NCBI RefSeq assembly: GCF_017104565.1
Contig: NZ_JAAGPD010000039.1
Coordinates: 1-64,000, forward strand
Reading direction: 5' to 3'
Length of the DNA stretch: 64,000 bases
Origin: Paraburkholderia sp. Tr-20389
GTDB lineage: Bacteria; Pseudomonadota; Gammaproteobacteria; Burkholderiales; Burkholderiaceae
Shown here: positions 1 through 64,000 of the stretch, piece after piece
How positions within the stretch are numbered: the first letter of the stretch is position 1
Layout: every line of letters begins with the position of its first letter
The notes under the pieces: model-generated
What the model was told of the DNA's origin: nothing
Databases searched by the model: none
The model's input: only the letters and a program-made list of their open reading frames with translations
Translations under genes and position numbers: made by a program

Positions 1-155
1 ACCGGCTTGCCCGCATATTCCTCACGGCTGTAGCCCATCTGCGCAGTGCGCGAGCGATGGCCGAACGACCGCAGATCGTTCACGCCATACCAGCGGTGAC
101 TGCGCAGTTCTTCGGGCGTCTTGCGTTGGTTCCGTCCGTTGCCGTTGTTGCTCAC
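1..155 (-). CDS. IlvD/Edd-family sugar-acid dehydratase, N-terminus only
   Basis: Only the first 51 codons lie in the window; the gene runs off the left edge. The visible part reads [20 protein letters not shown] and then [20 protein letters not shown]. This matches almost residue for residue the N-terminus of the complete dehydratase at 18831-20579, so it belongs to the IlvD/Edd family of Fe-S dehydratases of aldonic acids. The start is GTG at 153-155; an ATG at 169-171 is in another frame. It lies just downstream of the DapA-family lyase on the same strand, which fits dehydration of a sugar acid followed by processing of the 2-keto-3-deoxy product. The substrate cannot be told from this fragment. 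Confidence 0.85.
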
Positions 156-263
156 GTTTCGTCTCACTCATGGTATTGCTTCGATGCCACTGCGATGCTG
201 CTGCACGTCATGCGCGGCGCCGCGTGCTCATCGCGCCGCGCTTCGCTTCAATCGATCGATCGA

Positions 264-1202
264 TCACGCGGACACGCTGCCCGCGAACTCGCGCTCGAAC
301 GCGAGCAGATCGCGCACCGCCTGCGCGACAGCCGCATGCTGTTCGACGGGCGTCGCGCTCAGCAGCGGCAGGATCGGTCCCATGTCGGCGATGCCCGAGA
401 ACGTGACGGCGTCGTGCAGCACGCGGATCAGCGAGATGTTGTCGCGCAGCGTTTCGAGCGGCATGAAGGCGTCGTAGAGGCGCTGCGCTTCGGCGTCGCG
501 CCCTTTCTTCGCCGCTGCGAGCAGTCCCGTCACCGCATGCGATGCAATGCAGCCGCTGCCCGTCGTCCACGCAGCGAGGCCGAAGTCGCGCACGTGCGTC
601 AGCGCGGGACGTTCGCCCATGCCGGAGATCACGCGCGACGGGCTCACGCTTTCGAGCAGACGCCGCAGATAAGGATCGTGCGACGGGTCCGCGCGGACGA
701 TCGCGTACTTGACCGCGAGCAGCGTGCCGCTATCGACGAGACGCGCGAGCGTGTCGACGTCCACATACTCTTCGCTCTTGATGTACAGCGTGAGCGGCAT
801 GCCCGCGGCATCGACGATGCGCGTGAGCCCTGCTTCGACGCCCGCCGGCGTCGTGAAGCCGGACAGCGGCAACACCATCGCGGTGCGGTACGTCGTCTGC
901 GCGAGGATGCGCGCCTGATCGAGCATCTTGCCGAAGTCCGGACCGATGGCGGGGATCACGCGCGTCATGGGCGCAGCACTTTCGGCCAGCATGTCGAGCA
1001 GATCACGGTATTCGCTGACGGCCACGTGATAGAAATTGGCGTTGCCGCCATACAGCAGCGTCCGCACGCCACCCGCTTCGATATGACGGATCAGTGTCCG
1101 GTTGGCGTCGATGTCGAGCGACAAATCGGCGCGGCGCGCGAGCGGCGGAACCGCCATCACGGTAGACGCGAACTCGCGCTCGTCGATCGGTGACTCGTTC
1201 AT
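264..1202 (-). CDS. DapA-family (dihydrodipicolinate synthase-like) lyase/aldolase
   Basis: A 312-residue protein with the usual length and motifs of the class I DHDPS/NAL superfamily. Tyr140 (context LTLYIKS) and Lys165 (context LLAVKYAIVR) fit the catalytic Tyr and the Schiff-base Lys, and YGGNANFY near residue 51 matches the pyruvate-binding loop region. Family members next to IlvD-type dehydratases act on 2-keto-3-deoxy sugar acids (aldolase or dehydratase) or related compounds. That pairing is seen here, since the dehydratase start follows 108 bp downstream on the same strand. The exact substrate is inferred only by association. The promoter region at 1203-1414 is shared with a divergent monooxygenase-like gene and carries a GntR-type palindrome. 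Confidence 0.8.
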   Translation of the reverse strand: MNESPIDEREFASTVMAVPPLARRADLSLDIDANRTLIRHIEAGGVRTLLYGGNANFYHVAVSEYRDLLDMLAESAAPMTRVIPAIGPDFGKMLDQARILAQTTYRTAMVLPLSGFTTPAGVEAGLTRIVDAAGMPLTLYIKSEEYVDVDTLARLVDSGTLLAVKYAIVRADPSHDPYLRRLLESVSPSRVISGMGERPALTHVRDFGLAAWTTGSGCIASHAVTGLLAAAKKGRDAEAQRLYDAFMPLETLRDNISLIRVLHDAVTFSGIADMGPILPLLSATPVEQHAAVAQAVRDLLAFEREFAGSVSA

Positions 1203-1260
1203 AGGGTCTCGGGTTTCGAATGGGTAGCGGACGAGCCAGAAATTAGCATCGGCTTCGCAA

Positions 1261-1316
1261 TGTTGTCAAACAACTGTATGGGTACTAGGTGTTTTCCATG
1301 TAATCGTTTGACAACA
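1261..1316. promoter_or_regulatory. Inverted repeat with a GntR/FadR-type operator in a divergent promoter
   Basis: TGTTGTCAAAC at 1261-1271 is repeated as its exact reverse complement at 1306-1316, leaving 34 bp between the arms. The left arm also contains TTGTCAAACAA at 1263-1273, a TTGT-N3-ACAA palindrome of the kind bound by FadR-subfamily GntR regulators. The region separates the DapA-like gene (minus) from the monooxygenase-like gene (plus). A regulator for it is not in the nearby sequence and may lie beyond the left edge. Confidence 0.55.
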
Positions 1317-1414
1317 GTTGACGCATATCGAGGCGGTCATCATCGGCGGCAACATGCCGGGCGACATACGGTTAAATTGGAAGGATCGCAACGAGCCACG
1401 TCGACAGGAGACCG

Positions 1415-1723
1415 ATGATGATCAAGTACGCATTGTTCGCGCGTTTCGAGGCCAAGCCCGGCAAGGAAGCCGAGGTCGAGGCGTTTCTGCAGAAAGGACT
1501 GGAGATGGCGAATCAGGAAAGCACCACGCCGATCTGGTTCGCACTGAAGATCGCCGAGCACACCTACGGCGTGTTCGACGCCTTCCCCGACGAGGCGGGC
1601 CGCCAGGCCCATCTCGACGGCCCGATCGCGAAGGCGCTGATGGGCGTCGCGAACGACCTGTTTACCGGGCCGCCGCAGATCGGCCGCATCGACGTGCTGG
1701 GCATGAAGAACACGCTCGGCTGA
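1415..1723 (+). CDS. Antibiotic biosynthesis monooxygenase (ABM)-domain protein
   Basis: A 102-residue dimeric alpha/beta-barrel type protein of the ABM/quinol-monooxygenase superfamily. It opens with the typical first strand (IKYALFARFEAKPGKEAEVE) and has the usual length of about 100 residues. The start ATG follows a CAGGAGACCG ribosome site; the next codon is also ATG. Family members act on small aromatic or quinol substrates without cofactors, but many have no known reaction, and nothing here fixes the substrate. It is followed by a DUF488 gene 63 bp downstream on the same strand, so the two may be co-transcribed. Confidence 0.75.
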   Translation: MMIKYALFARFEAKPGKEAEVEAFLQKGLEMANQESTTPIWFALKIAEHTYGVFDAFPDEAGRQAHLDGPIAKALMGVANDLFTGPPQIGRIDVLGMKNTLG

Positions 1724-1786
1724 GTATTCGGGCGCATCACCGGCGCAACCGCAAAAACAATCACAGCGATCGAGGAGACCTCGCCC

Positions 1787-2173
1787 ATGACCATACGCAT
1801 CGTTCGGCTCGGATCGGACCGCGCCGCCGACGAAGGCGTGCGCATCGGCACCGTGCGGCGCCCGCCGCGCGGCGTGCCGAAGTCCGAGTTCAGCCGCCGC
1901 AACTATTACGATGTCTGGCTGCCGACGCTCTCGCCGACGCCGGAACTCGTCAGCGAGGCGCTGGCTGCGCAGACAGATGCCGAATGGAAAACCTTCGTGC
2001 GCAAGTTTCGCGCGGAAATGAATCACGGCGACGCGTCGAAGGTGCTCGACACGCTGGCCGCGCTGTCGGCCACGAGCAATTTTTCGCTCGGCTGCTATTG
2101 CGAGGACGAAAACCGCTGCCATCGCAGCGTACTGCGTCAGTTGCTCGCCGACCGGGGCGCGAAAGTCGAATAG
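1787..2173 (+). CDS. DUF488-family protein
   Basis: A 128-residue protein with the DUF488 pattern: an N-terminal RIGTVRRPPRGVPKSEF segment, a central YYDVWLPTLSP stretch, and a C-terminal LGCYCEDENRCHRSVLRQLL segment whose Cys and His residues are characteristic of the family. The biochemical role of DUF488 is not established to my knowledge; the clustered Cys/His suggest metal or redox chemistry. The ATG is preceded by GGAGACCTCGCCC. It probably forms a two-gene unit with the ABM-domain gene. Confidence 0.75.
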   Translation: MTIRIVRLGSDRAADEGVRIGTVRRPPRGVPKSEFSRRNYYDVWLPTLSPTPELVSEALAAQTDAEWKTFVRKFRAEMNHGDASKVLDTLAALSATSNFSLGCYCEDENRCHRSVLRQLLADRGAKVE

Positions 2174-2200
2174 TCCTCGCCTTCGCGCTGTGCCGCCCTC

Positions 2201-2914
2201 TCAGGCAATCGCACCGCCCCCGTCGACGAGCACCGTCGAGCCCGTCGCGTACGGCGTCGTCGCCAGATAGACGATCGCGTTCGCGACGTCTTCGGGCTGG
2301 CCGACGCGCCGCGCCGGCAGACGGTTCGCCGCGCCTTCGAACATGCTGTCGCGCGCTTCGTCAGAGAGCTTCGACCACAGCGGCGTCGCGATCAGTCCCG
2401 GCGACACCGTGTTCACGCGCACGGGAGACAGTTCCAGCGCAAGTCCGCGCGCGAGCGCTTCGAGCGCGGCGTTGATCGCGCCTTGCAGCACGGACGACTT
2501 GCTCGGACGCACGGCGAGAAAGCCCGACACGAACGTCAGCGAGCCGCCTTCGGCAATCTTCACGGCGCGCGCCACGCGATACGCGCCCCAGAACTTGCTG
2601 TCCATCGCCCGATAGGCGTCGTCGAGCGGCAACTGGCGCACGGGGCCCGACGGCGTCTGGGCGGCCGAAATCACGACGTGATCGAACGCGTGCTGCGCGG
2701 CGAAGAACGCATCGACGGCTGCGGCGTCGGTCGTGTCGAGCTCCGCCGTCAGCACGCCGTGGCCGATCTCCTGCGCAGCCGCCGACAGCTTCTGTGCATG
2801 GCGCGACGCAATCGTCACCTGCGCACCGAGCGACGCGAACGCCTTCGCAGCCGCTGCGCCGATACCCGAACTGCCGCCGACGATCAGCACGCGTTTCGAT
2901 TGAAGCGAATTCAT
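2201..2914 (-). CDS. SDR-family protein with a degenerate catalytic site
   Basis: A 237-residue Rossmann-fold protein with the cofactor motif GGSSGIGAAAA at the N-terminus and a normal SDR C-terminus (VLVDGGGAIA). The usual catalytic YxxxK is not visible: the segment before AALEALARGLALEL reads SSVLQGAIN, so Gln and Asn fall where Tyr and Lys are expected. It may bind NAD(P) without classical SDR catalysis, or use other residues. The start at 2914 has a CCAGGAGACACACC ribosome site; the longer reading frame upstream (to 2980) is not supported. It lies 46 bp downstream of the secreted SnoaL-like gene, on the same strand. Confidence 0.8.
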   Translation of the reverse strand: MNSLQSKRVLIVGGSSGIGAAAAKAFASLGAQVTIASRHAQKLSAAAQEIGHGVLTAELDTTDAAAVDAFFAAQHAFDHVVISAAQTPSGPVRQLPLDDAYRAMDSKFWGAYRVARAVKIAEGGSLTFVSGFLAVRPSKSSVLQGAINAALEALARGLALELSPVRVNTVSPGLIATPLWSKLSDEARDSMFEGAANRLPARRVGQPEDVANAIVYLATTPYATGSTVLVDGGGAIA

Positions 2915-2960
2915 GGTGTGTCTCCTGGATGGACAAAGAAGGGGGAGGTTTCGCGCGCCG

Positions 2961-3524
2961 TTACTTCGCGACGACGCCAAGTTGCTGCAGGAACGTCAGG
3001 TTGTCTTCGAGATGCCAGTTCTCCGCGATACGGCCATCGGCGACCCGGTAGATGTCCGTCGCGATGAAATCGATGTTCTGGCCGTGGCCCTGCACGTCCT
3101 TGAACTGTCCCGTGAAGTGGCCATGAAAACGCAGATGCACGACGACGCGATCGCCCGCCACCACCATCTGCTCGATCTCCGCCTGCAGGTCGGGCACGGC
3201 GGCGCGCACGAACTTCGACGCGGCGAGCGGCCCCTCGATACCCTGCGCGCGGCCCGGCGGCAAGGTGCGGTCGGTGAAGCCCGGCGCGAGCGCGGCGCGG
3301 GCGAGCGCTTCGTCGCCCGTGCTCCAGAACGTGTCGTAGCGGCGCGCCGCGAGAATCTGCGCGTCGCGCTGCGCCTTGGGCAGGCTCGGATCGACGGTCA
3401 GATGCTGCGGTTGAACGAGCGCAGACGCCGGCGTGGCGGCAAATGCGGGCGCGACAGCCAGCGATGCAACAGCAAGAGCAGCAGACACAGCGCGACGCAG
3501 CGAGGAAGCAGGACGAAACGACAT
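2961..3524 (-). CDS. Exported SnoaL-like/ester cyclase (NTF2-fold) protein
   Basis: A 187-residue protein with a signal peptide (SSLRRAVSAALAVASLAVAP, cleavage after AFA) and a SnoaL/NTF2-like domain of about 130 residues. Typical cyclase-like motifs include FWSTGDEALARAALAPGF and VVVHLRFHGHFTGQF. Family members are lyases, cyclases or binding proteins for small hydrophobic molecules; the reaction here is unknown. The start at 3524 has AAGGAG upstream; the longer frame to 3824 runs antisense through the LysR gene and is rejected. It forms an apparent two-gene unit with the SDR gene, divergent from the LysR at 3634, which is the likely regulator. Confidence 0.75.
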   Translation of the reverse strand: MSFRPASSLRRAVSAALAVASLAVAPAFAATPASALVQPQHLTVDPSLPKAQRDAQILAARRYDTFWSTGDEALARAALAPGFTDRTLPPGRAQGIEGPLAASKFVRAAVPDLQAEIEQMVVAGDRVVVHLRFHGHFTGQFKDVQGHGQNIDFIATDIYRVADGRIAENWHLEDNLTFLQQLGVVAK

Positions 3525-3562
3525 GATGGGCTCCTTGAAGAAAAACAAAGCATTTGTTGAGT

Positions 3563-3585
3563 CGTATGCTAGCCTTCGCAATACG
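3563..3585. promoter_or_regulatory. LysR-type inverted repeat between divergent genes
   Basis: CGTATGC at 3563-3569 and GCAATACG at 3578-3585 are near-perfect inverted half sites (the right arm has one extra base). They lie in the 109-bp region between the SnoaL-like gene (minus) and lysR (plus). The spacing and place fit a LysR recognition site. Confidence 0.4.
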
Positions 3586-3633
3586 GAAGAAATACCGCTC
3601 GACGACTGATGAATCCTTTCTTTTTTGAGAAGA

Positions 3634-4548
3634 ATGACCGACACCCGGATCGATAGCCTCCCCGCGCTGCTTGCCTTTTCCCGCGTCGTGTCGGCGGGCA
3701 GTCTGTCGGCGGCCGCGCGCGAAATGGATCTGCCGCTGTCCGTGGTCAGCAAGCGGCTCGCGCACCTGGAGAAAAGCGTCGGCGTGCGGCTGATCCAGCG
3801 CACCACGCGCCGCCAGACGCTCACCGAGGAAGGCGCGCTGTTTCATGCGCGCGTGGTGCGCATCCTCGATGAAATCGAGCAGGCGGAAGAACTGCTGTCG
3901 CAGCGCCGTCAGGAGGTCAGCGGCCTGCTGCGTGTGACGGCGCCCGGCCAGCTCGGCCGCCAGAAGATCGCGCCGCTGATCGCCGATTTTCAGCGTCTGC
4001 ATCCGCAACTCACGGTGCAGCTGGATTTGACGGATGCCGTCGTCGATCTCGTCGAAGGCGGGTTGGATCTCGCGATCCGCTTCGGCAGCCTCGCGGATTC
4101 GTCGCTGATCGCGCGCACGCTGGCGCCGAATTTCCGCGTGTTGTGCGCGTCGCCTGCCTATCTGACGGAGCACGGCACACCGAAGCATCCGCACGATCTG
4201 ACCTCGCACCGCTGCATCCTGATCGGCGACCAGCGGCGCGCGGAATGGCGCTTCGAGGGCGACGAGAGCATCGCCGTGCGCGTCGATGCCGCGATCATCA
4301 CGAACGACGGCGAAGCCGCACATCTGTTCGCACTCGCCGATGCGGGCATCGCGGTGAAGTCGATCTGGGACGTGGGCGACGACATCCTCGCCGGCAAGCT
4401 GCGCCGCGTGCTGCCGCAGCATTCGATGTCCGCGGCGCCGCTGCACGCCATCTACCCGCATAGCCAGCATCTCGCGCCGCGCGTGCGCGCGTTCGTCGAC
4501 TATCTGCGCGAACGGCTCGCGCAGGCGTGGCGCTGGGACAGGCTGTGA
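3634..4548 (+). CDS. LysR-family transcriptional regulator
   Basis: A 304-residue protein. The N-terminal winged helix-turn-helix includes FSRVVSAGSLSAAAREMDLP and VVSKRLAHLEKSVGVRLIQR, followed by a substrate-binding-like effector domain. This arrangement resembles the CrgA/AaeR group of LysR proteins. The ATG at 3634 is chosen; a TTG three codons upstream is possible. It is divergent from the SnoaL-like and SDR genes, the usual layout for a LysR regulator and its target. Effector unknown. Confidence 0.9.
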   Translation: MTDTRIDSLPALLAFSRVVSAGSLSAAAREMDLPLSVVSKRLAHLEKSVGVRLIQRTTRRQTLTEEGALFHARVVRILDEIEQAEELLSQRRQEVSGLLRVTAPGQLGRQKIAPLIADFQRLHPQLTVQLDLTDAVVDLVEGGLDLAIRFGSLADSSLIARTLAPNFRVLCASPAYLTEHGTPKHPHDLTSHRCILIGDQRRAEWRFEGDESIAVRVDAAIITNDGEAAHLFALADAGIAVKSIWDVGDDILAGKLRRVLPQHSMSAAPLHAIYPHSQHLAPRVRAFVDYLRERLAQAWRWDRL

Positions 4549-4803
4549 GGACGCGCGGTCCAGTTTCGCCACATTCGGCTCGCAGTGCGCAAGCGCGCAT
4601 CGTCGTCGCGTGGTTGACGCGCCGTTCTCACCCAGCCGGCCACATTTTTCCAAATGCCCGATCAGGCGTGGATTCGCCGGCCTTTTTGCGATAATGAATC
4701 GTCTTATGTTCGGGTAATTTCCCGTTAGTGTCGGCGTGGACCGTCCGGATGTTCGTCATCCCGTGCGCCGCCTCATATCCCCCACCCAGGAAGAGTCATC
4801 ACA

Positions 4804-6480
4804 ATGGCCACTGCGACGTCCCGCACCAGCGACACCACCCTGCTCGATTCGAAGCACGCTGGCCGCTTCACGCTCGGCAACCGGATCATGCTGAGCTTCG
4901 GCGCGCTGTTCGTGCTGATGCTGTTGATGGCCGCGATCTCCTGGACGCGGCTGCGCACGATGGACGACGAAGCGCTCAGCATGGGCCGCGATTCCGTGCC
5001 CGGCCTCTATCTTGCGACCACGCTGCGCGCGACGGCGAACGAAGGCTACGCGACGCTGCAACGCGCGCTGTTCGTCGAAGGCAGCGCTGCCGCGACGACG
5101 AGCGACCTCGAACGCATGCCGCAGTTGCTGCGCAATTTCGATCAGGTATCGGCCCAGTACCAGGCAACGCTCTATCGCGACGCGGACCGCGAGCACTTCC
5201 GCGCCTTTCGCGCCGCCTGGGATCAATACCTGCCGCAGCTGAACGACGCGATCCGCGCCGCGCCCGCCTCGAAGGCGCAGGCGCAGGCCACCTTCCTCAA
5301 GCTCGCACCCGCGTGGGACAACGTGATCCGCGCGGCCAACGAGCTCGTCACCGAAAACCGCACGCAGGCCGACGATTCCGCCAAAGCCATCCGCGATTCC
5401 GTCGCCAGCACCGAAATCACACTCGCGACCGCGCTCGGCGTCACGCTGCTGGTCGCGCTGTTCACGGGCTTTTCGCTGTATCGCGCGATCACCGTGCCGA
5501 TGGCGAACCTCGTCGACGTGCACAACGTGATGCGCACGGGCAATCTGACGCATCGCCTGAAGCTCGGCCGCCGCGACGAATTCGGCACGCTCGAAGACGG
5601 CTTCAACCGCATGGCCGAAGAACTGAACAGCCTCGTCGCTCAGGCGCAGAAATCGTCGCTACAGGTGACCACGTCGGTGGCCGAGATCGCCGCGACCTCG
5701 AAGGAACAACAGGCGACCGCGACGGAAACGGCCGCGACCACGACGGAAATCGGCGCGACTTCGCGCGAGATCTTCGCGACCTCGCGCGACCTGCTGCGCA
5801 CGATGAACGAAGTGTCGACCGTCGCCGAGCAGTCGGCGACGCTCGCGGGCACGAGCCAGAGCGGCCTCACGCGCATGGAAGACACGATGCGCAGCGTGAT
5901 GGAAGCGGCGGGCTCCGTGAACGCGAAGCTCGCGATCCTCAACGAAAAAGCCGTCAACATCAATCAGGTCGTCGCGACGATCACGAAGGTCGCCGACCAG
6001 ACCAACCTGCTGTCGCTGAACGCGGCGATCGAAGCGGAGAAAGCCGGCGAATACGGCCGCGGCTTCGCGGTCGTCGCGACGGAGATCCGCCGGCTCGCGG
6101 ACCAGACGGCCGTGGCCACCTACGACATCGAACAGACCGTGAAGGAGATCCAGTCGGCCGTATCGGCGGGCGTGATGGGCATGGACAAGTTCTCCGAAGA
6201 AGTGCGGCGCGGCATGAGCGACGTGCAGCAGGTGAGCGACCAGCTATCGCAGATCATCCACGAAGTGCAGACGCTCGCGCCGCGCTTCCAGCTCGTCAAC
6301 GAAGGCATGCACACGCAGGCGACGAGCGCCGAGCAGATCACGCAGGCGCTGTCGCAACTGTCGGAGGCCGCGCAGCAGACGGCGGAGTCGCTGCGTCAGT
6401 CGTCGCAGGCGATCGACGACCTGACGCTGGTCGCGAACCAGTTGCGCACGGGCGTGTCGCGCTTCAAGATCGAAGCCTGA
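4804..6480 (+). CDS. wspA: Wsp methyl-accepting chemotaxis-like receptor
   Basis: A 558-residue inner-membrane receptor that starts the Wsp surface-sensing pathway. TM1 lies near residues 28-46, a periplasmic helical-bundle sensor follows to about 200, TM2 is near 205-228, then HAMP and a long cytoplasmic coiled coil. The signalling tip reads [20 protein letters not shown] then [14 protein letters not shown], the WspA form rather than the flagellar MCP form. In Pseudomonas, WspA responds to surface contact and drives WspE phosphorylation of WspR, raising c-di-GMP. The first of seven genes in Wsp order. The start has an AGGAAGAGTCATCACA ribosome site. Confidence 0.93.
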
Positions 6481-6513
6481 CCTTGCGCGCATGCCCCCGG
6501 CTCCGCTGACACG

Positions 6514-6993
6514 GTGAGTGCGATGCTCTTTCTCCTCTTCGAACTCGACGGCGACCGCTATGCGCTCGATGCCGCCTGCATCGTCGAAGTCCAGGCGCTG
6601 ACGGCCGCGAAGACGATTCCGGGTGCGCCCGCGTGGGTCGCGGGTCTGATCGAGCGGCACGGCGGGCCCGTGCCCGTGATCGATCTCGCGCAGCTTGCGC
6701 TCGGCCGGCCGTCGCAGCGGTGGCGTTCGACCCGGCTCGTGCTGGTGCGCTACCAGGAGACACCTGAAGCGCCGTCGCGCCTGCTCGGCCTGATCGTCGA
6801 ACGCGCGACGCAGACGCACCGCATCGAACGCGAGCGTTTCGCCGACAGCGGCATCGCGACGCCGCACGCGCGCTGGCTCGGTGCTGTCGCGAGCGACGAA
6901 TTCGGCATGATCCAGCGAATCGACGTACAGCAGATGCTCGACGACGACGTGAAGGCACTGCTCTTCCCGCAACCCGAACCTCATCCGCAATGA
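6514..6993 (+). CDS. wspB: CheW-like coupling protein of the Wsp system
   Basis: A 159-residue CheW-domain protein (FLLFELDGDRYALDAACIVE at the start; GAPAWVAGLIERHGGPVPVI in the middle) that couples the WspA receptor to the WspE kinase. The reading frame opens with GTG at 6514 and has an internal ATG at 6523, so the exact start is uncertain by three codons. The stop overlaps the start of wspC by four bases, which indicates translational coupling within the operon. Confidence 0.9.
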   Translation: MSAMLFLLFELDGDRYALDAACIVEVQALTAAKTIPGAPAWVAGLIERHGGPVPVIDLAQLALGRPSQRWRSTRLVLVRYQETPEAPSRLLGLIVERATQTHRIERERFADSGIATPHARWLGAVASDEFGMIQRIDVQQMLDDDVKALLFPQPEPHPQ

Positions 6994-8417
6994 CCGCCGC
7001 GAACGCCTTCGTGCCGCGCTTCGAAGCCTGGCTCCTGCGGGAGACGGGGATCGACGCGTCGTCGCTCGGCGTCAATGCGCTCGAACGCGCGGTGCTCGAA
7101 CGCGTGCGCGTCGCGTGCCTCGGTGCAAGCGCGCACGACACGAACGTGTCCGTCGATCCCGCCGACATCGATGCGTACTGGCAGCAGCTGACGACGTCGC
7201 GCGACGAACAGCAGGTGCTGATCGAAGCGCTCGTCGTGCCCGAGACCTGGTTCTATCGCGACCGCGAAGCGTACGTCGCGCTCGCGCGGCTCGCGAATGA
7301 GCGGCTGGTGCGCGATCCCACCCATGTGCTGCGCGCGCTGAGCCTGCCGTGCTCGACAGGCGAAGAGCCGTACACGGTGGCGATGACACTGCTCGACGAC
7401 GGCATCGGCGAGAACCGCTTTACCGTCGATGCCTTCGATATCAGCGCGCGCGTGATCGACCATGCGCGCGCCGGCATCTACGGTCGCAATTCGTTTCGCG
7501 GCGCGCCGCTCGCGTTTCGCGACCGGCATTTCACGGCATTCAAGGAGGGCTGGCAACTGGGCGAGCGTGTGCGGCAGACGGTGCGCTTTACGCAGGCCAA
7601 TCTGTTCGATCTGCAGCCGAATGTGCAAGCGCCCTATGACTTCATCTTCTGCCGCAACGTGCTGATCTATTTCGATCGCGACGCGCAGGACCGCGCGATC
7701 CGGCTGCTCGACGCGCATCTCGCCGACGGCGGCACGATCTTCGTCGGCCCTGCCGAAACCGGCCTGATGATGCGTCACGCGATGACGTCGGCGCGCATTC
7801 CGCTCGCCTTCGCGTTCCGGCGCAGCACGCCGGAAGAACGGGACGCCACGCGGCAAGCGGTGAAGCAGGCTGTGTCGGGCATCGCGGCGCGCGCCGTGCA
7901 TACGGCTGCATCGACCTCTGCGGCAGGCACACGCGACTCGGCAAAGCAATCGCCCGCGCACCGTGCTTTCACGCGTACACCATTGCGCGCGCCGCCGACT
8001 GTCAGAGCGATGCCGCCCGAAGTACCGCCGCAAGCGGCCGCCGTGCCATCGCTCGATGCCGCGCGCCGTCACGCGGATGCCGGCGAGTTCGACGCCGCCG
8101 AACGTCTCGCGCATCAGCATGCGATCGTGCATGGCCCGAACGTCGACGCGTTCCATCTACTGGGACTGATCGCCGATGCGCGCGGGCACGTTGACGACGC
8201 CGCTGACTTCTATCGAAAGGCGCTCTATCTGGACCCCGCACATTACGAGGCGCTCACGCATCTGGCCGCGCTGCTCGATATCGGCGGCGATCACGCGGGC
8301 GCGCAGAACCTGATGCAGCGCGCGCAACGCTCGGCCGCGCGCGCCGCACGGTCGACGGACGCGTCGGCGGACGAAGCACAACGATCACGAGGATTCCATG
8401 CTTCACGACGCTCCTGA
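6990..8417 (+). CDS. wspC: CheR-type methyltransferase with TPR tail
   Basis: A 475-residue SAM-dependent methyltransferase that methylates glutamates of WspA (adaptation). The N-terminal CheR domain shows SLPCSTGEEPYTVAMTLLDD (SAM site) and YDFIFCRNVLIYFDR. After a low-complexity linker of about residues 285-345, a C-terminal TPR region (about 350-460) includes FHLLGLIADARGHVDDAADF and YRKALYLDPAHYEALTHLAA. The CheR plus TPR form is the known architecture of WspC. Overlaps wspB by four bases and wspD by twenty. Confidence 0.92.
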   Translation: MTAANAFVPRFEAWLLRETGIDASSLGVNALERAVLERVRVACLGASAHDTNVSVDPADIDAYWQQLTTSRDEQQVLIEALVVPETWFYRDREAYVALARLANERLVRDPTHVLRALSLPCSTGEEPYTVAMTLLDDGIGENRFTVDAFDISARVIDHARAGIYGRNSFRGAPLAFRDRHFTAFKEGWQLGERVRQTVRFTQANLFDLQPNVQAPYDFIFCRNVLIYFDRDAQDRAIRLLDAHLADGGTIFVGPAETGLMMRHAMTSARIPLAFAFRRSTPEERDATRQAVKQAVSGIAARAVHTAASTSAAGTRDSAKQSPAHRAFTRTPLRAPPTVRAMPPEVPPQAAAVPSLDAARRHADAGEFDAAERLAHQHAIVHGPNVDAFHLLGLIADARGHVDDAADFYRKALYLDPAHYEALTHLAALLDIGGDHAGAQNLMQRAQRSAARAARSTDASADEAQRSRGFHASRRS

Positions 8418-9096
8418 TCTCGCGAGCGCGACCCTGCGCATCGACGACTGCTGGAATCGCATCGGCACGCGTGGCGACAACTCGTGCCCGCGCCTCGCCG
8501 ACTATTCGCGCTGCCTGAATTGCCCGGTGTTCGCGCAAGGCGCAGCACACCTGCTCGACCGGCCGTTGAGCGACGCGGATCTCACGCCGCGCCTGAACGC
8601 AGACGAAGCAAGCGGCGTTGCGTACGGCAACGACGCCGCGACGCATTCCGCCCTCGCCTTCCGCATCGCGGGCGAATGGCTCGCGTTGCCGACCCGCGTG
8701 CTGCGCGAAGTCGACGATATTCGCGCGATCCATTCGCTGCCTCATCAGCGCTCGCGCGCGGTACTCGGCATCGTCAACGTGCGCGGCGCGCTGACCCTGG
8801 CGGTCTCGCTCGGCGAACTACTGAACATGGAGCCGGCCGCCAACGCCCGAGCGGTCGCGCGCAACGGCTACGCGCGCATGCTGGTCGCCGCGCACGACAG
8901 CGAGCCCGTCGCGTTTCCCGTCGATGAAGTGGAAGGCGTGATCCGTTATGCCGACACTGCGGTCCTGCCCGTGCCCGCGACGCTCGCGCACGCCACCGCG
9001 TCGCATGCGCGCGGCGTGCTCGTCTGGCGTGACCAGACCGTCGGCCTGCTCGACCCCGCACGCCTGTTCGACTCGATCGCCCGGAGCCTGCGATGA
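8398..9096 (+). CDS. wspD: Second CheW-like coupling protein of the Wsp system
   Basis: A 232-residue protein. An N-terminal Cys-containing segment (CPRLADYSRCLNCPVF) precedes a CheW domain (ALAFRIAGEWLALPTRVLRE; VLGIVNVRGALTLAVSLGEL). The short N-terminal extension with closely spaced Cys is usual in WspD. It links WspA to WspE with WspB. Overlaps the 3' end of wspC by 20 bases and wspE by four. Confidence 0.9.
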   Translation: MLHDAPDLASATLRIDDCWNRIGTRGDNSCPRLADYSRCLNCPVFAQGAAHLLDRPLSDADLTPRLNADEASGVAYGNDAATHSALAFRIAGEWLALPTRVLREVDDIRAIHSLPHQRSRAVLGIVNVRGALTLAVSLGELLNMEPAANARAVARNGYARMLVAAHDSEPVAFPVDEVEGVIRYADTAVLPVPATLAHATASHARGVLVWRDQTVGLLDPARLFDSIARSLR

Positions 9097-11375
9097 CGGA
9101 TGACGATCTGAGCCGCCAGTCGCTGCTCGAACTGTTCCGCGAAGAAGCCGGCGCGCAAACGCGCGTGCTGTCCGACGGACTGCTCGCGCTCGAACAGCGC
9201 CCCACCGACGCCGCCGCGCTCGAAGCCTGCATGCGCGCCGCGCATTCGCTCAAGGGCGCGGCGCGGATCATCGGCTTGCAGGATGGCGTCGATATCGCGC
9301 ATCTGATGGAAGAATGCTTCGTCGGCGCGCAACGCGGCGAATTGCAACTGACGCCCGCGCATATCGACGTGCTGCTGCGCGGTGTCGATCTGCTGTTGCG
9401 CGTGGGCGAAGCGAAGCCGGAGGCACCCGTCACGCGCGCGGATATCGACGCATTCGTGCGGCGGCTGTCGTCGCCCGAACAGGGTGCGGACGAGCCGGCC
9501 GGGCAGCAACATGCGGATGCCGGGCTCGACGTGTATGCGCAGCTTCAGGCGCAGTTGCAGGCCGAAGCGCTCGCGCAGCGCCAGGAAACGGCGGCCGCCG
9601 ACACCGTCGAAAAGCCCGACGCCGCGCGTCACGCCGACCGCATGCTGCGCGTGCGCGCCGCGAATCTCGACCGCGTGCTGAGCCTGTCGGGCGAAGCGCT
9701 CGTCGAATCGCGCTGGCTCAAGCCCTTCGCGTCGTCGATGCTGCGCATGAAGCGTACGCAGCGCGAGACCTCGCTCGCACTCGATGCGCTCTACGACACG
9801 CTCGCTGTGCATCTCGGCGAAGTCGCGCTGTCAGCGCTCGCGGATGTGCGCAGCGCGCTCAACGGGATGCAGCAGACGCTCGGCGCGCGTATCGACGAAC
9901 TCGATCACTACGAGCGCAGCAGCGCCAATCTCGCGCAACTGCTGTACGACGAAGCGCTGCAATGCCGGATGCGTCCGTTCGGCGACGCGACGCATGCGTA
10001 TCCGCGCGTCGTGCGCGATCTCGCGCGTTCGCTCGGCAAACGCGTGACGTTCCAGATCGTCGGCACGTCGACGCAGGTGGACCGCGACATTCTCGACATG
10101 CTCGACGCGCCGCTCGGCCATCTGCTGCGCAATGCCATCGATCACGGCATCGAGACGCCCGAGCAACGCGCCGCGAGCGGCAAGCCCGTTGAAGCCCACG
10201 TGACGCTCGAAGCGCGTCACAGCGCGGGCAAGCTGCTGATCAGTGTCAGCGACGACGGCACGGGCATCGATCTCGACGAGGTTCGCGCGTCCGTCATCCG
10301 CCGCCAGCTCGCCGACGCGGACACGGCCGCGCGCCTCTCCGAACAGGAACTGCTCGATTTCCTGCTGCTGCCGGGCTTTTCGATGCGCGACCACGTCACG
10401 GACGTATCGGGGCGCGGCGTCGGGCTCGATGCCGTCCACGAGATGGTCAAGGCCGTGCGCGGCACCGTGCGTATCTTCAACGATCCTGGCAAAGGCTCGC
10501 GCTTCGTGATGCAGTTGCCGCTGACGCTGTCCGTGGTGCGCAGCCTGCTCGTCGACGTGGGCGGCGAAGCGTACGCGTTTCCGCTCGCGCACGTGCGGCG
10601 CACGCTCGAACTCGCGCGTGCCGATATCGACATGCTCGAAGGCCAGCAGCATTTCGCATTCGACGGCAAACCCGTCGGGCTCGTCACCGCGCATCAGCTG
10701 CTCGGCGCGCAGGCCGCGGGCATCGCGCGCGAGTCGGTGTCGGTGGTCGTGATCGGCGACGAGCGCGAGACGTACGGGATCGCCGTCGACCGCTTTCTCG
10801 GCGAGCGGATGCTCGTCGTGCAGCCGCTCGATGCACGCCTCGGCAAGATCAGGGACATCGCGGCGGGTGCGTTGATGGAGAACGGCGACGCCGTGCTGAT
10901 CGTCGATGTCGACGACCTGCTGCGGTCCGTCGACAAGCTCGTGCGCGGCGGCCAGCTCGACAAGATCGGCCGCGCGCACGATGTCGCGACCCGGCAGCGC
11001 AAGCACGTGCTCGTCGTCGAAGACTCGCTGACGGTGCGCGAACTCGAACGCAAGCTGCTGGAAAAGCGCGGCTATGCGGTCACGGTCGCCGTCGACGGCA
11101 TGGACGGCTGGAACGCGCTGCGCAGCGGCAGCTTCGATCTCGTCGTCACCGATATCGACATGCCGCGCATGGACGGCATCGAGCTCGTCACCCTGATCAA
11201 GCGCGACCCGCTGTTCAAGCCCGTGCCTGTCATGATCGTGTCGTACAAGGACCGCGACGAGGACCGCCGGCGCGGGCTCGAAGCGGGTGCGGACTACTAT
11301 CTCGCAAAGGGCAGCTTCCACGACGAAGCGCTGCTCGATGCCGTACGCGATCTGATCGGAGAGGCGGTCCAATGA
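9093..11375 (+). CDS. wspE: Hybrid CheA-type histidine kinase/response regulator
   Basis: A 760-residue kinase. The N-terminal Hpt domain has the phospho-accepting His51 in AHSLKGAARI; a HATPase domain shows HLLRNAIDHGIETPEQR and GRGVGLDAVHEMVKAVRG. A CheW-like domain follows, and the C-terminal receiver carries the phospho-accepting Asp near residue 687 (VVTDIDMPRMDG). WspE phosphorylates the diguanylate cyclase WspR and the methylesterase WspF. Length and domain order match WspE. Four-base overlaps on both sides show tight operon packing. Confidence 0.94.
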   Translation: MTDDDLSRQSLLELFREEAGAQTRVLSDGLLALEQRPTDAAALEACMRAAHSLKGAARIIGLQDGVDIAHLMEECFVGAQRGELQLTPAHIDVLLRGVDLLLRVGEAKPEAPVTRADIDAFVRRLSSPEQGADEPAGQQHADAGLDVYAQLQAQLQAEALAQRQETAAADTVEKPDAARHADRMLRVRAANLDRVLSLSGEALVESRWLKPFASSMLRMKRTQRETSLALDALYDTLAVHLGEVALSALADVRSALNGMQQTLGARIDELDHYERSSANLAQLLYDEALQCRMRPFGDATHAYPRVVRDLARSLGKRVTFQIVGTSTQVDRDILDMLDAPLGHLLRNAIDHGIETPEQRAASGKPVEAHVTLEARHSAGKLLISVSDDGTGIDLDEVRASVIRRQLADADTAARLSEQELLDFLLLPGFSMRDHVTDVSGRGVGLDAVHEMVKAVRGTVRIFNDPGKGSRFVMQLPLTLSVVRSLLVDVGGEAYAFPLAHVRRTLELARADIDMLEGQQHFAFDGKPVGLVTAHQLLGAQAAGIARESVSVVVIGDERETYGIAVDRFLGERMLVVQPLDARLGKIRDIAAGALMENGDAVLIVDVDDLLRSVDKLVRGGQLDKIGRAHDVATRQRKHVLVVEDSLTVRELERKLLEKRGYAVTVAVDGMDGWNALRSGSFDLVVTDIDMPRMDGIELVTLIKRDPLFKPVPVMIVSYKDRDEDRRRGLEAGADYYLAKGSFHDEALLDAVRDLIGEAVQ

Positions 11376-12400
11376 CATCGGGAAGAAGCGCAGGCATGAC
11401 GATCGGCATCGCCAACGACCTGCCCCTCGCCGTCGAGGCGCTGCGCCGCGTGATCGCGCTGCGTCCCGAGCATCGCGTGCTGTGGGTCGCGGCGAACGGC
11501 GAAGAAGCCGTCGATTTCTGCGCGGCGCAAACGCCCGACGTCGTGCTGATGGATCTCATCATGCCGAAGCTCGACGGCGTGGAAGCGACGCGCCGCATCA
11601 TGGCGCGCACGCCCTGCCCGATCCTGATCGTCACGAGCAGCGTCGGCGCGAACACGTGGCGCGTCTACGAGGCAATGGGCGCGGGCGCGCTCGACGCCGT
11701 CGATACACCGACGCTATCAGGACGCGGCATTGGCGAGTCCGCGCAACTGATGCTGCAGAAGATCGACCAGATCGGCCGGCTGATGGACCGGCCCGCCACG
11801 CCCCGGCAAACGGCTGCCGCGCCGCTGCGGCCCGACGCCCGGCAACTGGTCGCGATCGGCGCGTCGGCGGGCGGTCCGGCCGCGCTCGCGACCGTGCTGG
11901 GCAGCCTGCCAGCGAGCTTCGCGGCACCCATCGTGATCGTGCAGCACGTCGACAAGGTGTTCGCCGACGGCATGGCGCAATGGCTCGACGGGCAGACGCC
12001 GCTCACCGTGCGCACGGTCCGCGAGGGCGAACCGCCGGTTGCGGGCGTCGCGCTGCTGGCGGCAACCAACGACCACCTGCTGATGACACAAAACGGCGCC
12101 CTGCACTACACTCCCGATCCGGTCGAACTGCCGTACCGTCCTTCCGTCGACGTGTTCTTTCAGAGTGTCGTCGAGCATTGGCCCGGCGACGCGCTCGGCG
12201 TACTGTTGACGGGCATGGGCCGCGACGGCGCGATCGGGCTCAAGGCGATGCGCGCGAAGGGCTACGAAACGATCGCGCAGGATCAGGCAACCAGCGCCGT
12301 GTACGGCATGCCGAAAGCGGCTGCGGCCCTCGGCGCGGCGAGCCGGATCCTGCCGCTCGGCGACATCGGCGGCCAGTTGATGGTCTATGCGCGCCGATGA
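11372..12400 (+). CDS. wspF: CheB-type methylesterase, negative regulator of Wsp
   Basis: A 342-residue protein with an N-terminal receiver (Asp61 in VVLMDLIMPKLDG) and a CheB methylesterase domain with the catalytic triad Ser165 (IGASAGGPA), His192 (VQHVD) and Asp285 (GMGRDGAIG). It demethylates WspA and resets the pathway; wspF loss gives the wrinkly high c-di-GMP phenotype in Pseudomonas. The start at 11372 overlaps wspE by four bases; an internal ATG at 11396 (MTIGIANDLPLA) would give a form that starts closer to the conserved domain. Confidence 0.93.
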   Translation: MTSGRSAGMTIGIANDLPLAVEALRRVIALRPEHRVLWVAANGEEAVDFCAAQTPDVVLMDLIMPKLDGVEATRRIMARTPCPILIVTSSVGANTWRVYEAMGAGALDAVDTPTLSGRGIGESAQLMLQKIDQIGRLMDRPATPRQTAAAPLRPDARQLVAIGASAGGPAALATVLGSLPASFAAPIVIVQHVDKVFADGMAQWLDGQTPLTVRTVREGEPPVAGVALLAATNDHLLMTQNGALHYTPDPVELPYRPSVDVFFQSVVEHWPGDALGVLLTGMGRDGAIGLKAMRAKGYETIAQDQATSAVYGMPKAAAALGAASRILPLGDIGGQLMVYARR

Positions 12401-12449
12401 CGGTATCGGGGGCATCAATGGTATCGGCGATCAACGATAGAGACGGGGC

Positions 12450-13598
12450 ATGAGCAGCATTTCCGACAGGGGTACGCAAATGGACTTCGATCAAATCGGG
12501 GCACGGGACCAGGGGGGTTCCACATCGACGTCGGTCGACCGCGCGAATGCCGCGCTGGAAGCCGCGCGCGCCGCGCTCGAAACGGCGGCGCTGTCTGACA
12601 TGCCGATCATGGTGCTGCTCGTCGACGACCAGGCGATCGTCGCGGAAGCGGTGAAGCGCGCGCTCGCGAACGAGGAAGGCATCGATCTGCACTACTGCGC
12701 GAGCGCCGACGAAGCGATCCGCGCGGCCACCCATACGCGTCCCACGGTGATCCTGCAGGATCTCGTGATGCCCGGCATCGACGGTCTCACGCTCGTGAAG
12801 GCGTACCGCACGAACGCGAAGCTGCGCGACGTGCCCATCATCGTGCTGTCGACGAAGGAAGAGCCGACCATCAAGAGCGCGGCCTTCGCGGCAGGCGCGA
12901 ACGACTATCTCGTCAAGCTGCCCGACCGCATCGAACTCGTTGCGCGCATTCGCTATCACTCGCGCTCATACGTGAACCTGCTGCAACGCGACGAGGCCTA
13001 CCGCGCGCTGCGCGAATCGCAGCAGCAACTGCTCGAAGCCAATCTCGAACTGCGCAAGCTCACACAGTCGGATGGCCTGACGGGTCTGTCGAACCGCCGC
13101 TATCTGGACGAGTACCTGAACGCCGAGTGGCGGCGCGGCATGCGCGCGCAAACGGAAGTGTCGATGCTGATGCTCGACGTCGACAACTTCAAGCCGTACA
13201 ACGACACCTACGGGCACGTCGCGGGCGACGAAGTGCTCAAGCAGATCGCGTCGACAGTGGAAGGCTGCCTCGGGCGTCCCGGCGATCTCGCCGCGCGCTT
13301 CGGCGGCGAGGAATTCGCGGTCGTGCTGCCCGGCACGTCGGCGGGCGGGACGCGCCTGCTCGCCGAGAAGATCCGTCTCGAAGTCGAGGCGCTGCGCATT
13401 CCGCACGCGGGCTCGTCGTCGGGGAAGTATGTGACGGTCAGCGTCGGCTGCGCGACGCTGGTGCCGGCACCCGATGCGCCGATGACGACGCTGATCGAAT
13501 CCGCCGACCTCGCGCTCTATCGTGCGAAGCGCGACGGCAAGAATCGTGTCGCGGCGATGGAGGGCGGCAAGGGCGCGGCACGCGGGGCCGCCGGGTGA
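12450..13598 (+). CDS. wspR: Response-regulator diguanylate cyclase, Wsp output
   Basis: A 382-residue protein with a receiver domain (Asp104 in [11 protein letters not shown]), a helical linker (about 178-205) and a GGDEF domain. The active site is intact as GGEEF (285-289), and the inhibitory c-di-GMP site RxxD is present five residues upstream (RPGD, 276-279). It should make c-di-GMP when phosphorylated by WspE and be subject to product inhibition. An N-terminal extension of about 50 residues precedes the receiver; the internal ATG at 12480 ([10 protein letters not shown]) is an alternative start. Last gene of the Wsp operon. Confidence 0.94.
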
Positions 13599-13638
13599 TG
13601 CGCCTTCTTCCACGTGTTGCCGCCGGGTCGCCGGCGCC

Positions 13639-14856
13639 CTAACCCGGCTTGCCGTCCGCGCGCGGCCGCATCAACGGCAGCGCATACGCGCCCACATAGA
13701 TCGCGAATGCCGCGATCCAGCACACGCCCGCGCTCCCGATCCACATCGTGTAATGCCCCGGCGCAAGCAGCGGACCGACGATCCGCAACGCCGAACCCAG
13801 CGTGACGAGCGCATAGCTCGCGAGATCGCGCGTATCCGCGACGAGCGGCCGGCCCGTGTGACCGCGCGCCGTGCGCGTGATCATCGCGATGATCGCCCCG
13901 CCGATCACGCCCGCCGTGAACGCATGCAGTGCCACGGAATGCGGCACGAATCCGAATGCGCTCAGACCCAGCAACGCAAAGCCGATGGGCATCCACGCAT
14001 ACGCGATATGCAGGATCAGCAGAATCGCCGGACCGCGCACCTTGTACGAACGCCAGCCGATCAGACGCGCGCCGTGGACCGCGCAGGCAGCCAACGCGAG
14101 CGTCGCAATGAGCGCCGGCGGCAGCGCAGCCGCGTCGGCGAACAGCGCGGCGAGCGTCAACGGCGCGGCGCTGCGTTCGACCCACGTCCAGCGACGCGTG
14201 ACGAAGCCAGGAATCGCGTTCGACGTGAACATCGGAATCACGCGCGCGCCGATCACGCTCACCAGCAGCACGACGATACCCGCCGCCGCGTAAATGCAGC
14301 GCAGCGCGAGCCCGGCGTGCCCGGTCTGCATCAGCACATGGAACGCGGCGTTCAGGGCACCGAAGGTCAGCAACACGGGCACGAGGAAATAGTTGCGCCG
14401 GTTCCCCGCCTTCATCAGCACGCGCAGCAACACGAATGCGACGACGGGCAGGAACGCGCTGTCGATGAGCGCGGCCGGTACAGCCGGTCCACTCCACACG
14501 AGCACGCGCGCACACAGCCACAACAGTGCGAGCGCGGCGAGCACGCGCGGGCTGGTCGTCTGCATGCCCGTCCAGGCGCGCACGGCTGTCAGCAGAAAGC
14601 CCGCGACGATGGATGCCGCAAAGCCGAACACCATTTCGTGCGCATGCCATCCGATGGGATCGAGTTTGAGCAGATAGTGGCCCATCGCCGGCACGCCCGC
14701 GAGCACGAGCAGCCATACGCTGAGCGCGAGCGCGGCAAAGCCCGCGCCCGCCAGATAGAACGGACGAAAGCCCAGGTTGAGCAGCGCGAAACGCTGCGCG
14801 GGCCGGTAGCGTCCCGGCAGCGGAACGAAGGTCGCACGGGGTTCGACGGGTTTCAT
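13639..14856 (-). CDS. nnrS: NnrS-family membrane protein
   Basis: A 405-residue integral membrane protein with about 12 hydrophobic segments. It has the NnrS signature near the N-terminus (ALLNLGFRPFYLAGAGFAAL) and the conserved GWHAHEMVFGFAASIVAGFL. NnrS is a heme- and copper-containing membrane protein linked to nitric oxide metabolism and protection against nitrosative stress. It lies downstream of a hemerythrin gene on the same strand, a common pairing in NO-response units. The start at 14856 (MKPVEPRATF) is preferred over a frame opening ten codons upstream. Confidence 0.88.
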   Translation of the reverse strand: MKPVEPRATFVPLPGRYRPAQRFALLNLGFRPFYLAGAGFAALALSVWLLVLAGVPAMGHYLLKLDPIGWHAHEMVFGFAASIVAGFLLTAVRAWTGMQTTSPRVLAALALLWLCARVLVWSGPAVPAALIDSAFLPVVAFVLLRVLMKAGNRRNYFLVPVLLTFGALNAAFHVLMQTGHAGLALRCIYAAAGIVVLLVSVIGARVIPMFTSNAIPGFVTRRWTWVERSAAPLTLAALFADAAALPPALIATLALAACAVHGARLIGWRSYKVRGPAILLILHIAYAWMPIGFALLGLSAFGFVPHSVALHAFTAGVIGGAIIAMITRTARGHTGRPLVADTRDLASYALVTLGSALRIVGPLLAPGHYTMWIGSAGVCWIAAFAIYVGAYALPLMRPRADGKPG

Positions 14857-14932
14857 GATTCGCTCGCTTTCTTCAGGGCAACGCAAAGGATGAGAAAGCG
14901 GCCTCGCCGCTTTCCAGCGGGTCTGCGCTTCG

Positions 14933-15319
14933 TTATGCGCAGTGCGCTTCGAACGCGGGATAGAGACGCACTTCTTCGCGCGTCATCCGTTGCCGCAGAT
15001 GCGAAATCACGCGGCCGATTTCACGCGCGGATTCGAGTCCCGAGCGCCCTCTGTCGAGCGAATCGAAAAAGCCGAGAATTTCCGCCGACATCGCGCGCAT
15101 CTCCTGCGCGTACATATCGCCGAGGGCGCGCGTCGCGTCGTGCTTCTGCATCGCGGGGTAGAGCTTCTGGTCTTCGCGCGCGAGATGCGCGACGACGACG
15201 CCGCGCAGCAGCTTCAGCTTGCGGCGGCCTTCTTCGGAGGCGACGCCGAGCGCGCGGCATTCATCGAGCAAACGGAAAATCTCTTCGTGGTCGTGCTTGA
15301 GCGTGGTGATCAGTGACAT
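14933..15319 (-). CDS. Hemerythrin-domain protein
   Basis: A 128-residue four-helix protein with the di-iron ligand pattern: HDHEE near the N-terminus, HLAREDQKLYP in the middle and HLRQRMTREEVRLYPAFE at the end. Hemerythrin-like proteins bind O2 or NO, or store/repair iron (YtfE/Dnr/NorA type). The neighbour NnrS, 76 bp downstream, points to a role in NO or iron-nitrosyl handling. The start at 15319 (MSLITTLKHDHEEI) puts the first His pair at the usual place. Confidence 0.85.
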   Translation of the reverse strand: MSLITTLKHDHEEIFRLLDECRALGVASEEGRRKLKLLRGVVVAHLAREDQKLYPAMQKHDATRALGDMYAQEMRAMSAEILGFFDSLDRGRSGLESAREIGRVISHLRQRMTREEVRLYPAFEAHCA

Positions 15320-15439
15320 GGTTGTTGACCTGCACATTCTTATGTTGACTGGATACGCGGCCTTTGGGCTCGCGTTAACCCTTAAACACGTTTCGTGCCA
15401 ACCAGTAATGTTCAGGAAAACAGTAACTTACGGTGTTCG

Positions 15440-15472
15440 CTAGTCACTCGCACCCTAGTCATTCCGACTAGG
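15440..15472. promoter_or_regulatory. Repeated and inverted CTAGTC element upstream of the hemerythrin-nnrS pair
   Basis: CCTAGTC (15454-15460), a five-base spacer ATTCC and GACTAGG (15466-15472) form a perfect inverted repeat. A further copy of CTAGTCA lies 15 bp upstream (15440-15446 against 15455-15461). The element sits in the 188-bp gap between lacI (ending at 15508, minus) and the hemerythrin gene (starting at 15319, minus). It could be an operator for the NO-response pair, or a hairpin after lacI; no T-run follows it on the minus strand, which favours an operator. Confidence 0.4.
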
Positions 15473-15507
15473 TGCCGAGTCGGTTCGACAGCCTGCTTCG
15501 TGAGGGC

Positions 15508-16575
15508 TCAAGCCGATTCGCGCTCGACCATACTGAACCCGACATCGACGAATGCGCGCTCGTGGACGCCGTTCAGCCGGTCGAGCAGCGCGCGCGCCGC
15601 GCTCACGCCGATACGCGTGCCGTCGACGCGCACCGTCGTCAGTTGCGGCGTCGTTTCTGTCGCGAAGTCGAGATCGCCGAAACCGCAGATCGCGAGTCGC
15701 GAAGGCACGTCGATGCCCATGCGTCTCGCTGCGCCGAGCGCGCCGATCGCCAGCAGGTCGGAGCCGCAGAACACGGCATCGACATCCGGCGCGCTCTGCA
15801 GCAGTTGCGGCAACGCGGCCTTGCCTGTCGCCAGCGAACTGGGCGGCGCAACGATCACTTCCGCCACGTCCGTCATCCCCGCCTTCGCGAGCCGGTCGCG
15901 AAAGCCTGCGCGGCGTGCAAGCGCGCGCACGTCGCTCGCCGAAATCAGCGCGGGCCGTTTCGCGCCGCGCGCCAGAAAGCGCTCCGCCACCGCCGCGCCG
16001 ATCTGCTCATGCGAGAAGCCAACCAGCATGTCGATCGGCGTCTCCGTCATGTCCCACGTTTCGACGACGGGAATACCGACGTTGCGCAGACGCTCGCGCA
16101 ACGAAGCCGTATGCGCGACGCCCGTCAGCAGCACGCCTTCGGGCCGGCGGCTCAGCACGGTATCGAGCAGGCTTTCTTCGTTGGTGTCGCTGTAGCCGCT
16201 GAGCGCGAGCAGCACTTCATAGCCTGCGCGCGACATGGTCTCGCTGAACACCTGAATGGTTTCGGAGAACAGCGAGTGCGCGATGGTCGGCACGATGGCC
16301 GCGATCAGCCGCGAACGCGCCGACGACAAACCGCCCGCGAGACGATTCGGCACATAGCCGAGCTTCTGCACGACCTGGCGCACACGCTCGAGCGTTTCGG
16401 GCGCGACGGACTCCGGGTTGTTGAACACGCGCGACACCGTGATGGGCGACACGCCCGCTTGCGCCGCGACATCCGTGATGCGCAAGCCCTTCGGCCCGCC
16501 GCGCGTGCGCCGCGCGGGTGTGGCGCTGCCCTTGAGATCGATCGGGGCGTCGTCGGTTGGCTTGGCGGTCGGCAT
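15508..16575 (-). CDS. LacI-family transcriptional regulator
   Basis: A 355-residue repressor-type protein. The N-terminal helix-turn-helix reads LRITDVAAQAGVSPITVSRV and the hinge helix LGYVPNRLAGGL, followed by a periplasmic-binding-protein-like effector domain (ESLLDTVLSRRPEGVLLTG; VDAVFCGSDLLAIGAL). It resembles the GntR(gluconate)-type branch of LacI regulators. It is the last gene of a minus-strand operon for sugar-acid use. Two TGGTAnCGnTATCA sites upstream of the operon's first gene are its likely operators. The start at 16575 (MPTAKPTDD) is chosen; an upstream extension to 16629 is possible. Confidence 0.92.
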   Translation of the reverse strand: MPTAKPTDDAPIDLKGSATPARRTRGGPKGLRITDVAAQAGVSPITVSRVFNNPESVAPETLERVRQVVQKLGYVPNRLAGGLSSARSRLIAAIVPTIAHSLFSETIQVFSETMSRAGYEVLLALSGYSDTNEESLLDTVLSRRPEGVLLTGVAHTASLRERLRNVGIPVVETWDMTETPIDMLVGFSHEQIGAAVAERFLARGAKRPALISASDVRALARRAGFRDRLAKAGMTDVAEVIVAPPSSLATGKAALPQLLQSAPDVDAVFCGSDLLAIGALGAARRMGIDVPSRLAICGFGDLDFATETTPQLTTVRVDGTRIGVSAARALLDRLNGVHERAFVDVGFSMVERESA

Positions 16576-16657
16576 GAAAAGATGCACCTGGAAAAGTTGC
16601 GCGGCTATTGTAGCCAATGCGCGATGCACACATTCACGCGCACTTTCACGCGCGCGT

Positions 16658-17983
16658 TCATTCGATTGCGGGCGCGCCGCTCACGCCCTGTGCCGCGCGA
16701 GCGCTGCGGCGCAGAACGAAGCTGGTGACGATCGCGAAGACCAGCATGCACGCGGCGGGAATCAGCATCGGTGCCTGCGTGCTGCCTGTGGTCTGCTTCA
16801 CGAACGGCACGAGATTCTGCGCGATGAAGCCGCCGATATTGCCGAGCGAGTTGATGGCCGCAATGCCCGCCGCCGCGCGCGCGCCGAACAGGAACTTCGG
16901 CGGCAGCGTCCAGAAGCACGGAATCAGCAGATACATGCACGGTGCGCCGAAGCACAGCGCGACGAAGCGCAGCGTATTGGTCGGCAGGAATACCGACGAC
17001 AGGAAGAACACCATGCCGAGCAGCGCCGACGCGAGCATCGCGACGATCGCGCGATTGCCCGCTCGCAGTTTCGACGGCAGCCACGCGAGCACGATCGTCG
17101 CCATCAGCCACGGAATGATGTTGAGGAAACCGTTCGTCGTGTTCGTGACGCCGAAGCCTTTGACGAGCGTCGGCAGCCAGTAGCTCACGCCGTACACGGA
17201 GATCGACAGCATCATGTAGTAGAGCGCCATGCCGATCACGCGCGGCTCGGCGAGCACGGACAGCAGCGTCGTGTGATGCGCGGCGTTCTTGCGGGCCTGC
17301 GCGCTCTCGTTCTCCAGCGTGCGCGCAAGCCAGCCCTTTTCTTCGTTCGACAGAAACTTCGCTTCGCGCGGCGATGCGGGCAGGCAGAACAGCACGACCA
17401 GCGTAAGCAGCACGGAAGGAATGCCCGTCACGACGAACACGAGCTGCCACCCTTGCAGCCCGAGGAAACCGCCCTTGTCGAGCAGCCAGCCGCAGATCGG
17501 CGCGCCGACCATGTTGCCGAGGCTGCTGCCCACCGTGAAGTACCCGAGCATCCGCACGCGATGCCGCTGCGGAAACCACAGCGTCAGGTAATAGATCACG
17601 CCGGGATACAGCCCGGCTTCCGATGCGCCCAGCAGAAACCGCAGCACATAGAACATCGTTGCGTTCCGCGTGAACGCGAGCAGGATCGTCACGATGCCCC
17701 ACGTCAGCATGATGCGCGCCATCCATTTCGGCGCGCCGTACTTGTGAAGCAAAACGTTGCTCGGCACCTCGAAGATCAGATAGCCGATGAAGAACAGCGA
17801 CGCGCCCAACCCATACGCCACTTCCGACAGCCCAAGACTGCCGAGCATCTGCAGTTTCGCGAAGCTGATGTTCGAGCGGTCGATATACGCGACCAGATAC
17901 AGGACGCCGAGCAGCGGCATCAGCCGCAGGCCCAGACGATTGATGAGGCGCGATTCGTCGATCGCGGAAGTGACGGTGTTCAC
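16658..17983 (-). CDS. MFS transporter, anion:cation symporter (sugar-acid) family
   Basis: A 441-residue protein with 12 predicted membrane segments and the ACS-family signatures VAYIDRSNISFAKLQM (end of TM1) and WFPQRHRVRMLGYFTVGSSL. Related transporters carry galactonate, glucarate, tartrate or similar sugar acids by proton symport. Its place between the RraA-like gene and the LacI regulator in an arabinonate-dehydratase operon suggests it imports that sugar acid. The start is GTG at 17981-17983 with AGGAGA seven bases upstream. Confidence 0.9.
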   Translation of the reverse strand: MNTVTSAIDESRLINRLGLRLMPLLGVLYLVAYIDRSNISFAKLQMLGSLGLSEVAYGLGASLFFIGYLIFEVPSNVLLHKYGAPKWMARIMLTWGIVTILLAFTRNATMFYVLRFLLGASEAGLYPGVIYYLTLWFPQRHRVRMLGYFTVGSSLGNMVGAPICGWLLDKGGFLGLQGWQLVFVVTGIPSVLLTLVVLFCLPASPREAKFLSNEEKGWLARTLENESAQARKNAAHHTTLLSVLAEPRVIGMALYYMMLSISVYGVSYWLPTLVKGFGVTNTTNGFLNIIPWLMATIVLAWLPSKLRAGNRAIVAMLASALLGMVFFLSSVFLPTNTLRFVALCFGAPCMYLLIPCFWTLPPKFLFGARAAAGIAAINSLGNIGGFIAQNLVPFVKQTTGSTQAPMLIPAACMLVFAIVTSFVLRRSARAAQGVSGAPAIE

Positions 17984-18068
17984 GTTGTCTCCTGGGCCCG
18001 CTGCGTGCGCGCGGACCTCCTTATGGCGGTTGTCGTCGTGACGGGTTGCGCGTGACCTCTACAGCGCG

Positions 18069-18803
18069 TTACTTCTGCTGCTCGCGCCACGCCTTGTAGG
18101 CGGCCAGCGTTTCCTCGTTCGGCGGATACGTGCCGCGCAGCGGACTGCCGTCGGCGACGCGCTGCTGGATGAACGCTTCGAGCTGCTCCTGTTCGGTTGC
18201 ATCGCGCGCAACGTCTTCGGCCATTTCGCGCGGCACGATCACGACGCCGTCCACGTCCCCGACGACGATGTCGCCCGGATAGACGGGCACGCCGCCGCAC
18301 GCGATGGGCACATTCATGTCGACGGCGTGATGCTTCGCGAGATTGAGCGGCGCGCTCGCGCCCGCGCACCAGATGGGCAGACCCAGTTCGGAGATCGTGC
18401 CGCTGTCGCGCACCGCGCCGTCCGACACCATGCCCGCGACGCCGCGCTTCGCGAGTCGCAGCGCGAGAATCGAGCCGACCGAAGCGACCGTGCGGTCGCC
18501 GCGGCAATCCTGCACGAGCACGCTGCCGGGCGGCGCTGTCTCGACGGCCTTGCGCTGCGGATGGTCGGGGTTCTGGAACACGCCCACATGATCGAGGTCT
18601 TCGCGCGCCGGGATATTGCGCAGCGTGAACGCGGGACCGACCAGGTTCGGCGCGCCGGGCGCGGGCTTCACGAGCGGCGCGACGCCTTGCAGGAACACAT
18701 TGCGCAGGCCGCGCTTGAAGAGCTGCGTGGTGAGCGTCGCGGTGCTCACGTGGCGGAGTTGTTCGAGCGCTTCGGCGCTCACGGTCGTTTCGGTTGCGGT
18801 CAT
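18069..18803 (-). CDS. RraA-like (HMG/CHA aldolase-type) protein
   Basis: A 244-residue protein of the RraA/DmtH/HMG aldolase fold. The motifs RGDRTVASVGSILALRLAKR and MVSDGAVRDSG match the conserved loop of divalent-metal pyruvate aldolases in this family. Such genes are often annotated as ribonuclease regulator RraA, but members longer than RraA and placed in sugar-acid operons are more likely enzymes (aldolase or decarboxylase). Here it lies 27 bp after the dehydratase, so it probably acts on the 2-keto-3-deoxy acid or a downstream product. The precise reaction is inference. Confidence 0.8.
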   Translation of the reverse strand: MTATETTVSAEALEQLRHVSTATLTTQLFKRGLRNVFLQGVAPLVKPAPGAPNLVGPAFTLRNIPAREDLDHVGVFQNPDHPQRKAVETAPPGSVLVQDCRGDRTVASVGSILALRLAKRGVAGMVSDGAVRDSGTISELGLPIWCAGASAPLNLAKHHAVDMNVPIACGGVPVYPGDIVVGDVDGVVIVPREMAEDVARDATEQEQLEAFIQQRVADGSPLRGTYPPNEETLAAYKAWREQQK

Positions 18804-18830
18804 ATTAGGTGTCGGGTGGCTCGGTATGCG

Positions 18831-20579
18831 TTAGTGGATTTCCGGCTCATCGCGATTCGCATCGGAGGAGACGGTCAGTTTTTCTTCGAGAAAATCGAAA
18901 TCGCAACCCTTGTTCGCCTGGGTCACGTGCAGTTGATGCATCACGCCGAAGCCGCGTTCGAACGGACGTTTCGGCGCTTGCCACGCTTCCTTGCGCGCGG
19001 CCAGTTCCTGATCGCTGACCTCGACATGCAGGCGGCGAGCGGCCACGTCCAGTTCGATGATGTCGCCGTCCTTCACGAGCGCGAGCGGCCCGCCGACGAA
19101 CGACTCGGGCGCGACGTGCAGCACGCACGCGCCGTAGCTGGTGCCGCTCATGCGCGCATCGGAGATACGCAGCATGTCGCGCACGCCCTGCTTCAGCAGC
19201 TTTTGCGGAATCGGCAGTTGGCCCCACTCGGGCATGCCCGGCGCGCCGACGGGACCCGCATGCTGCAACACGATCACCGAATCGGCCGTCACGTCGAGGT
19301 CTTCGCTGTCGATGCGCGCAGCCATGTCGCCGTAGTCCTTGAACACGACCGCGGGACCGCGATGCTTCAGCAGGTGCGACTCCATCGCGGCCGGTTTGAT
19401 GACGGCGCCATCGGGCGCGAGATTGCCTGTCAGCACGGCGAGACCGTCACGTTCGACCAGCGGATTGGCGCGCTTGCGGATCACGTCGTCGTTGAAAATC
19501 TCCGCGCCCGCGATGTTCTCGCCGAGCGTCTGGCCGTTCACCGTCATCTGCGTGCCGTCGATCAGTTCGCCCAGTTCGACCAGCAACGCGCGCAGGCCGC
19601 CCGCGTAATAAAAATCCTCCATCAGATACTGGCCCGCCGGACGGATGTTGCCGAGCACGGGCGTCACGCGCGCCAGTTCGTCAAAGCGCGCCGTCGTCAG
19701 ATCGATGCCCGCGCGGCGTGCGACGGCCACCAGATGCACGATCGCATTCGTCGAACCCGACATCGCGAGCACGGTCGTCACGGCGTTGTCGAACGACTTC
19801 GCGGTGAGGATGTCGGACGGCTTCTGATCGGTCCACACCATCTCGACGATGCGCTGCCCCGTCAGCGACGCATATTGCGCGTGACGCGAATCGGCGGCGG
19901 GAATCGACGAGAATCCGGGCAGCGTGAGGCCGAGCGATTCCGTCGCGCTCGTCATCGTGGAGGCCGTGCCCATCGTCATGCAATGGCCGGGCGAACGCGC
20001 GATGCCGCTCTCGATGCCCTTCCATTCGTCTTCCGTGATCTTGCCCGCACGCAGCTCCGCCCAGTATTTCCACGTGTCCGAACCGCTGCCGAGCGTGCGG
20101 CCGTTCCAGTTGCCGCGCAGCATCGGACCGGCGGGCAGATAGATCGCGGGCAGGTCCATGCTGATCGCGCCCATCAGCAGACCCGGCGTGGTCTTGTCGC
20201 AGCCGCCCATCAGCACGCAGCCGTCGAACGGATAGGACTTCAGCAGCTCTTCCGTCTCCATTGCGAGGAAGTTGCGGTACAGCATCGTGGTCGGCTTCTG
20301 GAACGGCTCGGCGAGCGTCATCACAGGCATTTCGACGGGAAAGCCGCCCGCCTGCCAGATGCCGCGCTTCACTTCCTCGACGCGCTGCTTGAAGTGCGTG
20401 TGGCATGAGTTGATCTCGCTCCACGTGTTGACGACGGCGATCACCGGCTTGCCCATGTAGTCCGACGAGTGATAACCCATCTGCGCGGTGCGCGAGCGGT
20501 GACCGAACGACCGGAGATCGTTGACGCCATACCAGCGGTAGCTGCGCAGTTCTTCGGGCTTCTTGCGATTCGAGGACAA
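18831..20579 (-). CDS. L-arabinonate dehydratase-like IlvD/Edd-family enzyme
   Basis: A 582-residue Fe-S dehydratase that removes water from an aldonic acid to give the 2-keto-3-deoxy acid. Visible motifs include NTWSEINSCHTHFKQRVEEV, VLMGGCDKTTPGLLMGAIS (cluster Cys) and SPGHCMTMGTASTM (cluster Cys). The N-terminus [20 protein letters not shown] is typical of the arabinonate/xylonate/galactonate branch rather than IlvD proper. The start is TTG at 20577-20579, six bases after AAGGAG. First gene of a four-gene operon (dehydratase, RraA-like, MFS, LacI). Its N-terminus is nearly the same as that of the truncated gene at 1-155. Confidence 0.9.
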   Translation of the reverse strand: MSSNRKKPEELRSYRWYGVNDLRSFGHRSRTAQMGYHSSDYMGKPVIAVVNTWSEINSCHTHFKQRVEEVKRGIWQAGGFPVEMPVMTLAEPFQKPTTMLYRNFLAMETEELLKSYPFDGCVLMGGCDKTTPGLLMGAISMDLPAIYLPAGPMLRGNWNGRTLGSGSDTWKYWAELRAGKITEDEWKGIESGIARSPGHCMTMGTASTMTSATESLGLTLPGFSSIPAADSRHAQYASLTGQRIVEMVWTDQKPSDILTAKSFDNAVTTVLAMSGSTNAIVHLVAVARRAGIDLTTARFDELARVTPVLGNIRPAGQYLMEDFYYAGGLRALLVELGELIDGTQMTVNGQTLGENIAGAEIFNDDVIRKRANPLVERDGLAVLTGNLAPDGAVIKPAAMESHLLKHRGPAVVFKDYGDMAARIDSEDLDVTADSVIVLQHAGPVGAPGMPEWGQLPIPQKLLKQGVRDMLRISDARMSGTSYGACVLHVAPESFVGGPLALVKDGDIIELDVAARRLHVEVSDQELAARKEAWQAPKRPFERGFGVMHQLHVTQANKGCDFDFLEEKLTVSSDANRDEPEIH

Positions 20580-20590
20580 ATCAGTCTCCT

Positions 20591-20604
20591 TGGTAACGCT
20601 ATCA
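20591..20604. promoter_or_regulatory. LacI-type operator, promoter-proximal copy
   Basis: TGGTAACGCTATCA is a 14-bp imperfect palindrome centred on CG (10 of 14 positions symmetric), like known LacI/GntR-type sites. It overlaps the ribosome-binding region, 12 bp before the TTG start of the dehydratase, so binding would block transcription directly. A near-identical copy lies 93 bp upstream. The operon's own LacI protein is the likely binder. Confidence 0.6.
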
Positions 20605-20683
20605 TTTCCGGCCGCGAAAACGGCGGCGGGACGCGACGGATAGGGGCTTTCGCGGCTGCGAAACGATCATTCGGATGCACGGA

Positions 20684-20697
20684 TGGTAGCGTTATCA
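20684..20697. promoter_or_regulatory. LacI-type operator, distal copy
   Basis: TGGTAGCGTTATCA, differing from the proximal site only at the sixth and ninth bases, which swap A/G and C/T in keeping with palindrome symmetry. The 93-bp centre-to-centre distance is close to nine helical turns, which would allow repression looping. Confidence 0.6.
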
Positions 20698-20805
20698 TTC
20701 CGCTCCGTCCGCCAGGGATAGTACGGAGACGCAATGGAAAATCAGGTATGAAGACATGCCGCGCGGACCGGCCCGCGCGGCTGTGTCGCGAACGCGCCGC
20801 CTGCG

Positions 20806-21114
20806 TCAGACTTCTTTCGTGTCGAACACGAGCAGTTCGACGCCCGCCTGCGCGAAGTTCTGCAGATCGGCGGTAGTGGCCGCGGCTTCGGGCGTGCCCA
20901 TCGCCTGCTGCAACGATTCGAAGCTGTCGAAACTGAGGATGGCGGCGAGCGCATATGGCGACTCGCCCTTGGCGCTTGCCACGGGTCCGACGCTCACTTC
21001 GTAGCCGCGCAGGCCGGGTATCGACTTCGCGAGCGGCACGTGTTTATCGAAGTAATGGGCGTCGAATGCGTTGCGGTCGGTGGGGGTCTTGTAGAGCGCG
21101 ACGAGCTTTGCCAT
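20806..21114 (-). CDS. EthD-domain protein
   Basis: A 102-residue ferredoxin-like-fold protein with the EthD pattern (KLVALYKTPTDRNAFDAHYF then DKHVPLAKSIPGLRGYEVS). Members of this dimeric alpha/beta-barrel family are small enzymes or partners of oxygenases; the function of stand-alone copies is mostly unknown. The start at 21114 has AGGAGG upstream, whereas the longer frame to 21231 lacks support. It is the last minus-strand gene before the dehydratase operon promoter and has its own 184-bp upstream region. Confidence 0.75.
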   Translation of the reverse strand: MAKLVALYKTPTDRNAFDAHYFDKHVPLAKSIPGLRGYEVSVGPVASAKGESPYALAAILSFDSFESLQQAMGTPEAAATTADLQNFAQAGVELLVFDTKEV

Positions 21115-21298
21115 GTCATGCCTCCTGAAACGGACGTTCAGTGTTGCGCCGCCTGCTAATGACCAATACGGCTGATCAATGCGTGCTACCGATACCGCTG
21201 GCCAATGCAGAATGCCGCTCGAACGGCTCATGGATTCTACGCCGGGCTTATGCGAAAGCCGTGTGAAGGGACGCGTTTCGAAACAGCCGCTGCACGCA

Positions 21299-22342
21299 TC
21301 AACCCGACGGCCTGCGACGCAACGCCCACCAGCCCGCGAGCACGGTAAAACTCACGACGAGCAGCACCATCATCCAGAAGCCGTGCTTGTTCTCCGCGAG
21401 CGGCACGCCGCCGACGTTCATCCCGAACAGACCCGCGATGATGTTGATGGGCAGCGCGAGCACGGTCACGATGGTCAGCGTGTACAGCGTGCGGTTGGTC
21501 TGCTCGTTCAGGCGCGCGGCAATCTCTTCCTGCAGCAGCTTGATGCGTTCCGCGAGACCCGACAGGTCGCCGAGCACCAGCGAGAACTCTTCCGTCGAAT
21601 CGCGCAGGCTCTGCACGTCGGCGGGCAGCAGCCATGCGGGCGGCCGCACCAGCAGGCGGAAGATCGAGCCGGGCTCGGGCGCGAGCAGCCGTTGCAGGCG
21701 CACCAGCACGCGCCGCATTGCGCCGAGGTCGCGGCGGCTCTGATAGACGCGCTGCGACAGGAAATGATCTTCGATGCGGTCGACCTCGATGCTGGTCCGG
21801 CGCACGATTTCGACGAGCAGATCGGCCTGATCGCGCAGCAGATGGATCAGCAGTTCCGCCGATGTGTCGAAGTTCTCGCCGTTGCGCACCGACGCGCGCA
21901 GCCGGTCGACCGAGCGCAGTTGCTTCAGACGCGCCGTCACCATGATCCGCTTGTGCGTGTAGACCCACAGCGTCGCGATTTCGGAAGGCGTCTGCTCGAA
22001 GTCGTACATCACATCGTTGACGACGGCGAGCAGCGCGCCGTGCTGGTGCTCGATGCGCGTGGAGTGCGAGCCTTCTTGCAGCGCTTCGAAGAAGGTGTCG
22101 GGCAGATCGAGATGCGTGCGGATCCAGCGCTCGCTGGACACATGCGCGAGATTGAAATGCAGCCAGAGAAATTCACTCTGATGGGCGCTCGACGCCTTCG
22201 TTTCGTTGCGGCATTCGGCAAGCCAATCGGCGGCCGTGTCGGTGTCGACGGCCAGGCCGGGCGTGTCGGGGGCAAAGCGAAATCCGCAAACGAGGCCGGA
22301 GCGGTCGGCTCCGTAGGTGCTGGGCGCCAGGTTCAAAGTCAT
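21299..22342 (-). CDS. zntB: CorA-family zinc/magnesium transporter, ZntB type
   Basis: A 347-residue protein of the CorA superfamily with a long cytoplasmic N-terminal domain and two membrane segments at the C-terminus. The pore motif GMN follows TM1 (IAGLFGMNVGG). The N-terminal LAPSTYGADRSGLVCGFRF is typical of ZntB. ZntB moves Zn2+ across the inner membrane, with proton-coupled uptake reported for E. coli ZntB. The start at 22342 matches the family's usual N-terminus, though no strong ribosome site is visible. Single-gene unit. Confidence 0.88.
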   Translation of the reverse strand: MTLNLAPSTYGADRSGLVCGFRFAPDTPGLAVDTDTAADWLAECRNETKASSAHQSEFLWLHFNLAHVSSERWIRTHLDLPDTFFEALQEGSHSTRIEHQHGALLAVVNDVMYDFEQTPSEIATLWVYTHKRIMVTARLKQLRSVDRLRASVRNGENFDTSAELLIHLLRDQADLLVEIVRRTSIEVDRIEDHFLSQRVYQSRRDLGAMRRVLVRLQRLLAPEPGSIFRLLVRPPAWLLPADVQSLRDSTEEFSLVLGDLSGLAERIKLLQEEIAARLNEQTNRTLYTLTIVTVLALPINIIAGLFGMNVGGVPLAENKHGFWMMVLLVVSFTVLAGWWALRRRPSG

Positions 22343-22515
22343 GTGCGTTTCGGGGTGGGGTCCACGAAAGCGCCATTCTGACATGAGCATCGCGTCAGCA
22401 GCGTTACGTGACAGCTGTTTGACGCTTATTTGTCGACGAGTTGACAGGCTTTTGACGGCTTTGTCAGCGGCGATGCCGGCAAAAGCGGCGAATCTCGCTC
22501 CCGCCGCGTTCGATA

Positions 22516-22547
22516 CGCAGCCGCCCGCACGATTGCGGACGGCTGCG
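22516..22547. other. Strong stem-loop after the SDR gene
   Basis: CGCAGCCG at 22516-22523 pairs with CGGCTGCG at 22540-22547, and the inner CCGC/GCGG extends the stem. It lies just past the stop of the SDR gene (22556, minus). No T-run follows, so it may be a transcript-end stabiliser or a Rho-linked hairpin rather than a full intrinsic terminator. Confidence 0.4.
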
Positions 22548-22555
22548 CCCGATGC

Positions 22556-23299
22556 TTACGCAGCGAAGCCGCCGTCGATCAGCAGGTTCGCGCCCGTCAC
22601 GAAAGCCGCTTCAGGGCTTGCGACATACGCGACCATGCCCGCGATTTCGTCCGTCGTGCCGTGACGCGGGATCGCCATCAAACCGTGCAGCGATGCGCCA
22701 AACTCGCCCGCTTCCGGGTTCATGTCGGTATTGACGGGACCGGGCGCCACGTTGTTGACCGTGATGCCCTTCGGGCCGAGGTCACGCGCGAGGCCTTGCA
22801 CGAGGCCCAGCAGCGCCGACTTGCTCATTGCGTACGCCGCGCCGCCCGCGAACGGCATGCGCTCGGCATTCGTGCTGCCGATGTTGATGATCCGGCCGCC
22901 TTGTCCCATGTGCGGCAGCACCGCCTTCGACGCGACGAACACGGCGCGCACGTTCACTTGCACGGTCGCATCGAAGTCTTCGAGCGTGAAAGTGTCCAGC
23001 GTGCCGATGCGCAGCACGCCCGCGTTGTTCACGAGGATGTCGATCTTGCCGAGTTCACGCGCCGTCTCGTTGATCGCGTTCGTCAGCGCAGCGGCATCCG
23101 CGACGTCCGCCTTCACGGCAATCGCACGGCCACCCGCCTTCTCGATGCTCGCGACCAGATCGTTCGCTCCCGCTGCCGAGCTGTGATACGTGAAGGCGAC
23201 CGTCGCGCCTTCGCGGGCGAGCCGGCGAACCACCGCCGCACCGATTCCGCGTGCACCGCCCGTGACGAAAGCAACCTTGCCTTGAAGATTCGAGTTCAT
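22556..23299 (-). CDS. Classical SDR oxidoreductase (FabG-like)
   Basis: A 247-residue NAD(P)-dependent reductase with all classical motifs: VTGGARGIGAAV, NNAG (context ILVNNAGVL), the catalytic Ser in NIGSTNAERM and the YxxxK in AAYAMSKSALL, and the C-terminal LLIDGGFAA. The exact substrate is unknown. It is divergent from the LysR at 23463, which probably regulates it. The start at 23299 follows AGGAGCACAAC. Confidence 0.88.
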   Translation of the reverse strand: MNSNLQGKVAFVTGGARGIGAAVVRRLAREGATVAFTYHSSAAGANDLVASIEKAGGRAIAVKADVADAAALTNAINETARELGKIDILVNNAGVLRIGTLDTFTLEDFDATVQVNVRAVFVASKAVLPHMGQGGRIINIGSTNAERMPFAGGAAYAMSKSALLGLVQGLARDLGPKGITVNNVAPGPVNTDMNPEAGEFGASLHGLMAIPRHGTTDEIAGMVAYVASPEAAFVTGANLLIDGGFAA

Positions 23300-23462
23300 G
23301 TTGTGCTCCTGATGAAGTGGTGTTGAGGTGATGCAAGTATGGTCAAGCGATTACATTGCCGGTAGCATCTAATCACGACTAACAGTTTCAACTACAGGTA
23401 TAAGCCGAAACGGACGGCCATCGTCCGCAAGCGGCTGAAACGACAGCCTAGACCGACAACAA

Positions 23463-24386
23463 ATGGAAGCCCTGAACCTCATCGAATCGTTCATCCAGAC
23501 AGCCGAAACGGGCAGTTTCTCGGCAGCCGCGCGCAGGCTCGGCCTTACGCCTGCCGGTGTCAGCAAGAACGTCGCGCGGCTGGAGGCGCATCTGGGCGTG
23601 CGGCTCTTTCATCGCAGCACCCGCAAGCTTACGATGACGCCCGGCGGCGAGCAGCTATGGGCCGACGCGGGCGCGCCGTTCGCGAGCCTGCAGGACGCGT
23701 TTGCGCGCGCCGCGCAGCACGACGGCAAGCCGTCGGGCGTGCTGAAGGTCGGCATGGCGCTGTCGTTCGGGCGGGAGTATCTGGTGCCCCTGCTCGGCGA
23801 ATTTCTCGAACGCTATCCGGACATCGTGCCCGACTGGCACTTCGACAACCGCGCCGTCGATCTGATCGCGGGTGGCTTCGATGCCGCCATCGGCGCCGGG
23901 ATCGAGTTGACGCAAGGCGTGGTCGCGCGCGAGATCGCGCGGCCTTGCACGATCGTCGCGGCGTCGCCGGCGTATATGAAGGGCCGGCCGCTGCCCGCGC
24001 ATCCGTCCGAACTCGCGGACCTGGACGGCATTGCACGCCGCTCCAGCAGCACGGGCCGCCTGCGCGCGTGGACGATGCGCAACCAGGTCGGTGAAGAGGC
24101 GCTTGCCGAATGCCGCGTGCGGATGATCTTCGACGATCCCGAAGCGATGGCGCATGCGGCGATGCAAGGTCTCGGCATCGCCTTCCTGCCGACGCCGCAC
24201 GCGGCGCCGTGGCTCGAAAGCGGCCAGTTGATGCGGCTGCTGCCCGGCTGGCACGCGCCCATCAGCCCCCTTACGCTCTATTACCCGAACCGCAAGCTAT
24301 TGCCCGCGAAGACCCGCGTGTTCATCGACTTCATCGTCGGGGCGTTTCGCGAGCGGCGCCTCGCGGCGCGCTTCGACGCTAGATAG
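23463..24386 (+). CDS. LysR-family transcriptional regulator
   Basis: A 307-residue LysR protein with an N-terminal winged helix (SFIQTAETGSFSAAARRLGL then TPAGVSKNVARLEAHLGVRL) and a LysR substrate domain. It belongs by appearance to the CrgA-like group that controls divergent oxidoreductases. The 163-bp intergenic region to the SDR gene should hold the binding site. Effector unknown. Confidence 0.9.
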   Translation: MEALNLIESFIQTAETGSFSAAARRLGLTPAGVSKNVARLEAHLGVRLFHRSTRKLTMTPGGEQLWADAGAPFASLQDAFARAAQHDGKPSGVLKVGMALSFGREYLVPLLGEFLERYPDIVPDWHFDNRAVDLIAGGFDAAIGAGIELTQGVVAREIARPCTIVAASPAYMKGRPLPAHPSELADLDGIARRSSSTGRLRAWTMRNQVGEEALAECRVRMIFDDPEAMAHAAMQGLGIAFLPTPHAAPWLESGQLMRLLPGWHAPISPLTLYYPNRKLLPAKTRVFIDFIVGAFRERRLAARFDAR

Positions 24387-24558
24387 GTGCGATTCGCAGA
24401 CCGCTGCCACGCGGGCCTTCTACGCAGAATCCATGACAGGGTTTTTCTGTACGCAAGCCGGGGCGACATCTGTCGATATATCAGAAGGAGACATGCGCGC
24501 CGCATCCTGTCGAAGCGCGTCCACATTTTAAAAATCGCGCACGTAGCGAGGCGTCCGA

Positions 24559-26133
24559 ATGGTGAAGCTGAGTTTTACCCAGAAGCTGTGGTTGCCGCTC
24601 GTCATCAGCCTGATCGCGTTGTTGCTGGTATCGGTGTCGGCGGCATACCTGTCGCGCGAGACGCGTATCGAGGAACGCAAGAACGACCTCGTGAACGTCG
24701 CGCATGTCGGTTTGTCGCTGGTTCAGGAATATGCGGCGCTCGCGCAGAACGGCAAGCTCAGCGACGCGGACGCGCGCAAGGAGGCGCTCGCCCGCCTGCG
24801 CGACATCCGCTACGGCGAGGACGGCTACTTCCTCGTGATCGATTCGACGCCGCGCATGGTCATGCATCCCATCAAGCCCGCGACCAATGGCAAGGATCTC
24901 GCCGGCACCGCTGACGCCGATGGCCGCCACCATTACGTGACATTCGCTAAAGTCGCACAGTCGCCCGATGGCGGCTTCGTCGACTACGTGTTTCCGCATT
25001 CGCGCCCCGCGTCGGCATCGGGCCCCGCCGAAGCCGTCGGCAAGATCGGCTACGTCGTGCGCTACGCGCCGTGGGACTGGATCATCGCAACAGGCGCGTA
25101 CGTCGACGATATCGACGCCGCATTCATGCGCTCGCTCTATCTGATCGGCGGCGTGTTCATCGGCATCGCCGTGCTGCTGGCCACGCTCGTCGCGGTGACC
25201 AACCGCAGCATCCAGCGCACGATCGGCGGCGACCCCGGCTATGCGGCCGACGTCGCCAACGCGATCGCGATCGGCGATCTGACCGTGTCGATCGACACGC
25301 GCCAGAACGACGAGCGCAGCCTGCTGCGCGAGATGCGCCGCATGCGCGATACGCTGACGGACACGATCCGCGCAATCAAGCATGCCGCCGACAACGTCGC
25401 GACGGGTGCGGGGGAAATCGCCAGCGGCAATGCGGACCTCTCGTCGCGCACCGAGAATCAGGCCGCCTCGTTGCAGGAGACGGCGGCGAGCATGGAACAG
25501 ATGACGTCGATGGTGCGGCAGACGGCGGAGAACGCGCGCACCGCCAGCGAACTCGCCGAAAGCGCCGCGCAGATCGCGAACCAGGGCAGCGTGATGGTCG
25601 GCGAGGCCGTCTCGACAATGCGCGACATCTCCAGCGAATCGCAGAAGATGGTCGAGGTGATCGCGGTGATCGAGAGCATCGCCTTTCAGACCAACATCCT
25701 CGCGCTGAATGCCGCCGTCGAAGCGGCGCGCGCGGGCGAACAGGGACGCGGCTTCGCGGTCGTCGCGGGCGAAGTGCGCACGCTCGCGCATCGCAGCGCG
25801 GGCGCCGCGAAGGAAGTGCGGCAACTGATCAGCCGCGCCGTCGACAAGGTCGGCAACGGCGCGGGTCTCGTCGAGCGCACGGGATCGACGATTCAGCAGG
25901 CACGCGATGCGATTGCGAGCGTGACGGGCGTGATGCAGGAAATCGCCGCTGCCGCCGCCGAACAGAGCGCGGGCATCGATCAGGTCAATCTCGCCGTCAC
26001 GCAGATGGACAGCCTCACGCAGGAAAACGCGGCGCTCGTCGAACAGGCGGCAGCCGCTGCGCATTCGCTGACCGAGCAGGCTGGGCGGTTGAAGACTTCG
26101 GTGGATGCGTTTCAGGTCGCCGAAACCGTCTGA
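24559..26133 (+). CDS. Chemoreceptor with a single Cache periplasmic domain
   Basis: A 524-residue methyl-accepting chemotaxis protein. TM1 is at about residues 9-29, a Cache (sCache_2 type) sensor follows to about 190 ([40 protein letters not shown]-like), then TM2 (about 194-216), HAMP and the signalling domain ([20 protein letters not shown] then [16 protein letters not shown]). It has no Wsp-type tip, so it is a flagellar-type receptor. Single-Cache receptors often bind small carboxylates. It ends next to the lactate regulator gene, but a link to lactate sensing is only a guess. Confidence 0.9.
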
Positions 26134-26162
26134 TGTTTTTTTAGCCGCGACTGACTCCAGCG

Positions 26163-26173
26163 TGGTTGGACCA
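26163..26173. promoter_or_regulatory. Second copy of the GntR/LldR-type operator core
   Basis: TGGTTGGACCA is the exact reverse complement of the 11-bp core TGGTCCAACCA found in the lut promoter at 26911-26921. It lies in the 57-bp gap between the chemoreceptor stop and the gntR stop, that is, downstream of both convergent genes. It may be an auxiliary operator for looping, about 750 bp from the main site. Confidence 0.4.
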
Positions 26174-26190
26174 GTTTCGGCTTCCTCGCC

Positions 26191-26895
26191 CTATTCGTGC
26201 AGGTTGCTGCGCACGTAGTCGATATGCGTGTGCATCGCCGTGCGCGCTTCTTCGGGCCGCCGCATGCAGATCGCGTCGCAGACGGCGCGATGCTGGATCA
26301 GCAGCTGGGCCGACTCCGTCGCGCCCAGTGCCCGCAAATCCGTCCCGCTGATCGTGATGTGTTCGCGCAGCATGCCGAGAATGCTCGTATGCAGATGCAG
26401 GAACATCGTGTTGTGCGAGGCCTGCGCGATGGCGTCGTGCAACTGTGTATCGGCCGTGGCTTCGCTTTCCTTGTCGTCGCAGTCGTGCGAGCGCTCCAGT
26501 TCGCGCATCAGTGAACGGATCCGTTTGATGTCCGCGCCCGTCGCGCGCATCGCCGCGAAATAGGCCGTCGCGCCTTCCAGCACGCGGCGAAATTCCAGAA
26601 TGTCGTTGCGCAGCACCGGGTGGTCCGCGACCAGTTGCCCCCACGGCGACGCGATGCCCGCGCGCAACTGATCCGTCGCATACACGCCCGCGCCGCGCCG
26701 GCTTTGCAGCAGGCCGCGCGCCGCCAGCCGCTGGATCGCCTCGCGCACCGTGTTGCGCGAGGCGTCGTACTGTTCCGCCAGCGTACGCTCGGCGGGCAGC
26801 CGCGAACCGGGCGGCCACGTGCCGTCGAGCAGCGACGTTTCCATCTGGCGCATGATGCCCTCCACCCTGCCCCGCTCTCTCGTCTGCGTCGCCAT
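26191..26895 (-). CDS. GntR/FadR-family regulator of lactate use (LldR/LutR-like)
   Basis: A 234-residue protein with an N-terminal winged helix (PPGSRLPAERTLAEQYDASR then NTVREAIQRLAARG) and a C-terminal FCD effector domain. It is divergent from lutACB-lctP, the standard layout for the lactate-responsive GntR repressor. The start at 26895 (ATQTRERGRVEGIM follows Met) with AAAGGGGCGAGGG upstream is preferred over the longer frame to 26967, because that frame would run through the palindromic operator at 26909-26923. Lactate as effector is inferred from context. Confidence 0.88.
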   Translation of the reverse strand: MATQTRERGRVEGIMRQMETSLLDGTWPPGSRLPAERTLAEQYDASRNTVREAIQRLAARGLLQSRRGAGVYATDQLRAGIASPWGQLVADHPVLRNDILEFRRVLEGATAYFAAMRATGADIKRIRSLMRELERSHDCDDKESEATADTQLHDAIAQASHNTMFLHLHTSILGMLREHITISGTDLRALGATESAQLLIQHRAVCDAICMRRPEEARTAMHTHIDYVRSNLHE

Positions 26896-26908
26896 CCCTC
26901 GCCCCTTT

Positions 26909-26923
26909 ATTGGTCCAACCAAT
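26909..26923. promoter_or_regulatory. LldR/PdhR-type operator in the gntR-lutA divergent promoter
   Basis: ATTGGT, spacer CCA, ACCAAT: a perfect 15-bp palindrome that matches the established TGGT-N3-ACCA consensus of the FadR subfamily (LldR, PdhR, GlcC). It lies 14 bp upstream of the gntR start and 119 bp upstream of lutA, so one bound repressor could control both directions. Confidence 0.8.
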
Positions 26924-27041
26924 TTGTATTGTCGCGCACATTTGGGAATCATGCGCCAACGATTCAAGCAATCCGCGCTGCCACTTGAGCTTCAAACGAG
27001 TTTCAAGCGGCGCACAAAGCGGACGCATTCTGGAGCGAGAT

Positions 27042-27836
27042 ATGAAGGAAAGGCAATATCCGGCGGCCCCGCGCGATGTGTATCTGTTCGCCACCTGCCT
27101 CGTCGACCTGTTCGTGCCCGAAGCCGGCCTCGACGCCGTGAAGCTGCTCGAACGCGAAGGGCTCGTCGTGCACTTTCCTCAGGAACAAAGCTGCTGCGGC
27201 CAGCCCGCGTACAGCAGCGGCAATCCCGAACAGGCGCGCAGCGTCGCGCGTGCCCAGTTCGAGCTCTTCTCGAACCCGTGGCCCGTGATCGTGCCGTCCG
27301 GCTCGTGCGCGGGCATGATGCGCCACCACTGGCCGAAGCTCTTCGCGGACGATCCCGCGATGGCCGCCAGGGCGGAAGAACTCAGCGAGCGCGTCTACGA
27401 ACTCAGCGAATTCCTGCTGCGCGTGCTGCACATCGAATTGCCCACTTCGAGCGATGCCGCCGACGAACGCATCGTGCTGCATACCTCATGTGCTGCGCGA
27501 CGTGAAATGGGCACGCGGGTGCATGGCGTCGAACTCGTCGATGCGTTGCCGGGCGTCACGCGTATCGAGCATGAACGCGAATCGGAATGCTGCGGGTTCG
27601 GCGGCACGTTTTCGCTCAAGCATCCCGACATTTCCGGCGCGATGGTTCGCGACAAGGTCGCGTCGGCGTGCGCAACGGGCTGCGAGCGCATCGTGTCCGC
27701 CGATTGCGGTTGCCTGCTGAACATCGGCCATGCCGCCCGTCATCAGCACGCGCCCGTTGAAGTCGAACATATCGCGAGCTTCCTGTGGCGGCGCACGCAG
27801 CGCGCCGATGCGCATGACAAGGGAGACAACGCATGA
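27042..27836 (+). CDS. lutA: L-lactate utilisation protein LutA (CCG-domain)
   Basis: A 264-residue protein with two CCG (cysteine-rich) domains: FPQEQSCCGQPAYSSGNPEQ in the first and HERESECCGFGGTFSLKHPD in the second, plus CADCGC-like SADCGCLLNIGH near the end. LutA, with LutB and LutC, forms the LldD-independent L-lactate oxidation complex (YkgEFG in E. coli). The start at 27042 follows TGGAGCGAGAT. First gene of lutA-lutC-lutB-lctP, with a four-base overlap into lutC. Confidence 0.9.
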   Translation: MKERQYPAAPRDVYLFATCLVDLFVPEAGLDAVKLLEREGLVVHFPQEQSCCGQPAYSSGNPEQARSVARAQFELFSNPWPVIVPSGSCAGMMRHHWPKLFADDPAMAARAEELSERVYELSEFLLRVLHIELPTSSDAADERIVLHTSCAARREMGTRVHGVELVDALPGVTRIEHERESECCGFGGTFSLKHPDISGAMVRDKVASACATGCERIVSADCGCLLNIGHAARHQHAPVEVEHIASFLWRRTQRADAHDKGDNA

Positions 27837-28540
27837 ACGCGCGCGAACGCATGCTCGGACGATTGCGCGCCGCCGCGCCCGCTCAGGTTTCCGCCGACGA
27901 CCTCGAACACCTCGACGCAGGCATCGATCTGCATTACGACAGCCGCCGCGTCGCGTCGCCGACGCAGACGCTGATCGAATCGATGCAGGCTGCACTGCGC
28001 GCGTCGCACGCCGACGTGTTTCGCGCGACGGAGCGCACGTGGCCCGCGTTGATCGCACAACGCCTGCGCGAAGCGAATGTGAAGCGCGTGCTGCTCGACA
28101 CGTCGCGCGCGGAAGGTGCCGCGTTACAGCAGGCGCTGCCTGCGTCCGTCGCGACACGCAACTACGATCAGCCGATCGAAAACTGGAAAGCCGAACTATT
28201 CGACACGATCGACGCCGGCTTCACGGTCGCGCGCTCGGGTCTCGCAGCGACGGGCACGCTGATCGTCGCACCCGACGCGGGCTCGCCGCGCACGATGTCG
28301 CTGGTGCCGCCGCTGCACATCGCGCTCGTCTACGCGCACACGCTGCACGCGGACCTGCACGCCGCGATGCGCGCCGAGCAATGGCAGACAGACATGCCGA
28401 CCAATCTCGTGATGATCTCGGGCCCGTCGAAGACATCCGATATCCAGCAAACGCTCGCCTACGGCGCGCATGGTCCGCGCGAACTGTGGGTCGTGATCGT
28501 CGAACATCAGGCCGACTTCGCGCACGGAGACGCCGCATGA
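27833..28540 (+). CDS. lutC: L-lactate utilisation protein LutC
   Basis: A 235-residue LutC/YkgG-family (LUD-domain) protein, with family motifs including FTVARSGLAATGTLIVAPDA and GPSKTSDIQQTLAYGAHGPR. It works with LutA and LutB in L-lactate oxidation to pyruvate. Here it lies between lutA and lutB, whereas B. subtilis and E. coli have A-B-C order. Four-base overlaps with both neighbours indicate translational coupling. Confidence 0.9.
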   Translation: MNARERMLGRLRAAAPAQVSADDLEHLDAGIDLHYDSRRVASPTQTLIESMQAALRASHADVFRATERTWPALIAQRLREANVKRVLLDTSRAEGAALQQALPASVATRNYDQPIENWKAELFDTIDAGFTVARSGLAATGTLIVAPDAGSPRTMSLVPPLHIALVYAHTLHADLHAAMRAEQWQTDMPTNLVMISGPSKTSDIQQTLAYGAHGPRELWVVIVEHQADFAHGDAA

Positions 28541-29982
28541 ACGCCACGCCGATGCACTTCGTGCCGCCGCAGGACTTCAAGACGCGCGCCCGTGCCGCGC
28601 TCGACGATCCCAAACTTCGCAGCAGTTTTCGCGGCGCAATGGACTTTCTGCAAACCAAACGCCGCACGCAATTCCCCGACGACGACGAACTCCAGCATCT
28701 GCGCGATCTCGGCGAAGCCGTGCGCCAGCACGCGCTGTCGCGCCTGCCCGATCTGCTTGTGCAGCTCGAAGAACAGCTCACGGCGCGTGGCGTTCATGTG
28801 CATTGGGCCGAAACCGCTGCCGACGCCACCGCGATCATTCATCGCATCGCGCAATCGCGCGACGCGAAGCGCGTGATCAAGGGCAAGTCGATGGCGAGCG
28901 AGGAGATCGAGCTCAACCATTACCTCGAAGCGCGCGGCATCGACTGTATCGAATCCGATATGGGCGAGTACATCGTGCAGCTCGCACACGAAAAGCCGTC
29001 GCATATCGTGATGCCCGCGATCCACAAGACGAAGGCCGATATCGCCGAACTGTTCGAGCAACACATCCCCGATACGCGCTACACGGAAGATGTCGACGAA
29101 CTGATCCAGACGGGCCGCCGCGCACTGCGCCGCGCATTCATCGACGCCGACATCGGCCTGTCGGGCGTCAACTTCGCGGCAGCCGATACGGGCACGCTCT
29201 GGCTCGTCGAAAACGAAGGCAACGGACGTCTGTCCACGACCGTGCCCGACGTGCACATCGCGATCATGGGCATGGAAAAGGTGGTCGCGAAGCTGTCGCA
29301 CATCGTGCCGCTTTCGAGCCTCCTGACGCGCTCCGCGACGGGCCAGGCGATCACGACGTACTTCAACCTGATCACGGGCCCGCGCCGCGAAGGCGAGCGC
29401 GACGGTCCGCGCGAGATGCACGTGGTGCTGCTCGACAACGGCCGCACGCAGGCGTATGCGGACGAGCAGTTGCGCGCGACGCTGCAATGCATCCGCTGCG
29501 GCGCGTGCATGAATCACTGCCCCGTGTACACGCGGATCGGCGGACATGCATACGGAACCACGTATCCGGGTCCGATCGGCAAGATCATTTCACCGCATCT
29601 GCTGGGCCTCGAAGAAACCGCCGATCTGCCGACGGCATCGAGCCTGTGCGGCGCCTGCGGCGAAGTGTGCCCCGTGCGGATACCGATTCCCGAATTGCTC
29701 GTGCGCCTGCGCACGGAAGCGAACCGCGATCCGAACGAAGTGGTCGCGCATCCGTTGCGCGGCCAGGGCGCGAAGTTCAGCCGCGAGGAACAGTTCGTGT
29801 GGCGCTTCTGGAGCGGCGCCTTCGCGCATCCGCGCGCCTACCGGATGCTGCGCTGGGCGGCCACGCGGCTGCGCGGCTTCGCGCCGAAGAACCAGATGGG
29901 CTGGACCCGTCATCGCGAGCCGCTGAAGCCTGCCGCGCGCAGTCTGCACGATCTGCTGCGCGAGCGCGGCCAGCCCGGGTAG
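28537..29982 (+). CDS. lutB: L-lactate utilisation iron-sulfur protein LutB
   Basis: A 481-residue protein with an N-terminal LUD domain (KSMASEEIELNHYLEARGID; GVNFAAADTGTLWLVENEGN) and a C-terminal ferredoxin-like region with two [4Fe-4S] motifs: CIRCGACMNHCP near residue 310 and CGACGEVCP near 370. LutB carries electrons from lactate oxidation. The start at 28537 overlaps the lutC stop; the long frame that opens at 27730 reads through other genes and is not the real start. Confidence 0.92.
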   Translation: MNATPMHFVPPQDFKTRARAALDDPKLRSSFRGAMDFLQTKRRTQFPDDDELQHLRDLGEAVRQHALSRLPDLLVQLEEQLTARGVHVHWAETAADATAIIHRIAQSRDAKRVIKGKSMASEEIELNHYLEARGIDCIESDMGEYIVQLAHEKPSHIVMPAIHKTKADIAELFEQHIPDTRYTEDVDELIQTGRRALRRAFIDADIGLSGVNFAAADTGTLWLVENEGNGRLSTTVPDVHIAIMGMEKVVAKLSHIVPLSSLLTRSATGQAITTYFNLITGPRREGERDGPREMHVVLLDNGRTQAYADEQLRATLQCIRCGACMNHCPVYTRIGGHAYGTTYPGPIGKIISPHLLGLEETADLPTASSLCGACGEVCPVRIPIPELLVRLRTEANRDPNEVVAHPLRGQGAKFSREEQFVWRFWSGAFAHPRAYRMLRWAATRLRGFAPKNQMGWTRHREPLKPAARSLHDLLRERGQPG

Positions 29983-30106
29983 CGATTACTTTACTTAGTT
30001 TATTCAGCACAGGGACACGCGTGCACCGTCTTCACAGGCGATGCACCGCGAGCGGCTGCGTGCCGCCAACAAGAATTCATTGAACGCATTTTCGGAGGAG
30101 ACCGAC

Positions 30107-31816
30107 ATGCACCCGTGGTATCAGACCTATCTGCCGCTCGGCAGCCTCTGGCTATCCGCGCTCGCGGCCAGCATCCCGATCATCTTTTTCTTCGTCGCGC
30201 TGGCGGCGCTGCGCCTGAAGGGACATGTCGCGGCAGCGGGAACGCTGATCCTGTCGCTCGCCGTAGCGATCTTCGCGTACGGCATGCCCGCGCCGCAGGC
30301 CTTCGCGGCCGCGGGCTTCGGCTTCGCCTACGGCCTGTGGCCGATCGCATGGATCATCGTCACGGCCGTATTCCTCTACAAGCTGGTCGTGAAGACGGGG
30401 CAGTTCGACATCATCCGCGCATCCGTCCTCGCGCTGACGGACGATCAGCGTCTGCAACTGCTGCTGATCGGCTTTTCGTTCGGCGCGTTTCTCGAAGGCG
30501 CGGCTGGCTTCGGCGCACCCGTCGCGATCACGGCAGCCCTGCTCGTCGGTCTGGGCTTCGATCCACTGAAGGCGGCGGGCATGTGTCTGATCGCCAATAC
30601 CGCACCCGTTGCGTTCGGCGCGATGGGCATTCCCATCATCGTCGCGGGCCAGGTGACGGGCATCGACCCGTTCCTGATCGGCGCGACGGCGGGCCGTCAG
30701 TTGCCGCTGCTGTCGCTGGCCGTGCCGTTCTGGCTGGTCTTCATGATGGACGCCAAACGCGGCATCAAGGAAACGTGGCCGGCCGCGCTCGTCGCGGGCG
30801 GCAGCTTCGCCGTCACGCAATACTTCACGTCGAATCACATCGGACCTGAGCTGCCCGATATCACGTCGGCGCTCGTGAGCCTCGTCGCACTTGCTTCGTT
30901 CCTGAAGGTCTGGCAGCCGCGCCGCGCACACGATACGGCGCGCGGCACCGTCGGCGGCGGCGCGGCGGCGCTTTCTCTCGGTGGCTTTGGCGGCGGTAAT
31001 GGTGCATCGAATGGCACGAGCCGTCGCGCGTCGCCGTACACGGTCGCACAGACCATCCGCGCGTGGGCGCCCTTCGGCATTCTGACCGCCGTCGTCACCG
31101 TGTGGAGCCTGCAATCGTTCAAGGCGCTGTTCGCTGCGAAGGGCGCGCTTGCGTGGAGCATCATCAAGTTCAAGGTGCCCGCGCTCGATCAACTCGTGAT
31201 GAAAACGGCGCCCATCGTTGCGACGCCCAAAGCATATGAAGCCGTGTTCAAGCTCGATCTGCTCTCCGCAGTCGGCACGGCGATTCTGCTGACCGCGCTG
31301 ATATCGATGATCCTGCTGCGCGTGAAGCCGCGCGACGCGCTCTCCACGTTCGGCGAAACGCTGAAGGAACTGCGCCGCCCCATCCTGTCGATCGGTCTCG
31401 TGCTGTCGTTCGCGTTCGTCGCGAACTATTCGGGCATGTCGTCGACGCTGGCATTGCTGCTCGCCGGCACGGGCGCCGCGTTCCCGTTCTTCTCGCCGGT
31501 GCTCGGCTGGCTCGGTGTGTTTCTGACAGGTTCGGATACGTCGTCGAATGCGCTGTTCTGCTCGCTTCAGCATACGACCGCGCATCAGATCGGCGTGTCG
31601 GACACGCTTCTGGTGGCCGCAAATACGACGGGCGGTGTGACGGGCAAGATGATTTCGCCGCAATCGATCGCGGTTGCTTGCGCGGCGACGGGTCTCGTCG
31701 GACGCGAGTCGGAGCTGTTTCGATTCACCGTGCGGCATAGCCTGCTGTTCGCGGTGATCGTCGGCCTGATCACGCTGCTGCAGGCGTATGTGTTGCCGGG
31801 CATGCTGCCGGGCTGA
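30107..31816 (+). CDS. lctP: L-lactate permease
   Basis: A 569-residue LctP/LldP-family permease with about 12-14 membrane segments ([56 protein letters not shown]-like near the end). It imports lactate (often glycolate too) by proton symport and completes the lut operon. The start at 30107 has a perfect GGAGGAG site nine bases upstream. The stop is followed by an intrinsic terminator. Confidence 0.93.
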
Positions 31817-31841
31817 TCCTTCCGCTTACTGTATCTGAAGA

Positions 31842-31869
31842 AACGCCCGCATTATTTGCGGGCGTTTTT
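31842..31869. terminator. Intrinsic terminator after lctP
   Basis: AACGCCCGC (31842-31850), loop ATTATTT, GCGGGCGTT (31858-31866), followed by TTTG on the plus strand. It ends three bases before the stop of the convergent lysR gene and probably serves lctP; the A-rich left side gives it some bidirectional character. Confidence 0.85.
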
Positions 31870-31871
31870 GC

Positions 31872-32750
31872 TTAAGGCTCGCTGATAAACCACGCTTTCA
31901 AGGTCTCCGCTCCCGGCTTGAGTTCGACCGACCTCGGATGCACGAGGTAGTACGCAGTCTTCAAGGGCAAGCTCAAGCCAAACGGATCGACCAGCGACTT
32001 CGCCGCCCGCTCCGCTTCCGTCAACACGGCGCTCGTCAGCACGACGCCCTGCCCGCGCACGGCCGCCTCGATCGCCATCAGCGACTGGTCGAAGTGAATG
32101 CCTGGAATGCCATCGATCTGCCGCGCGGACAGCTTGCCGAATTTCCTGAGCCACGTCGTCCAATGCGGATGCAGCGTGTTGTGCAGCAGCGTCGCACGTG
32201 GCAGATCGTCGGGGCTTTTCAGCTTGAGCCGTCTCGCGTACGACGGACTGCAATAGACGTGCGCTTCGTCGGGATGCAGCAGTTGCACGTTCAGGTCGGG
32301 CGCGTTGCCGTCGAAATAGCGCACGGCCAGATCGATGGACTGCAATTCGAAATCGACCATCGCAGTCGTCGTGTTCAGTTCCAGCGCGATGTCCGGATGC
32401 GCGATCAGAAACTCCGTCATGCGTGGCGCAAACCATTTCGCGGCGAAACTGGGCGGCATGGATATGCGTACGCCTTTGTTCTGGCTCTCCCGCACGCGGC
32501 GGCTCGCATGCACGATCTGCGCGAGCGCGGGTTGAACCTGTGTGTAGTAAGCGCGCGCATCGTCCGTCGGCACGATTTGCCGAACCTGACGAGCAAACAG
32601 CGCGACCCCGAGCCACGCTTCGAGCTTCTGGATCTGCTGACCTACCGCGCCGGGCGTCACGTTCAATTCGTCAGCAGCTAGAGAAAAACTGTTCAGTCGC
32701 ATCGCGGCTTCAAACGCGACCAGTGCCTTGAGTGGGGGTATGCCGGACAT
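31872..32750 (-). CDS. LysR-family regulator, GcvA-like
   Basis: A 292-residue LysR protein with the GcvA-type N-terminus (PPLKALVAFEAAMRLNSFSL then AADELNVTPGAVGQQIQKLE). The effector domain is of normal length. The start at 32750 (MSGIPPLKAL) fits the family; the frame to 32873 is too long. It is divergent from a DMT transporter, which it probably controls, and a perfect inverted repeat lies just upstream of its start. Confidence 0.9.
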   Translation of the reverse strand: MSGIPPLKALVAFEAAMRLNSFSLAADELNVTPGAVGQQIQKLEAWLGVALFARQVRQIVPTDDARAYYTQVQPALAQIVHASRRVRESQNKGVRISMPPSFAAKWFAPRMTEFLIAHPDIALELNTTTAMVDFELQSIDLAVRYFDGNAPDLNVQLLHPDEAHVYCSPSYARRLKLKSPDDLPRATLLHNTLHPHWTTWLRKFGKLSARQIDGIPGIHFDQSLMAIEAAVRGQGVVLTSAVLTEAERAAKSLVDPFGLSLPLKTAYYLVHPRSVELKPGAETLKAWFISEP

Positions 32751-32752
32751 AA

Positions 32753-32772
32753 GATAGTTTTTCTTCACTATC
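32753..32772. promoter_or_regulatory. LysR-type palindrome between lysR and the DMT transporter
   Basis: GATAGT (32753-32758), eight bases, ACTATC (32767-32772): a perfect inverted repeat with the T-N11-A spacing of LysR recognition sites. It begins two bases upstream of the lysR start codon, so it probably mediates autoregulation as well as control of the divergent transporter. Confidence 0.6.
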
Positions 32773-32851
32773 GACGAAAACAAATCGTTTGTACCGCATC
32801 TGCGTGCGCAGCACAATCGGCCCATCGTCTCTGCTTCCGATGGTGTTTGCC

Positions 32852-33775
32852 ATGAACCCCGCCTATTTCGCATTCGCGCTGCTCGGCCTGATCTGGGGCA
32901 GCAATTTTCTTTTTATGAAGTGGGCCAGCGTGTTGATCTCGCCCGCACAGATCGTCTTCCTGCGCGTGCTGTTCGGCTTCCTGCCGCTCGTCGTCTATGC
33001 GTTTGCCACGAAGGCGCTGTCGTGGAAGCAGTTGCGCCATGCCCATCACTTCATTGTGATGTCGCTGCTTGCTACGAGCGTCTACTACTACGCGTTTGCA
33101 AAAGGCGCGTCGCTGTTGCTGTCGAGCGTAGCCGGCATGCTGAGCGGCGCGATTCCACTGTTCTCGTTCGTCTGCGCGTGGGCACTGTTGCGGGCCGAGC
33201 GGCCGACCGCGAAGATGATCGTCGGCGTGGTGTGCGGTTTCGTTGGCGTGCTGATGATCGCGCGGCCGTGGAATGGCGCCGTCGCGAGCGTGAATCTGGG
33301 GGGCGTCGGGTATATGGCGGCGGGATCGTTGAGCGTGGGCGGCTCTTTTGTCTACGCCCGGCGCTTTCTATCGACACTCGACATGTCTCCCGTCGCGCTG
33401 TCGACGTGGCAAATCGGCTTTGCGCTCCTGACGATTGCCTGCGTGACGCCATTCGACGGCATCGCAAGCATCGCGCACGAGACGCGCGCCGTCGTCGGCA
33501 TCGTGCTCGGGCTTGGGCTGCTCGGCACGGGCGTCGCGTATATCCTGTACTACTTCATCGTGCAGCGGCTCGGCGCGCTCGCCGCGTCGAGCGTCACGTA
33601 TATTCCGCCCGTCGTCGCATTGGTGATCGGCGTGCTGTTCGCGCACGAGCCGATCCGTTCGCTCGATCTGCTCGCCATGGTCTGCATTCTCGGCGGCGTG
33701 TTCCTGCTGCAAAGCGGCCGCAATCCGCAGAAGAAAGCGGCTCCTGCTTCTTCCGCGGGGCGCACGGCTGCCTAG
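32852..33775 (+). CDS. EamA-domain (DMT superfamily) transporter
   Basis: A 307-residue membrane protein with ten hydrophobic segments in two EamA repeats (ALLGLIWGSNFLFMKWASVL in the first; LGLGLLGTGVAYILYYFIVQ and RLGALAASSVTYIPPVVALV in the second). Members export amino acids, metabolites or drugs; the substrate is unknown here. The Met at 32852 is preferred over 32840. Divergent from a GcvA-like LysR. Its last four bases overlap the end of the convergent piuC gene. Confidence 0.85.
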   Translation: MNPAYFAFALLGLIWGSNFLFMKWASVLISPAQIVFLRVLFGFLPLVVYAFATKALSWKQLRHAHHFIVMSLLATSVYYYAFAKGASLLLSSVAGMLSGAIPLFSFVCAWALLRAERPTAKMIVGVVCGFVGVLMIARPWNGAVASVNLGGVGYMAAGSLSVGGSFVYARRFLSTLDMSPVALSTWQIGFALLTIACVTPFDGIASIAHETRAVVGIVLGLGLLGTGVAYILYYFIVQRLGALAASSVTYIPPVVALVIGVLFAHEPIRSLDLLAMVCILGGVFLLQSGRNPQKKAAPASSAGRTAA

Positions 33776-34455
33776 GTATCGCTCCACATACGCAGCAGGT
33801 TGTGATAACACCCTACCAGCGTGCGGCGCGCCGCTTCATCGCCATTCGATGCATTGAGCCGCTGGATCGCGCCGTCGAGATCGAACAGCATCGCGCGCTG
33901 CGTGTCGTCGCGCACGAGGCTCTGCACCCAGAAGAAGCTCGATACACGCGCACCGCGCGAGACGGGCCGCACCTGATGCAGGCTCGTGCCCGGATAGACG
34001 ATTGCGTGTCCGGCGGGCAGCTTCACTTCCTGCACGCCGAAAGTATCTTCGATCAGCAGCTCGCCGCCGTCGTATTCGTCGGGCGGCGTGAGGAACAGCG
34101 TGATCGAGATGTCGGTGCGCACGCGCGCGCCACTGCCCGGCACGAGCCGGATCGCACCGTCCACGTGACTGCCGAAGTGCATGCCGCCTTCATAACGGTT
34201 GAACAGCGGCGGATACACCTTGTTCGGCAGCGCGGCGCTGATGAAAAGCGGATGGCGTTCCAGCGACGCGACGATCCGGTCGCCCATTTCCAGCGCGATG
34301 GGCGAGCCCTCCGCGATCTGCTGGTTGCGCTTGACGGGTGCGCCCTGATAGCCGGCTGTCGCGCGGCCATCGACCCATGCATCGCTCGTTTCGAGCTGCG
34401 CGCGCATCGCGGCGGCTTCGGCGGGGCTCAGTACGTCCGGGATCGAGACTATCAT
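33772..34455 (-). CDS. piuC: Fe(II)/2-oxoglutarate-dependent PKHX-type hydroxylase
   Basis: A 227-residue PiuC/YbiX-family dioxygenase. The iron ligands are seen in GSHVDGA (His-x-Asp) and TSLHQVRPV (distal His), with a following Arg (SRGAR) to hold 2-oxoglutarate. Family members sit next to TonB-dependent catecholate siderophore receptors and are iron-responsive. Here the receptor gene lies 100 bp upstream on the same strand, the expected pairing. Overlaps the 3' end of the convergent DMT gene by four bases. Confidence 0.88.
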   Translation of the reverse strand: MIVSIPDVLSPAEAAAMRAQLETSDAWVDGRATAGYQGAPVKRNQQIAEGSPIALEMGDRIVASLERHPLFISAALPNKVYPPLFNRYEGGMHFGSHVDGAIRLVPGSGARVRTDISITLFLTPPDEYDGGELLIEDTFGVQEVKLPAGHAIVYPGTSLHQVRPVSRGARVSSFFWVQSLVRDDTQRAMLFDLDGAIQRLNASNGDEAARRTLVGCYHNLLRMWSDT

Positions 34456-34497
34456 CGTTCAAGGTTCCTGCTTAACGGACAACGCCGCGCGCTTTCT

Positions 34498-34571
34498 GCA
34501 TGAATCGCTTCATGCGGGAAGCACGCGGCATGTCGTGGGCTATCGCTTCATGCGATCAGAAGAAGCGATAG
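34498..34571. repeat. Two hairpins and a 13-bp direct repeat at the receptor stop codon
   Basis: GCATGAA-TCGC-TTCATGC forms a hairpin at 34498-34515. CTATCGCTTC (34540-34549) pairs perfectly with GAAGCGATAG (34562-34571) across the receptor stop codon at 34556-34558. The sequence ATCGCTTCATGCG occurs twice, at 34504-34516 and 34542-34554. No T-run follows on the minus strand. The structures could tune expression between receptor and piuC, or stabilise the receptor mRNA. Confidence 0.5.
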
Positions 34572-36793
34572 TTTACCGTCGCGAGGAACGTACGGCCGTA
34601 ACCCGGCACCGCGCGTCCGCCGTCGGACGGAATCAGCGCGTCGTAGTAGTTCTTGTCGGTAAGGTTCAACACGTTGAGCTGAACGTCGTAACGCTTCGCG
34701 TGATACGCGGCCATCGCATCCCAGCGCGTGTAGCCGCCGACCTGCACGAAGTTGTTATTCGCTGCATAGCGCGACGACATATACGTCGGCCCGCCGCCGA
34801 TTTCCCAATGCGGCGTGAACAGGTACGTGGTCCACAGCGTGAGCGTGTGCTTGGGCGTGTTGGCGGGCACCTTGCCTTGCGTACCGTCTAACGCCTTCAG
34901 GATCTCGCCGTCCATGTACGTGTAGCCACCGAACACCTGCCAGTTGTTCGTGATGTGACCGGCAAGACCGAGCTGATAACCGCGCACGCGGATATCGCCA
35001 TCGAGCGTGTAGCTGCCGTCCGGGTTCGCCGTGCGCGCATTCGTCTTTTCGATGTTGAACAGCGATTGCGTGACGGACAATCCACCGCCAAGCAGATCCA
35101 GCTTCGCGCCCACTTCATACGACTTGTTGTGTTCGGGCGGCAGGCTCTGCTGGCCGTTCGTCAACGTCAGCGCTTCGAGCGACGGATCGAACGACGTGCC
35201 GTACGACACATAATACGATTGCCAGTCGGCCGGCTGATAAATGATGCCGCCGCGCACGCTCGTGAAGTAGTTCGTCTGCGTCGCATAGCCCGGCACGTTG
35301 ATCGAATTGTGAATCGACGCTTCATAGCGATCCCAGCGCACGCCGCCCACCACCTTCCAGTGCTGGCCGATCGACACCGTATCGTTCACGTACGCACCCA
35401 CGCCATTCGCACTCGATTCCGCGAGATTGGTGGCGACTTCCTTCACGTTCGCAGGACGCGGCAGATACGGCGGATCGATCAGCGGCACGACGCCGATCGT
35501 ATTCGAGGTCATACCCGGCGAGGTCGCGGTGAAGGTCTGATTGCTATACGTTTCGTGGCTCAGGTCGAGACCCGTGATCACGTCGTGTTTGAGCGGACCC
35601 GTGTTGAACTTCGCTTCGAGATCGGTCGAGTTGTAGACCGAGTGGTCGTTGATGTTGCGGTCCTTGCCCTGCAGCTTCACGAACAGCTTCGACGGATCGA
35701 TCGTCGTGAAGTTGCCGTTGGTCAGCGCCGTCGACGTCGAGAGCGGACCCGTCAGCACCGATGCCGCGTTGGTCGCGCGCGCTTCCGTGCTGTAGTGGCT
35801 GAACTGCGTCTGGTTACGCAGAATCAGGTCGTCGTTGAAACGGTGCTTGATGCGCGCGCTGAGCGTCTGCACGTCCTGAATCGTGCGGTCGTCGGTGTAG
35901 CCGTAAAACGTGCCGCGATTCACCGGCGCGGGATGGCCGTTCAGCGGCGGAATACCGTAGTCGGGCTGATCGCGGTTGTGCTGGATCAGCGCGGACAGCG
36001 TGATTTCCGTCGGCGTGCCGATGCCGAACTTCACTTCGGGCGCGACGCCGTAGTCCTTGTTCTTCATCACGTCGCGCGACGAGCCGAGGCTCTGGCCGAA
36101 TGCGTTGATGCGGAACGCTGACGTGTCAGTGATCGGCGTGTCGAGGTCGACGGTCGTGCGATAGCGGTCATGTGTGCCGGCCTGCACGGAGACGTCGGCG
36201 CGCTTCTTCAGCGTCGGCTCCTTGCTGACCTGGTTGATCACGCCGCCCGTCGAACCACGACCGAAGTACAGCGACGACGGACCATACAGCACATCGATCG
36301 ACTCGAGGTTGAACGTGTCGCGATAGTACTGGCCGCGATCGCGAAAGCCATCGAGGTAAATGTCGGTACGCGCCGAGAAGCCGCGCAGGTTGATGTTGTT
36401 GCCGATCTGCCCGCCTTCGGCTGCGCCGATCGTAATGCCGGGCACGTTGCGCAACGCATCGGAGAAGGAGCTCACGGCCTGCGATTGCAGCACGGCCTTG
36501 GGCACGACGGTCGCGGCTTGCGGAATGTCACGCAATGCGGTCGGCACCTTGGCGCCGACGCTCGACGTGTCGGGCTGGAAGTCGGTAGCGTTGTCCGCTT
36601 GGCCCGACACATGAACAGCAGGCAGTGCGGTGCTTTCGGAAGGCTGGCTGGCGGAGGGCTGGCTGGCGGGAGAAGTGGACGTTGCGGCCTGGGCTACTTG
36701 TGCTGCCGGTGTGGCAGGCGTCGTCGTTTGGGCGTAGAGCGGCGTCGCAAAGACGGCCATGACGGCCGCTGCGAGTGGCGTTGTTCGATACAT
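34556..36793 (-). CDS. TonB-dependent siderophore receptor
   Basis: A 745-residue outer-membrane receptor with a signal peptide (PLAAAVMAVFATPLYAQ), a Thr/Ser/Pro-rich stretch, a plug domain (ALRDIPQAATVVPKAVLQSQ; NVPGITIGAAEGGQIGNNIN; FLDGFRDRGQYYRDTFNLES-like) and a 22-strand barrel ending in the outer-membrane signature YRFF with terminal Phe. The sequence type is that of Fiu/PiuA catecholate receptors. With PiuC downstream it forms a classic iron-uptake pair. The start at 36793 lies 124 bp from a palindrome that may be a Fur site. Confidence 0.9.
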   Translation of the reverse strand: MYRTTPLAAAVMAVFATPLYAQTTTPATPAAQVAQAATSTSPASQPSASQPSESTALPAVHVSGQADNATDFQPDTSSVGAKVPTALRDIPQAATVVPKAVLQSQAVSSFSDALRNVPGITIGAAEGGQIGNNINLRGFSARTDIYLDGFRDRGQYYRDTFNLESIDVLYGPSSLYFGRGSTGGVINQVSKEPTLKKRADVSVQAGTHDRYRTTVDLDTPITDTSAFRINAFGQSLGSSRDVMKNKDYGVAPEVKFGIGTPTEITLSALIQHNRDQPDYGIPPLNGHPAPVNRGTFYGYTDDRTIQDVQTLSARIKHRFNDDLILRNQTQFSHYSTEARATNAASVLTGPLSTSTALTNGNFTTIDPSKLFVKLQGKDRNINDHSVYNSTDLEAKFNTGPLKHDVITGLDLSHETYSNQTFTATSPGMTSNTIGVVPLIDPPYLPRPANVKEVATNLAESSANGVGAYVNDTVSIGQHWKVVGGVRWDRYEASIHNSINVPGYATQTNYFTSVRGGIIYQPADWQSYYVSYGTSFDPSLEALTLTNGQQSLPPEHNKSYEVGAKLDLLGGGLSVTQSLFNIEKTNARTANPDGSYTLDGDIRVRGYQLGLAGHITNNWQVFGGYTYMDGEILKALDGTQGKVPANTPKHTLTLWTTYLFTPHWEIGGGPTYMSSRYAANNNFVQVGGYTRWDAMAAYHAKRYDVQLNVLNLTDKNYYDALIPSDGGRAVPGYGRTFLATVNYRFF

Positions 36794-36916
36794 CGCGATT
36801 CCCTGTCGTTGTCACTGATTTTTTTGGTGCAACGGGCGCTGCCTGCCCGTCCGGTTCACGCCTTCGCGCGAACCGCCCCGCCGAGCCGACAACACCTCCG
36901 GCTGGCCGCCATTAAA

Positions 36917-36955
36917 TGCGAATCGATATCATTACATGAACGGTAATGGTTCGCA
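36917..36955. promoter_or_regulatory. Candidate Fur-type palindrome upstream of the siderophore receptor
   Basis: TGCGAA (36917), seven bases, CATTAC (36930-36935), seven-base centre ATGAACG, GTAATG (36943-36948), one base, TTCGCA (36950-36955). The inner and outer arms are both inverted repeats, with a seven-base insertion on the left side. The A/T-rich GATAT/CATTAC content fits degenerate Fur boxes, and the gene type (catecholate receptor) is normally Fur-repressed. Confidence 0.45.
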
Positions 36956-37073
36956 ATAATGCACACGGCATGTGTGGTCATTGCGCGTCATTCTTTTTAA
37001 TGACGATTCGCTTTCGACTAACGGTTAAATCATGCCCACTTCTCACTGCTTTTAGACGCGATTAAAAAGCCAA

Positions 37074-37101
37074 TAAAAAAAGCGGCGTCTTTCGACGCCG
37101 C
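37074..37101 (-). terminator. Intrinsic terminator of the glycerol uptake operon
   Basis: GCGGCGTC (37082-37089), loop TTTC, GACGCCGC (37094-37101). On the minus strand the stem is followed by a run of seven T. It lies 39 bp past the glpV stop. Confidence 0.88.
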
Positions 37102-37139
37102 CCATTCAAGCCTTCCCGCTTCTTTGCTAAAGACGCTGC

Positions 37140-38882
37140 TTAGCGCACCTTGCCCGCCTTCCATGCCGCCAGCAACTGGTCGTATTTGACCGTTTCCCCC
37201 TTCGGCTTTTCATTTGCGAGCTTCTTCCATGGCGCGTGTTGATCGGAAAGCCATTTCGACGTGTCGCTTTCCGCATTCAGTTCAGGCGCACAGACCTTCA
37301 TGCCCGCGCGTTGCAAGCGGCCCAGCACCTGATCCATTTCCCTCGCGAGGTTGTCCATCGCCGCTTGTGGCGTCTTTTCGCCGGCAACGGCAGTCGCAAC
37401 GTTCTTCCACCACAGTTGCGCCATCTTCGGATAGTCCGGCACGTTGTTGCCGGTCGGCGTCCACGCGACACGCGCGGGACTGCGATAGAACTCGATCAGG
37501 CCGCCGTATTTGTCCGCGTTCTTCGTGAAGTAATCGCTATGAATGTCGGAATCGCGGATGAACGTGAGACCGACAATCGACTTCTTGAGCGACACGCTCT
37601 TCGACGTCACGAACTGCGCGTAAAGCCATGCGGCCGCACGCTGGTTAGCCGGCGTCGATTTGAAGAAAGTCCACGAGCCGACATCCTGATAGCCGTTCTG
37701 CATGCCGTCTTTCCAGTACGGGCCGTGCGGCGACGGCGCCATGCGCCACTTCGGCGTACCGTCAGCGTTCGTCACATTGCCGGGCTTCAGCATCGATGCC
37801 GTGAAGGCGCTGTACCAGAAGATCTGTTGCGCGATCTTGCCTTGCGCCGGAACCGGGCCGGCTTCGTTGAAGGTCATGCCGGACGCTTCCGGCGGTGCAT
37901 ATTTCTTCAGCCAGTCGATGTACTTCGTCGTTGCGAAGACGGCCGCGGGACTGTTCGTGCCGCCGCCGCGTGACACCGACGCACCCACGGCATGACATCC
38001 ATCCGGCGTCACGCGGATGCCCCACTCGTCGACGGGCAGACCGTTCGGAATGCCTTTATCCGCTTCGCCCGCCATCGAAAGCCACGCATCGGTAAAGCGC
38101 CAGCCCAGTGACGGATCTTTCTTGCCGTAGTCCATGTGACCGAAGACTTTTTCTCCGTCGATTGTCTTCACGTCATTGGTAAAGAACTCGGCGATATCTT
38201 CATACGCGGACCAGTTGACGGGCACGCCGAGATCGTAGCCATACTTGGCCTTGAACTTGTCCTGAAGATCTTTGCGGGCAAACCAGTCCGCGCGGAACCA
38301 GTAGAGGTTCGCGAACTGCTGGTCGGGCAACTGGTAGAGCTTCTTGTCGGGCGCCGTGGTAAAGCTCGTGCCGATGAAGTCCTTGATGTCGAGATTCGGA
38401 TTCGTATATTGCTTGCCTTCGCCTTCCATATAGTCGGAGAGCGGAATGATCACGCCATAGCGATAGTGCGTGCCGATCAGATCGGAATCGGAAATCCAGC
38501 CGTCGTAAATGCTTTGGCCCGATTGCATCGAGGTCTGAAGCTTTTCGACGACGTCGCCTTCCTGAATGATGTCGTGCTTGACCTGAATGCCTGTGATTTC
38601 GGTGAATGCCTTAGCAAGCGTTTTCGATTCGTACATGTGCGTGTCGAGCGTTTCGGACACCACGTGCACTTCCTTGACGCCTTGCGACTTGAGCTTCGCA
38701 GCCGTATCGACGAACCATTTCATTTCGTCCATCTGCTGCTGTTTGGTCAGTGTGCTCGGCTGGAATTCGCTATCGACCCATTTCTGCGCTTCGGGCGTGC
38801 CTGCCAGCGCAGCGTGATTCGCACAAGCCCCCGCGACCACTCCTGCTACTGCAAGCGCGACGATCCGTCTCCTGTGTTGCAT
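37140..38882 (-). CDS. glpV: Glycerol ABC transporter substrate-binding protein
   Basis: A 580-residue periplasmic binding protein with a signal peptide (HRRRIVALAVAGVVAGACAN; cleavage near AALAG) and a long extracellular-solute-binding domain with family motifs such as NLYWFRADWFARKDLQDKFK and WWKNVATAVAGEKTPQAAMD. The length and neighbours (DUF2160 protein, two permeases, two ATPases) match GlpV of the GlpSTPQV glycerol transporter of rhizobia. The start at 38882 follows AGGAGAAGACC; the frame to 38903 is longer. Last gene of the operon. Confidence 0.88.
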   Translation of the reverse strand: MQHRRRIVALAVAGVVAGACANHAALAGTPEAQKWVDSEFQPSTLTKQQQMDEMKWFVDTAAKLKSQGVKEVHVVSETLDTHMYESKTLAKAFTEITGIQVKHDIIQEGDVVEKLQTSMQSGQSIYDGWISDSDLIGTHYRYGVIIPLSDYMEGEGKQYTNPNLDIKDFIGTSFTTAPDKKLYQLPDQQFANLYWFRADWFARKDLQDKFKAKYGYDLGVPVNWSAYEDIAEFFTNDVKTIDGEKVFGHMDYGKKDPSLGWRFTDAWLSMAGEADKGIPNGLPVDEWGIRVTPDGCHAVGASVSRGGGTNSPAAVFATTKYIDWLKKYAPPEASGMTFNEAGPVPAQGKIAQQIFWYSAFTASMLKPGNVTNADGTPKWRMAPSPHGPYWKDGMQNGYQDVGSWTFFKSTPANQRAAAWLYAQFVTSKSVSLKKSIVGLTFIRDSDIHSDYFTKNADKYGGLIEFYRSPARVAWTPTGNNVPDYPKMAQLWWKNVATAVAGEKTPQAAMDNLAREMDQVLGRLQRAGMKVCAPELNAESDTSKWLSDQHAPWKKLANEKPKGETVKYDQLLAAWKAGKVR

Positions 38883-38970
38883 GGTCTTCTCCTGTGTCTC
38901 CACACCCCTTATGGATCATCAGCCGATAGCCGCCCGGGGCATCAACGGAACCGGTTTGTTCCTGCTTCCT

Positions 38971-39252
38971 TTATCCCTTCCACATGATCGCGAGCAGCAC
39001 GACGACGGATGCCGCAAAGCCGGGCCATGCACTCGCGCCTTCGCCGCTGATCGCGATCCACGCGAGATTCACATACGCCGCCGTCAACAGGCCGATGAAC
39101 AGCCGGTCGCCGCGCGTCGTGGCAATCGGCAAGAAGCCTTTACGTTCGATAGTCGGCGAGCGCATTTCCCAAACGGTCATGCCCGTGAGCATCACGACGA
39201 CGCAGCCGAAGAAGATCGCGACTTCCGGTGTCCAGTACATCCACGTGAACAT
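38971..39252 (-). CDS. DUF2160 small membrane protein of the glycerol operon
   Basis: A 93-residue protein with three hydrophobic segments (WTPEVAIFFGCVVVMLTGMT; RLFIGLLTAAYVNLAWIAIS; FAASVVVLLAIMWKG). DUF2160 proteins lie between glpQ and glpV in GlpSTPQV operons; their role is not known to me. The start shares one base with the glpQ stop (TGATG arrangement), so translation is coupled. 88 bp upstream of glpV. Confidence 0.85.
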   Translation of the reverse strand: MFTWMYWTPEVAIFFGCVVVMLTGMTVWEMRSPTIERKGFLPIATTRGDRLFIGLLTAAYVNLAWIAISGEGASAWPGFAASVVVLLAIMWKG

Positions 39253-40056
39253 CACACTCTCCCCATCGCGAAACCCTTCGCGATGTAATTGCGGACGAAA
39301 TAGATGACGAGAGCGCCGGGAATGATCGTCAGCACGCCGGCCGCCGACAGCACGCCCCAATCCATGCCCGCCGCCGATATCGTTCGTGTCATCACCGCCG
39401 CGATCGGCTTCGCGTTCACCGTGGTCAACGTGCGCGCCAGCAGCAGCTCGACCCAGCTGAACATGAAGCAGAAGAACGCCGTCACGCCCACGCCTGCCTT
39501 GATCAACGGCAGAAAGATCTTGATGAAGAACGCGGGAAACGAATACCCGTCGATATACGCCGTCTCATCGATTTCACGCGAGACACCCGACATGAAGCCC
39601 TCGAGTATCCACACGGCGAGCGGCACGTTGAACAGCATGTGCGCCAATGCAACGGCGACATACGTATCCATCAGACCCACGCTCGAATAAAGCTGAAAGA
39701 ACGGCAAGAGAAACACGGCGGGCGGCGTCATCCGGTTAGTGAGAAGCCAGAAGAACATGTGCTTGTCGCCTAGAAAGCGATAGCGCGAGAACGCGTACGC
39801 AGCCGGCAATGCGACCAGCACCGACATCACCGTATTCATCAACACATAGACGATCGAGTTGATATACCCCCAGTACCACGACGGGTCGGTGAAAATGATC
39901 TTGAAGTTGTCGAACGTCACATGGTGCGGCCAGATCGAGAACGCCGACATCGTTTCTTCGTTCGTGCGCAGCGAAATCGACAGCATCCAGTACAGCGGAA
40001 TCAGCGCAAACGCGATATAGACAAGCAATACGAGCGCGCGTATCCAGCGGCGATTG

Positions 40057-40064
<8 letters not shown>
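39252..40064 (-). CDS. glpQ: Glycerol ABC transporter permease
   Basis: A 270-residue MalG-type permease with six membrane segments and the EAA-like loop in MSGVSREIDETAYIDGYSFP. It forms the membrane channel with GlpP. GGGAGAAG precedes the start. It overlaps glpP by eight bases and shares a base with the DUF2160 gene. Confidence 0.9.
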
Positions 40065-40946
<882 letters not shown>

Positions 40947-40950
<4 letters not shown>

Positions 40951-42059
40951 CGCGCGCCTCCCGCTGCGGCGCGTACCGCGATGCGTTCGTCGTTGCTGAA
41001 ATAAACGGTTTCGGGCGCGGCGACGCGCAACCACACAGGGCCATCCACGACGCGCAAGTTCGGCTCCATCTTTGCGTTGAACACGTGACCTTCGCAGTTC
41101 GCCGTCACGAGCTGATAATTGCCGAGCTGCTGCGCGCGCGTGACTTGCGCCCTGACGGCGCCTGTTTCGCCGTCGTCAGCGAGGCGCACGAACTCCGGAC
41201 GAATGCCGAGCTTGAGATCGCCATTCGTGTTCTTGAGTGTCGCGAGCGTATTCGCGTCGACGGCAATGCGCTGCGAACCCAGCTTGACCGCACCTTCATC
41301 CAGACTGACGGGACACAGGTTCATCCCCGGACTGCCGATGAAATAACCGACGAACGAATGATCGGGTCGCAGAAACAGCGCTTCCGGTCCGCCCTTCTGC
41401 ACGACACGCCCATTGGTCATCACGACCACTTCATCGGCGAACGTCAGCGCTTCGACCTGATCGTGCGTCACGTAGATCAGCGTGAGCTTCAGCTGCTGAT
41501 GGATCTTCTTCAGTTGACGCCGCAGCATCCACTTCATGTGCGGATCGATGACGGTCAGCGGCTCGTCGAAAAGAATGGCCGCCACATCCTTGCGCACGAG
41601 TCCGCGTCCAAGCGAGATCTTCTGTTTCGCATCCGCCGACAGATTGCTCGCCTTGCGCGGCAAGTCGCGCGCCATGTCGAGAATGTCGGCCACTTCATGC
41701 ACGCGCGTGCGCACTTCGGCCGCAGGAAGCCCGCGATTGCGCAGCGGAAATGCGAGGTTGTCGAACACGGACATCGTGTCGTAAATCACGGGGAACTGGA
41801 ACACCTGCGCGATGTTGCGTTCGCGCGCGCCTTGCGTGGTGACGTCGTGCCCGTTGAACAGCACCTTGCCTTCCGAGGGCTTCAGCAGACCCGACACGAT
41901 ATTGAGCAAGGTCGACTTGCCGCAGCCCGAAGGTCCGAGCAATGCATACGCGCCGCCGTCTTCCCAGACCATGCTCATCGGCTGCAGTGCATAGTCGTCG
42001 AGCGATGAAGGATTCGGGCGGTACGCGTGCCCGAGGTTCTGAAATTCAATGCGCGCCAT
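40947..42059 (-). CDS. glpT: Glycerol ABC transporter ATP-binding protein
   Basis: A 370-residue MalK-type ATPase with Walker A GPSGCGKST, Walker B ILFDEPLTVIDPH, a switch His in VTHDQVEALTFADE and a C-terminal TOBE-like domain. The ABC signature is unusual: the LSGGQ position reads LSADAKQKISLGRGLVR. This form is shared by GlpT proteins as far as I recall, so it is a family trait and not damage. It probably acts as a heterodimer with GlpS, whose signature is normal. Overlaps glpS by 14 bases. Confidence 0.9.
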
Positions 42060-43158
42060 ATGCCACCTCCTGCACCTTGGGACGCGCGACAAGACTCGCG
42101 TCCGCGCCGAACACGAACAGTTCGTCCGGGTCGATATAGACGTCGAGTTGCGTGCCGATCGCGATCTGATGCACGCCTTGCAATTGCGCGACAAGGTCGA
42201 TGCCGCCGTGACGCGTGTGCAGATGCAGGTACGTTTCCGAGCCGCTCAGCTCGGCGAGTTCGAGCAGGCAAGGCACCGCGATCGAATGCGCATTGCGCGG
42301 CGCCAGCCGCAGATGGCCGGGCCGTATGCCGATCCGGCAGCTACCCGTGCCGACGGCCGTCGCGGCTGCATGCCGCACAGGCACGTCGACGCCGATGGGC
42401 AGGCGCGCGTCGCCGTTGTCGAGCAGTTCGCTCGTCAGCATGTTCATGGGCGGGTCGTTGAACACGGCGGCCACATCGACATTCGCGGGCGCGTTGTAGA
42501 CGTCGAGCGTCGGCCCGAACTGCAGCACGCGGCCCTTGTCGACCACGGCCGTATAGCCACCGAGCAGCAGCGCTTCGAGCGGCTCCGTCGTCGCATAAAC
42601 GACAGTGGTCTTGCCGTCGGAAAAGAGCGTGGTGAGTTCCGCCCGAAGTTCTTCGCGCAGCTTGTAGTCGAGGTTGACGAGCGGCTCGTCGAGCAACACC
42701 AGCGATGTGCGCTTGACGAGCGCACGCGCCAGCGCGCAACGCTGCTGCTGGCCGCCCGACAGTTCGCCGGGCCGCCGCTCGAGCAGATGCTCGATATGCA
42801 GCTTCGACGCGACTTCGTTCACGCGGCGGCGTATCTCGGCGGCATCCGTCTTTTGCAGCTTGAGCGGCGATGCGATGTTGCCGAACACCGTCATCGCGGG
42901 ATAGTTGATGAACTGCTGATAAACCATCGCGAGATTGCGCTGACGTACGCTCACTCCCGTCACGTCCTGGCCGTCGGCGAGCACGCGCCCGGACGCAGGC
43001 CTGTCGAGTCCTGCCATCACGCGCATCAACGTGGTCTTGCCTGCCTGAGTCGGACCCAGCAGCACATTGATCGCCCCCGGGACAAGCCGCAGATCGACGC
43101 CATACAGATGCGTCAGCCCGCCCGAAACGACGGTGACCCGCTCCAGTTCCAAAACCAA
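42046..43158 (-). CDS. glpS: Glycerol ABC transporter ATP-binding protein
   Basis: A 370-residue ATPase with Walker A GPTQAGKTT, a normal signature LSGGQQQRCALARALVK, Walker B LVLLDEPLVNLDYKL and a C-terminal TOBE-like region. The switch position reads ATTEPLEALLLG, so the usual H-loop His is Thr, complementing GlpT, which has the His but lacks the signature. The two should form one functional and one degenerate ATP site. The start is TTG at 43156-43158 with AAAGGAGAG upstream. First gene of the operon. Confidence 0.9.
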   Translation of the reverse strand: MVLELERVTVVSGGLTHLYGVDLRLVPGAINVLLGPTQAGKTTLMRVMAGLDRPASGRVLADGQDVTGVSVRQRNLAMVYQQFINYPAMTVFGNIASPLKLQKTDAAEIRRRVNEVASKLHIEHLLERRPGELSGGQQQRCALARALVKRTSLVLLDEPLVNLDYKLREELRAELTTLFSDGKTTVVYATTEPLEALLLGGYTAVVDKGRVLQFGPTLDVYNAPANVDVAAVFNDPPMNMLTSELLDNGDARLPIGVDVPVRHAAATAVGTGSCRIGIRPGHLRLAPRNAHSIAVPCLLELAELSGSETYLHLHTRHGGIDLVAQLQGVHQIAIGTQLDVYIDPDELFVFGADASLVARPKVQEVAYGAH

Positions 43159-43473
43159 ATTGCTCTCCTTTGTCCGATGCTGCTTCGCTTTCTTCTGCTT
43201 GTTCGTTGTTCAACTGCGGCTTCGACGCCAATGCAGATGCTTTGGTACGGCTACAGCAATGACGCGCTTACGGCGTGCGCAAACGCCCGGCGGCGCGAAA
43301 GCACGGCCCGGTTTGCATACGAGAGGCAGGGCAAGGGATAGCGCCGCGAAGGCGCCGGAGAAGCTGTTGTCGATCCATTGTCCCGATGGTTTTTTTATTC
43401 GGGTACTTCAAAAACAGGCCACAAGGCCGATGTTCAAAAAGGAAATCAAAACAACAGCAACAATGTTCTCTTT

Positions 43474-43519
43474 TGTTCGTTTACGTTTAAATCGGGGTTA
43501 ACCATACAAAACACGAACA
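43474..43519. promoter_or_regulatory. Inverted TGTTCGT/ACGAACA pair, candidate GlpR operator
   Basis: TGTTCGT at 43474-43480 and its reverse complement ACGAACA at 43513-43519 lie upstream of glpS. A further TGTTCGT is at 43200-43206, close to the glpS start. The core resembles the TGTTCG element of DeoR-family GlpR operators, which would give glycerol-3-phosphate control of glycerol uptake. The match is partial. Confidence 0.4.
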
Positions 43520-43795
43520 ACGACCATCTACCCTACTTACGGACAGTAGAACAATCTATTACGCATTGACGCCAGTTTTCTTACCAAAAGAAAGTTGGCG
43601 GTCAGCGTAACAGAAGAAACGAGAGACGCAGGGCGACTGCGACCTTCCATTCAGCGTTGGCAGCAGATCACGTGCACGCGCATTTCGATCGACGAAAAAG
43701 CACCTTGCTTAGGGTTGGGCCACGCGCAAAACGCACACAAAAGGACACGTCGATCGCACGCAATTCACGAAGCACTCCATCCGTGGATGTGTTCG

Positions 43796-43822
43796 AAAAA
43801 CGCCTTGTTTTATGGCGTTTTT
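43796..43822. terminator. Orphan terminator-like hairpin
   Basis: AAAAACGCC (43796-43804), loop TTGTTTTAT, GGCGTTTTT (43814-43822): a perfect nine-pair stem with a T-run on the plus strand and an A-run on the left, so it may act in both directions. No protein gene ends here. A small hairpin CATCC-GT-GGATG lies 20-30 bases upstream. It may be the 3' end of an unannotated small RNA. Confidence 0.55.
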
Positions 43823-44000
43823 GCGCGAGACAGCCCTTCTCTAAAGGACTTGTCGGGCTGCATCGACGCATGCGGGTATACGTTAATTTGTGCGCGCCGG
43901 GCAGCCCCGTTTACTGAAGTGAAAGCCAGGTCGTCCGAACTACTTTGATCAGACATGATCGAGGGGTTCGGACGTTGTTTGTTCGTACCGGAGGTGTAGC

Positions 44001-45395
44001 ATGGCGAATCTGTCCAGCAGTGCAATCGACGAATTCAAGGCTCTCACACGAGGCCAGATCGTATTGCCCGGCGACCCGTCGTTCGATGAAGCACGCAGTA
44101 TCTGGAATGGCATGATCGATCGTCGCCCCGCGATCATCGTTCGCTGCGCGGGCACTGCCGACGTCCGTTGCGCGGTCAATTTCGCCCGCGACAACCAGCT
44201 TCTGCTCGCCGTGCGCGGCGGCGGTCACAACATAGCAGGCAGCGGCGTGTGCGAAGACGGCATGCTGCTCGATCTTTCGCCGATGAAGTCCGCGCGCATC
44301 GATCCCGTGGCGCGGCGCGCCTATGTGGAGCCCGGCTGTCTGCTGCGCGACTTCGATCACGAAGCACAAGCCTTCGGTCTCGCCACGCCGCTCGGCATCA
44401 ACTCGACCACGGGCGTCGCCGGTCTGACGCTCGGCGGTGGCTTCGGCTGGCTCAGCCGGCGCTTCGGCATGACGGTGGACAACCTGATTTCAGCCGACGT
44501 CGTCACCGCCGACGGCCAAATGATCCGCTGCAGCGCCGATTCGCATGAAGATCTGTTCTGGGCGATTCGCGGCGGCGGCGGCAACTTCGGCGTCGTCACG
44601 ATGTTCGAGTTTCGTCTGCACGAAGTCGGTCCGGAAGTGTATGGCGGCCTCGTCGTGTTGCCGATGGATCAGGCGCGCGATGCACTCGTGAAATACCGCA
44701 AGGCATTCGAGACGTGGCCTGACGAATTGACCGTCTGGGCCGTTGCGCGCTTTGCGCCACCGCTGCCTTTCCTGCCCGCCGATGTGCACGGCAAGCCGAT
44801 CATCGCGTTCGCCGTCTGCTATACGGGACCCGTCGCGAACGGTCCCGCCGTGGTCGACGAAGTGCGCAAGTTCGGTACGCCCTATGGCGAGCATCTCGGA
44901 CCGATGCCGTACACCGCCTGGCAACAGGCGTTCGATCCGCTGCTGACGCCCGGCGCGCGCAACTACTGGAAGTCGCACAATCTGGCCACGCTCGACGACG
45001 GCCTGATCGACGCGTTCGTCGATGCGATCGGCAACCTGCCGTCGCCTCAGTGCGAAATTTTCTTTGGCGCAATAGGCGGCCAAACGATGCGCGCGGCGCC
45101 CGACGCCACGGCCTATTCGAATCGCGACGCGAAGTATGTGATGAACGTGCACGGCCGCTGGACCGAGGCCGCCGACGACGAACGCTGCATTGCCTGGTCG
45201 CGCGCATTCTTCGATGCATCGGCGCCGTTCGCGCTCGGCAGCGTCTACGTGAACTTCATGACGGAGGAGGAATCCGGGCGCGTCGGTGCTGCCTATGGTC
45301 CTAACTACGCTCGACTCGTCGCCGTGAAAGACCGTTACGATCCGCAGAACCTGTTCCGGCATAACCAGAACATCAAGCCATCTGCCATGGCCTGA
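44001..45395 (+). CDS. FAD-binding oxidoreductase, berberine-bridge-enzyme-like
   Basis: A 464-residue flavoprotein with a PCMH-type FAD domain (AVRGGGHNIAGSG with the His that binds FAD covalently; LTLGGGFGWLSRRFGMTVDN) and a C-terminal BBE segment (YGPNYARLVAVKDRYDPQNL). The Cys that makes a second FAD bond in plant BBE enzymes is not seen: the site reads GINSTTGVAG. It is therefore probably mono-covalent. The substrate is unknown. A good GGAGGTG site precedes the start. A stem-loop follows the stop. Confidence 0.88.
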   Translation: MANLSSSAIDEFKALTRGQIVLPGDPSFDEARSIWNGMIDRRPAIIVRCAGTADVRCAVNFARDNQLLLAVRGGGHNIAGSGVCEDGMLLDLSPMKSARIDPVARRAYVEPGCLLRDFDHEAQAFGLATPLGINSTTGVAGLTLGGGFGWLSRRFGMTVDNLISADVVTADGQMIRCSADSHEDLFWAIRGGGGNFGVVTMFEFRLHEVGPEVYGGLVVLPMDQARDALVKYRKAFETWPDELTVWAVARFAPPLPFLPADVHGKPIIAFAVCYTGPVANGPAVVDEVRKFGTPYGEHLGPMPYTAWQQAFDPLLTPGARNYWKSHNLATLDDGLIDAFVDAIGNLPSPQCEIFFGAIGGQTMRAAPDATAYSNRDAKYVMNVHGRWTEAADDERCIAWSRAFFDASAPFALGSVYVNFMTEEESGRVGAAYGPNYARLVAVKDRYDPQNLFRHNQNIKPSAMA

Positions 45396-45413
45396 GTGCT
45401 GCGCGTTCGAAAC

Positions 45414-45442
45414 GCCGGATGGCAACCTGCCTGCCATCCGGC
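45414..45442. other. Perfect 11-bp stem-loop after the FAD oxidoreductase
   Basis: GCCGGATGGCA (45414-45424), seven-base loop, TGCCATCCGGC (45432-45442). It lies 18 bp after the stop codon. There is no T-run, so it is a terminator-like or mRNA-protecting hairpin and not a proven intrinsic terminator. Confidence 0.5.
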
Positions 45443-45471
45443 ATTCGCTGTTCAACGCCCTTCTCCCGTCG

Positions 45472-46329
45472 ATGCAGATTGCCGCCCACCGCTCCATACC
45501 GCGCCTGCGCATCGCGTTACTGACCCTCATCGCGATGTTCGCGTTCGCGGGCAATTCGCTGCTGTGCCGCGTCGCCCTGAAAGGCACATCGATCGATCCC
45601 GCGACGTTCACGTCGGTGCGCATCGTGTCGGCGGCAGTCGTGTTGTGGATCATTCTGCGTACACGCGGCAATTCGCAACGCGTCGGCGGCAACTGGCTGT
45701 CGGCGTTCGCGCTGTTTGCCTACGCTGCGGCGTTTTCGTTTGCCTATGTATCGCTGGCGGCCGGCACGGGCGCGTTGCTGCTGTTCGGCGCAGTGCAGGC
45801 GACGATGATCGGCTATGCGCTGACGCGCGGCGACCGCCTGCGCCTGCTGCAATGGATCGGCCTCGCATGCGCCCTCACGGGGCTCGTCGGTCTGGTACTG
45901 CCCGGCGTCAGTGCGCCGCCTCTGTTCGCGTCGCTGCTGATGCTGTGCGCGGGCATCGCGTGGGGCGTCTATTCGCTGCGCGGCAAACGCGCCGCCGATC
46001 CGACGGCCACCACGGCCGGCAACTTCATGCGCGCGATCCCATTCGCGGTCGTTATCAGCGCGGGCATGTTCACGCATGCATCCGTCGATAGAACCGGCCT
46101 GTTTTTCGCGGCGATTTCAGGCGCGCTGACATCGGGCGTCGGCTATGTGATCTGGTATGCCGCGTTGAAGCACATCGCGTCCGCCACGGCGGCAACTGTG
46201 CAACTGAGCGTGCCGCTGATCGCCGCGGCGGGCGGTATCGTGCTGCTCGGCGAACCGCTGACGACACGCCTCGCGTTGAGCGCGCTCGCGATACTGGGCG
46301 GCATCGCGCTCGTCGTCGCACGCCGCTGA
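45472..46329 (+). CDS. EamA-domain (DMT superfamily) transporter
   Basis: A 285-residue protein with ten hydrophobic segments in two EamA repeats (IALLTLIAMFAFAGNSLLCR at the start; AISGALTSGVGYVIWYAALK and HIASATAATVQLSVPLIAAA in the second repeat). It probably exports a small metabolite; the substrate is unknown. No clear ribosome site precedes the ATG at 45472. Its stop is 41 bp from the first ModE-like box, which belongs to the next gene. Confidence 0.85.
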   Translation: MQIAAHRSIPRLRIALLTLIAMFAFAGNSLLCRVALKGTSIDPATFTSVRIVSAAVVLWIILRTRGNSQRVGGNWLSAFALFAYAAAFSFAYVSLAAGTGALLLFGAVQATMIGYALTRGDRLRLLQWIGLACALTGLVGLVLPGVSAPPLFASLLMLCAGIAWGVYSLRGKRAADPTATTAGNFMRAIPFAVVISAGMFTHASVDRTGLFFAAISGALTSGVGYVIWYAALKHIASATAATVQLSVPLIAAAGGIVLLGEPLTTRLALSALAILGGIALVVARR

Positions 46330-46370
46330 TCTCGATCTGACAGACAAAAACGGCCGGGTGTCCGGCGCAT

Positions 46371-46394
46371 CGATGTATACGATAGAATACATCG
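46371..46394. promoter_or_regulatory. ModE-like box 1
   Basis: CGATGTAT (46371-46378), spacer of eight bases, ATACATCG (46387-46394). The arms are a perfect 8-bp inverted repeat. The box lies 26 bp upstream of the GTG start of the 174-residue protein gene. Two further boxes with the same 8-8-8 layout occur at 46965 and 49396. The CG-n-TATAT...ATAT-n-CG pattern resembles known ModE operators, and a ModE-type gene lies 2 kb away. Confidence 0.7.
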
Positions 46395-46420
46395 AACGTT
46401 CGGATCTCGGGAGAAACGGG

Positions 46421-46945
46421 GTGGACAACAGTCGTCGCGATGCGCCCAAAGATGCGCTATCCAAAAAGATCAGCACGCTCAAGCCGGTGTCGGACGACGT
46501 GCGCGCGCAGCAGATCCGCGACGTCGTCGATGGGTTCAGACGTCTGCACAGCAGCGTTACGCGCTTCGTGCAGATGTTCGCGGCCGCGAGAAGCGCGCCG
46601 CCGCCCGCCGATCGTCTTTCCTCCGCGACCTTGCGCGAGCTGCTGGCCATGCTCGCGAGCGAAGCCCAGGCCGCGCGCTTTGCGCGGCTGCGCGAACTGA
46701 AGATCGCGATCCGCCAGGCACGTCTGCTCGAACGCACGCGCGACGCCGTGTTCTCCGAGTCGTTCAGCACGGACCCTACCGCGATGCGCGAGACGGTCAC
46801 CGCGCTGGAGCGCGTCGATGCGATTCTCGTCGGACTGTGCGTCGAACACGTGCTCGAACGTCACAAGGCGGTGCCACCGCGTACGGTCGCCCTCAAGCGC
46901 GCGCCGCCGCAGACGCGCCGGCGTCAACCCGAGCCCGTGCACTGA
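46421..46945 (+). CDS. Uncharacterised 174-residue protein, ModE-box controlled
   Basis: I do not recognise a family. The protein is Arg/Ala-rich and mostly helical by appearance (QQIRDVVDGFRRLHSSVTRF; LRELLAMLASEAQAARFARL; IRQARLLERTRDAVFSE), with a basic Pro/Arg tail (KRAPPQTRRRQPEPVH). No signal peptide, membrane segment or Cys cluster is seen, so it is probably soluble. The start is GTG at 46421 with GGGAG seven bases upstream; the longer frame from 46358 would pass through the ModE-like box and is rejected. It lies 98 bp before the DUF2325 gene, which has its own box, so the two are probably co-regulated. Confidence 0.7.
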   Translation: MDNSRRDAPKDALSKKISTLKPVSDDVRAQQIRDVVDGFRRLHSSVTRFVQMFAAARSAPPPADRLSSATLRELLAMLASEAQAARFARLRELKIAIRQARLLERTRDAVFSESFSTDPTAMRETVTALERVDAILVGLCVEHVLERHKAVPPRTVALKRAPPQTRRRQPEPVH

Positions 46946-46964
46946 TTGGCGCGTCCGAACGACT

Positions 46965-46988
46965 CGATATATTCGATGGTATATTTCG
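46965..46988. promoter_or_regulatory. ModE-like box 2
   Basis: CGATATAT (46965-46972), eight-base spacer, ATATTTCG (46981-46988). Seven of eight arm positions are symmetric. It lies 55 bp upstream of the DUF2325 gene start and 19 bp after the preceding stop. Same half-site sequence and spacing as boxes 1 and 3. Confidence 0.7.
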
Positions 46989-47043
46989 CTTATCCGTTCG
47001 CGCATCCACCCCGGTCCGCCTGACTGTCCGGATAGAGGTCACC

Positions 47044-48381
47044 ATGCACGCTCCGCCCTTTCGTCTTGCCCGCACGTCCAGCATCGAAACATCCGTGCAT
47101 TCCGCGCAGCGCACTGCCGAAGGGCGCGCCGATGCCTGCTGCGCGCCGTCGAAAGCGCAACTCGCCGACCTGAGACGGCGCGCGCGCCTCGCAGAACTGG
47201 ACTCGCATCTGCATTGCTCGATCATCGGCACGTGTCTGAGCACGCATGAATTGCGCAAGCTCGTGCCGAAGTACACGGACCTCGACCGGCAGCGCGCGAG
47301 CGACCTGGAGATTCACCACACGGCCGTCGAACTCGCGATCGAAGGCGGCGCAGGCGGCAAGGCGCTGCAAAAGGCGCTCGACGAACGCTACGCCGGCGCG
47401 ATCCGTCTGTTCGACAAGGCGAAAGATCCCGACGCGGTGCTCGCGCTATGGAAAGAAGCGCTCAAGAACGGCGACATTCCGCCCGCGTACTGGGCGCTGA
47501 TGACGCATTCGCAAACGACGATGAGCGTGCGGCAAACGGCCTTCGGCGATCTGCACATGCTGTCGCATCTGGTTGGCGCCGCGAATCGGGCGGACATACG
47601 CCGGCTCGTCGCGCTGGAAGAAGAGAACGTGTCGTTGCGCGCGAAGATCGATCGGCAGCAGAGCCGCTTGCAGGAGATGAGCTTGCAGCGCGACGCCGCC
47701 ACGCATGAACTGGATGCGCGCGCCGCGCATGCCAAAGCGCAGGATGCCGAAAGCGACGACGCGTTGCGCGCCGAAGTCCACACGTTGCGCGAAGCGCTGA
47801 CGGCACGCGATGAACGGCTCGCGTTGCACACGAACCGCCGCGAGGCTGCCGAACAGCGTGCGGCAGCCGAACACGACAGCGCACGTGCATTGCGCGCGAG
47901 GCTCGATGAAATGGATGCGCTCGTGAAAACGCTGCAAGCGGAAGCGAGCGCGCTCGAACGCACGCTTCAGGTCACGGCCGCCGACGACCCGTCGCACGAT
48001 CCGGCCGCGTCGCTCGCGATTCTGGAGCGCATGCGGATCGTGTATGTCGGCGGACGGCCGGGATCGAATGCGGCGATCAAACGTATCGTCGAGTCGGCAG
48101 CCGGTGAGATCACCGTGCACGACGGCGGTATCGAAGATCGCAAAGGTCTGCTCGCGGCCGCGCTGCCCGGCGCGGACATGGTCGTGTTCCCCGTCGACTG
48201 CATCGATCACGACTCGATGAATATGCTCAAGCGCATCTGCGAACGCGGTCACATCGCGTGGTATCCGCTGCGCACGGCGAGCGTCGCGAGTTTCGTCGAA
48301 CTGATCGGCCGGCTCAATGCCGACGCGCAAACCAACACGCAGCCGGGCGGTTCGCCGCGCTTCTGTCTGCGACACGGCTAG
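47044..48381 (+). CDS. DUF2325-domain protein with His/Cys-rich N-terminal domain and coiled coil
   Basis: A 445-residue protein in three parts. Residues about 40-185 form a His/Cys-bearing domain (His55, His57, Cys58, Cys64, His68, His91, His92, His171, His175) that could bind metal. Residues about 188-330 are a charged coiled coil. Residues about 345-430 match DUF2325 (RIVYVGGRPGSNAAIKRIVE; DMVVFPVDCIDHDSMNMLKR), a Rossmann-like fold of unknown function. The start at 47044 has GAGGTC upstream; the frame from 46837 overlaps the previous gene and is rejected. It carries its own ModE-like box, and modE is convergent 16 bp away, so a role in molybdenum/oxyanion homeostasis is plausible but unproven. 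Confidence 0.75.
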   Translation: MHAPPFRLARTSSIETSVHSAQRTAEGRADACCAPSKAQLADLRRRARLAELDSHLHCSIIGTCLSTHELRKLVPKYTDLDRQRASDLEIHHTAVELAIEGGAGGKALQKALDERYAGAIRLFDKAKDPDAVLALWKEALKNGDIPPAYWALMTHSQTTMSVRQTAFGDLHMLSHLVGAANRADIRRLVALEEENVSLRAKIDRQQSRLQEMSLQRDAATHELDARAAHAKAQDAESDDALRAEVHTLREALTARDERLALHTNRREAAEQRAAAEHDSARALRARLDEMDALVKTLQAEASALERTLQVTAADDPSHDPAASLAILERMRIVYVGGRPGSNAAIKRIVESAAGEITVHDGGIEDRKGLLAAALPGADMVVFPVDCIDHDSMNMLKRICERGHIAWYPLRTASVASFVELIGRLNADAQTNTQPGGSPRFCLRHG

Positions 48382-48397
48382 GCGCCGTGCGTGAAGC

Positions 48398-48763
48398 CTA
48401 GCGCCGCACCATTTTCGTAAGCGCGGCGATGTCGTCGGAGCATGCCGCGTACGCCTGCGCCTCGATCCCGCGATAGAGCCGGATGATTTCTTCCCCGACA
48501 GGCGTGAGCACGCTGCCGCCGCCGCTCTGTCCGCCGTGCTCCGACACCGTCGCGGGCGATTTCAGCGAACGGTTCAACTCATCCATCAGCAGCCACGCGC
48601 GCCGATACGACATGCTGAGGCTGCGCGCCGCAGCCGAAATCGAACCGTGCTCGCGCACCGCCTCGAGCAGCGCGACCTTTCCCGGTCCGAGCGCGATCGT
48701 GCCGGCCTGCTGGATACGCATTCTGAACCGCACCTCGGGCTTCGGATGTGCCGATGTTTTCAT
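48398..48763 (-). CDS. modE: ModE-family regulator, DNA-binding domain only
   Basis: A 121-residue protein with the ModE N-terminal winged helix (LLEAVREHGSISAAARSLSM then SYRRAWLLMDELN). E. coli ModE is about 260 residues and carries two molybdate-binding Mop domains; here they are absent, and a separate two-Mop protein is encoded at 49537-49965. It may sense molybdate through that protein or act without direct sensing. The Met at 48763 (MKTSAHPKPEVRFRM) is chosen; Met at 48784 is possible. A 20-bp GCATA-N10-TATGC palindrome lies 29 bp upstream of the start. Confidence 0.85.
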   Translation of the reverse strand: MKTSAHPKPEVRFRMRIQQAGTIALGPGKVALLEAVREHGSISAAARSLSMSYRRAWLLMDELNRSLKSPATVSEHGGQSGGGSVLTPVGEEIIRLYRGIEAQAYAACSDDIAALTKMVRR

Positions 48764-48792
48764 GTTATCTGCCGGTTGCCTCATGCGCGCAA

Positions 48793-48812
48793 GCATACAC
48801 GATGCCATATGC
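48793..48812. promoter_or_regulatory. Palindrome upstream of modE
   Basis: GCATA (48793-48797), ten bases, TATGC (48808-48812), just upstream of the chosen modE start. It does not fit the ModE-like box pattern well, so it may be an autoregulatory variant or chance. Confidence 0.3.
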
Positions 48813-48865
48813 GGCCAATCAATCGGCAATTGCACCAGTCCGCGGTGCACGCAGACCTCAACGCA

Positions 48866-49357
48866 TCACAATTCGAGCACGCGCGCGACGACACCCGCCA
48901 GCCGTTTCACGTGGCGCGGCGCGGGCAGAATATCGGCTGCGGAGAACAGAATGGGCGCGCCGTCGTCGACGGAGAGCGGCTGGTCGCCGCGCTCGAACGC
49001 AACGAGCACGCGTTCGCCGATGGGGGTATTGAACAGTTCATGCCAGGAGAAGGTCACGGCGTAGCCATCATGAGCGTGCGCAATGAACACGGTCCGCTTG
49101 AAGTCGCCGGGCTTGTCGTTGCGCAGGCCGGCCATCTCGATCAGGTCTTTCAGCAGCACGCCGCGATACTGGTCGATCTTGCGAATGAAGCGGTTCGTCG
49201 TGTAGCAGCGCAGGTCGAAGGCATCGGCTGTGACGCTCGCGTGCTGCCGCAGATCGTCGAGCGTCACCCGCATCGGGCGCAGGAGAGCGCCCGCCAGCGT
49301 GACGGCGCCTGCCGTCGTGTCCTGCAGCGGCAGCGCCGCCGTGCCCGTCTGTCCCAT
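48866..49357 (-). CDS. Small molybdopterin-dependent oxidoreductase-fold protein
   Basis: A 163-residue protein related to the molybdopterin-binding domain of the sulfite oxidase family, but far shorter than full enzymes. Segments such as MRVTLDDLRQHASVTADAFD, LRCYTTNRFIRKIDQYRGVL and KDLIEMAGLR follow the family pattern, with one Cys (in RCYTTNRF) near the place of the Mo-ligating Cys. It may bind a molybdenum cofactor or be a scavenging or chaperone form. ModE-like box 3 lies 39 bp upstream of its start, which ties it to the molybdenum regulon. Confidence 0.75.
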   Translation of the reverse strand: MGQTGTAALPLQDTTAGAVTLAGALLRPMRVTLDDLRQHASVTADAFDLRCYTTNRFIRKIDQYRGVLLKDLIEMAGLRNDKPGDFKRTVFIAHAHDGYAVTFSWHELFNTPIGERVLVAFERGDQPLSVDDGAPILFSAADILPAPRHVKRLAGVVARVLEL

Positions 49358-49395
49358 CGTCCGTCTCCGTTCCGTTGCAGCGTCGATCCGCCGCG

Positions 49396-49419
49396 CGATG
49401 TATCGGTGGATATATTACG
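49396..49419. promoter_or_regulatory. ModE-like box 3
   Basis: CGATGTAT (49396-49403), eight-base spacer, ATATTACG (49412-49419). It lies 39 bp upstream of the small molybdopterin-fold gene (minus). Its left arm is identical to that of box 1, and the spacer length is the same in all three boxes. Confidence 0.7.
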
Positions 49420-49536
49420 CTGCGCGAGCAACGGCTGCCCAGGAGATCCGCGACATAGAGGGCATATTGCACGGCGTATGAAACACCGGCGGCGGACGAC
49501 GGACACAAGACCGCCGCCGGTGTCAGGGCAAAGCGC

Positions 49537-49965
49537 TTACTGGTCGACGCCGACGATCACGCTCGAAGCCTTGAAGATCGCCGCAGCCGCCTTGCCGCTC
49601 GCGAGGCCGAGACGGTCGACGCTGTCGTTGGTGACGATGGCCGCGATCTGCGCGCCGCCCGCCGCCGAAATAATGACCTCGCTGTTGACGGCGCCCTTCG
49701 TGACCGACGCGACCGTGCCTGCGACGCAATTGCGCGCCGACACCTTGCTGCTGTCGGCATCGACCATCACGATCACCGACGAAGCCTTGACGAGCGCGAA
49801 CGCGGGCTTGCCTGCCGCGAGTCCGAGCGAGGTTGCACTGCCGTGCGTGATGACCGCGACGATTTCGAGTCCGTCCTGGCTACGGAGCGTGACTTCGTCG
49901 TTGACGGCACCGTTCTTGACGGCCGTGACCTGGCCGGCGAAATGATTGCGGGCGCTGGTACGCAT
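49537..49965 (-). CDS. Molbindin with two Mop (TOBE) domains
   Basis: A 142-residue protein made of two Mop/TOBE repeats of about 68 residues: NHFAGQVTAVKNGAVNDEVT and FALVKASSVIVMVD in the first, NCVAGTVASVTKGAVNSEVI and AIFKASSVIVGVD in the second. This is the ModG/di-Mop type, which binds molybdate as an oligomer for storage or buffering. The start at 49965 has AAGGAGAG. As modE lacks its Mop domains, this protein may supply sensing or buffering to it. Confidence 0.9.
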   Translation of the reverse strand: MRTSARNHFAGQVTAVKNGAVNDEVTLRSQDGLEIVAVITHGSATSLGLAAGKPAFALVKASSVIVMVDADSSKVSARNCVAGTVASVTKGAVNSEVIISAAGGAQIAAIVTNDSVDRLGLASGKAAAAIFKASSVIVGVDQ

Positions 49966-50179
49966 GTGACTCTCCTTCGGGTTGCCCCTGATTATTGTTG
50001 AAGTGTATGGACGAAAGGGTTCCGGCAGTGTAGCGCGCGCACATGACACCCCGCCATCGGCGGCCTTGTTCGAGCCAGGCCTAAGCGTGACGCGGGCATC
50101 GCGAGCGGCAGCGCAGCATACGTGGCACCCCGGTTGCTCCTATCCGGACAGAGGGCCCCCAAAACGAAAAGGAGCAGCC

Positions 50180-50569
50180 ATGAATACGATTGGATTGTCG
50201 CAGCGCATCGAGGAAATCGAACTGGCTCTCGCGGGCATGTTCGAATCGCCGAAAGCGCCCACCGTGAGCGCGTATCAGGAAGGGACGACCACGTATCTGA
50301 CGCTCTCGTGGGTCGTCGAAACGGGTCGGGATACGACCCTGGACGCGCGCTGTATCGCGACGATCAAACTCGTCGATGCCCAGATCGACCGCTATGCGGC
50401 GCTCGAAACGTCCAAACGGCGAATCGTGCAGGACCGTTTGAAGGATCTCGTGCGCCGGCATGTCGACGCATCGCGGGCGAAGGCTGCATCGGCGGACAGC
50501 TGTTCGATCGAACTCGAAGTCGAGGACACCGTGTTCGACGTGCCCAACGAGCCGTACAACGCGCTGTAA
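50180..50569 (+). CDS. DUF3022-like hypothetical protein
   Basis: A 129-residue protein with an AAAAGGAG ribosome site seven bases before the ATG at 50180. The sequence (NTIGLSQRIEEIELALAGMF; YQEGTTTYLTLSWVVETGRD) resembles a small Burkholderiaceae family that I recall as DUF3022. It has no signal peptide or membrane segment and is predicted alpha/beta. Function unknown. It is divergent from the molbindin gene. Confidence 0.7.
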   Translation: MNTIGLSQRIEEIELALAGMFESPKAPTVSAYQEGTTTYLTLSWVVETGRDTTLDARCIATIKLVDAQIDRYAALETSKRRIVQDRLKDLVRRHVDASRAKAASADSCSIELEVEDTVFDVPNEPYNAL

Positions 50570-50694
50570 CACCCGACTGCCCGGAAACGTCGCGACGCTT
50601 CCGGTCCTGCCGCCGGGGCAATAGACTATGCTAACGCGCGAGCCCGTGTGCTCGCGCTGTCGCACACGCGGCCATCCTTTTGAGTCTATTGCCC

Positions 50695-51399
50695 ATGAAT
50701 TCGACCACCGACGATACCCCGCGCCCCGCCCTGCGCGCGCTCACGCCGCTCGAAGCCCGCGTGCTGGGCGTGCTGTTCGAGAAGCAGCACACCGTGCCCG
50801 ATACCTACCCGCTTTCGCTCAATTCGCTCGCGGCGGGCTGCAACCAGAAGACCTCCCGCTCGCCCGTGATGAACGTCAGCGAGACCGAGATTCTCGACGC
50901 GATCAACACGCTCAAGCGTCTCTCCCTCGTGCTGGAAGGCAGCAGCAGCCGCGTGCCGCGCTACGAGCACAATATCGAACGCGTGTTCGGGTTGCCGCGC
51001 CAGTCGGCGGCGCTGCTGACGGCGCTGCTGCTGCGCGGCCCGCAGACGGCGGCCGAACTGCGGCTTGCCACGTCGCGCCTGCATAGCTTCGCCGACACGT
51101 CGTCCGTCGAAGCGTTTCTCGAAGAACTCGCCGACAACGATCCGCCGCGCGTCGTCAAGCTCCCGCGCACGCCGGGCGAGCGCGAAAGCCGCTGGATGCA
51201 TCTGCTGTGCGGCGAACCGTCCGCCGAGCAACTGCGCGGGGCCACGCTTTCCGACGAACCGCTGCCGCCCGGCGAGCTGGAAGGCCTGCGCGCGCAGCAG
51301 CGCGAGTTGAGCGAGCGCGTCGAGCGGCTCGAAGCGCTCGTCACGCATCTGGCGGGCGAACTCGGCGTGTCGCTCGACGATCTGAAGGGGCGGCTGTAG
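50695..51399 (+). CDS. yceH: YceH (DUF480) family protein
   Basis: A 234-residue protein with two winged-helix-like DUF480 domains (ALTPLEARVLGVLFEKQHTV then PDTYPLSLNSLAAGCNQKTS at the N-terminus; AALLTALLLRGPQTAAELRL in the middle) and a short C-terminal coiled coil (LRAQQRELSERVERLEALVT). Length and motifs match YceH, whose cell role is not well defined. The start at 50695 is used. A perfect 10-bp stem-loop follows 35 bp past the stop. Confidence 0.88.
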   Translation: MNSTTDDTPRPALRALTPLEARVLGVLFEKQHTVPDTYPLSLNSLAAGCNQKTSRSPVMNVSETEILDAINTLKRLSLVLEGSSSRVPRYEHNIERVFGLPRQSAALLTALLLRGPQTAAELRLATSRLHSFADTSSVEAFLEELADNDPPRVVKLPRTPGERESRWMHLLCGEPSAEQLRGATLSDEPLPPGELEGLRAQQRELSERVERLEALVTHLAGELGVSLDDLKGRL

Positions 51400-51434
51400 T
51401 TGTCCTGGCGTTGCCTGCGGTTGCCTGCGCCGGG

Positions 51435-51465
51435 CGGATCGCCGTGCGTGGTTCGCGGCGATCCG
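51435..51465. other. Perfect 10-bp stem-loop after yceH
   Basis: CGGATCGCCG (51435-51444), an 11-base loop, CGGCGATCCG (51456-51465), 35 bp past the yceH stop. GC-rich, with no T-run. Probable transcript-end hairpin. Confidence 0.5.
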
Positions 51466-51663
51466 GCTTCGGCGGCCGACCTCCGCCCGCTCGCCTGACC
51501 GGAAGGCGTTCTCCGTTTCCGGACCACAACACCGATCCCCCGCACAAAGCTTGCGAACCGCCCGCACCGAATGCGACGATGCGGGTGGCGCGCGCCACGC
51601 GCCCCGAATTCAGCCCCGCCTGCTGTGCCTCAACCGCGTTTCACTGTGCCAGGAGACTGACCG

Positions 51664-53367
51664 ATGAACGAGCACGACGATCCCACACTGCCCCCGGCTT
51701 CCGAACTCCCCGACGCCTCCTCCGACCGTCCCGACGACCCGGAACGCCGCCGTGTCCTTACGGGACTCGCAGCGGCAGGCCTCGGCTTCGCGCTGGCAGG
51801 CTGTCAGTCGATGGACAGCGCCGCGAACGGCGCGCCGCGCAGCGCGGCCGACGCGCGCCTCGACGCCGCCCTGCATGATCAGGTCAAGCGGATCGTCGTG
51901 ATTTACGCGGAAAATCGCAGTTTCGCGAACCTGTACGGCAATTTCCCCGGCGTGCAATATCCGCTTTCCAATGTCGCGCCGGAACGCTACGTGCAACTCG
52001 ACCGCGACGGCAAAACGCCGCTCGCGACGCTGCCGAAAATCTGGGGCGGCCTCGTGCCGCAGGCGCAGGAAGTCGACGGCAAGCGCTATATGATTGCCGA
52101 ACGCGACATCGCCGGCTTGCGCAACCAGCCGTTCCATCTCACCGACGCGCATGGCGCGCCGCTGCCGAACAGCGTGATCACACGCGATCTCGTGCATCGT
52201 TTCTATCAGAACCAGATGCAGATCAACGCAGGCCGCAACGACCAGTTCGCCGCATGGGGCGATTCGGGCGGCCTCGTGATGGGGCATTACCGCAGTTCCG
52301 GCGAGTCGCTGAAACTGTGGGCGCTCGCACAGCAATACACGCTGTGCGACAACTTCTTCATGGCTGCGTTCGGCGGCTCATGGCTCAATCACATCTTCCT
52401 GATCTCCGCGCAGGCGCCGCTCGTGCCGGACATCGGCAACGGGCCGGGCAAGAAGCTGGTATCCGTCGTCGATGGCGACGATCCTCTCGGTACGCGTCTA
52501 AAGCTCGCACCCGATGCGCCGAAGTCGGCGCTCGACGGCCCGCCCAAGTTCATCAGCGACGGCCTGTTCACGCCCGATGGCTACGCCGTCAACACGATGG
52601 CGCCGCCCTACCAGCCGAGCATGGTGCGTCCCGCCGAGGGCGGCGACCCGGCGCTCGCCAATCCGGCCGAGCCGAAGGTGCTGCCGCCGCAACGCTACGC
52701 GACGATCGGCGACCGGCTCTCCGCCAAGGGCGTCGACTGGGCGTGGTATAGCGGCGCGTGGCAATACGCGCTAGATCATCGCGATACGGGCGCCGTGCCC
52801 GACTTCCAGTATCACCATCAGCCGTTCAATTACTTCGCGAACTTCGCGCCTGGCACGGCGGCCCGTGCGCGGTATCTGCGCGACGGCGGGGTCGGCGACG
52901 ACGCGTCCACCAACCGCTTCATCGCCGATATCGACGCGGGCCGCCTGCCCGCCGTCACCTTCTATAAACCGCAGGGCAATCTGAACATGCATGCGGGCTA
53001 CGCCGATGTCGAATCGGGTGACCGGCACATCGCGAACGTGATCGAGCACATCCAGCGCGGGCCGCAATGGCAGAACACGGTGATCGTCATCACGCACGAC
53101 GAAAACGGCGGCTGGTGGGATCACGTCGCGCCGCCGAAGGGCGACCGCTGGGGACCGGGCTCGCGCATCCCCGCGCTCGTCATCTCGCCGCTCGCGAAGA
53201 AGGGGTACGTCGACCACACGGTGTACGACACCAATTCGATCCTGCGCCTGATCAGCCGCGTGCACGGACTCGCGCCGCTGGATGGCATCGTCGCGCGCGA
53301 CCGGGCGTTCGCGCAGAACGGCCTTGCGCCCATCGGCGATCTGACGGGCGCGCTCGATCTCGCATGA
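51664..53367 (+). CDS. Tat-exported lipoprotein of the acid phosphatase/phospholipase C family
   Basis: A 567-residue protein of the AcpA/phosphoesterase (PF04185) family, related to bacterial phospholipase C and acid phosphatase. The N-terminus has a twin-arginine motif (ERRRVLTGL) and a lipobox (LAGC), so it is probably exported folded and lipid-anchored. The metal site is seen in VVIYAENRSFANLYG and VIVITHDENGGWWDHVAPPK. It hydrolyses phosphate esters, probably for phosphate scavenging; the substrate is not defined. A weak ribosome site precedes the ATG at 51664. Confidence 0.85.
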   Translation: MNEHDDPTLPPASELPDASSDRPDDPERRRVLTGLAAAGLGFALAGCQSMDSAANGAPRSAADARLDAALHDQVKRIVVIYAENRSFANLYGNFPGVQYPLSNVAPERYVQLDRDGKTPLATLPKIWGGLVPQAQEVDGKRYMIAERDIAGLRNQPFHLTDAHGAPLPNSVITRDLVHRFYQNQMQINAGRNDQFAAWGDSGGLVMGHYRSSGESLKLWALAQQYTLCDNFFMAAFGGSWLNHIFLISAQAPLVPDIGNGPGKKLVSVVDGDDPLGTRLKLAPDAPKSALDGPPKFISDGLFTPDGYAVNTMAPPYQPSMVRPAEGGDPALANPAEPKVLPPQRYATIGDRLSAKGVDWAWYSGAWQYALDHRDTGAVPDFQYHHQPFNYFANFAPGTAARARYLRDGGVGDDASTNRFIADIDAGRLPAVTFYKPQGNLNMHAGYADVESGDRHIANVIEHIQRGPQWQNTVIVITHDENGGWWDHVAPPKGDRWGPGSRIPALVISPLAKKGYVDHTVYDTNSILRLISRVHGLAPLDGIVARDRAFAQNGLAPIGDLTGALDLA

Positions 53368-53399
53368 TGCCGCGCTCGACGCTGCAATAAGGGAAACGC

Positions 53400-53639
53400 A
53401 TGTTCGTCGTGTACTGGCTGGAAGAAGGCAGCATACCGACGGGAACCGCTCGTTTCGAGCGGTTCCCCGACGATCAGATGACACAGGCGCTCGCGTTCAC
53501 CGAAACGCTGCGCAGGAAACAGGCTGCGGGCGAGGACGTGAGCTTCGTTACGCTCTGCAGCGAGAATCCGCGCTCCGTCGGCAAGGCGGGCGCGTCGGAT
53601 CCGCCCGCCGATTACGCGTGGAAAAAGCGCCGTCCCTAG
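53400..53639 (+). CDS. Small hypothetical protein
   Basis: A 79-residue protein (MFVVYWLEEGSIPTGTARFE; LRRKQAAGEDVSFVTLCSEN) with one weak hydrophobic patch and no recognised domain. It begins 32 bp after the phosphatase stop on the same strand and has AAGGGAAACGC before the ATG, so it is probably in the same transcript. Function unknown. Confidence 0.55.
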   Translation: MFVVYWLEEGSIPTGTARFERFPDDQMTQALAFTETLRRKQAAGEDVSFVTLCSENPRSVGKAGASDPPADYAWKKRRP

Positions 53640-53895
53640 ATGCCCGCCTCGCCGCTGCGCGCAACGCGAGCGCACAGCGGCACGTCCCGGCTGAGCCCAT
53701 CCGCCGCGAAGCTTCGCAACACAAACGCACGGCGAAAAAGCATAAAAGCGAAGCACTGTAAAACATTAAGGATACCCAAACCACCCGTCGCCACTTCCTG
53801 TCAGATTCACGTTCTACCCCGCCGGGCGCACGCGCCGTCTCATGGCGGACCGAACCGATGCAGCGGCATCGTCGAACGACAAGAGGAAGACCGAC

Positions 53896-54774
53896 ATGAC
53901 ACATACGCAATCGAATCGCCGCGTGCATGGACTGCCACACGCGGGCCTCACCGTGCTCGTGCTATTGGCCATCGGCGGCTGCACGACGGTGCCGTGGCAG
54001 ATGGCGCCCGACGAGCGGTCGATACAGCCATCGTCGCAGACGCTCACCCCCGTCAGCCAACCGGCGCCGCGCGCGTCCCCGGCTACCGACAAACCGGTGA
54101 CGGGCGCCTATTACCGCGTAAAACCGGGTGACACGCTCTACCGGATCGCGGCGAGTCATGGCCAGCGCAGTGACGACATCGTCAAATGGAACAACCTCAC
54201 CGACCGTGACCATATCGAACCCGGCAGCGTGTTGCGCGTTGCGCCCCCCGATGCGATCGATGAACACGGTGCCGCCGCGTCTCCCTCGACACGCACGAAA
54301 GCGCCCGCCAGGCGCGATACCGTCGACGCCAAACCGAAAGGCGACAAAACGGATACCTCCGATCCAACACACGACAACAAAAGCAAGAGTGCCAACAACG
54401 ATACATCCCGCTTCGGCTGGCCCGCGCGCGGCACCTTGAGCGCGGTGTATGGGCAAGGCAAATCGAAGGGCATGGTGATCGCCGCCAAAGCGGGCGACCC
54501 AGTAAGAGCGGTAGCGCCGGGCCGCGTGGTGTTCGCGGGCGATGCCGGCAAGCCGTACGGCAAGCTGATCGTCATCAAGCACGACGACACGCTCGTCACC
54601 GCCTACGGCCACAACCGCAAGCTGCTCGTGAAGGAAGGCGCCAGTGTGAAGCGCGGCGACGCGATCGCCGAAATGGCGAACACGGAGCACGGCGCGGGCT
54701 CGATGCAATTCGAAGTCCGCAAAGACGGCAAGGCAGTCGATCCCGCGTCCTACCTTCCGCGCATCGGCTCCTGA
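53896..54774 (+). CDS. LysM/M23 peptidase lipoprotein (NlpD-like)
   Basis: A 292-residue lipoprotein. A signal peptide with lipobox (LLAIGGC) is followed by a LysM domain (YYRVKPGDTLYRIAASHGQR then DDIVKWNNLTDRDHIEPGSV), a charged linker and a C-terminal M23 domain (SKGMVIAAKAGDPVRAVAPG; VTAYGHNRKLLVKEGASVKR). The catalytic metal ligands expected of active M23 peptidases are partly missing (the HxxxD start reads GKSKGMVI), as in NlpD and EnvC, so it is probably an amidase activator and not a peptidase. The start at 53896 is used; the frame to 53842 is longer. Confidence 0.85.
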   Translation: MTHTQSNRRVHGLPHAGLTVLVLLAIGGCTTVPWQMAPDERSIQPSSQTLTPVSQPAPRASPATDKPVTGAYYRVKPGDTLYRIAASHGQRSDDIVKWNNLTDRDHIEPGSVLRVAPPDAIDEHGAAASPSTRTKAPARRDTVDAKPKGDKTDTSDPTHDNKSKSANNDTSRFGWPARGTLSAVYGQGKSKGMVIAAKAGDPVRAVAPGRVVFAGDAGKPYGKLIVIKHDDTLVTAYGHNRKLLVKEGASVKRGDAIAEMANTEHGAGSMQFEVRKDGKAVDPASYLPRIGS

Positions 54775-54790
54775 GAAACCAACGGGCAAC

Positions 54791-54825
54791 AAAAAAGCCG
54801 CAAACGGACTGCGCCGTCTGCGGCT
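54791..54825 (-). terminator. Intrinsic terminator of grxC
   Basis: AGCCGCAAACGG (54796-54807) pairs with CCGTCTGCGGCT (54814-54825), with one mismatch. On the minus strand the stem is followed by six T. It also lies 20 bp past the convergent lipoprotein stop and may help stop that transcript too. Confidence 0.8.
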
Positions 54826-54853
54826 CATTGAGCATCGAAACCCGGCGTGCTGC

Positions 54854-55120
54854 CTAGCCCAGCGCGTTCGCTTCGAGCAGCGGATCGAGCCGCCCCGCCG
54901 TTTCCAGCGCATTCAGATCGTCGAATCCACCCACATGCGTGTCGCCGATGAAAATCTGCGGCACCGTGCGGCGTCCCGTGCGTTCCATCAATGCAAGGGC
55001 CGTCGCACGATCGCTCTGCACGTTGACTTCCTTGTACGACAAGCCCTTGTTCGTCAGTAGCGCTTTCGCGGCGTGACAGTACGGGCACGTCGGTGTCGTA
55101 TAGATGGTGATGGCGGACAT
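54854..55120 (-). CDS. grxC: Glutaredoxin 3
   Basis: An 88-residue class I glutaredoxin with the CPYC active site at residues 12-15, the cis-Pro segment TVPQIFIGD and the glutathione-binding GGFDDLNAL. It reduces disulfides and glutathione mixed disulfides in the cytoplasm. The start at 55120 (MSAITIYTTPTCPYC) is right for the family; the frame to 55264 runs into the neighbour. Followed by a terminator. Confidence 0.92.
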   Translation of the reverse strand: MSAITIYTTPTCPYCHAAKALLTNKGLSYKEVNVQSDRATALALMERTGRRTVPQIFIGDTHVGGFDDLNALETAGRLDPLLEANALG

Positions 55121-55157
55121 GATGTTCTCCGTGTAAGTGCGTTGCCGATACGGCGTG

Positions 55158-55496
55158 TTACTGGCCGCGGTAGACGTCGTCGAATGCGAAAGGCGCGCCT
55201 CCGAGCGAACGGGCGCGCGTCGCGCGGAAACCCGAGTCGGCGCTGCCAGTCGTCGACGGGCCATACGATGCGGCTAGCACATCGTGCGAGCGATGCAGCA
55301 CGTGCGGCGCGGCCGCCGAGTAGTTCGCGGGCTCCGGATAGTTCGTGTCGCCTTGCGGGTACTGGCCGGACTGCTGCGCGGCGATCAGTTCGGCGCGAAC
55401 CTCGGCGCGCGTCACCGTCGATTGCGACTGAGCGTGGCTGGCGAGCGGCAGACCAAGTGCAGCCGCGAGAACGAGAGCTTGATAAGCGCGATTCAT
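55158..55496 (-). CDS. DUF4148-like exported hypothetical protein
   Basis: A 112-residue protein with a signal peptide (NRAYQALVLAAALGLPLAS, cleavage after SHA) and a short motif TRAEVRAELIAAQQSGQYPQ, the hallmark of the DUF4148 family common in Burkholderiales. It should be periplasmic. Function unknown. AAAGGTG lies six bases before the ATG at 55496. Confidence 0.75.
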   Translation of the reverse strand: MNRAYQALVLAAALGLPLASHAQSQSTVTRAEVRAELIAAQQSGQYPQGDTNYPEPANYSAAAPHVLHRSHDVLAASYGPSTTGSADSGFRATRARSLGGAPFAFDDVYRGQ

Positions 55497-55749
55497 GATG
55501 AGCACCTTTGAGAAGAGTTGCCGTCGTCGACGGGATGGCTCAACTGTAGGTGCGCATCGCAGGGGCGTGAATGTCGGTGCGTCTCACGAAGATGCTCGAT
55601 CGGCTCACCGGCATTCGGCGCATGCGAATCCAGGCGTGGCGCACGGCCTGGGTGTCACCGGCGCACGCCTTGTGCAGCATGGGTTTCAGGCGGATTGACG
55701 GGATCGGACCAAACGCACTGAGCGCGTGCGGCACGTTTTCTGAAATTCT

Positions 55750-56772
55750 CTATTCCGCTTCGGCGGACGACGCCTCGTCATCCGCTACGTCCTGTGCAGC
55801 CTGCACATGTCCGCCCGACGCGCGCCAACGCGCGGGCGTCACGCCGATCTGCTTCTTGAACACGCGCTGGAACGCCGCTTCCGACTGATAGCCGACCGTC
55901 TCGCCGATATCGCCGACGGGCGTCGCCGATTCGAGCAGCATGCGGCCCGCGATAGTCATGCGCACTTCCGTGAGCACGTCGGTCGCCGAGCGGCCGATCG
56001 CTTCCTGGAACTGCCGCACGAAGGTCGCGCGCGACATGTTGCAGAGCGCGGCGAACTGATCGAGCGTCCACGGCTTGCCGGGCGACTCGAACATCGCCGA
56101 CACCGCCGCCTGCAAACGCGGACGCCCGGCCAGCGCCAGCAGACCATGCGGCGGCTGCGCCGCTTCGCTCGCAAAGCGCAGCGTCAGCGCGAACAGCGCG
56201 GCCGACAGATGGTTCACGAGCGTTTCGCTGCCGGGACATTCGTCGGCGGCCTCCTCGCGCATCAACTGGATCAGCCGCGCGAGCCGCGAACCCGCGACGC
56301 TCGTCTGCGCCGCGCTGTCGTCGCCGTTCGAAGCTTCGCCGCTCGCCGTCGTATGCGCGCCGCTGCGCACCACCAGCCGCGACGGCAGATGATCGCGCAG
56401 CAGCCGGTCCGGCACCGCGCCGAGCAGAAAGCGTCCGCACAGGATGTCGGCCGTTTCGCCCGTGCCGCCGTTCTCCGCGACGGTCAGCATGAAGTTGCGC
56501 CGCTCCGTGGCGGGCACGGGCTGCGCGCCGCTGCCGTCGTGGATGCGGTGCGCGTTACCCGTCGGAAACACGATGATGTCGCCCGCCACCAGCGCCTCGG
56601 GCGGCCCGTTGCCGTCTTCGAGCACCGCGCGCCCCGACAGCAGCACGTGATACGGAATCTCGCGCACGCCTGCCGGGCCTTCTTCGATCGCCCACGGCGC
56701 GCCGAAGTGGCAGCGGACATCCACGCGCCCGCTCACGGGCATCAGCGACAGGAAGCGGCTTAGCAGGTCCAT
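55750..56772 (-). CDS. AraC-family regulator with N-terminal cupin
   Basis: A 340-residue protein with an N-terminal cupin (AraC-binding-like, YHVLLSGRAVLEDGNGPPEA) and a C-terminal pair of helix-turn-helix motifs (TLDQFAALCNMSRATFVRQF; VGDIGETVGYQSEAAFQRVF then KKQIGVTPARWRA). The effector is unknown. It is divergent from the dihydrolipoamide-dehydrogenase-like gene at 56934, a plausible target. The start at 56772 (MDLLSRFLSLMPVSG) is typical of this subgroup; the frame to 56850 is longer. Confidence 0.9.
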   Translation of the reverse strand: MDLLSRFLSLMPVSGRVDVRCHFGAPWAIEEGPAGVREIPYHVLLSGRAVLEDGNGPPEALVAGDIIVFPTGNAHRIHDGSGAQPVPATERRNFMLTVAENGGTGETADILCGRFLLGAVPDRLLRDHLPSRLVVRSGAHTTASGEASNGDDSAAQTSVAGSRLARLIQLMREEAADECPGSETLVNHLSAALFALTLRFASEAAQPPHGLLALAGRPRLQAAVSAMFESPGKPWTLDQFAALCNMSRATFVRQFQEAIGRSATDVLTEVRMTIAGRMLLESATPVGDIGETVGYQSEAAFQRVFKKQIGVTPARWRASGGHVQAAQDVADDEASSAEAE

Positions 56773-56933
56773 ATGAGCCGAATAAGCATGTTTTTGAATC
56801 GTTCGAGGATTAGCACAGCGGACCCGAAACCGTACAGTGACACCGTGCAATGCAAACCGATTCTACTGGACGGCAGCACGGCGCGCGGCAGAGGGGAAAC
56901 CGGATCCGCCGCCCGGCCGTCCGAGCGAGGAAC

Positions 56934-58331
56934 ATGATGAAGACGCTTCATATCGATGTCGCAGTGGTTGGCGCAGGCAGCGCAGGTCTGCCCGCGTTTC
57001 GCGCGGCGAAGGCGGCGGGCGCGAGTGCGGTGCTGATCGAGGGCGGTGCGTACGGGACGACCTGTGCGCGCGTCGGCTGTATGCCGTCGAAGCTGCTGAT
57101 CGCCGCCGCAGAAGCCGCGCATGCGGCGCGCAGAACGGCGCCGTTCGGCGTGCACGTCGACGGCGCCGTGCGGATCGACGGACGCGAAGTGATGGCGCGC
57201 GTCAAGCGCGAACGCGACCGCTTCGTCGGCTTCGTCGTCGAATCGACGGAAAGCATTCCCGATGAAGAACGGCTGATTGGCTACGCGCGGTTCATCGACG
57301 ACAACGTGCTGCAAGTGGGCGACCACACGCGCGTCTATGCGAAGAGCGTGGTGATCGCGACAGGGTCGTCGCCGTATGTGCCTGCGATGTATCAGGCGCT
57401 CGGCGACCGCGCAATCGTCAACGACGACGTGTTCGCATGGGACGACCTGCCGCGCAAAGTGGCCGTGGTCGGCGCGGGTGTGATCGGGCTGGAACTGGGT
57501 CAGGCGCTCGCGTGGCTCGGCGTCGAGGTGACGATGCTGGGCGCGCGCGGTCGCGTCGGTCCGCTGAGCGATCCCGCGATCAAGGACTACGGGCGCAAGG
57601 TATTTAGCGACGTGTTCCACTTCGAGCCGCATGCGCAAGTCGAAGCGGCGACGCGCGAAGGCGACAGCGTGCATCTGCGCTATCGCGACAGCGCGGGTGA
57701 ACTGCGCGAAGACATGTTCGACTATGTACTGGTGACAGCCGGCCGCCGTCCGAACATGGACAAGCTGGCGCTGCACAACACCACGCTCGAACTCGATGCG
57801 CGCGGCGTGCCCGTGTTCGATCCGTTGACGCTGCAGGCCGGCACGCATCCCGTGTTCATCGCCGGCGACGCGAACGACGTGCTGCCGCTCCTGCACGAAG
57901 CCGCTGACGAAGGCCGTTCAGCAGGCGAGAACGCAGCGCGCTTTCCTGATGTGAAGCCGCTGGTACGTCGCGCGCCGATCTCCGTGGTGTTCTCCGAGCC
58001 GGGGATTGCGATGGTCGGTGCTCGCCATGCAGACCTCGCGGCGGGATCGTTCGTGACGGGCGAAGTGAGTTTCGAAGACCAGGGCCGCAGCCGCGTGATG
58101 CTGCGCAATCGTGGACTGATGCACGTGTATGCCGACAAGGCAACGCGCCGCTTCGTGGGCGCCGAGTGGATCGGGCCCGATGCCGAGCATATCGCGCATC
58201 TGCTTGCATGGGCGCTGCAGATGAACCTCACGGTCGATGCCATGCTGGCGATGCCGTTCTATCACCCCGTCGTCGAAGAAGGCTTGCGCACGGCTTTGCG
58301 CGATGCAGCTGCGAAATTGCCGAAGGCGTGA
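56934..58331 (+). CDS. Dihydrolipoamide dehydrogenase-like flavoprotein
   Basis: A 465-residue pyridine nucleotide-disulfide oxidoreductase. FAD motif VAVVGAGSAGLPAFRAAKAA, redox-active disulfide in CARVGCMPSK, NAD site VAVVGAGVIGLELGQALAWL, and the C-terminal His-Glu pair (FYHPVVEEGL). It is a stand-alone copy with no 2-oxo-acid dehydrogenase genes nearby, so the partner and substrate are unknown. Two ATG codons lie in a row (56934, 56937); the second is better spaced from GAGG. An intrinsic terminator follows at 58390. Confidence 0.88.
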   Translation: MMKTLHIDVAVVGAGSAGLPAFRAAKAAGASAVLIEGGAYGTTCARVGCMPSKLLIAAAEAAHAARRTAPFGVHVDGAVRIDGREVMARVKRERDRFVGFVVESTESIPDEERLIGYARFIDDNVLQVGDHTRVYAKSVVIATGSSPYVPAMYQALGDRAIVNDDVFAWDDLPRKVAVVGAGVIGLELGQALAWLGVEVTMLGARGRVGPLSDPAIKDYGRKVFSDVFHFEPHAQVEAATREGDSVHLRYRDSAGELREDMFDYVLVTAGRRPNMDKLALHNTTLELDARGVPVFDPLTLQAGTHPVFIAGDANDVLPLLHEAADEGRSAGENAARFPDVKPLVRRAPISVVFSEPGIAMVGARHADLAAGSFVTGEVSFEDQGRSRVMLRNRGLMHVYADKATRRFVGAEWIGPDAEHIAHLLAWALQMNLTVDAMLAMPFYHPVVEEGLRTALRDAAAKLPKA

Positions 58332-58389
58332 TCAGCGTTGGTTTAGTCAATGCCGTCGCCGATTGTTCAATCCGCCGCAAGTGTTGTTG

Positions 58390-58438
58390 AAGCGCTCCCC
58401 GCATACGGCCACTGTCGTGATGCCGGGGTAGCGCTTTT
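58390..58438 (+). terminator. Intrinsic terminator of the flavoprotein gene
   Basis: AAGCGCT (58390-58396) pairs with AGCGCTT (58430-58436), the inner CCCC (58397-58400) with GGGG (58425-58428), and the stem runs into TTTTCTATTC. One bulged T lies in the right arm. Confidence 0.75.
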
Positions 58439-58493
58439 CTATTCTTCCTACGCGATGTCGATCTGATACGCGTGACACACAGGCTTCACCGAT

Positions 58494-58512
58494 ATATCAC
58501 AACATGTGATAT
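58494..58512. promoter_or_regulatory. Perfect palindrome upstream of the nitrate reductase operon
   Basis: ATATCACA (58494-58501), spacer ACA, TGTGATAT (58505-58512), flanked by CACC on the left and GGTG on the right. It lies 208 bp upstream of narG. The symmetry is strong enough to be an operator of a dimeric regulator; I cannot name the regulator. The left half also starts with CGATATAT, as in ModE-like box 2, but the right side and spacing do not fit that box. Confidence 0.6.
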
Positions 58513-58720
58513 TGGTGTCGAAGCGCCCGTCTCGCACCGCCTTCCTTACAGCGCACGCCTGGCGGCCTTGCTTCGCTTAGGGAGCGAGCGCTTGCGCGCT
58601 TCATCGGCAAGATCGATACGATTCGATGCGGTGGATGCCAAATACGTGTCAACTTTACATATTCAGCTTTGCATACTTTAATGCTTTAAACCGTCCCCCA
58701 CGATAAAAGCAGGATCTTCC

Positions 58721-61700
58721 ATGAGCCACTTTCTGGACAGGTTGCGCTATTTCACAACGGCCCGGCCGCAGTTCTCCGATGGACACGGCGCCGTCACGGA
58801 CGAAGACAGAAAGTGGGAAGACGCCTATCGGCAACGATGGCAGCACGACAAGATCGTGCGCTCGACACATGGCGTGAACTGCACCGGCTCGTGCTCGTGG
58901 AAGATCTACGTGAAGGGCGGCATCGTCACGTGGGAAACGCAGCAGACCGACTATCCGCGCACGCGTCCCGACATGCCCAATCACGAGCCGCGCGGGTGTT
59001 CGCGCGGCGCGTCGTACTCCTGGTATCTATATAGCGCGAACCGTCTCAAGTATCCGCTCGTGCGCAGTGCGCTCATCAAGCTATGGCGGGAGCGGCGCCG
59101 CTCGATGGAACCCCTGCAGGCATGGCAGTCGATCGTCGAAGACGATGCGGCACGGCGCGGCTACCAGAGCCGTCGCGGGCTCGGCGGTTTTATCCGCTCC
59201 ACATGGGACGAAGTCAACGAGATCGTCGCCGCCGCCAACGTCCACACCATCAGGCGTCATGGGCCCGACCGTGTAATCGGCTTCTCTCCGATTCCCGCGA
59301 TGTCGATGGTCTCGTATGCAGCCGGCTCGCGTTATCTGTCGCTGATCGGCGGCGTGTGCCTGAGCTTCTACGACTGGTATTGCGATCTTCCGCCTGCGTC
59401 GCCGCAAACCTGGGGCGAGCAGACCGACGTGCCCGAATCCGCCGACTGGTACAACTCCACGTTCATCATGCTGTGGGGCTCCAATGTGCCGCAAACCCGC
59501 ACGCCCGATGCGCATTTCATGACCGAGGTGCGCTACAAGGGCACGAAGATCGTATCGATCTTTCCCGACTACGCGGAAGGCGCGAAATTCGGCGACATCT
59601 GGCTGCATCCGAAGCAAGGCACCGACGCGGCGCTCGCGCTCGCGATGGGTCATGTGATCCTCAAGGAGTTTCACCTCGCGGGCAAGAGCGACTACTTCAC
59701 CGACTATTGCCGCCGCTACACCGACATGCCGTGCCTCGTGCGCCTCGTCGCGCGCGGCGACCGCTATGTGCCTGAGCGGCTCGTGCGTGCATCGGATTTC
59801 GACGATGCGCTCGGTCAGCTCAACAATCCCGAGTGGAAGACGGTCGTGATCGACACGGCTACGCATGAAGCCGTCGTGCCCGTGGGTTCGGCGGGCTTTC
59901 GCTGGGGACAAAAGAAAGGCGAAGACAAGGGCAAATGGAACCTGAAAGAGCAGGCGGCTTCAGGTACTGCGATCGTGCCGCGGCTGTCGCTCGTCGATGC
60001 ACACGACGAAGTCGCCGACGTGCTGTTCCCGTACTTCGGCAACATCCGGCATCCGCATTTCAATCACACGTCGCATGCGTCGGAACTGTCGCGCAAGATC
60101 GGTGTGCGGCGCATCGCGACGCGCAACGGCGACATGCTGGTCGCCACCGTCTATGACCTGTACGTCGCGAACTACGGGCTCGATCAGGGCCTGGGCGGCG
60201 AGCATATCGCCGCGAGCTATGACGACGATCTGCCGTACACGCCCGCATGGCAGGAAGCCATCACAGGCGTGAAGCGCGCCGACGTGATCAACGTCGCGCG
60301 GCAGTTCGCGGAGAACGCGCACAAGACGCAGGGCAAGTCGATGGTGATCATCGGCGCGGGGATCAACCACTGGTTCCACATGGACATGTCGTACCGCGCG
60401 ATCATCAACATGCTGATCATGTGCGGCTGCATCGGCAAGTCGGGGGGCGGCTGGTCGCATTACGTCGGCCAGGAAAAGCTGCGTCCGCAGACGGGCTGGA
60501 CGGCGCTCGCTTTCGCGCTCGACTGGAACCGGCCGCCGCGCCAGATGAATTCCACCTCGTTCTTCTATGCGCACACGGACCAGTGGCGCTATGACCCGAT
60601 GGATCCCGCCGCCCTGCTTTCCCCGCTCGTCGACAAGACGCGCTTTCACGGCGCGCCCATCGATTACAACGTGCGCGCCGAACGCATGGGCTGGCTGCCG
60701 TCCGCGCCGCAGCTCGATGCGAATCCGCTCGAGATCGGCCGCGCGCTGAGGGACCCTGCGCAAGCGGCCGCGACGATCGCAAGCGATCTCAAATCGGGCA
60801 GTCTGCGCATGGCCTGCGAGGATCCCGACAGTCCGACAAACTTTCCGCGCAACCTGTTCGTGTGGCGCTCCAACCTGCTCGGCTCGTCGGGCAAAGGTCA
60901 CGAGTACTTCCTCAAGCATCTGCTCGGCACGACCAACGGCGTGCAAGGCGAGGAAGTAGTGAAGTCGGGGCATCCGCGTCCCGAGGAAATCACGTGGCAC
61001 GATGAAGCGCCGCGCGGCAAGCTGGATCTGCTCGTCACGCTCGACTTCCGCATGTCGACGACCTGCATGTACTCCGACGTCGTTCTGCCCACGGCTACGT
61101 GGTACGAGAAGGACGACATGAATACGTCGGACATGCATCCGTTCATTCATCCGCTGTCGGCCGCCGTCGATCCCGCCTGGCAATCGAAGAGCGACTGGGA
61201 AATCTTCAAAGGCATCGCGAAGCGCTTTTCCGAACTGAGCGTCGGGCAACTCGGCGTCGAGCGCGATGTCGTGCTTGCGCCGATTGCGCACGACAGTCCC
61301 GCCGAACTCGCGCAACCATTCGACGTGCTCGACTGGAAACAGGGCGAATGCGAGCCAATGCCGGGCAAGACGATGCCCTCCGTAATCGTGGTCGAGCGAA
61401 ACTATCCCGCCACGTATGAGCGCTTCACGTCGCTCGGCCGGTTGATGGACAAGCTCGGCAACGGCGGCAAAGGCATTGCGTGGGATACGAAGGACGAAGT
61501 TGCGCTGCTCGGCGATCTCAACTATCGCGTTGCCAATGGCCATGACACGCCGAACGGTGCCGCAGGCCGTCCGCGCATCGACACCGCGCTCGACGCCGCC
61601 GAAGTGATCCTGTCGCTCGCGCCCGAAACCAATGGTGCCGTCGCCGTGAAAGCATGGCAAGCGGTGTCGTCGCTGACGGGCATCGAGCATGCGCATCTCG

Positions 61701-62512
61701 CCCAGGCGCGCGCCGACGAAAAGATCCGCTTTCGCGACATCCAGGCGCAGCCGCGCAAGATCATCTCGTCGCCGACGTGGAGCGGCATCGAGTCCGAGCA
61801 CGTGTCGTACAACGCGGGCTACACCAACGTGCACGAACTGATTCCGTGGCGCACGCTCAGCGGCCGCCAGCAACTCTATCAAGATCACGTGTGGATGCGC
61901 GCGTTCGGCGAATCCCTCTGCGTGTACAAGCCGCCCATCGAAACCGGCAACTACGAGAAGATGCTGGGCACGCGCTCGAACGGCAACCCCGAGATCGTAT
62001 TGAACTTCATCACACCGCATCAGAAGTGGGGCATCCACAGCACCTACACCGACAATCTGCTGATGCTGACGCTGTCGCGCGGTGGGCCGATCGTGTGGCT
62101 GTCGGAGACCGACGCGCATAGCATCGGCGTCAACGACAACGACTGGATCGAGTGCTACAACGCGAATGGCGCGCTGTGCGCACGCGCCGTCGTCAGCCAG
62201 CGCATCCCGCCCGGCATGGTGATGATGTATCACGCGCAGGAAAAGATCGTGAACACGCCGGGCTCCGAAATCACGGGCACACGCGGCGGCATTCACAACT
62301 CGGTGACGCGTGTCGCGCTGAAGCCGACGCATATGATCGGCGGCTATGCGCAGCTTGCGTATGGCTTCAACTACTACGGCACGGTCGGCTCGAACCGTGA
62401 CGAATTCCTGATCGTGCGCAAGATGAAGCACGTCGACTGGCTCGACGATGCGCCCGCCGACCCCGTCAATCCCGCCACCGAGCATAAACAGCGTCAAGGA
62501 GAAACCTCATGA
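58721..62512 (+). CDS. narG: Respiratory nitrate reductase, alpha subunit
   Basis: A 1263-residue molybdenum enzyme subunit that reduces nitrate to nitrite at the cytoplasmic face of the inner membrane. The N-terminal FeS ligands are His50, Cys54, Cys58 and Cys93 (STHGVNCTGSCSW; RGCSRG), the NarG-type arrangement. The substrate-site region GEQTDVPESADWYNS holds the Asp that ligates Mo. Full length for the family, no frameshift. AGGATCTTCC precedes the ATG. It overlaps narH by four bases. It needs molybdopterin cofactor, which links it to the molybdenum genes about 10 kb upstream. Confidence 0.97.
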   Translation: MSHFLDRLRYFTTARPQFSDGHGAVTDEDRKWEDAYRQRWQHDKIVRSTHGVNCTGSCSWKIYVKGGIVTWETQQTDYPRTRPDMPNHEPRGCSRGASYSWYLYSANRLKYPLVRSALIKLWRERRRSMEPLQAWQSIVEDDAARRGYQSRRGLGGFIRSTWDEVNEIVAAANVHTIRRHGPDRVIGFSPIPAMSMVSYAAGSRYLSLIGGVCLSFYDWYCDLPPASPQTWGEQTDVPESADWYNSTFIMLWGSNVPQTRTPDAHFMTEVRYKGTKIVSIFPDYAEGAKFGDIWLHPKQGTDAALALAMGHVILKEFHLAGKSDYFTDYCRRYTDMPCLVRLVARGDRYVPERLVRASDFDDALGQLNNPEWKTVVIDTATHEAVVPVGSAGFRWGQKKGEDKGKWNLKEQAASGTAIVPRLSLVDAHDEVADVLFPYFGNIRHPHFNHTSHASELSRKIGVRRIATRNGDMLVATVYDLYVANYGLDQGLGGEHIAASYDDDLPYTPAWQEAITGVKRADVINVARQFAENAHKTQGKSMVIIGAGINHWFHMDMSYRAIINMLIMCGCIGKSGGGWSHYVGQEKLRPQTGWTALAFALDWNRPPRQMNSTSFFYAHTDQWRYDPMDPAALLSPLVDKTRFHGAPIDYNVRAERMGWLPSAPQLDANPLEIGRALRDPAQAAATIASDLKSGSLRMACEDPDSPTNFPRNLFVWRSNLLGSSGKGHEYFLKHLLGTTNGVQGEEVVKSGHPRPEEITWHDEAPRGKLDLLVTLDFRMSTTCMYSDVVLPTATWYEKDDMNTSDMHPFIHPLSAAVDPAWQSKSDWEIFKGIAKRFSELSVGQLGVERDVVLAPIAHDSPAELAQPFDVLDWKQGECEPMPGKTMPSVIVVERNYPATYERFTSLGRLMDKLGNGGKGIAWDTKDEVALLGDLNYRVANGHDTPNGAAGRPRIDTALDAAEVILSLAPETNGAVAVKAWQAVSSLTGIEHAHLAQARADEKIRFRDIQAQPRKIISSPTWSGIESEHVSYNAGYTNVHELIPWRTLSGRQQLYQDHVWMRAFGESLCVYKPPIETGNYEKMLGTRSNGNPEIVLNFITPHQKWGIHSTYTDNLLMLTLSRGGPIVWLSETDAHSIGVNDNDWIECYNANGALCARAVVSQRIPPGMVMMYHAQEKIVNTPGSEITGTRGGIHNSVTRVALKPTHMIGGYAQLAYGFNYYGTVGSNRDEFLIVRKMKHVDWLDDAPADPVNPATEHKQRQGETS

Positions 62513-64000
62513 AGGTTCGCGCGCAGATTGCAATGGTGCTCAATCTCGACAAATGCATCGGTTGCCATACGTGTTCGGTGACCTGCAAGAACGTATGGAC
62601 GAGCCGCGAAGGAATGGAATACGCGTGGTTCAACAACGTCGAGACGAAGCCGGGTATCGGCTATCCGAAGGACTGGGAGAATCAGGACCGCTGGCACGGC
62701 GGATGGAAACGCAAGGCCGACGGCAAGATCGAGCCGCGCCTCGGCAGCAAGTGGCGGCTGCTCGCGCAGATCTTCGCGAATCCGCATCTACCCGAGATCG
62801 ACGACTACTACGAGCCCTTCACGTTCGACTACGCGCATCTGCAGGACGCGGGCGATACGAAGGCGATGCCCGTGGCGCGGCCGCGCTCGCTGATCAGCGG
62901 CGAGCGGCTCGAAAAGATCGAATGGGGGCCGAACTGGGAAGAGATACTCGGCGGCGAATTCGAAAAACGCTCGAAGGACTACAACTTCGAGAACGTGCAG
63001 AAGGACATCTACGGGCAGTTCGAGAACACCTTCATGATGTATCTGCCGCGGCTGTGCGAGCATTGCCTGAATCCCGCATGCGTCGCGGCGTGTCCGTCCG
63101 GTTCGATCTACAAGCGCGAGGAAGACGGCATCGTGCTGATCGATCAGGACAAGTGCCGTGGCTGGCGCATGTGCGTGTCCGGTTGCCCATACAAGAAGAT
63201 CTACTTCAACTGGCACAGCGGCAAGGCGGAGAAATGCATCTTCTGCTATCCGCGTATCGAGGTCGGGCAGCCTACCGTCTGCTCGGAAACGTGCGTGGGC
63301 CGCATCCGCTATCTCGGCGTGATGCTGTATGACGCGGACCGCATCAGCGAAGCGGCGAGCGTCGAGAACGAAGCCGATCTGTACGAAGCGCAGCTGTCCG
63401 TTTTTCTCGACCCGAACGATCCCGAAGTGATCGCGCAGGCCGAGCGCGACGGCGTGCCGGCGGCATGGCTCGACGGCGCGCGCCGCTCGCCCGTCTACAA
63501 GATGGCGATCGACTGGAAAATCGCCTTTCCTCTGCACCCCGAATACCGCACGCTGCCGATGGTCTGGTACGTCCCGCCCCTTTCGCCCATCAACGCGGCC
63601 GCGAATAGCGGCGAACTCGGCATGAACGGCTATTTGCCCGATATCGACTCGCTGCGCATTCCGCTGCGCTATCTCGCGAACCTGCTGACGGCGGGCAAGG
63701 AAGCGCCTGTCAAGCTCGCGCTCGAACGGCTGCTGGCGATGCGCGCGTTCATGCGCGCGCGTCACGTCGATCAGGTCGACGCCCCCGGCGTGTTGAAGCA
63801 GGCGGGACTGAGCGTCGCGCAAGTCGAGGACATGTACCGCTATCTGGCCATTGCGAACTTCGAGGATCGCTTCGTGATTCCGACCTCGCACCGCGAGTAC
63901 GCGGAAGACGCATTCGACCTGCGTTCGTCGTGCGGCTTCTCGTTCGGCAACGGCTGTTCGGACGGCCGCTCCGAAGCGAGCCTCTTCACGACGAAAAAGA
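62509..64000 (+). CDS. narH: Respiratory nitrate reductase, beta subunit, 3' end beyond the window
   Basis: The first 497 codons of NarH, the Fe-S subunit that carries electrons from NarI to NarG. Cys clusters are seen at CIGCHTCSVTCK, CEHCLNPACVAACP, CRGWRMCVSGCP (Trp marks the [3Fe-4S] site) and CIFCYPR...CSETC. The start at 62509 lies in the narG stop (ATGA) with AAGGAG upstream. The gene runs past the right edge; the family length is about 510, so only the last residues are missing. narJ and narI should follow outside the window. Confidence 0.97.
   Translation, partial: MKVRAQIAMVLNLDKCIGCHTCSVTCKNVWTSREGMEYAWFNNVETKPGIGYPKDWENQDRWHGGWKRKADGKIEPRLGSKWRLLAQIFANPHLPEIDDYYEPFTFDYAHLQDAGDTKAMPVARPRSLISGERLEKIEWGPNWEEILGGEFEKRSKDYNFENVQKDIYGQFENTFMMYLPRLCEHCLNPACVAACPSGSIYKREEDGIVLIDQDKCRGWRMCVSGCPYKKIYFNWHSGKAEKCIFCYPRIEVGQPTVCSETCVGRIRYLGVMLYDADRISEAASVENEADLYEAQLSVFLDPNDPEVIAQAERDGVPAAWLDGARRSPVYKMAIDWKIAFPLHPEYRTLPMVWYVPPLSPINAAANSGELGMNGYLPDIDSLRIPLRYLANLLTAGKEAPVKLALERLLAMRAFMRARHVDQVDAPGVLKQAGLSVAQVEDMYRYLAIANFEDRFVIPTSHREYAEDAFDLRSSCGFSFGNGCSDGRSEASLFTTKK

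Follow-up and report, generated by a model that had tools for sequence, protein, structure and literature searches.

Our results indicate that three 24-bp boxes in the window (the whole 64-kb stretch of DNA analysed here) are probably ModE operators, and that the uncharacterised protein P174, a DUF2325 protein and a small molybdopterin-fold protein form, together with modABC, one molybdenum-response regulon, in which the DUF2325 protein would be a metal-shortage factor from a family of which one branch would once have come under ModE. The features of the locus are as follows, with box mismatches counted against CGATRTAT-N8-ATAYATCG:

46371..46394, plus strand: ModE-type box 1, 26 bp upstream of the P174 GTG at 46421; 0 mismatches
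46421..46945, plus strand: P174, uncharacterised helical protein of 174 aa with a GTG start; no Pfam or NCBIfam match
46965..46988, plus strand: ModE-type box 2, 55 bp upstream of the DUF2325 gene ATG at 47044; 1 mismatch
47044..48381, plus strand: 445-aa protein with a Cys/His helical N-domain, a coiled coil and a C-terminal DUF2325 domain (PF10087, 56.1 bits)
48398..48763, minus strand: HTH-only ModE-type regulator, 121 aa (PF00126, 29.3 bits); no TOBE match
48866..49357, minus strand: 163-aa protein with an oxidoreductase molybdopterin-binding domain (PF00174, 37.1 bits, cut-off 24)
49396..49419, minus strand: ModE-type box 3, 38 bp upstream of the molybdopterin-fold gene ATG at 49357; 2 mismatches
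49537..49965, minus strand: molbindin with two TOBE/Mop domains (PF03459, 106.3 bits, and TIGR00638, 135.1 bits, two stretches each)

The initial annotation had described three boxes with an eight-base spacing, each lying 26-55 bp upstream of a start codon, and both observations were reproduced: a scan of the 64-kb window for CGATRTAT-N8-ATAYATCG with up to 3 mismatches recovered the same coordinates and no further sites, and the distances measured on the sequence were 26, 55 and 38 bp. Chance would give a mean of 0.31 sites, and three were reached in none of the 100 shuffles used as control. The three sites fit the pattern with 0, 1 and 2 mismatches; the right halves of box 2 (ATATTTCG) and box 3 (ATATTACG) deviate from ATAYATCG. 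A general form, CGNTATAT-N8-ATATANCG, matches boxes 1, 2 and 3 with 2, 1 and 2 mismatches in its 12 fixed bases. The left half of box 2 overlaps a weak -10-like TATATT, and promoter-like matches such as TTGGCG-16-TATATT at 46946-46973 are no more frequent than chance predicts (one match against a shuffle mean of 0.8). No conserved -35 upstream of the boxes could be seen by eye in alignments of the relatives' upstream regions, and no Moco riboswitch or other Rfam RNA reached its gathering score between 44000 and 52000.

Conservation in relatives, a check proposed with the initial annotation, supports the boxes. Among loci found from the DUF2325 gene, with a box counted at up to 2 mismatches in the 12 fixed bases, a ModE-type box lies upstream of P174 in 29/29 relatives, of the molybdopterin-fold gene in 37/39 and of the DUF2325 gene in 56/63, the last figure covering the 63 of 68 loci with a readable DUF2325 frame (L064, L065, L069, L070 and L071 were left out). 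In four of the seven boxless DUF2325 loci (L024, L038, L052 and L055) P174 with its own box is upstream, and the other three (L067, L068 and L072) have broken or uncertain starts. Half-site palindromes shuffled with the same letters gave means of 0 to 0.02 per set, and the real ones peak at a spacer of 8. Boxes upstream of DUF2325-family orthologues extend outside the Burkholderiaceae, and a ModE, molbindin or molybdopterin-fold gene is nearby in 65/67 Burkholderiales loci.

The second proposed check, the same pattern upstream of modA, also gave a positive result. The E. coli K-12 modA gene carries CGTTATATTGTCGCCTACATAACG in the identical 8-8-8 frame, with 1 mismatch in the 12 fixed bases and 19 bp upstream of the ATG, and a box was found at 16/29 Burkholderiaceae modA loci; the remaining 13/29 had none at 2 mismatches, in a scan whose search region was set by a rough start guess and which passed over the strain's own modA site, where the box is degenerate (3 mismatches). 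The E. coli operator thus resembles the boxes described here as a 24-bp 8-8-8 element close to a start codon, but here it stands upstream of P174, the DUF2325 gene and the molybdopterin-fold gene, not of transport or cofactor genes only. We therefore regard the boxes as predicted ModE-type operators, and the suggested extension of the regulon to two uncharacterised proteins is supported by box conservation, the modA match and linkage to ModE-type and molbindin genes. A 2003 work by Studholme and Pau reportedly deals with the ModE element in Proteobacteria, so that some of the present sites may be included there; in the one open-access library searched, no title on ModE or molybdenum regulation concerned this locus. 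The published ModE consensus is ATCGNTATATA-N6-TATATANCGAT (PMC545781).

Of the two uncharacterised products, P174 is present in 2/250 genomes of the order (its own included). Its model is all helical (mean pLDDT 82.2) and had no match among PDB folds at E<=0.001, and a PDB sequence search returned nothing. The DUF2325 protein scores above the gathering cut-off of 33.6 for its C-terminal domain, which is receiver-like, and its model has a mean pLDDT of 82.9. This model also found no PDB fold at E<=0.001; a second fold comparison covered mainly residues 325-435 and thus hardly the N-domain, which had no fold match, and the PDB sequence search returned coiled coils only. The combination of coiled coil and receiver-like domain could mean that the protein is a scaffold or signalling component that reports metal status and handles no metal itself. 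We consider this somewhat unlikely, as nine Cys/His positions (C58, C64, H91, H155, H171, H175, H359, H389 and C399) are invariant in 17 aligned rows with identities as low as 25%, and 18/25 members of the family outside the ModE group have a Cys-rich linker. Judged by its residues, the Cys/His N-domain seems suited to holding a metal or metal cofactor.

A DUF2325 protein tied to metal or redox stress has been described in Campylobacter jejuni, where light induces Cj1384c 352-fold and its gene cluster also contains katA and a gene for heme trafficking (PMC9426514). Unlike the protein described here, Cj1384c has 104 aa and 7 Cys in its DUF2325 domain, and the part of that paper available to us mentions no molybdenum link. 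Likewise, the papers on DUF2325 in the one open-access library searched, as far as their text was accessible, yielded no link between DUF2325 and molybdenum.

Beyond the Burkholderiales, the DUF2325 protein has relatives in a broader family of Proteobacteria with the same three-part architecture, in which it represents a branch under predicted ModE control. Two trees place the members with a ModE box on the same side of one branch (99/96 and 100/99). The Burkholderiales in the first tree were 16 chosen rows, and L177 and L181 were left out; the second omitted nine of the earlier rows and included 14 of 24 further loci; L038 and L052 were labelled ModE in both, and L024 in the first, by the box upstream of P174, and L224, a near copy of L064, was not counted as independent. 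The ModE-box branch reaches the Alphaproteobacteria, where its members adjoin molbindin, ModE, ModA-like, DUF2478 or MoeA genes.

Other branches of the family look iron-linked, at least partly. Among 27 other distant members a ModE box was found in 0/27 and a Fur-like box, at a threshold of 13 of 19 positions, in 12/27 (shuffle mean 1.0), whereas no ModE-type DUF2325 gene had a Fur-like box (0/62: 0/58 in the Burkholderia set and 0/4 distant; the scan covered the 58 of 63 Burkholderia-set genes of at least 400 aa and left out L177). Many gammaproteobacterial non-ModE members lie near ferritin or TonB-receptor genes. A Fur-like site was found in only 1/21 alphaproteobacterial non-ModE loci, so that an ancestral iron role is drawn mainly from the Gammaproteobacteria. 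The non-ModE long members (L121, L124 and L163-L181) share the three-part architecture and common Cys/His positions with the protein described here but have no ModE box, have in part Fur-like boxes and ferritin or TonB-receptor neighbours, and usually carry the Cys-rich linker and a Cys at position 382. The idea that a missing Cys is diagnostic of the molybdenum type was weakened by L228, L230 and L232-L235, which have F at 382 and no ModE box. Taken at the level of sequence, the distribution suggests that a metal-shortage protein family once switched from iron to molybdenum control, and the simplest reading would be that ModE took over an iron-starvation family a single time. In a fuller account, the family would come in an iron and a molybdenum edition, and a single change from Fur-type to ModE-type control would have taken place in one clade. 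The C-terminal Cys set of that clade (Cys-rich linker and residue 382) differs from that of most sisters, and in part of its range the clade would be run by a split ModE, with the HTH and the TOBE pair on two proteins. This account stands at about an even chance.

As had been noted initially, a ModE-type regulator and a molbindin are found among the boxes, at 48398-48763 and 49537-49965. The 121-aa protein has the N-terminal ModE HTH and scores 78.8 bits (E 2.5e-22) against TIGR00637, below the cut-off of 98.5; it lacks the two C-terminal TOBE domains of the E. coli type, and a TOBE pair is found on the separate molbindin gene, whose product is a possible molybdate sensor for it. Neither gene has its own box in the window (general form, up to 4 mismatches). 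Among relatives, molbindin genes are boxed in 11/25 cases (18/25 at 3 mismatches), and autoregulation of the ModE gene was rejected, as only 3/59 are boxed.

The strain carries two candidate box binders, since a full-length ModE adjoins modABC elsewhere in its genome, and it is possible that this protein alone serves the boxes and that the HTH-only ModE has another target or decays. The E. coli ModE is full-length, and the L119 genome has boxes and full-length ModE only. Against this stands the good conservation of the HTH-only gene next to the regulon, and 12/44 genomes keep boxes and HTH-only ModE with no full-length match (the search covered 44 of 45 genomes, L053 being left out). Among these 12, L048, L057, L060 and L064 are metagenome assemblies, in which the lack may reflect incompleteness, but the other eight are not, and we hold sole service by the full-length protein to be unlikely. 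Because those 12 genomes are boxed without full-length ModE, the HTH-only protein probably suffices where the full-length one was not found, with the separate molbindin as the likely sensor.

An HTH-only ModE is also known from Desulfovibrio, likewise a DNA-binding half without the molybdate-binding domains, and its sensing mechanism is called unknown in the portion of the report consulted (PMC545781). The Desulfovibrio sites follow another consensus, CGGTCACG-N14-CGTGACCG (PMC545781), whereas here the box is of the E. coli type and a two-TOBE molbindin adjoins. Sites upstream of genes outside molybdenum metabolism, as seen here, also appear in the predicted ModE regulon of Geobacter sulfurreducens, which, as far as the cited text goes, has other target genes and a full-length ModE (PMC2700814).

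From this evidence we infer ModE binding, how it acts on the genes and what the proteins do. When molybdate is sufficient, a ModE-type protein, either the HTH-only form sensing via the separate molbindin or the full-length form, would sit on the three promoters and repress them, and the promoters would open when molybdenum is short. The N-domain of the DUF2325 family would hold a metal or metal cofactor; several sister branches would be iron-controlled, one branch having passed to ModE a single time. The DUF2325 protein would most likely act in the cytosol during metal shortage, binding, recovering or passing on a scarce metal or its cofactor: iron in the sister branches, and in the present branch molybdenum or the molybdenum cofactor.

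In E. coli, ModE acts as a repressor and as an activator, and it is annotated as a dual regulator; here, ModE could instead activate these genes for molybdoenzyme assembly when molybdate is plentiful, the more so as one boxed gene encodes a molybdopterin-binding domain. Activation seems quite unlikely, given that the boxes lie 26-55 bp upstream of start codons, like the modA box at 19 bp, and that Fur-like sites at sister genes fit a starvation response.

In the whole genome, CGATRTAT-N8-ATAYATCG at up to 3 mismatches matched 60 places against 10 for a reversed control, so weak pattern matches alone mean little. A genome-wide regulon by pattern alone was rejected: in 10 of 11 further regions the site lies inside a reading frame predicted by a crude caller, the eleventh (L190) has a site with 3 mismatches upstream of a reading frame, and none was counted. 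Such matches would favour the idea that a different regulator uses the boxes, or that they are AT-rich promoter DNA resembling a palindrome, but the conservation, spacing, E. coli modA match and linkage to ModE genes make it very improbable.

The ModE box as such has been known before; here it would mark function-unassigned genes as molybdenum-response genes in two classes of Proteobacteria, and molybdate limitation is the condition under which the boxed genes can be tested. New here is the placement of the DUF2325 protein in a wider proteobacterial family with ModE- and Fur-associated branches. Boxed genomes with HTH-only ModE alone raise the question of how molybdate is sensed without molybdate-binding domains, and the ModE-associated and, in part, Fur-associated branches lend themselves to a comparison of how a protein that handles a metal may change that metal together with its regulator.

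Our search of the 64-kb window with the pattern CGATRTAT-N8-ATAYATCG, allowing up to 3 mismatches, returned exactly three matches (chance mean 0.31; 0/100 shuffles reach three), which are the three boxes proposed in the initial annotation, placed as claimed within 26-55 bp of start codons:

46371-46394, ModE-type box 1, pattern match, 26 bp before the start codon of the gene for P174, an uncharacterised 174-aa protein
46965-46988, ModE-type box 2, pattern match, 55 bp before the start codon of the DUF2325 gene
49396-49419, ModE-type box 3, pattern match, 38 bp before the start codon of the molybdopterin-fold gene (163 aa)

Measured against the 12 fixed bases of the general ModE form CGNTATAT-N8-ATATANCG, the boxes have 2, 1 and 2 mismatches, respectively, and they share the 8-8-8 frame of the element read from the E. 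coli K-12 genome upstream of modA (CGTTATATTGTCGCCTACATAACG, 19 bp ahead of the ATG). A consensus of ATCGNTATATA-N6-TATATANCGAT has been published (PMC545781). The sole promoter-like site found, with its -10 inside box 2, was not above chance. P174 is without a match in Pfam or NCBIfam and, present in 2 of 250 genomes sampled in the order, is lineage-limited. The DUF2325 gene product carries its domain at 56.1 bits; the sole domain of the regulator is an HTH, the gene next to the regulator is PF00174, and the last gene of the set, the molbindin, has two TOBE stretches. After the molbindin, on the opposite strand, lies a DUF3022 protein gene (50180-50569; 31.8 bits, cut-off 30.6) without a box upstream.

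With the DUF2325 protein as query, a pattern-based scan of a species-genome collection found 68 loci, almost all of them from Burkholderiaceae; in these, boxes were called at up to 2 mismatches within 320 bp upstream. Conservation before orthologues, which the initial annotation had proposed as a check, was borne out for P174 (29/29), the DUF2325 gene (56/63) and the molybdopterin-fold gene (37/39), and the same pattern, sought also at modABC, precedes Burkholderiaceae modA in 16/29 loci (shuffle mean 0.01). The molbindin has a box in 11/25 relatives (18/25 with 3 mismatches allowed) and the ModE gene in 3/59 only. Four of the 7 DUF2325 genes without a box directly follow a P174 gene with its own, and the other three are broken or uncertain genes. 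Control palindromes, in which the letters of the half-sites were shuffled, averaged 0 to 0.02 per set. When spacers of 4 to 12 were compared, using DUF2325 proteins of at least 400 aa (n=58), spacer 8 gave 29/29, 54/58 and 37/39 matches for P174, DUF2325 and molybdopterin-fold genes, and spacer 6 gave 4/29, 19/58 and 4/39, which we attribute mainly to the spacer-8 repeats being matched in a shifted position; the remaining spacers gave at most 3 per set. Judged by these conservation counts, shuffle controls, the spacer peak and the modA boxes, the boxes are real, common to modABC and tied to the three genes. In Candidatus Burkholderia or Paraburkholderia records (L056, L067, L070, L072) the DUF2325 gene matches are only broken or partial, as if the gene were decaying. 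A Gram-negative porin gene (Pfam; locus L007, 7495-8773, likewise L008, L010, L014, L015 and L016) has a ModE box upstream in 6/10 loci having that porin (1-2 mismatches, about 105-142 bp upstream), and is possibly a molybdate porin.

The genome under study also encodes, on another contig, a full-length ModE (276-aa frame) adjoining modABC, with a degenerate box, CGCTGTAACCCTACATATATTACG (gene strand, 3 mismatches), directly before the likely modA start. Known ModE proteins of the HTH-only kind include those of Desulfovibrio, whose mechanism has been described as unknown (PMC545781). A full-length ModE (at least 93 bits and an open frame of at least 272 aa) was found in 32 of the 44 genomes holding these loci and not in 12 (L012, L018, L019, L022, L028, L048, L052, L057, L060, L064, L122, L136), of which L048, L057, L060 and L064 are metagenome assemblies whose lack may reflect incompleteness. 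These 12 have shorter ModE matches only, accompanied in some by weak matches of a third type, around 360 aa long; all keep the box before DUF2325 (in L052, before P174). The L119 genome, by contrast, has boxes and full-length ModE as its sole kind. Taken together, these genomes suggest that either kind of ModE can act through one and the same box, and the molbindin adjoining the HTH-only gene would be the natural molybdate sensor. The own genome further encodes a ModE-like HTH protein of a third kind (L101, contig C73, 2380-3462), about 360 aa long and matching more weakly, and many of the 44 genomes show similar weak matches.

Outside Burkholderiaceae, L119 has a 0-mismatch box with PF00174 and molbindin adjoining, L122 a 1-mismatch box beside an HTH-only ModE, and L136 a 0-mismatch box between the DUF2325 gene and a 68-aa molbindin, followed by PF00174. 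At L064 the DUF2325 gene is preceded by a box with 2 mismatches, and a second box, with 0 mismatches, lies close to the start of a gene (6918-8291) that joins a ModA-like solute-binding and a PF00174 molybdopterin-binding domain in one reading frame, with DUF2478 between; this fusion hints at joint action of the small PF00174 protein and molybdate uptake. In an out-of-sample check of 24 further loci, the three loci with the highest-scoring proteins (L225, L226 and L224, the last nearly a duplicate of L064) all had a box at up to 2 mismatches, with MoeA-like, DUF2478 and ModA-like neighbours at L225 and L226; no box was found at 2 mismatches in the other 21.

The DUF2325 protein is predicted to have a disordered start, a helical domain (~37-153), a coiled coil (~160-312) and a Rossmann- or receiver-like domain (~328-430), and its invariant residues include C58, C64, H91, H155, H171, H175, H359, H389 and C399 (17-row alignment, down to 25% identity). 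Relatives occur in 14/398 genomes sampled across the phylum, 20/369 from the own class, and 6/385 and 29/297 from the class and order of genome G143, samples that share a few genomes and include some matches covering the DUF2325 part only. A Cys-rich linker, taken as at least 3 Cys within the 48 residues that precede VGG, is present in 18/25 non-ModE members and 0/21 ModE members. Residue 382 is Cys in 23/26 non-ModE members and Phe in 21/21 ModE members; because some non-ModE alphaproteobacterial proteins also carry F382, this change may predate the ModE switch.

Fur-like sites (at least 13 of 19 letters) precede 12/27 distant members without a ModE box (shuffle mean 0.985, maximum 4, 200 rounds), and none of the 58 genes of the Burkholderia set or 4 distant ModE-type genes. 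Gammaproteobacterial loci hold a ferritin-like or TonB-receptor gene in 11/19 by tblastn, or 12/19 adding L178 (Pfam), and a ModE, molbindin or molybdopterin-fold gene in 0/19; for Burkholderiales loci these counts are 1/67 and 65/67. Nine other non-ModE loci have a ferritin-like gene in 1/9 only. Among alphaproteobacterial non-ModE loci of the 24 further ones the Fur-like site is rare (1/21), and therefore the Fur-site evidence for iron control does not extend there. Locus L228 neighbours FeoA and a periplasmic binding protein, and L140 a DUF2218 gene. The long DUF2325 proteins of other Proteobacteria (L121, L124, L163-L181), some Fur-boxed and beside ferritin or TonB-receptor genes, are apparently an unstudied iron-linked family.

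ModE-box members, taken to include a few whose box lies before P174, form one side of one branch (99/96 in the 47-row tree, 100/99 in the 52-row tree). Our reading is that iron control came first and ModE later, since non-ModE members spread more widely, the direction depending on the root of trees that are unrooted as computed. The L119 genome, which belongs to the same order, has a second, non-ModE family copy (L120), in which no Fur-like site was found, and the pair is useful for comparing the two types. Action of ModE at the boxes is argued to be repression, because of the parallel with modABC, as in E. coli, and the Fur-boxed sister genes. The best reading is that ModE would repress the P174, DUF2325 and molybdopterin-fold set, starvation would induce it, and the DUF2325 protein would be its metal- or cofactor-handling member.
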